DNA from: Bacillota bacterium | Lineage (GTDB): Bacteria; Eremiobacterota; SpSt-956; JAKJGF01 | Reading direction: 5' to 3' | Assembly: GCA_029555925.1 (NCBI GenBank) | Contig: JAKPQU010000069.1 | Coordinates: forward strand, 1-11,471 | DNA: 11,471 nt | Translations under genes and position numbers: made by a program | The notes under the pieces: model-generated | Seen by the model: only the letters and a program-made list of their open reading frames with translations | Told to the model about the DNA's origin: nothing | The model's database searches: none | Part shown: positions 1-11,471 of the stretch, in pieces | How the letters are laid out: every line of letters starts with the position of its first letter | Position numbering within the stretch: the first letter of the stretch is position 1

Positions 1-2
1 AA

Positions 3-455
3 ATAAAACATATAAAATCGGTATGTAATATACTAAAGAAAAACCATATTTCTGCCAGGTATCTCGTTGCAGGTTCTCAGATATTTTTAATAGATCCCGG
101 AGAAGAAACGTTACAGGGAATAACCTTCGCCACTCTTTTTAATACAGGAACAAATGATGTAAATGCTGAAAAATTTATTAAACTTTTTAAGGATAATTTT
201 GGCGGCATTAAACCGGATCAGTTAAATGCACTTTCCTATGATGCTACATTGTTAATGAGTAAAGCTATTTCAGAAGGCGGTATAAAAAGGGAAGATATTA
301 AAAGTTATTTATCCTCTCTTGGAGTGGAAAGACCTCCTTTTATAGGAGTTACAGGCGTTACTGCCTTTGATAAAACAGGCTCAGTTCAAAAAGATATGCT
401 TCTTATAAATATTAAAAATCATATGTTCCAGCCAGTAGGTGTTATATCTATATAA
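3..455 (+). CDS. C-terminal part of a type 1 periplasmic-binding (LivJ-like) protein, 5' end outside window
   Basis: The reading frame is open from the window edge to a TAA at 453-455, giving 150 visible residues, so the gene is cut off at its 5' end. The visible part looks like the last third of a type 1 (leucine/isoleucine/valine-binding) solute-binding domain. It has a GEETLQGI-like segment, a block resembling AEKFIKLFKDNFGG followed by LSYDATLLMSKAI, and then GVTG.TAFDKTGSV near the end. The same C-terminal pattern (YD....L..A., then a GLTG-like turn) recurs in the 471-2759 product, and its YD helix recurs in the 3210-5693 product. It is therefore probably a third member of this tandem family and may carry an N-terminal kinase fold upstream. 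That part is inference, because no kinase or membrane segment is visible here. The next gene's ribosome site overlaps its stop codon, which indicates co-transcription. Confidence 0.8.
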   Translation: MKHIKSVCNILKKNHISARYLVAGSQIFLIDPGEETLQGITFATLFNTGTNDVNAEKFIKLFKDNFGGIKPDQLNALSYDATLLMSKAISEGGIKREDIKSYLSSLGVERPPFIGVTGVTAFDKTGSVQKDMLLINIKNHMFQPVGVISI

Positions 456-460
456 AGGAG
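454..460 (+). promoter_or_regulatory. Ribosome binding site that fixes a TTG start
   Basis: AAAGGAG overlaps the TAA stop of the upstream gene and lies 10 bases before TTG at 471. No ATG lies near enough to compete, and the encoded protein begins with the same short lead-in to the kinase fold as its paralogue (MLEKGQILNNRY versus MLSAGDIIKGEY). The TTG start is therefore well supported, and the spacing points to translational coupling. Confidence 0.75.
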
Positions 461-470
461 TTAACAGAGA

Positions 471-2759
471 TTGCTGGAGAAAGGTCAAATATTAAATAAT
501 CGCTATAAAATTCTGGAAATAATAAAAGTGGGTGTAAAGAAAGCCGTTTATACGGCAGTTGACCTCAATTTGCCCGGTAAACAGTGGATTATAAAAGAAA
601 TTTTTTCGCAACATGTAAAAGAAGAGCAAAAAGAACAATTTCACAGGGAACTTCAGGTTAGAGCAGGGATTATGGCCCAGATAGATTATATATCTTTACC
701 TTCTCTTGTAGATTTTTTCACATGTGATGAGAAATGTTATTTTGTATTTGCATATATTTATGGTAAAAGCCTGGCCTCTATGGTTAATAATTCATCAGGA
801 TATTTTTCTGACGAAGAATCTGTAAAAGAATTTATTTTCCAGATGGTTCAAACTTCTATTTATTTCCAGAAACATCCTATCTTTAATATTTCTATTGAAT
901 TCAAGCCTGAAAATATCTTTATTGATTCTATGGGTATGGTAAAATTTTTAGATTATTCTATATCTGAAGAAAGTACTGTTAATAAAATATATACAACAAA
1001 ATTTCTTGAGACTATTTATAAAAAAAGAATTGACCATGACGTTATATTAACAGGCAAGATGTTTTCCTATCTTCTCTCATCAGGTAAAGATATTTTAGAA
1101 CCTGAAAGCTACACATGCGTGGAAGATATTTTAACTGCTCTGTCTCCGGGAAAGAATATGTTTAAAGGTAATTCCATTCTGATTACTGAAACCGGCAAAA
1201 CAGAGGAAGAGGAAAGAATACCGGAAAGAGTAAATAAAGATCTTTCCTGCCAGTCAATAGAAGAATTTATGGAAGAAGGTTTTACCGGAGATGAATTACC
1301 TGTTAACAGCCATTACCGTTCGGGTAAGACGAAGAATGAGGAACTGTGCTCGCATCACGCATCACCCATCACGCATCACGATTCTCATATGAACGGATAT
1401 GTAGCGAGACGTTCTGAAGATAGATTTTTTTTTAAATCCTCTTTTCTTCTATTATTTTTACTCAGTATTATAATGATTGTTATAATAAATGCAGTTCGTT
1501 TAACCGGCATATTGTCTGTTTCCGGAGCCGGTGATAATAAAAATTCGGTACAGAATGAATTACTACCTATTGAACCGGAAGAATTAAAAAAGAGAGCAAT
1601 TTATTATTATAATCTGAGAGACTATTCCAGAGCTATTTCTCTCTTTAAAAGACATCTGTTAAATTACCCCGGAGACGGAGAAGCAAGTATATATCTTTCG
1701 AACAGTTATATTTTAATGGGAGAAAGCAAGAAATTATATATAGGACTTGGAATATCTATTACAGGTGATGACAGCCAGGTCGGTCAGGCTGTAATGCAGG
1801 GTATCGCAATGGGAATCAGAGAAATAAATTCCGCTGAAAGAAATATAAAATTTGTTATAGTAATAAAAGATGATAATTCCAATCCTGATAAAGCCAGGGA
1901 AATAGCTCGTAGTTTCGTAGAAGATAATAAAATTTCAATAGTAATAGGTCATGGGAGAAGTTCCTGTACACTTGCAGCAGGCAAAATTTATAATGAAGGT
2001 AAACTTCCTGATATATCTCCCATATCTACAAACCCGGTGATATCAAATATTGGTCCCTACATTTTCAGAACATGCGGAAGTGATATGTCACAGGCAAGAA
2101 CTCTTGTAGATATTGCTATGAATAAGTTAAAAGTAAAAAATATTGCCATTATGTGTAATTTATATGAGCCTTATTCAAACAGTTTATCCTCTTTTGTAAA
2201 AAAATATTCTTTGAATAATCTGAATATTGTTTGCCAGGAAAACTACAGTTTTAATGATAGTGACTTTACGTTACAGGTATTGAATATAATAAATAAATCT
2301 CCCGATTTAGTGTTTATAGCAGGTTATGATGTTCAGGCTCTGTCTATTATAAAGCAACTCAGAGAAAAAGGATTTAAGGGTTATATAATGGGTGGAGATG
2401 CACTTTATACACAGAGAATGATAAATCAGGGAAAAGAATATGTTGATGGCTTTATCTGTACAACATTTTTTCATCCTGATATTTCTTCCAATGATACATT
2501 TGTAAAGGATTTTAGAAAACTTTTTGGCGGAGGTACTCCCAATCCCATAGCAGCCCAGGCATATGATAGTATAAAATTAATATCCTGTGCCTTAGATGAT
2601 TCTATAGACAGAAATAGTCTTCAAAAAAATCTTTCAGAGATAGGGAGTAAAGGTAAAAGGTTCAGAGGATTAACAGGAGAAATAAATTTTACGGAACATA
2701 GAGAATCCGGCAACTGGATAGTTGTAAAAATCCATGGAGGTAAATATATACCATTATGA
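471..2759 (+). CDS. Membrane receptor-like Ser/Thr pseudokinase with C-terminal LivJ-like ligand-binding domain
   Basis: The 762-residue protein starts at TTG. Residues 12-225 are a kinase fold. Residues 322-341 form one transmembrane helix. Residues 370-418 are a TPR-like helical pair, and residues 422-760 are a type 1 periplasmic-binding domain. The kinase keeps the beta-3 lysine (K42), K145, N148 of the catalytic loop and D161. However, the glycine loop retains only G21, HRD reads SIE (E143), DFG reads DYS, and the activation segment is about ten residues short with no APE motif. Phosphotransfer is therefore doubtful, though nucleotide binding remains possible. The binding domain is close to the LivJ pattern: IGHGRSSCT at 492-500, SPISTNP at 516-522, and a FRT.GSD..Q segment at 532-541. 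This suits an amino-acid or amide ligand. The topology should put the kinase fold inside and the sensor outside. A GC-rich heptamer array encodes residues 294-303 of the linker before the membrane helix. The gene lies just upstream of an intact-kinase paralogue. Confidence 0.88.
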   Translation: MLEKGQILNNRYKILEIIKVGVKKAVYTAVDLNLPGKQWIIKEIFSQHVKEEQKEQFHRELQVRAGIMAQIDYISLPSLVDFFTCDEKCYFVFAYIYGKSLASMVNNSSGYFSDEESVKEFIFQMVQTSIYFQKHPIFNISIEFKPENIFIDSMGMVKFLDYSISEESTVNKIYTTKFLETIYKKRIDHDVILTGKMFSYLLSSGKDILEPESYTCVEDILTALSPGKNMFKGNSILITETGKTEEEERIPERVNKDLSCQSIEEFMEEGFTGDELPVNSHYRSGKTKNEELCSHHASPITHHDSHMNGYVARRSEDRFFFKSSFLLLFLLSIIMIVIINAVRLTGILSVSGAGDNKNSVQNELLPIEPEELKKRAIYYYNLRDYSRAISLFKRHLLNYPGDGEASIYLSNSYILMGESKKLYIGLGISITGDDSQVGQAVMQGIAMGIREINSAERNIKFVIVIKDDNSNPDKAREIARSFVEDNKISIVIGHGRSSCTLAAGKIYNEGKLPDISPISTNPVISNIGPYIFRTCGSDMSQARTLVDIAMNKLKVKNIAIMCNLYEPYSNSLSSFVKKYSLNNLNIVCQENYSFNDSDFTLQVLNIINKSPDLVFIAGYDVQALSIIKQLREKGFKGYIMGGDALYTQRMINQGKEYVDGFICTTFFHPDISSNDTFVKDFRKLFGGGTPNPIAAQAYDSIKLISCALDDSIDRNSLQKNLSEIGSKGKRFRGLTGEINFTEHRESGNWIVVKIHGGKYIPL
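1351..1380 (+). repeat. Heptanucleotide tandem array (CGCATCA x4) inside a coding region
   Basis: Four consecutive 7-base units run from 1351 to 1378: CGCATCA, CGCATCA, CCCATCA, CGCATCA, followed by CG. The tract is about 60% G+C in AT-rich surroundings. It lies in frame in the juxtamembrane linker of the pseudokinase receptor and encodes a His/Ser-rich stretch. A related array occurs at 2778-2805. Confidence 0.85.
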
Positions 2760-2777
2760 ATATACTTTATATTATTT

Positions 2778-2805
2778 CGCGTCCACCGTCATCCGTCACG
2801 CGTCA
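2778..2805 (+). repeat. Second heptanucleotide array at a gene junction
   Basis: The four units are CGCGTCC, ACCGTCA, TCCGTCA and CGCGTCA, followed by CGA. The core C[GC]C[AG]TCA matches most units of the 1351-1380 array, and both tracts end in CGA. It is about two thirds G+C and sits just after the stop of the pseudokinase receptor, before the most likely start of the next small gene. Confidence 0.78.
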
Positions 2806-2817
2806 CGACTGAAAAAA

Positions 2818-3198
2818 ATGTCTTATTTTGCCAGAGTAGAAAAAGCAGAAGAATATAATATGTTGCAGGAAGGAGAAGTCACACTTAAAATAGAAGGTTT
2901 ATCATTAAGGTGTGAAACAGATGATTTATTTATAGAAGAAACCCATTGTATCGTTGATCTCTATGTGAAACATGGAGAAATAACAAAGACTGAATACAGA
3001 GATTTTTTCTTTGATTTACTTGAAACGGATGATTGTGTTATTATTATAGGTGGTAAAGTTAAGCGAAAGTTTAACGAATATAATTTTTTGATAGAAAGTC
3101 TTCTGGATATTGAAATAATGGTTGATGAAATTACGGACTTTTTTGTGGGAGATTTTGTAATAGCAAAAGGAGTATTGCATGCCAGCCTGGCAGGGTGA
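2818..3198 (+). CDS. Small unrecognised beta-rich protein between two receptor kinases
   Basis: I do not recognise this family. From ATG 2818 the product has 126 residues, with no signal peptide, no membrane helix and no cysteine pair pattern. It is acidic and appears rich in beta strands, for example the run CVIIIGGKVKRKF and a final DFVIAKGVLHASL. The alternation could suit an OB-like barrel, but that is only a weak impression. The start is uncertain. The frame stays open back to an ATG at 2734 inside the upstream gene, but those extra 28 codons are partly made of the heptamer array (2778-2805) and look unlike the rest. Neither start has a clear ribosome site, and an internal ATG at 2860 is also possible. 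The TGA stop overlaps the next gene's GAGGTGA site. It therefore probably belongs to the same transcript as the receptors and may assist them. Confidence 0.6.
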   Translation: MSYFARVEKAEEYNMLQEGEVTLKIEGLSLRCETDDLFIEETHCIVDLYVKHGEITKTEYRDFFFDLLETDDCVIIIGGKVKRKFNEYNFLIESLLDIEIMVDEITDFFVGDFVIAKGVLHASLAG

Positions 3199-3203
3199 GG
3201 TGA
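3197..3203 (+). promoter_or_regulatory. Ribosome binding site for the active receptor kinase
   Basis: GAGGTGA overlaps the TGA stop of the small upstream gene and sits six bases before ATG 3210. This supports that start and suggests translational coupling. Confidence 0.7.
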
Positions 3204-3209
3204 ACAATT

Positions 3210-5693
3210 ATGCTTTCGGCAGGAGATATAATAAAGGGAGAATACAAAGTTATTAAAGTCATTGGTAATGGTGGCATGGGCTCTATATACCTGTGTGCTG
3301 AGGTCAAAGAGAGTAATAAAAAATGGGCATTAAAGGAAATGAGATTAACTCAGATTCAGGCAGAAATGCAGGAAAAAGCTACAAAACATTTTGAAATGGA
3401 AGCAGAAATTTTATCCAGGTTAAATCACCTTAATTTACCGACGGTAAAAGAATATTTTAAAGAAAATGGAAATTATTATCTGGTAATGGAATTTATTGAA
3501 GGCGAGGATCTCGGGAAGTTGCTTGACAGAAGCGCAACTCCTTTCTCTGAAGAACTTGTTTTGAAGTGGGGAACTCAGATAGCGACTGCCCTGTATTTTC
3601 TGCATATTCAAAAACCTCACCCCATTATATACAGAGATTTAAAACCATCCAATATTATCGTTACTCCTGAAGGCAATATAAAGTTAATCGATTTTGGAAT
3701 TGCCAGATTTTTTCAGCCAGGTAAGAAGAAAGATACAATTCAGATGGGGTCACTGGGCTACGCTCCTCCCGAACAGTTCGGTGAAGGTCAGACTGATGAG
3801 AGATCTGATATTTATTCTCTTGGAGTAACATTACATCAACTGCTTACCAAAAGAGATCCTGCCGAAGCAGATAATCCATTCAAAATCCCACTGGTAAGAA
3901 CAATGAATAAAGATGTGTCTATTGAACTTGAAAGAATAATACAGAGATCTACCCAGTTTGAAGCTATAAGAAGATATCAAAAAGTCAGTGAGTTAAAAAG
4001 AGATTTAAAATCTCTTTATGATGAAAAATTAAGAAAATCCAGACAAATGCCTCAGGCACCTCAACTTCCTGTATCTGTTCAGCCGCCGACTATTGCAATC
4101 AGTGCGGTAGAAATGGAAAGACTTCCCGGTCATGGGAAACCCCAGGATGTTCAATATTCTCATCCCGGGAAACCAGGGGAAAATGTTATAGAAAAAAAAG
4201 AAGCCAGTAAAGATTCAGAGGTCAGCAAAGATAAAATTAAAGAAGCCGGTAAAGATTCAAATGAAGAAAAGCTAGATAAAGGTGATGAAAAACAGGAGAA
4301 AAAAATTCCTTATAGAGCTAAAAAGAAAAAATCTCTTCTTGCTACTACTTTTATTATTATTTTGTTTATTTCCTTACCTGTTCTATTATATTATTTAAAA
4401 CCTCCATGGGCTATAAAATATTTGTCTTTTATACCAAGTTTTCATTCAGTATCTCTTCCTGAAGTGACACCTTCCCCTGCTGTGGAGACTTTAAATCTAA
4501 AAGAACAGGCTCTGAGCAAGTATAACGACGGAAATTTTTCGGAAGCAACCGGTCTTATAAATGAATCTCTAAAAAATTTTCCTGCTGATCCAGAAGCTAT
4601 GATAATTAAATCCAATATAGAACTTGCTGTTCAGGGTAATGATAAATTTTCTTTAGGTTTAATAGTATCCGGGAAAGGTAAATATACTTACGACGGAGAG
4701 GATATGATGAAAGGTGCTTTCCTTGCCCAGAAAGAAATAAATTCTAATTTAGGTGTAAGAGGTAAAATGTTAAAAGTGGATATAATAAATGATTTTTCTG
4801 ATGTAAATCTGGCATTTAATAGTATGAGTCGTATAAAATCAGATAATTTTACAGCATTTATTGGTCCTGATGATTATAATGTTTATATGTCTGTCGCACC
4901 TCTGTTCAAAACTTCAGGTATGCTACAGTTTACTCCCTGTTTATCTATGATAAATAATCAGAAGGATAGACCTTTTACATTTGGATTATCTCCTGATATA
5001 AGAAGTGAGTTAAAAGCTATATACAAATTGATATATGGAAAACTGAATAAAAAGAAAATTGCTACTATTTATGACATTCAAAACCCGTATTTTTTCGAGT
5101 TAAATTATATTTTTAAAGAGGAAATTTTATCAAAAGAACGAACTATAATAAATGATGTCCTGGTCAGAGAGGATAGTATAAGGGAACAAAAAGAAATAAA
5201 TAGAATATTAGATAGTCTGGCCATAAGCAAACCGGAAGTGATTTTGTTTTTTTCTTCACCTTATCTGATAAAGCAACTTGCCACAGAAATAAGAAAGAAA
5301 GATAAGGATGTTATTTTTGTTACAGGACACTGGGCTATGTCCGGTCAGCTAATATCAAAAGAAAATGATGTAACGGAAGGCCTTTTATGCCTCTGTCCTC
5401 TATTAAAAGATGAAGAAGGTTTTGTAAAAAAATACAGGGAGGTGTTTTCTGATAGTATAACCCTGCGAGCAATACAGGTATATGATACTCTTATCTTATT
5501 GAAAGAAGCTATTAATGCCAGGGGGTTTCGTAGAGAGGCTATCAGGTCTTACCTGATGGCTTTTGATGCGGATAATCCTTACCGGGGGAAAAGTGTTACT
5601 TTTTACTTTTCAGGCAGGGATAGTCATAAAGAAACCGGGTGGAGAGTTTTGCAGATTCTAAAGCATAATTTTACTGTCCACTCTGAAATATAA
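3210..5693 (+). CDS. Membrane receptor-like Ser/Thr kinase with C-terminal type 1 periplasmic-binding domain
   Basis: This 827-residue kinase looks catalytically complete. The glycine loop is GNGGMG at 19-24, and the beta-3 lysine is K42 (ALKEM). The helix C glutamate is probably E64. YRDLKPSN spans 141-148, DFG is at 161-163, APPE is at 185-188, and the SDIYSLG aspartate is D200. A Pro-rich and then Lys/Glu-rich linker (about 275-373) leads to one membrane helix at about 374-395. A TPR-like pair follows at 426-475, then a type 1 binding domain at 480-820. The predicted arrangement is a cytoplasmic Hanks-type kinase controlled by an extracytoplasmic sensor. Its pocket differs from LivJ: where the paralogue has SSCT and STNP, this protein has IGPDDYNVYM (551-560) and TPCLSM (575-580). 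The ligand may therefore differ, or the domain may act without one. PASTA repeats, usual in PrkC/PknB kinases, are absent. It is probably co-transcribed with the two genes upstream. Confidence 0.93.
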   Translation: MLSAGDIIKGEYKVIKVIGNGGMGSIYLCAEVKESNKKWALKEMRLTQIQAEMQEKATKHFEMEAEILSRLNHLNLPTVKEYFKENGNYYLVMEFIEGEDLGKLLDRSATPFSEELVLKWGTQIATALYFLHIQKPHPIIYRDLKPSNIIVTPEGNIKLIDFGIARFFQPGKKKDTIQMGSLGYAPPEQFGEGQTDERSDIYSLGVTLHQLLTKRDPAEADNPFKIPLVRTMNKDVSIELERIIQRSTQFEAIRRYQKVSELKRDLKSLYDEKLRKSRQMPQAPQLPVSVQPPTIAISAVEMERLPGHGKPQDVQYSHPGKPGENVIEKKEASKDSEVSKDKIKEAGKDSNEEKLDKGDEKQEKKIPYRAKKKKSLLATTFIIILFISLPVLLYYLKPPWAIKYLSFIPSFHSVSLPEVTPSPAVETLNLKEQALSKYNDGNFSEATGLINESLKNFPADPEAMIIKSNIELAVQGNDKFSLGLIVSGKGKYTYDGEDMMKGAFLAQKEINSNLGVRGKMLKVDIINDFSDVNLAFNSMSRIKSDNFTAFIGPDDYNVYMSVAPLFKTSGMLQFTPCLSMINNQKDRPFTFGLSPDIRSELKAIYKLIYGKLNKKKIATIYDIQNPYFFELNYIFKEEILSKERTIINDVLVREDSIREQKEINRILDSLAISKPEVILFFSSPYLIKQLATEIRKKDKDVIFVTGHWAMSGQLISKENDVTEGLLCLCPLLKDEEGFVKKYREVFSDSITLRAIQVYDTLILLKEAINARGFRREAIRSYLMAFDADNPYRGKSVTFYFSGRDSHKETGWRVLQILKHNFTVHSEI
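4197..4259 (+). repeat. Two 21-base near-identical direct repeats in the kinase linker
   Basis: The segments 4197-4217 and 4239-4259 differ at one base and are spaced 42 bases apart, in frame. They encode a duplicated 14-residue unit beginning KEASKDS (330) and KEAGKDS (344) in the charged juxtamembrane linker. This is probably a local duplication in a disordered region, and the Ser residues could be phosphorylation sites. Confidence 0.7.
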
Positions 5694-5721
5694 AAAAGAT
5701 CTTTTAATTATATTTGAAATA

Positions 5722-5730
5722 TGTTAAAAT
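5722..5730 (+). promoter_or_regulatory. Possible extended -10 promoter element before the phosphatase gene
   Basis: TGTTAAAAT resembles an extended -10 (TGnTATAAT). The region where a -35 would lie, about 5702-5707, reads TTTTAA, which is poor. A nearby TTGAAA at 5714-5719 would need a different, weaker -10 around 5737. This is the only intergenic gap in the cluster long enough for an internal promoter, so initiation here is plausible but unproven. Confidence 0.25.
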
Positions 5731-5740
5731 GTATTTTTAT

Positions 5741-5850
5741 GAAGCCCTTAAATTTATTAACAGGGGGGGTGTTTGCCTGGTTTTAGATTTGCTAACAAGG
5801 GCTAGGACCTAAAAATGGTCTGGTAGCAAAATTTAGCCGGGTATAATTAT
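5741..5850 (+). promoter_or_regulatory. Candidate structured 5' leader with alternative pairings
   Basis: The stretch before the TTG start of the phosphatase gene contains several long complementary segments. AGCCCTT 5743-5749 pairs with AAGGGCT 5797-5803. TTTGCTA 5788-5794 pairs with TAGCAAA 5824-5830. GGACC 5805-5809 pairs with GGTCT 5817-5821 around a 7-base loop. GGCTA 5800-5804 pairs with TAGCC 5834-5838, close to the start codon. The first and last pairings exclude each other, and the first two together would form a pseudoknot. This is the pattern expected of a regulatory leader. I could not match it to a riboswitch class that I know. The gene lacks a good Shine-Dalgarno site, so translation may depend on this structure. 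Confidence 0.4.
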
Positions 5851-7617
5851 TTGAAATGTCCTGATTGCGGAACGGAAAATCTCGATGGAAGTGTTTTCTG
5901 TGATGACTGTGGTGCAAATCTTAAACAAGACAGTGTTGTTACGGAGAATGTTATTAATTTATTACCTAAAGAAGAAGGCAATATTTTGAAGGATACCTAT
6001 GAGGTAGTATCTTTATTAGAAAAAGGAGTTATAAATAAATATAGAGCTGTCGATAAAAAAGCAAATAAAGACGTTTTAATTTTAGAACATGAATTTAGAC
6101 CCAGACCTTCTGTTGTAGATGTAGAAAGTGAGGAAATACCGAAGGTTACAGTTCCTTTAGAGGAAGATCCCTTTGGACGTATTTTTGAACTGGTAAAAAA
6201 TTTCGACCATAAGAATTTAATTAAAATATTAGATTATTTTCAGGATAAAGGCAGGTCTTATCTTGTAGAAGAGTTCTTTTCTACGGAGAGTTTCTTCGAT
6301 AAACTTTCACAGGAAGATTTCAAACCTGATGAAGTACAGGTTATGAAGTGGGGTATAGCTCTGTGTAATGCTATCGCTTATATTCATGAACATGGTATTA
6401 TACATAGAAATCTACAAACAGTTACAATACTTATAAATCCTGATATGGAAGTAAAAATTGCAGGTTTTGAAAGGGCTAGATTAAAAACAGAAGCTAATAT
6501 TGATATAATGGTAAACCACGGTTTTACTGCTCCAGAAGGGTTTGGTATCGGACAGGTTTCTGTTAATGAAACGTCTGATCTTTATTCCCTTGCCTCGATT
6601 ATGTACAGACTTTTAACACGTTACAAACCAGGTGTTGATCAGCAGGGGCCATATATGACTTTTCCGTCTTTTAAAGATATAGGTGTGAAAACCTCTTATC
6701 CTGGTTTAGAAAAGCTTCTATTAAAGTCTCTTTCAGGAACTCAGGAAAAAAGACATCAGAGTGCTCACGAATTAGAAGAAGAGTTAATTGCAGTTCTGGA
6801 AACACCTCCTGTAAATTATATAGAAAAAGGGGCATATATACGTATTCGTGGTTCCATGAAAACCAATGTGGGGAAAGTAAGGGAAATAAACCAGGATAGT
6901 ATGCTCAGTATGCAGCTTACTATGAACGAATGTTCTCAATATACTCAGCCGCTTTTATTTATAGTTGCCGATGGTATGGGGGGAGTGGCAGATGGAGAAG
7001 TTGCAAGTTCTATGGCGATCCGTCACGTATCTGCCAATGTTTCAAAGCTTCTTCTTGATAGAAATTGTCCTTTTCCTCTGGATAGTAATATACTTGCCCG
7101 TGCTGTTGAATATGCCAATACAGAAATATATAATTATTCACAGCAGGAACAATCCAGAAAGGGAATGGGATCCACTATAACATCAGCTCTACTTATAGGG
7201 AACAGACTTCTTATAGCCCATGTAGGAGATACAAGGGCATATATTATGAATAGTAAAGAGATAAGGCAGATAACAGAAGATCATTCCCTTATAGGACGTC
7301 TTTTGAAAATGGGACAACTTACACCGGAGGAAGCAAAAAATTCGCCTCAGAAAAACCTTATATACAGGGCACTGGGAACCAATCCTCAGGTAGAAGTTGA
7401 TAGCTATGAAGAAAAAATGGAACCGGGCGATATAGTTTTAATATGTTGCGATGGTTTATGGGATTATTTCAGCAATGAAGAATTGCATAAACTGGTAAGC
7501 AGATCTAAAGACTTTGATAAAACTACTGCAAAATTAATAGATCTGGCAAATGAACGAGGTGGAAAAGATAATATTACAGTAATTATTTTCCAGCTGGTTT
7601 CCATAGAATCTAATTGA
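5851..7617 (+). CDS. Zinc ribbon-pseudokinase-PP2C protein phosphatase fusion
   Basis: The 588-residue soluble protein has three parts. A four-cysteine zinc ribbon (C3, C6, C17, C20) opens it. A kinase fold spans about 48-318. A PP2C/PPM phosphatase domain spans about 333-585. The kinase part is a clear pseudokinase: no glycine loop, beta-3 lysine replaced by L78, helix C Glu apparently lost, HRD changed to HRN (N187), the catalytic-loop Lys and Asn replaced by Q189 and T192, and DFG changed to AGF (204-206). Structural residues of the fold persist, namely the APE E229, D243 and R301. The PP2C part keeps the metal-binding motifs: INQD at 346-349, DGMGG at 374-378, VGDTRAY at 458-464, CCDGLWD at 532-538 and GKDN at 571-574. 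It should be an active metal-dependent phosphatase. TTG is used as the start because an in-frame TAG lies at 5824 and the MKCP.CG beginning matches the 8981 gene. The pseudokinase probably serves as a docking or regulatory domain. Confidence 0.93.
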   Translation: MKCPDCGTENLDGSVFCDDCGANLKQDSVVTENVINLLPKEEGNILKDTYEVVSLLEKGVINKYRAVDKKANKDVLILEHEFRPRPSVVDVESEEIPKVTVPLEEDPFGRIFELVKNFDHKNLIKILDYFQDKGRSYLVEEFFSTESFFDKLSQEDFKPDEVQVMKWGIALCNAIAYIHEHGIIHRNLQTVTILINPDMEVKIAGFERARLKTEANIDIMVNHGFTAPEGFGIGQVSVNETSDLYSLASIMYRLLTRYKPGVDQQGPYMTFPSFKDIGVKTSYPGLEKLLLKSLSGTQEKRHQSAHELEEELIAVLETPPVNYIEKGAYIRIRGSMKTNVGKVREINQDSMLSMQLTMNECSQYTQPLLFIVADGMGGVADGEVASSMAIRHVSANVSKLLLDRNCPFPLDSNILARAVEYANTEIYNYSQQEQSRKGMGSTITSALLIGNRLLIAHVGDTRAYIMNSKEIRQITEDHSLIGRLLKMGQLTPEEAKNSPQKNLIYRALGTNPQVEVDSYEEKMEPGDIVLICCDGLWDYFSNEELHKLVSRSKDFDKTTAKLIDLANERGGKDNITVIIFQLVSIESN

Positions 7618-7647
7618 TTATTATCTGTGAAAGGATGTGATGAGTAG

Positions 7648-8934
7648 GTGACCCCAGGCAGTGAGGTTAATTTAAAAAGCACCCTCAGCTATAGTTATAT
7701 TCAGGTCACCAGTGAAGATAAGCTGGTTTATCTTCTAGTGGATGTTATGCCAGTGGCACAATCTTCATTAGGGCACGTACCTCTTAATTTGTCTTTAGTT
7801 CTTGATAAAAGCGGTTCAATGTACGCTCAAGAAAAACTTGAATATGTGAAAAAAGCTGTTATATATGTTATAGACCAGTTACGTTCTGATGATATATCCA
7901 GTATAGTGGCTTTTGCGGACCGTGCAAGAGTGGTTGTTCCGAGCCAGCAGATATTTGATAAAGGCGGAGTAAAAAATACTGTACAGAGAATTGATAATGT
8001 AAGTGTTGGCGGCGGAACTCATATGTTTAAAGGTATAGTTGCTGCATGTGATGAAGTAATGAAAAATTACTCTCCCAATCGTAAAAATCATGTTATATTA
8101 CTTTCTGACGGACTTACTGTAGCTGAGAGTAAGTGTTTAAAGAAATGCAGAGAAGAGGCAGCAAAGGGTATTTCGTTCTCTACTCTTGGTGTAGGTAATG
8201 ATTTTAATCAAAAATTAATGATGGATATTGCAGATACTACGGGAGGTAAGTCCTATTATATAGATGTCCCGAGTGATATTCCTAATATTTTTGCTCAGGA
8301 ATTAAAAGGTGTACAGTCTGTAGTTGTACAGAACCCGACATTACACCTGAAACTCAGTAGAAATGTTCAGGTAAAGAGAGCATATAAGGTTAAACCTCTT
8401 ATAAGTGATCTGGGTTCTCCTCAGGCTATAAACCAGGTTTACTCTGTAAAAATGAGTGACTTACAGAAAGATGAACCTCAATCTATATTGTATGAGTTGA
8501 TATTACCATCCCGCCAGGCAGGTTCCTACAGAATTGCCCAGGCTTCGCTTGAATATGATATAATCATGAAAGGGGAGAAGGGGAAACAGATTGCTCAGGA
8601 TATTGTAATAGCCTATACATCTGATTACAGTCTTACCGGTATGGTAGATAGTTATGTAATGAATCTGGTAGATCTGGTAAGTGTATTCAGACAACAGACA
8701 AGAGCATTAGAACTGGCACAGATTGGTGAACATGCAAAAGCTACCCAGCTTTTGAAAACTGCAGCAACTACTCTGTTAGATAGAGGTCAGAAGGATCTGG
8801 CTACTACCTTCCTTGAAGAAGCCAAAAATATAGAACAGGGAGTAAATACATCTGTTGCAGGTACCAAGAAACTGGAATATGGTACAAGAAAATTAACTCA
8901 AATGTTAGATGATGCGTTTTTGCCACCTATATAG
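7648..8934 (+). CDS. Cytoplasmic von Willebrand factor A (VWA) domain protein
   Basis: The 428-residue protein starts at GTG. AAGGA at 7631-7635 is a plausible ribosome site, 12 bases upstream. The VWA domain, about 45-215, has an intact MIDAS metal site: DKSGS with D53, S55 and S57, T124 in GGGTH, and D154 in LLSDG. Before it is a short beta segment. After it comes a beta-rich region (about 225-325) and a helical C-terminal tail (about 345-400) that looks TPR-like. This layout resembles bacterial VWA proteins annotated as Ca-activated chloride channel-like. However, there is no signal peptide or membrane helix here, so the protein should be cytoplasmic. VWA proteins bind partners through metal and often act with kinases and phosphatases. 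Its place between the PP2C fusion and two FHA proteins suggests an assembly or target role in the same signalling set. A three-codon open frame (7640-7651) overlaps the start. Confidence 0.9.
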   Translation: MTPGSEVNLKSTLSYSYIQVTSEDKLVYLLVDVMPVAQSSLGHVPLNLSLVLDKSGSMYAQEKLEYVKKAVIYVIDQLRSDDISSIVAFADRARVVVPSQQIFDKGGVKNTVQRIDNVSVGGGTHMFKGIVAACDEVMKNYSPNRKNHVILLSDGLTVAESKCLKKCREEAAKGISFSTLGVGNDFNQKLMMDIADTTGGKSYYIDVPSDIPNIFAQELKGVQSVVVQNPTLHLKLSRNVQVKRAYKVKPLISDLGSPQAINQVYSVKMSDLQKDEPQSILYELILPSRQAGSYRIAQASLEYDIIMKGEKGKQIAQDIVIAYTSDYSLTGMVDSYVMNLVDLVSVFRQQTRALELAQIGEHAKATQLLKTAATTLLDRGQKDLATTFLEEAKNIEQGVNTSVAGTKKLEYGTRKLTQMLDDAFLPPI

Positions 8935-8963
8935 GAATTTTTATTTTTATTAAAATATTTTTT

Positions 8964-8970
8964 AAGGAGG
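8964..8970 (+). promoter_or_regulatory. Strong ribosome binding site for the zinc ribbon-FHA gene
   Basis: AAGGAGG lies 10 bases before ATG 8981. It is the strongest Shine-Dalgarno site in the window, which suggests that this small adaptor is made in larger amounts than its neighbours. Confidence 0.75.
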
Positions 8971-8980
8971 AAAGAGATTT

Positions 8981-9625
8981 ATGAAATGCCCTGTATGTGG
9001 AGTTGATAATTTAGAAGGTTCTGCCTATTGTGATGACTGTGGTTCCAAGTTGCCAGCTGCCGGAGCAGCACCTGTAGCAGCCTCACAACCTGTTGCTCCT
9101 CCTCCTGTGGCAGTCACACCTACACCTGTAGTAGGAGGAAAACTTACATGCCAGGCATGTGGGTTTGAAAATAATTTAGGTGAAGCCTTTTGTTCAGATT
9201 GCGGAGCATCTCTGAGCGGAGCTGCGCCGGTAGAAGCGGCGATCCCATCTCCCGTTGTTTCTGGACAACCATCTCCACCTGTAACCCCGGTAGTCCCCGG
9301 TAGACCGGTAGCTAAGTTAATTGAAAAGAAAACTCAAAGAGAGTTTCCCCTTACAGCAGATGTTATGATTGCCGGCAGGCAGAGCCCGGCAGATAATATC
9401 TTCCCTGATCTTGATCTTACTGAAGTTGATACGGATTCCTATGTTTCCAGGAGGCATCTTCAGATAATAAGACAGGGGGAACAATATTTAGTAGAAGATT
9501 TAGGCAGTTCCAACGGTACATTTTTAAATGAAGGGCCTCGCTTAAATCCTGGAATTCAGCAGGCACTCAGCAATGGTGATCGTATTCAATTAGGACAGAC
9601 AGAATTTGTATTCGTAATTTCATAA
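8981..9625 (+). CDS. Double zinc ribbon-FHA domain adaptor protein
   Basis: The 214-residue soluble protein has two zinc ribbons joined by a Pro/Ala/Val-rich linker (about 25-52). The first uses C3, C6, C17 and C20; the second uses C57, C60, C71 and C74. A second Pro-rich linker leads to a C-terminal FHA domain at about 110-214. The FHA domain shows its conserved phosphothreonine-pocket residues: G132-R133, S156-RR-H159 and SSNGT at 176-180. FHA domains bind phosphothreonine peptides, so this protein should read marks placed by Ser/Thr kinases such as the 3210 product. The first zinc ribbon is almost the same as that opening the PP2C fusion (MKCP.CG..NL.GS..CDDCG), which points to a shared partner or recent duplication of the module. 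The neighbours suggest an operon with the VWA and TPR-FHA genes. Confidence 0.93.
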   Translation: MKCPVCGVDNLEGSAYCDDCGSKLPAAGAAPVAASQPVAPPPVAVTPTPVVGGKLTCQACGFENNLGEAFCSDCGASLSGAAPVEAAIPSPVVSGQPSPPVTPVVPGRPVAKLIEKKTQREFPLTADVMIAGRQSPADNIFPDLDLTEVDTDSYVSRRHLQIIRQGEQYLVEDLGSSNGTFLNEGPRLNPGIQQALSNGDRIQLGQTEFVFVIS

Positions 9626-9633
9626 TAAATTAA

Positions 9634-9663
9634 CCTGGAAGGATGGAAATCCATCCTTCCAGG
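9634..9663 (+). other. Perfect 13-bp inverted repeat (RNA hairpin) between two FHA genes
   Basis: CCTGGAAGGATGG and its exact reverse complement flank an AAAT loop. The stem is long and GC-rich for this genome. No U-tract follows; the next bases are GATAGGTGG, which lead directly to the start at 9677. It is therefore not a standard intrinsic terminator. It could stabilise or process the mRNA, or limit translation of the downstream gene, whose ribosome site lies just after the stem. Confidence 0.85.
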
Positions 9664-9676
9664 GATAGGTGGCTAT

Positions 9677-11203
9677 ATGGACTGGGAACTCTTGAAGAGA
9701 ATTGATCCTACGAAATTAATCGGAGGAGAAGGTAGTTCTCCTCTGGATCTTTTAACAGGAGATAAAGATAAGGTAAAAACTTCAAAAGATATACCTCTTA
9801 CCGGACTTTATTACAGAAAGCCTGTATTTAAATATAATCCTTCTAAAAGTCTGGCCTGTAAAATCGAATTTTTTGAATCCCAGGATAAAAACCTTTTTGA
9901 TATAGGTTTATTGAAATCTATTACCATAGGAACTGCTGAGAGATATTTTGCAGATGTCTGCAGATACATAGTTAAAAATAAACCACAAAAAGCTTTAACT
10001 AGATTGACAGACGTATTAAATAAAGATCCTCAATACAGTGATGCCTATTTCCTTATGGGTTGTATACTTCTGGAAGCAGAGCAATTCGATAAAGCAAACA
10101 GTTGTTTTCAAAAGGTTTTATTATGTCAGAAATCTCTTGGCAAAGAGTTCAAGAAATATTTACCTTCCTTTCATGTTGAACTTAACCTGAACCTTCCGTC
10201 AAGTTTCTGTATTTTTCCCGAATTACTCGGTGCTACAATGCTGGTATCTATAAGTTACTGGGAAAATGGAAAGAGGTCTGAAGCTATTTCTGCCCTGGAG
10301 CAGACAGAATCTATTTTTCCCAAAAACTCCTCGGTTTCATATTTAAGTACTTATTTTAAAATGGAAATGGGAAAATATAAAGAAGTAATTACGCAGCTTT
10401 CCGGTTTTGAACCATCCAGTATTATGGACCTGGCAACCTATACATTATTGGGAGCATCTCTTTACAGTACCTATGATTTTTCAGGAGCAATACAGGTATT
10501 GAAGAATGCCCTTAAAATTTCTGATAAGTTTGAACAGGATGAACAGAACAAGCTCATTCGTTATCACCTGGGAAGAGCTTATTTAAACAGAGGCGATAAA
10601 TTTGAAGGCCTTCAAGAATTGCAGAAAATTGCTTCTATAGATCCGGATTATCTGGATATAAATTCTATATTAAAAGATCCTTCCGCGGGAGCAAAACCTT
10701 ATGCTAAGGAAAAACCTGCAGAAATAGAATCAAAGGTATCTCCTGCACCGGAGAAAAAAGCGTCTGTTTCTCCTCCTGCAGAGGATAAACCTGTTCCAGT
10801 TCCACCTCACACTCAGAAAAGTGAAGTAGAAAAAATAATTCCTCAACAGGAACATATAGATATGCCGGTGAATATACTTTCCATGGCTGATGATACAAAA
10901 GTTCTACCTCCCTTTGGAGCCAGGCTTTTAATTAAAAGTACAGGTGAGACTTTCCCGATTAAGCTGCAGGAATCTACAACTATTGGTAGAGAAAGTATAA
11001 ATAATATTGCTTTTCCGGAGGATTTTTCTATCTCCAGAAAACAGGCCAGAATACTATGTGAAGAACATAACTTTTATGTAGAAGATCTCGGAAGTACAAA
11101 TGGAACCTACCTGAATAAACGTCGTATAACTGCTAAAATGCCTCTAAAACATAATGATGAAATACAGATGGGCAAAAAGACATTTACTTTTCTTGTAGAG
11201 TGA
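9677..11203 (+). CDS. TPR-repeat protein with C-terminal FHA domain
   Basis: The 508-residue soluble protein begins at ATG, preceded by AGGTGG at 9667-9672. Residues 1-90 are unassigned. Several TPR-like helical pairs follow, including about 103-150 (KALTRLTDVLNKDPQYSDAY), 185-215, 255-283 and 293-325 (a YHLGRAYLNRG motif). A disordered Lys/Glu/Pro-rich linker runs from about 335 to 400. The C-terminal FHA domain, about 412-508, has IGRES (G437, R438), ISRKQA (452-457) and the STNGT motif (473-477). In the usual SRxH segment the histidine is glutamine here, but the residues that contact phosphothreonine (Arg, Ser, Asn) remain. It should therefore still bind phosphothreonine. TPR repeats suggest a scaffold that brings partners to phosphorylated kinase or adaptor. 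It closes the run of genes on this strand. The FHA domain differs clearly from that of the preceding gene, so this is not a simple tandem copy. Confidence 0.9.
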   Translation: MDWELLKRIDPTKLIGGEGSSPLDLLTGDKDKVKTSKDIPLTGLYYRKPVFKYNPSKSLACKIEFFESQDKNLFDIGLLKSITIGTAERYFADVCRYIVKNKPQKALTRLTDVLNKDPQYSDAYFLMGCILLEAEQFDKANSCFQKVLLCQKSLGKEFKKYLPSFHVELNLNLPSSFCIFPELLGATMLVSISYWENGKRSEAISALEQTESIFPKNSSVSYLSTYFKMEMGKYKEVITQLSGFEPSSIMDLATYTLLGASLYSTYDFSGAIQVLKNALKISDKFEQDEQNKLIRYHLGRAYLNRGDKFEGLQELQKIASIDPDYLDINSILKDPSAGAKPYAKEKPAEIESKVSPAPEKKASVSPPAEDKPVPVPPHTQKSEVEKIIPQQEHIDMPVNILSMADDTKVLPPFGARLLIKSTGETFPIKLQESTTIGRESINNIAFPEDFSISRKQARILCEEHNFYVEDLGSTNGTYLNKRRITAKMPLKHNDEIQMGKKTFTFLVE

Positions 11204-11235
11204 ATGCCTTTTTTAATAACTGATACCAACAGACA

Positions 11236-11250
11236 TGACCGGAGCGGTCA
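11236..11250 (+). other. Short inverted repeat downstream of the TPR-FHA gene
   Basis: TGACCG and CGGTCA flank a GAG loop, forming a 6-bp GC-rich stem. No run of T follows it, so it is a poor intrinsic terminator. It is the first of two hairpins in the gene-free tail. Confidence 0.45.
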
Positions 11251-11257
11251 CAACCAA

Positions 11258-11306
11258 ATATGAAAATCAACATCCAGTGAAGGTGCAAACTTCATCATTT
11301 TCATAT
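11258..11306 (+). other. Long-range inverted repeat with nested stem in the gene-free tail
   Basis: ATATGAAAAT at 11258-11267 is exactly complementary to ATTTTCATAT at 11297-11306. Inside, TGAAG (11278-11282) pairs with CTTCA (11290-11294) around a 7-base loop. The two stems nest into one extended structure. The 268-base stretch 11204-11471 holds no convincing gene on either strand; apart from these repeats I see nothing in it. It may be a 3' trailer, or the leader of a gene beyond the window. Confidence 0.45.
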
Positions 11307-11471
11307 AAAATTGCTTTAATTAAACTGAACAATTTGAATAACAGGTAAATACCGTCTGCCTGCCTGATGCTCCTCCGAAAAAAATCTAAACTGGAACGTT
11401 TATAACAGTTACAGCTTATATCATGCTACTTTACATTATAATTCAATAAAATATACCTGTGCTGCCGTGAT

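Follow-up and report, generated by a model that had tools for sequence, protein, structure and literature searches.

Kinases are recognized by a series of named motifs with established meanings, such as the glycine loop, HRD, DFG and APE, and PASTA kinases have a PP2C partner. GarA and OdhI are FHA proteins, and the GABA-B and ErbB2/ErbB3 receptors split ligand binding and signalling between chains. In the PknG-GlnX-GlnH-GarA/OdhI system of Actinobacteria, as outlined in one part of its description, an outside amino-acid-binding protein has been proposed to control a Ser/Thr kinase (PMC6069109). Bacterial pseudokinase families include ActPs1-3, GLW, CP1, DYD and DLHK; passages of one account describe DYD members as membrane-associated and defined by a beta3 Arg and a DYD motif, CP1 members as having a COG3899 domain and no membrane helix, and DLHK members are said to be without membrane helices (PMC12599244).

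The window, which is the whole stretch of 11,471 nucleotides analysed here, comes from an uncultured bacterium and appears to encode three adjacent membrane receptors, R1, R2 and R3, with amino-acid-binding-type sensors. Judged by motifs only R3 looks like a working kinase, and R1 and R2 look like impaired kinases; at the level of sequence the term kinase fold is valid for all three (for R1 via its relatives), and the term kinase, by canonical motifs, for R3 only. We tentatively favour, at a probability of roughly 0.45, a mixed receptor in which the pseudokinase chains would sense and R3 would phosphorylate, the complex, ligand, allostery, substrates and topology all being putative.

Three predicted receptor genes and their architecture

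R1 (3..455, + strand) is the C-terminal 150 aa piece of a putative pseudokinase receptor whose gene start lies outside the window, and its stop is separated by 15 bases from the start of R2 (471..2759, +), a putative pseudokinase receptor of 762 aa with a TTG start. R3 (3210..5693, +) is a predicted receptor kinase of 827 aa with canonical motifs. The preliminary description had claimed two complete fusion proteins, and both reading frames were recovered; the domain search that it proposed found Pkinase and Peripla_BP_6 in each (Pfam; R2, 44.8 and 154.1 bits; R3, 167.1 and 49.1 bits). The succession of kinase fold, one membrane helix, TPR-like segment and type 1 periplasmic-binding domain that it gave for each chain was likewise seen in R2 and R3 by Pfam, hydropathy and AlphaFold2.

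In R2 a degenerate kinase fold (471..1145, end approximate, +; IKVGVKK, IIKE, IEFKPEN and LDYS, no APE segment) precedes the one strong hydrophobic segment, a membrane helix at residues 324-342 (1440..1496, +; mean hydropathy 2.85, helix 324-345 in the model). A TPR-like helical stalk at residues 365-415 follows (1563..1715, +; helices in the model), for which TPR_14 was sub-threshold in Pfam (17.9 bits against a cutoff of 23.5), the TPR call resting mainly on models, and then a Peripla_BP_6 sensor (1722..2756, +). R3 comprises a Hanks-type kinase domain (3237..4043, +; GNGGMG, K42, YRDLKPSN, DFG, APPE), a membrane helix at its one strong hydrophobic segment, residues 375-393 (4332..4388, +; hydropathy and model), a TPR-like stalk at residues 430-475 (4497..4634, +), where helices were seen in the model only and Pfam gave no TPR match at E <= 0.01, and a divergent Peripla_BP_6 sensor (4641..5690, +). 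In both AlphaFold2 models the kinase fold is followed by a helix, a TPR-like helical stalk and a two-lobed fold of the binding-protein type (R2, mean pLDDT 76.4 and pTM 0.56; R3, 75.0 and 0.56; linkers below 50). The top PDB match of the R3 model was S. aureus Stk1, and structural matches of R2 included human GABA-B entries at rank 44 and below. Taking a Pfam score over cutoff and a two-lobed fold together, R2 and R3 both have Peripla_BP_6 domains, as do the R1 relatives by score.

The R1 piece itself scored 29.6 bits for Peripla_BP_6, just below the Pfam cutoff of 31.7. Among the 4 R1 matches in total, P0128, P0130 and P0131 (718, 714 and 729 aa) are 79%, 80% and 55% identical to the whole piece and carry both domains above cutoff (Peripla_BP_6, 80.5-97.7 bits). 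Since these full-length relatives combine a kinase fold, a membrane helix and Peripla_BP_6, the third copy, thought earlier to be cut by the window edge, gains indirect support, and an upstream gene devoid of a kinase fold, which would have spoken against the preliminary description, is not what they indicate. A lone binding protein was also considered for the upstream gene and ruled out, the full-length relatives being kinase-fold fusions.

The flanks of the membrane helices were compared for charge. In R3 there are more Lys/Arg on the kinase side in all eight rows, which supports a sensor predicted to lie outside; for R2, with the same bias in four of six rows and ties in two, this placement is proposed less firmly. 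These biases run counter to a cytoplasmic binding domain, the other outcome that would have told against the preliminary description. The four R1 rows (N-side/C-side Lys/Arg of 3/4, 3/4, 2/5 and 5/4) favour no orientation.

The earlier suggestion that this architecture is uncommon was not borne out. Among 120 matches listed of 6,618 (8,000 candidates scored), at least 21 proteins contain both domains, the window's own being one of the 21, and further cases of the fusion, L009 and L003, come from MAGs bearing the labels Chloroflexi and Armatimonadetes. The combination of kinase and Peripla_BP_6 is not new, and an NCBI product name exists for some members. Besides the window's own, 20 listed rows were aligned (P0001, P0003-P0013, P0015, P0017-P0020, P0025, P0030 and P0046), picked for having both Pfam domains listed, and the 13 "other kinase-sensor proteins" among them are a chosen set; P0032, equal to the receptor of L002 in protein length and contig size, was not entered separately.

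Sensors, kinase folds and alternative readings

LivJ contacts via Ser79 and Thr102 are taken from one docking passage, and position 226 of LivJ is presumed to be an acidic site residue equivalent to R2 D643. By alignment R2 would retain a LivJ/LivK-type amino acid site at S497, T520 and D643, the Ser, Thr and Asp being kept in 6/6 rows. The site is absent from R3 (Y556, S579 and H707 in the window), in which the three positions are Tyr/Phe in 8/8 rows, Ser in 6/8 with Pro in 2/8, and His in 8/8, and from R1, in which the first two are Asp in 4/4 and Leu in 3/4 with one gap. The R3 pocket region is partly conserved (TGH or AGH, and the NPYFFELNYIFKEEIL block, which is kept or nearly so in the 8 aligned R3 rows), and this, with Ser for Thr102 in 6/8, suggests that the R3 sensor may have changed its ligand and not lost ligand binding. 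The three predicted pockets differ from one another, which would fit the view of the preliminary description that the copies sense different small molecules.

In trees R1, R2 and R3 formed separate clades on long branches, without a settled order between clades or a kinase-tree bootstrap, and an origin of the copies by tandem duplication did not emerge from them. The kinase tree was built without the R1 window piece, which holds no kinase letters; the sensor tree took rows with a detected sensor of >250 residues, leaving out the R1 window piece, the proteins of L002 and P0030 among others, and its rows P0121, P0123 and P0008 are over-long (664, 663 and 552 aa). The three pockets and three clades would also suit three independent receptors, each with its own ligand, in which R1 and R2 signal non-catalytically as scaffolds or via FHA or other partners, a role with a precedent in the EssB/YukC pseudokinases, which one passage presents as scaffolds (PMC12599244). 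We regard this as possible but rather unlikely. Two observations speak against it, though neither decisively. Relatives of R1 and R2 share a listed contig size of 13,187, those of R1 and R3 sizes of 61,751 and 45,214, and those of R2 and R3 a size of 20,420 (P0125, P0007), co-occurrence being inferred from equal listed sizes (the P0124 contig, at 45,161, comes close to 45,214 without equalling it). Furthermore, the balance of constraint between kinase and sensor is opposite in R2 and R3: against P0125, R2 is identical at 87/211 kinase and 175/342 sensor residues, and against P0007, R3 is identical at 208/274 and 153/346 (z 7.1; 6.5 with P0124 and P0006; both z values treat residues as independent). 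In these two species comparisons conservation within R3 is far higher in the kinase than in the sensor, and within R2 somewhat higher in the sensor than in the kinase.

A related arrangement was found in L002, where the gene of a membrane pseudokinase ends 1 base before that of a kinase whose C-terminus is sensor-like, and an FHA gene comes next; the sensor-like part was not recognized by Pfam, and the receptor has one weak hydrophobic segment (514-532, 1.63), away from the expected place. In other bacteria, as seen in L009 and in part in P0046, a LivJ-like sensor is joined in a single chain to a kinase that has the catalytic Asp, which indicates that partner chains are not needed in general.

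The R3 window protein has the glycine loop, beta3 Lys, alpha-C Glu, HRD Asp, catalytic Asn, DFG and APE and is a predicted Hanks-type kinase, the HRD His being Tyr; the catalytic-loop and DFG motifs are present in 8/8 rows and the glycine loop and Lys in all 7 rows having an N-lobe. The R1 relatives lack the Hanks-type Ser/Thr motif set, with HRD Asp and DFG Asp each lost in 4/4. The R2 window protein also falls short of it, missing the HRD Arg and Asp, the first Gly, the alpha-C Glu and APE. The losses in R1 relatives and R2 rule out that all three are canonical kinases; of the "tandem receptor-like kinase family" of the preliminary description the fused architecture stands, but two of its three kinases look like pseudokinases.

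Full-length R2 relatives are few, five of the seven matches (P0121-P0125); P0126, with no kinase domain listed, and P0127, with no sensor domain listed, were dropped. Over the six R2 rows the HRD Arg (Ile) is lost in 6/6 and the HRD Asp in 5/6, being Glu in all five rows other than P0125. That R2 is nevertheless a weak or unusual yet active kinase, R2 and R3 both being enzymes, is improbable: the first glycine-loop Gly is Lys in 6/6, the alpha-C Glu is missing in 5/6, the APE Glu is absent in 6/6 and the modelled C-lobe is shortened, although the ATP-site residues (Lys, catalytic-loop Asn and DFG Asp) are kept in 6/6. R2 may not be wholly inactive, given that HRD Asp and DFG are both retained in P0125 and DFG in P0124. 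Least probable of all, the R1 and R2 kinase folds could be decaying remnants without a role, as the faster change of the R2 fold relative to that of R3 might suggest, but the reading frames are open, the main losses recur across species and the R2 kinase fold (41-85% identical) exceeds the linker (14-67%) in each of five comparisons. By this comparison of sequences the R2 kinase fold is still under constraint; the R2 stalk is the most conserved R2 segment in 5/5 comparisons (67-94% identity).

Neighbouring genes and a possible mixed receptor

Between R2 and R3 lies a small ORF (2734..3198, +) of up to 154 aa, a later start being possible, with a weak OB-fold match (18.8 bits, cutoff 27) and no tblastn match in the fetched loci of relatives. 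Downstream of R3, 5851..7617 (+) encodes a zinc ribbon, a pseudokinase (HRN, GFE) and a PP2C phosphatase of the Stp1 family (NF033484, 260.6 bits, cutoff 230), containing VADGMGG, GDTR, DGLWD and GGKDN, which we take to be PP2C motifs. It is followed by a VWA-domain protein (7648..8934, +; Pfam), 90% identical in L001, and two candidate phosphothreonine readers (Pfam, L001 comparison), a double zinc ribbon and FHA protein (8981..9625, +) and a TPR and FHA protein (9677..11203, +). The PP2C-VWA-FHA-FHA order is kept in one relative, L001. Promoter-like sites (52 in the window; shuffles mean 42.1, sd 6.7) and terminator-like sites (7; shuffles 6.4, sd 2.3) did not stand out from shuffled sequence.

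In the mixed receptor R1, R2 and R3 would each cross the membrane once: the kinase fold would lie in the cytoplasm, and the membrane helix would lead through a short helical stalk to an amino-acid-type binding domain outside. R2, perhaps also R1, would bind a small molecule outside; closure of the R2 sensor would be relayed via stalk and helix, and the impaired R2 kinase domain would allosterically control R3, the sole chain with canonical catalytic residues. R3 would then phosphorylate partner proteins in the cytoplasm, which the two FHA proteins would probably read, and the Stp1-like PP2C protein, fused to a degenerate kinase, would remove the mark. Clade-wide motif loss in R1 and R2 as against retention in R3, the LivJ-type residues retained in R2 and altered in R3, the opposite constraint patterns, the continued constraint on the R2 kinase fold, shared listed contig sizes, the L002 arrangement and the downstream gene order were counted for this division, and against it the motifs retained in P0125 and P0124, the partly conserved R3 pocket, the small number of R2 relatives and the 4 R1 hits, the R1 charge ambiguity, the R2 ties (2/6) and single chains of the L009 type. 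A true division of labour, in which a sister chain of like architecture that has lost its site but kept a working kinase is switched allosterically by pseudokinase chains whose amino-acid-type sensors are intact, and a further pseudokinase steers the opposing phosphatase, is a more doubtful proposition. As the genes for the sensors, the kinase and pseudokinases, the phosphatase and the candidate readers are neighbours, ligand, partner and substrate are testable with few proteins.

Comparison with described systems

A proposed control by outside amino-acid binding and TPR elements are shared with the PknG system as described in part of PMC6069109. In that system three different proteins serve as binding protein, membrane protein and soluble kinase, whereas R1-R3 each unite these parts in one chain, with a stalk predicted to be outside. 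Candidate FHA-type targets are a further common feature, GarA and OdhI being FHA proteins. R3 resembles the PASTA kinases PknB/Stk1 in its predicted cytoplasmic Hanks kinase, one helix, predicted outside sensor and putative PP2C partner, but scored 208.7 bits against NF033483 (cutoff 450), and no PASTA domain was matched in it by Pfam. The product name "Bifunctional serine/threonine-protein kinase/ABC transporter substrate-binding protein", borne by the R3 relatives P0003, P0004 and P0006, likewise covers a kinase, membrane helix and Peripla_BP_6 in one chain, but a single chain only, unlike the set with two pseudokinase chains found here.

R2 and R1 are like ActPs1-3, GLW, CP1, DYD and DLHK in that the kinase fold is conserved and the catalytic motifs are degraded (PMC12599244, in part). 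R2 falls outside DYD, having Lys rather than Arg and DYS or DFG rather than DYD, and outside CP1 by its membrane helix. The families in the portion of PMC12599244 that describes them include none with an outside binding-protein sensor such as is proposed for R1 and R2, and "periplasmic", "extracellular" and "substrate-binding" have 0 occurrences in its main text. The eukaryotic receptors GABA-B and ErbB2/ErbB3 offer an analogy to R1-R3, and not a membership, as heteromers in which one chain binds ligand and the other signals, though GABA-B, unlike R1-R3, couples to G proteins. If the division of labour is true, R1-R3 would be the bacterial equivalent of one of these receptors.

Organization of the receptor genes and evidence for a third receptor

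The window appears to be an entire contig of 11,471 bases and contains eight open reading frames 80 aa or longer, which share one strand. R1, the receptor cut at the window edge (3-455), stops 15 bases upstream of R2 (471-2759). A small reading frame (2734-3198) overlaps the end of R2; it gave a weak OB-fold match and was without a match in the loci fetched for the relatives. R3 (3210-5693) begins 11 bases after this frame, and is followed after a 157-base gap by a gene encoding a zinc ribbon, a kinase fold and PP2C (5851-7617), then by VWA, zinc ribbon-FHA and TPR-FHA genes.

The 150-residue R1 piece by itself showed no kinase. A search scored on these 150 residues (507 candidates) yielded four matching proteins. 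Three of them, 714-729 aa long, have both a kinase domain and a Peripla_BP_6 domain; the fourth is partial (604 aa). In Pfam the three full relatives reached 63.8, 78.7 and 90.4 bits with Pkinase; with Peripla_BP_6 they reached 89.8, 80.5 and 97.7 bits. The partial relative gave 87.4 bits for Peripla_BP_6 and no Pkinase match at E <= 0.001 in Pfam; its N-terminal part aligns with the kinase C-lobe of the other R1 relatives. The preliminary description had proposed a probable third receptor beside two full ones, and the fusion of kinase and Peripla_BP_6 in the full R1 relatives supports it indirectly. The longest listed contigs of the three full R1 relatives (13,187, 61,751 and 45,214 bases) equal in size those of P0121, an R2 relative, and of P0005 and P0006, both R3 relatives, respectively, which suggests that these R1 relatives share contigs with these proteins. 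One R1 relative, P0129, is labelled 'Candidatus Eremiobacterota', a name that the taxonomy gives as Vulcanimicrobiota; L001, the locus of a relative, is labelled Bacillota.

Kinase motifs and sensor sites

R3 and its relatives kept the catalytic loop and DFG in all eight aligned rows, and the glycine loop and Lys in 7/7, one further row being without the N-lobe. The six R2 rows all kept the beta3 Lys, the catalytic Asn and the DFG Asp; all six had Lys for the first Gly of the glycine loop and Ile for the HRD Arg, five had Glu for the HRD Asp, five were missing the alpha-C Glu, and the APE Glu was found in none of the six. The one R2 row with an HRD Asp is P0125, in which DFG is also present; P0124, another R2 relative, has kept DFG and lost the HRD Asp. 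Both the HRD Asp and the DFG Asp were lost in all four R1 relatives. Judged by these motifs, R3 looks to be the sole catalytic chain among the three. The catalytic Asp, Lys and Asn together with DFG were present in 13 other kinase-sensor proteins, a set selected from the listed matches, and also in the kinases of the related loci L002 (second gene), L003 and L009. The L009 protein (1418-3685, 756 aa; Pkinase 128 bits, Peripla_BP_6 214.7 bits), from a MAG labelled Chloroflexi, combines in one chain a LivJ-like motif and a kinase carrying HCD instead of HRD.

In sequence the R2 sensor resembles binding proteins for branched-chain amino acids (3td9, E 8.5e-37), aligning with their Ser and S/A-T-N-P motifs; a docking study describes polar contacts to isoleucine from LivJ Ser79 and Thr102 (PMC6983066). 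The Ser, the Thr and a later Asp were kept in all six R2 rows of the alignment. At the same three positions the R3 rows have Tyr or Phe (8/8), Ser (6/8) or Pro (2/8), and His (8/8), and the R1 relatives have, at the first two, Asp (4/4) and Leu (3/4, with one gap). By sequence the R3 sensor matched solved binding proteins weakly (best E 1.9e-4), but its model still fits the binding-protein fold (3td9, TM 0.85 by target). The amino-acid site appears better in R2 than in R3. Parts of the R3 pocket region are conserved in a pattern of their own, and a different ligand is therefore as possible for R3 as none.

Constraint and descent of the three lines

Identity between the window and its relatives was divided differently in the two full receptors. 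For R2, the kinase fold had 87/211 identical residues and the sensor 175/342 against P0125, and 108/211 and 207/343 against P0124; for R3 it was 208/274 in the kinase and 153/346 in the sensor against P0007, and 227/275 and 192/345 against P0006. P0125 and P0007 have the same listed contig size (20,420 bases), and the listed contig sizes of P0124 and P0006 are only near-equal (45,161 and 45,214 bases). The receptor by domain interaction gave z values of 7.1 (P0125/P0007) and 6.5 (P0124/P0006), which are generous because residues were counted as independent. Stalk identity in R2 was 67% and 75% for P0125 and P0124, and 67-94% across five relatives. These counts indicate that R3 is constrained mainly at the kinase, and R2 more at the sensor and most at the stalk.

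R1, R2 and R3 were each set apart by a branch, in the kinase tree as in the sensor tree, with 100% support over 200 bootstrap replicates; from this separation the three lines appear to predate the divergence of the species compared here. An ancient duplication behind them is possible; branches were long in both trees, with no settled order among R1, R2, R3 and the other kinase-sensor proteins. P0001 (883 aa, on a contig of 5,925 bases) is identical to R3 of the window in the segments that were compared. Its linker is longer and contains a repeated segment, and the number of repeat copies in the linker may therefore vary.

Neighbouring genes and a proposed mixed receptor

The contig of L001 starts within R3, 54% identical to that of the window in the best segment, and the comparison with this locus therefore begins at R3. 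The order thereafter is that of the window: PP2C, VWA (90% identical), zinc ribbon-FHA (77%) and TPR-FHA (67%). Past this common block, L001 (7320-12518) carries more co-directed genes, including DUF58, BatA/VWA and an ABC transporter ATPase. In the phosphatase protein, both in the window (5851-7617) and in L001 (1728-3497), a Stp1-type PP2C that appears intact is fused to a degenerate kinase and a zinc ribbon. Between the two, 217/244 residues are identical in the PP2C part and 191/286 in the pseudokinase part, and both have HRN, GFE and Glu for Lys. L002 is a second instance of similar neighbours, its sensor-like part being unrecognised by Pfam and the membrane segment below threshold: the gene of a membrane pseudokinase (FFREMNASN, beta3 Arg; helix 319-337) stops 1 base upstream of one for a kinase whose C-terminus is sensor-like, and an FHA gene (64.9 bits) comes next.

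In the genome of L001 (~5 million bases) the receptor profile A1 matched at least 140 times at E <= 1e-20, mostly through its kinase part, with 150 of 215 candidates scored; there were only two Peripla_BP_6 matches. A contig of 118,786 bases holding L004, another related locus (C69 of genome G003), carries a very large tandem kinase array, with at least 26 kinase matches on one strand from ~1.9 to 98 kb.

Closure of the sensor outside the cell would be relayed by the stalk and the helix to the kinase folds. Because R3 alone looks catalytic and the amino-acid site is better in R2, our preferred model is a mixed receptor, with R3 controlled by R2 and perhaps also by R1. The FHA proteins would be likely readers of the R3 signal and the PP2C protein its likely opponent, as an analogy with PknG signalling suggests.

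Titles and abstract openings of the literature matches listed (for some topics 10 of 34, 8 of 45 or 8 of 780), with thin coverage of subscription papers, contained nothing on fusions of a Ser/Thr kinase with a periplasmic binding domain, nor, within the same scope, on bacterial mixed kinase/pseudokinase receptor sets; both are weak evidence of absence. In general, signalling receptors are described as also using binding-protein domains for sensing, and Ser/Thr kinases as activatable by binding proteins (PMC9602780). In PknG signalling, an amino-acid-binding protein outside the cell is proposed to control a kinase acting on GarA/OdhI (PMC6069109; PMC9769921), and in this proposed control the system would resemble the sensor-kinase set of the window.
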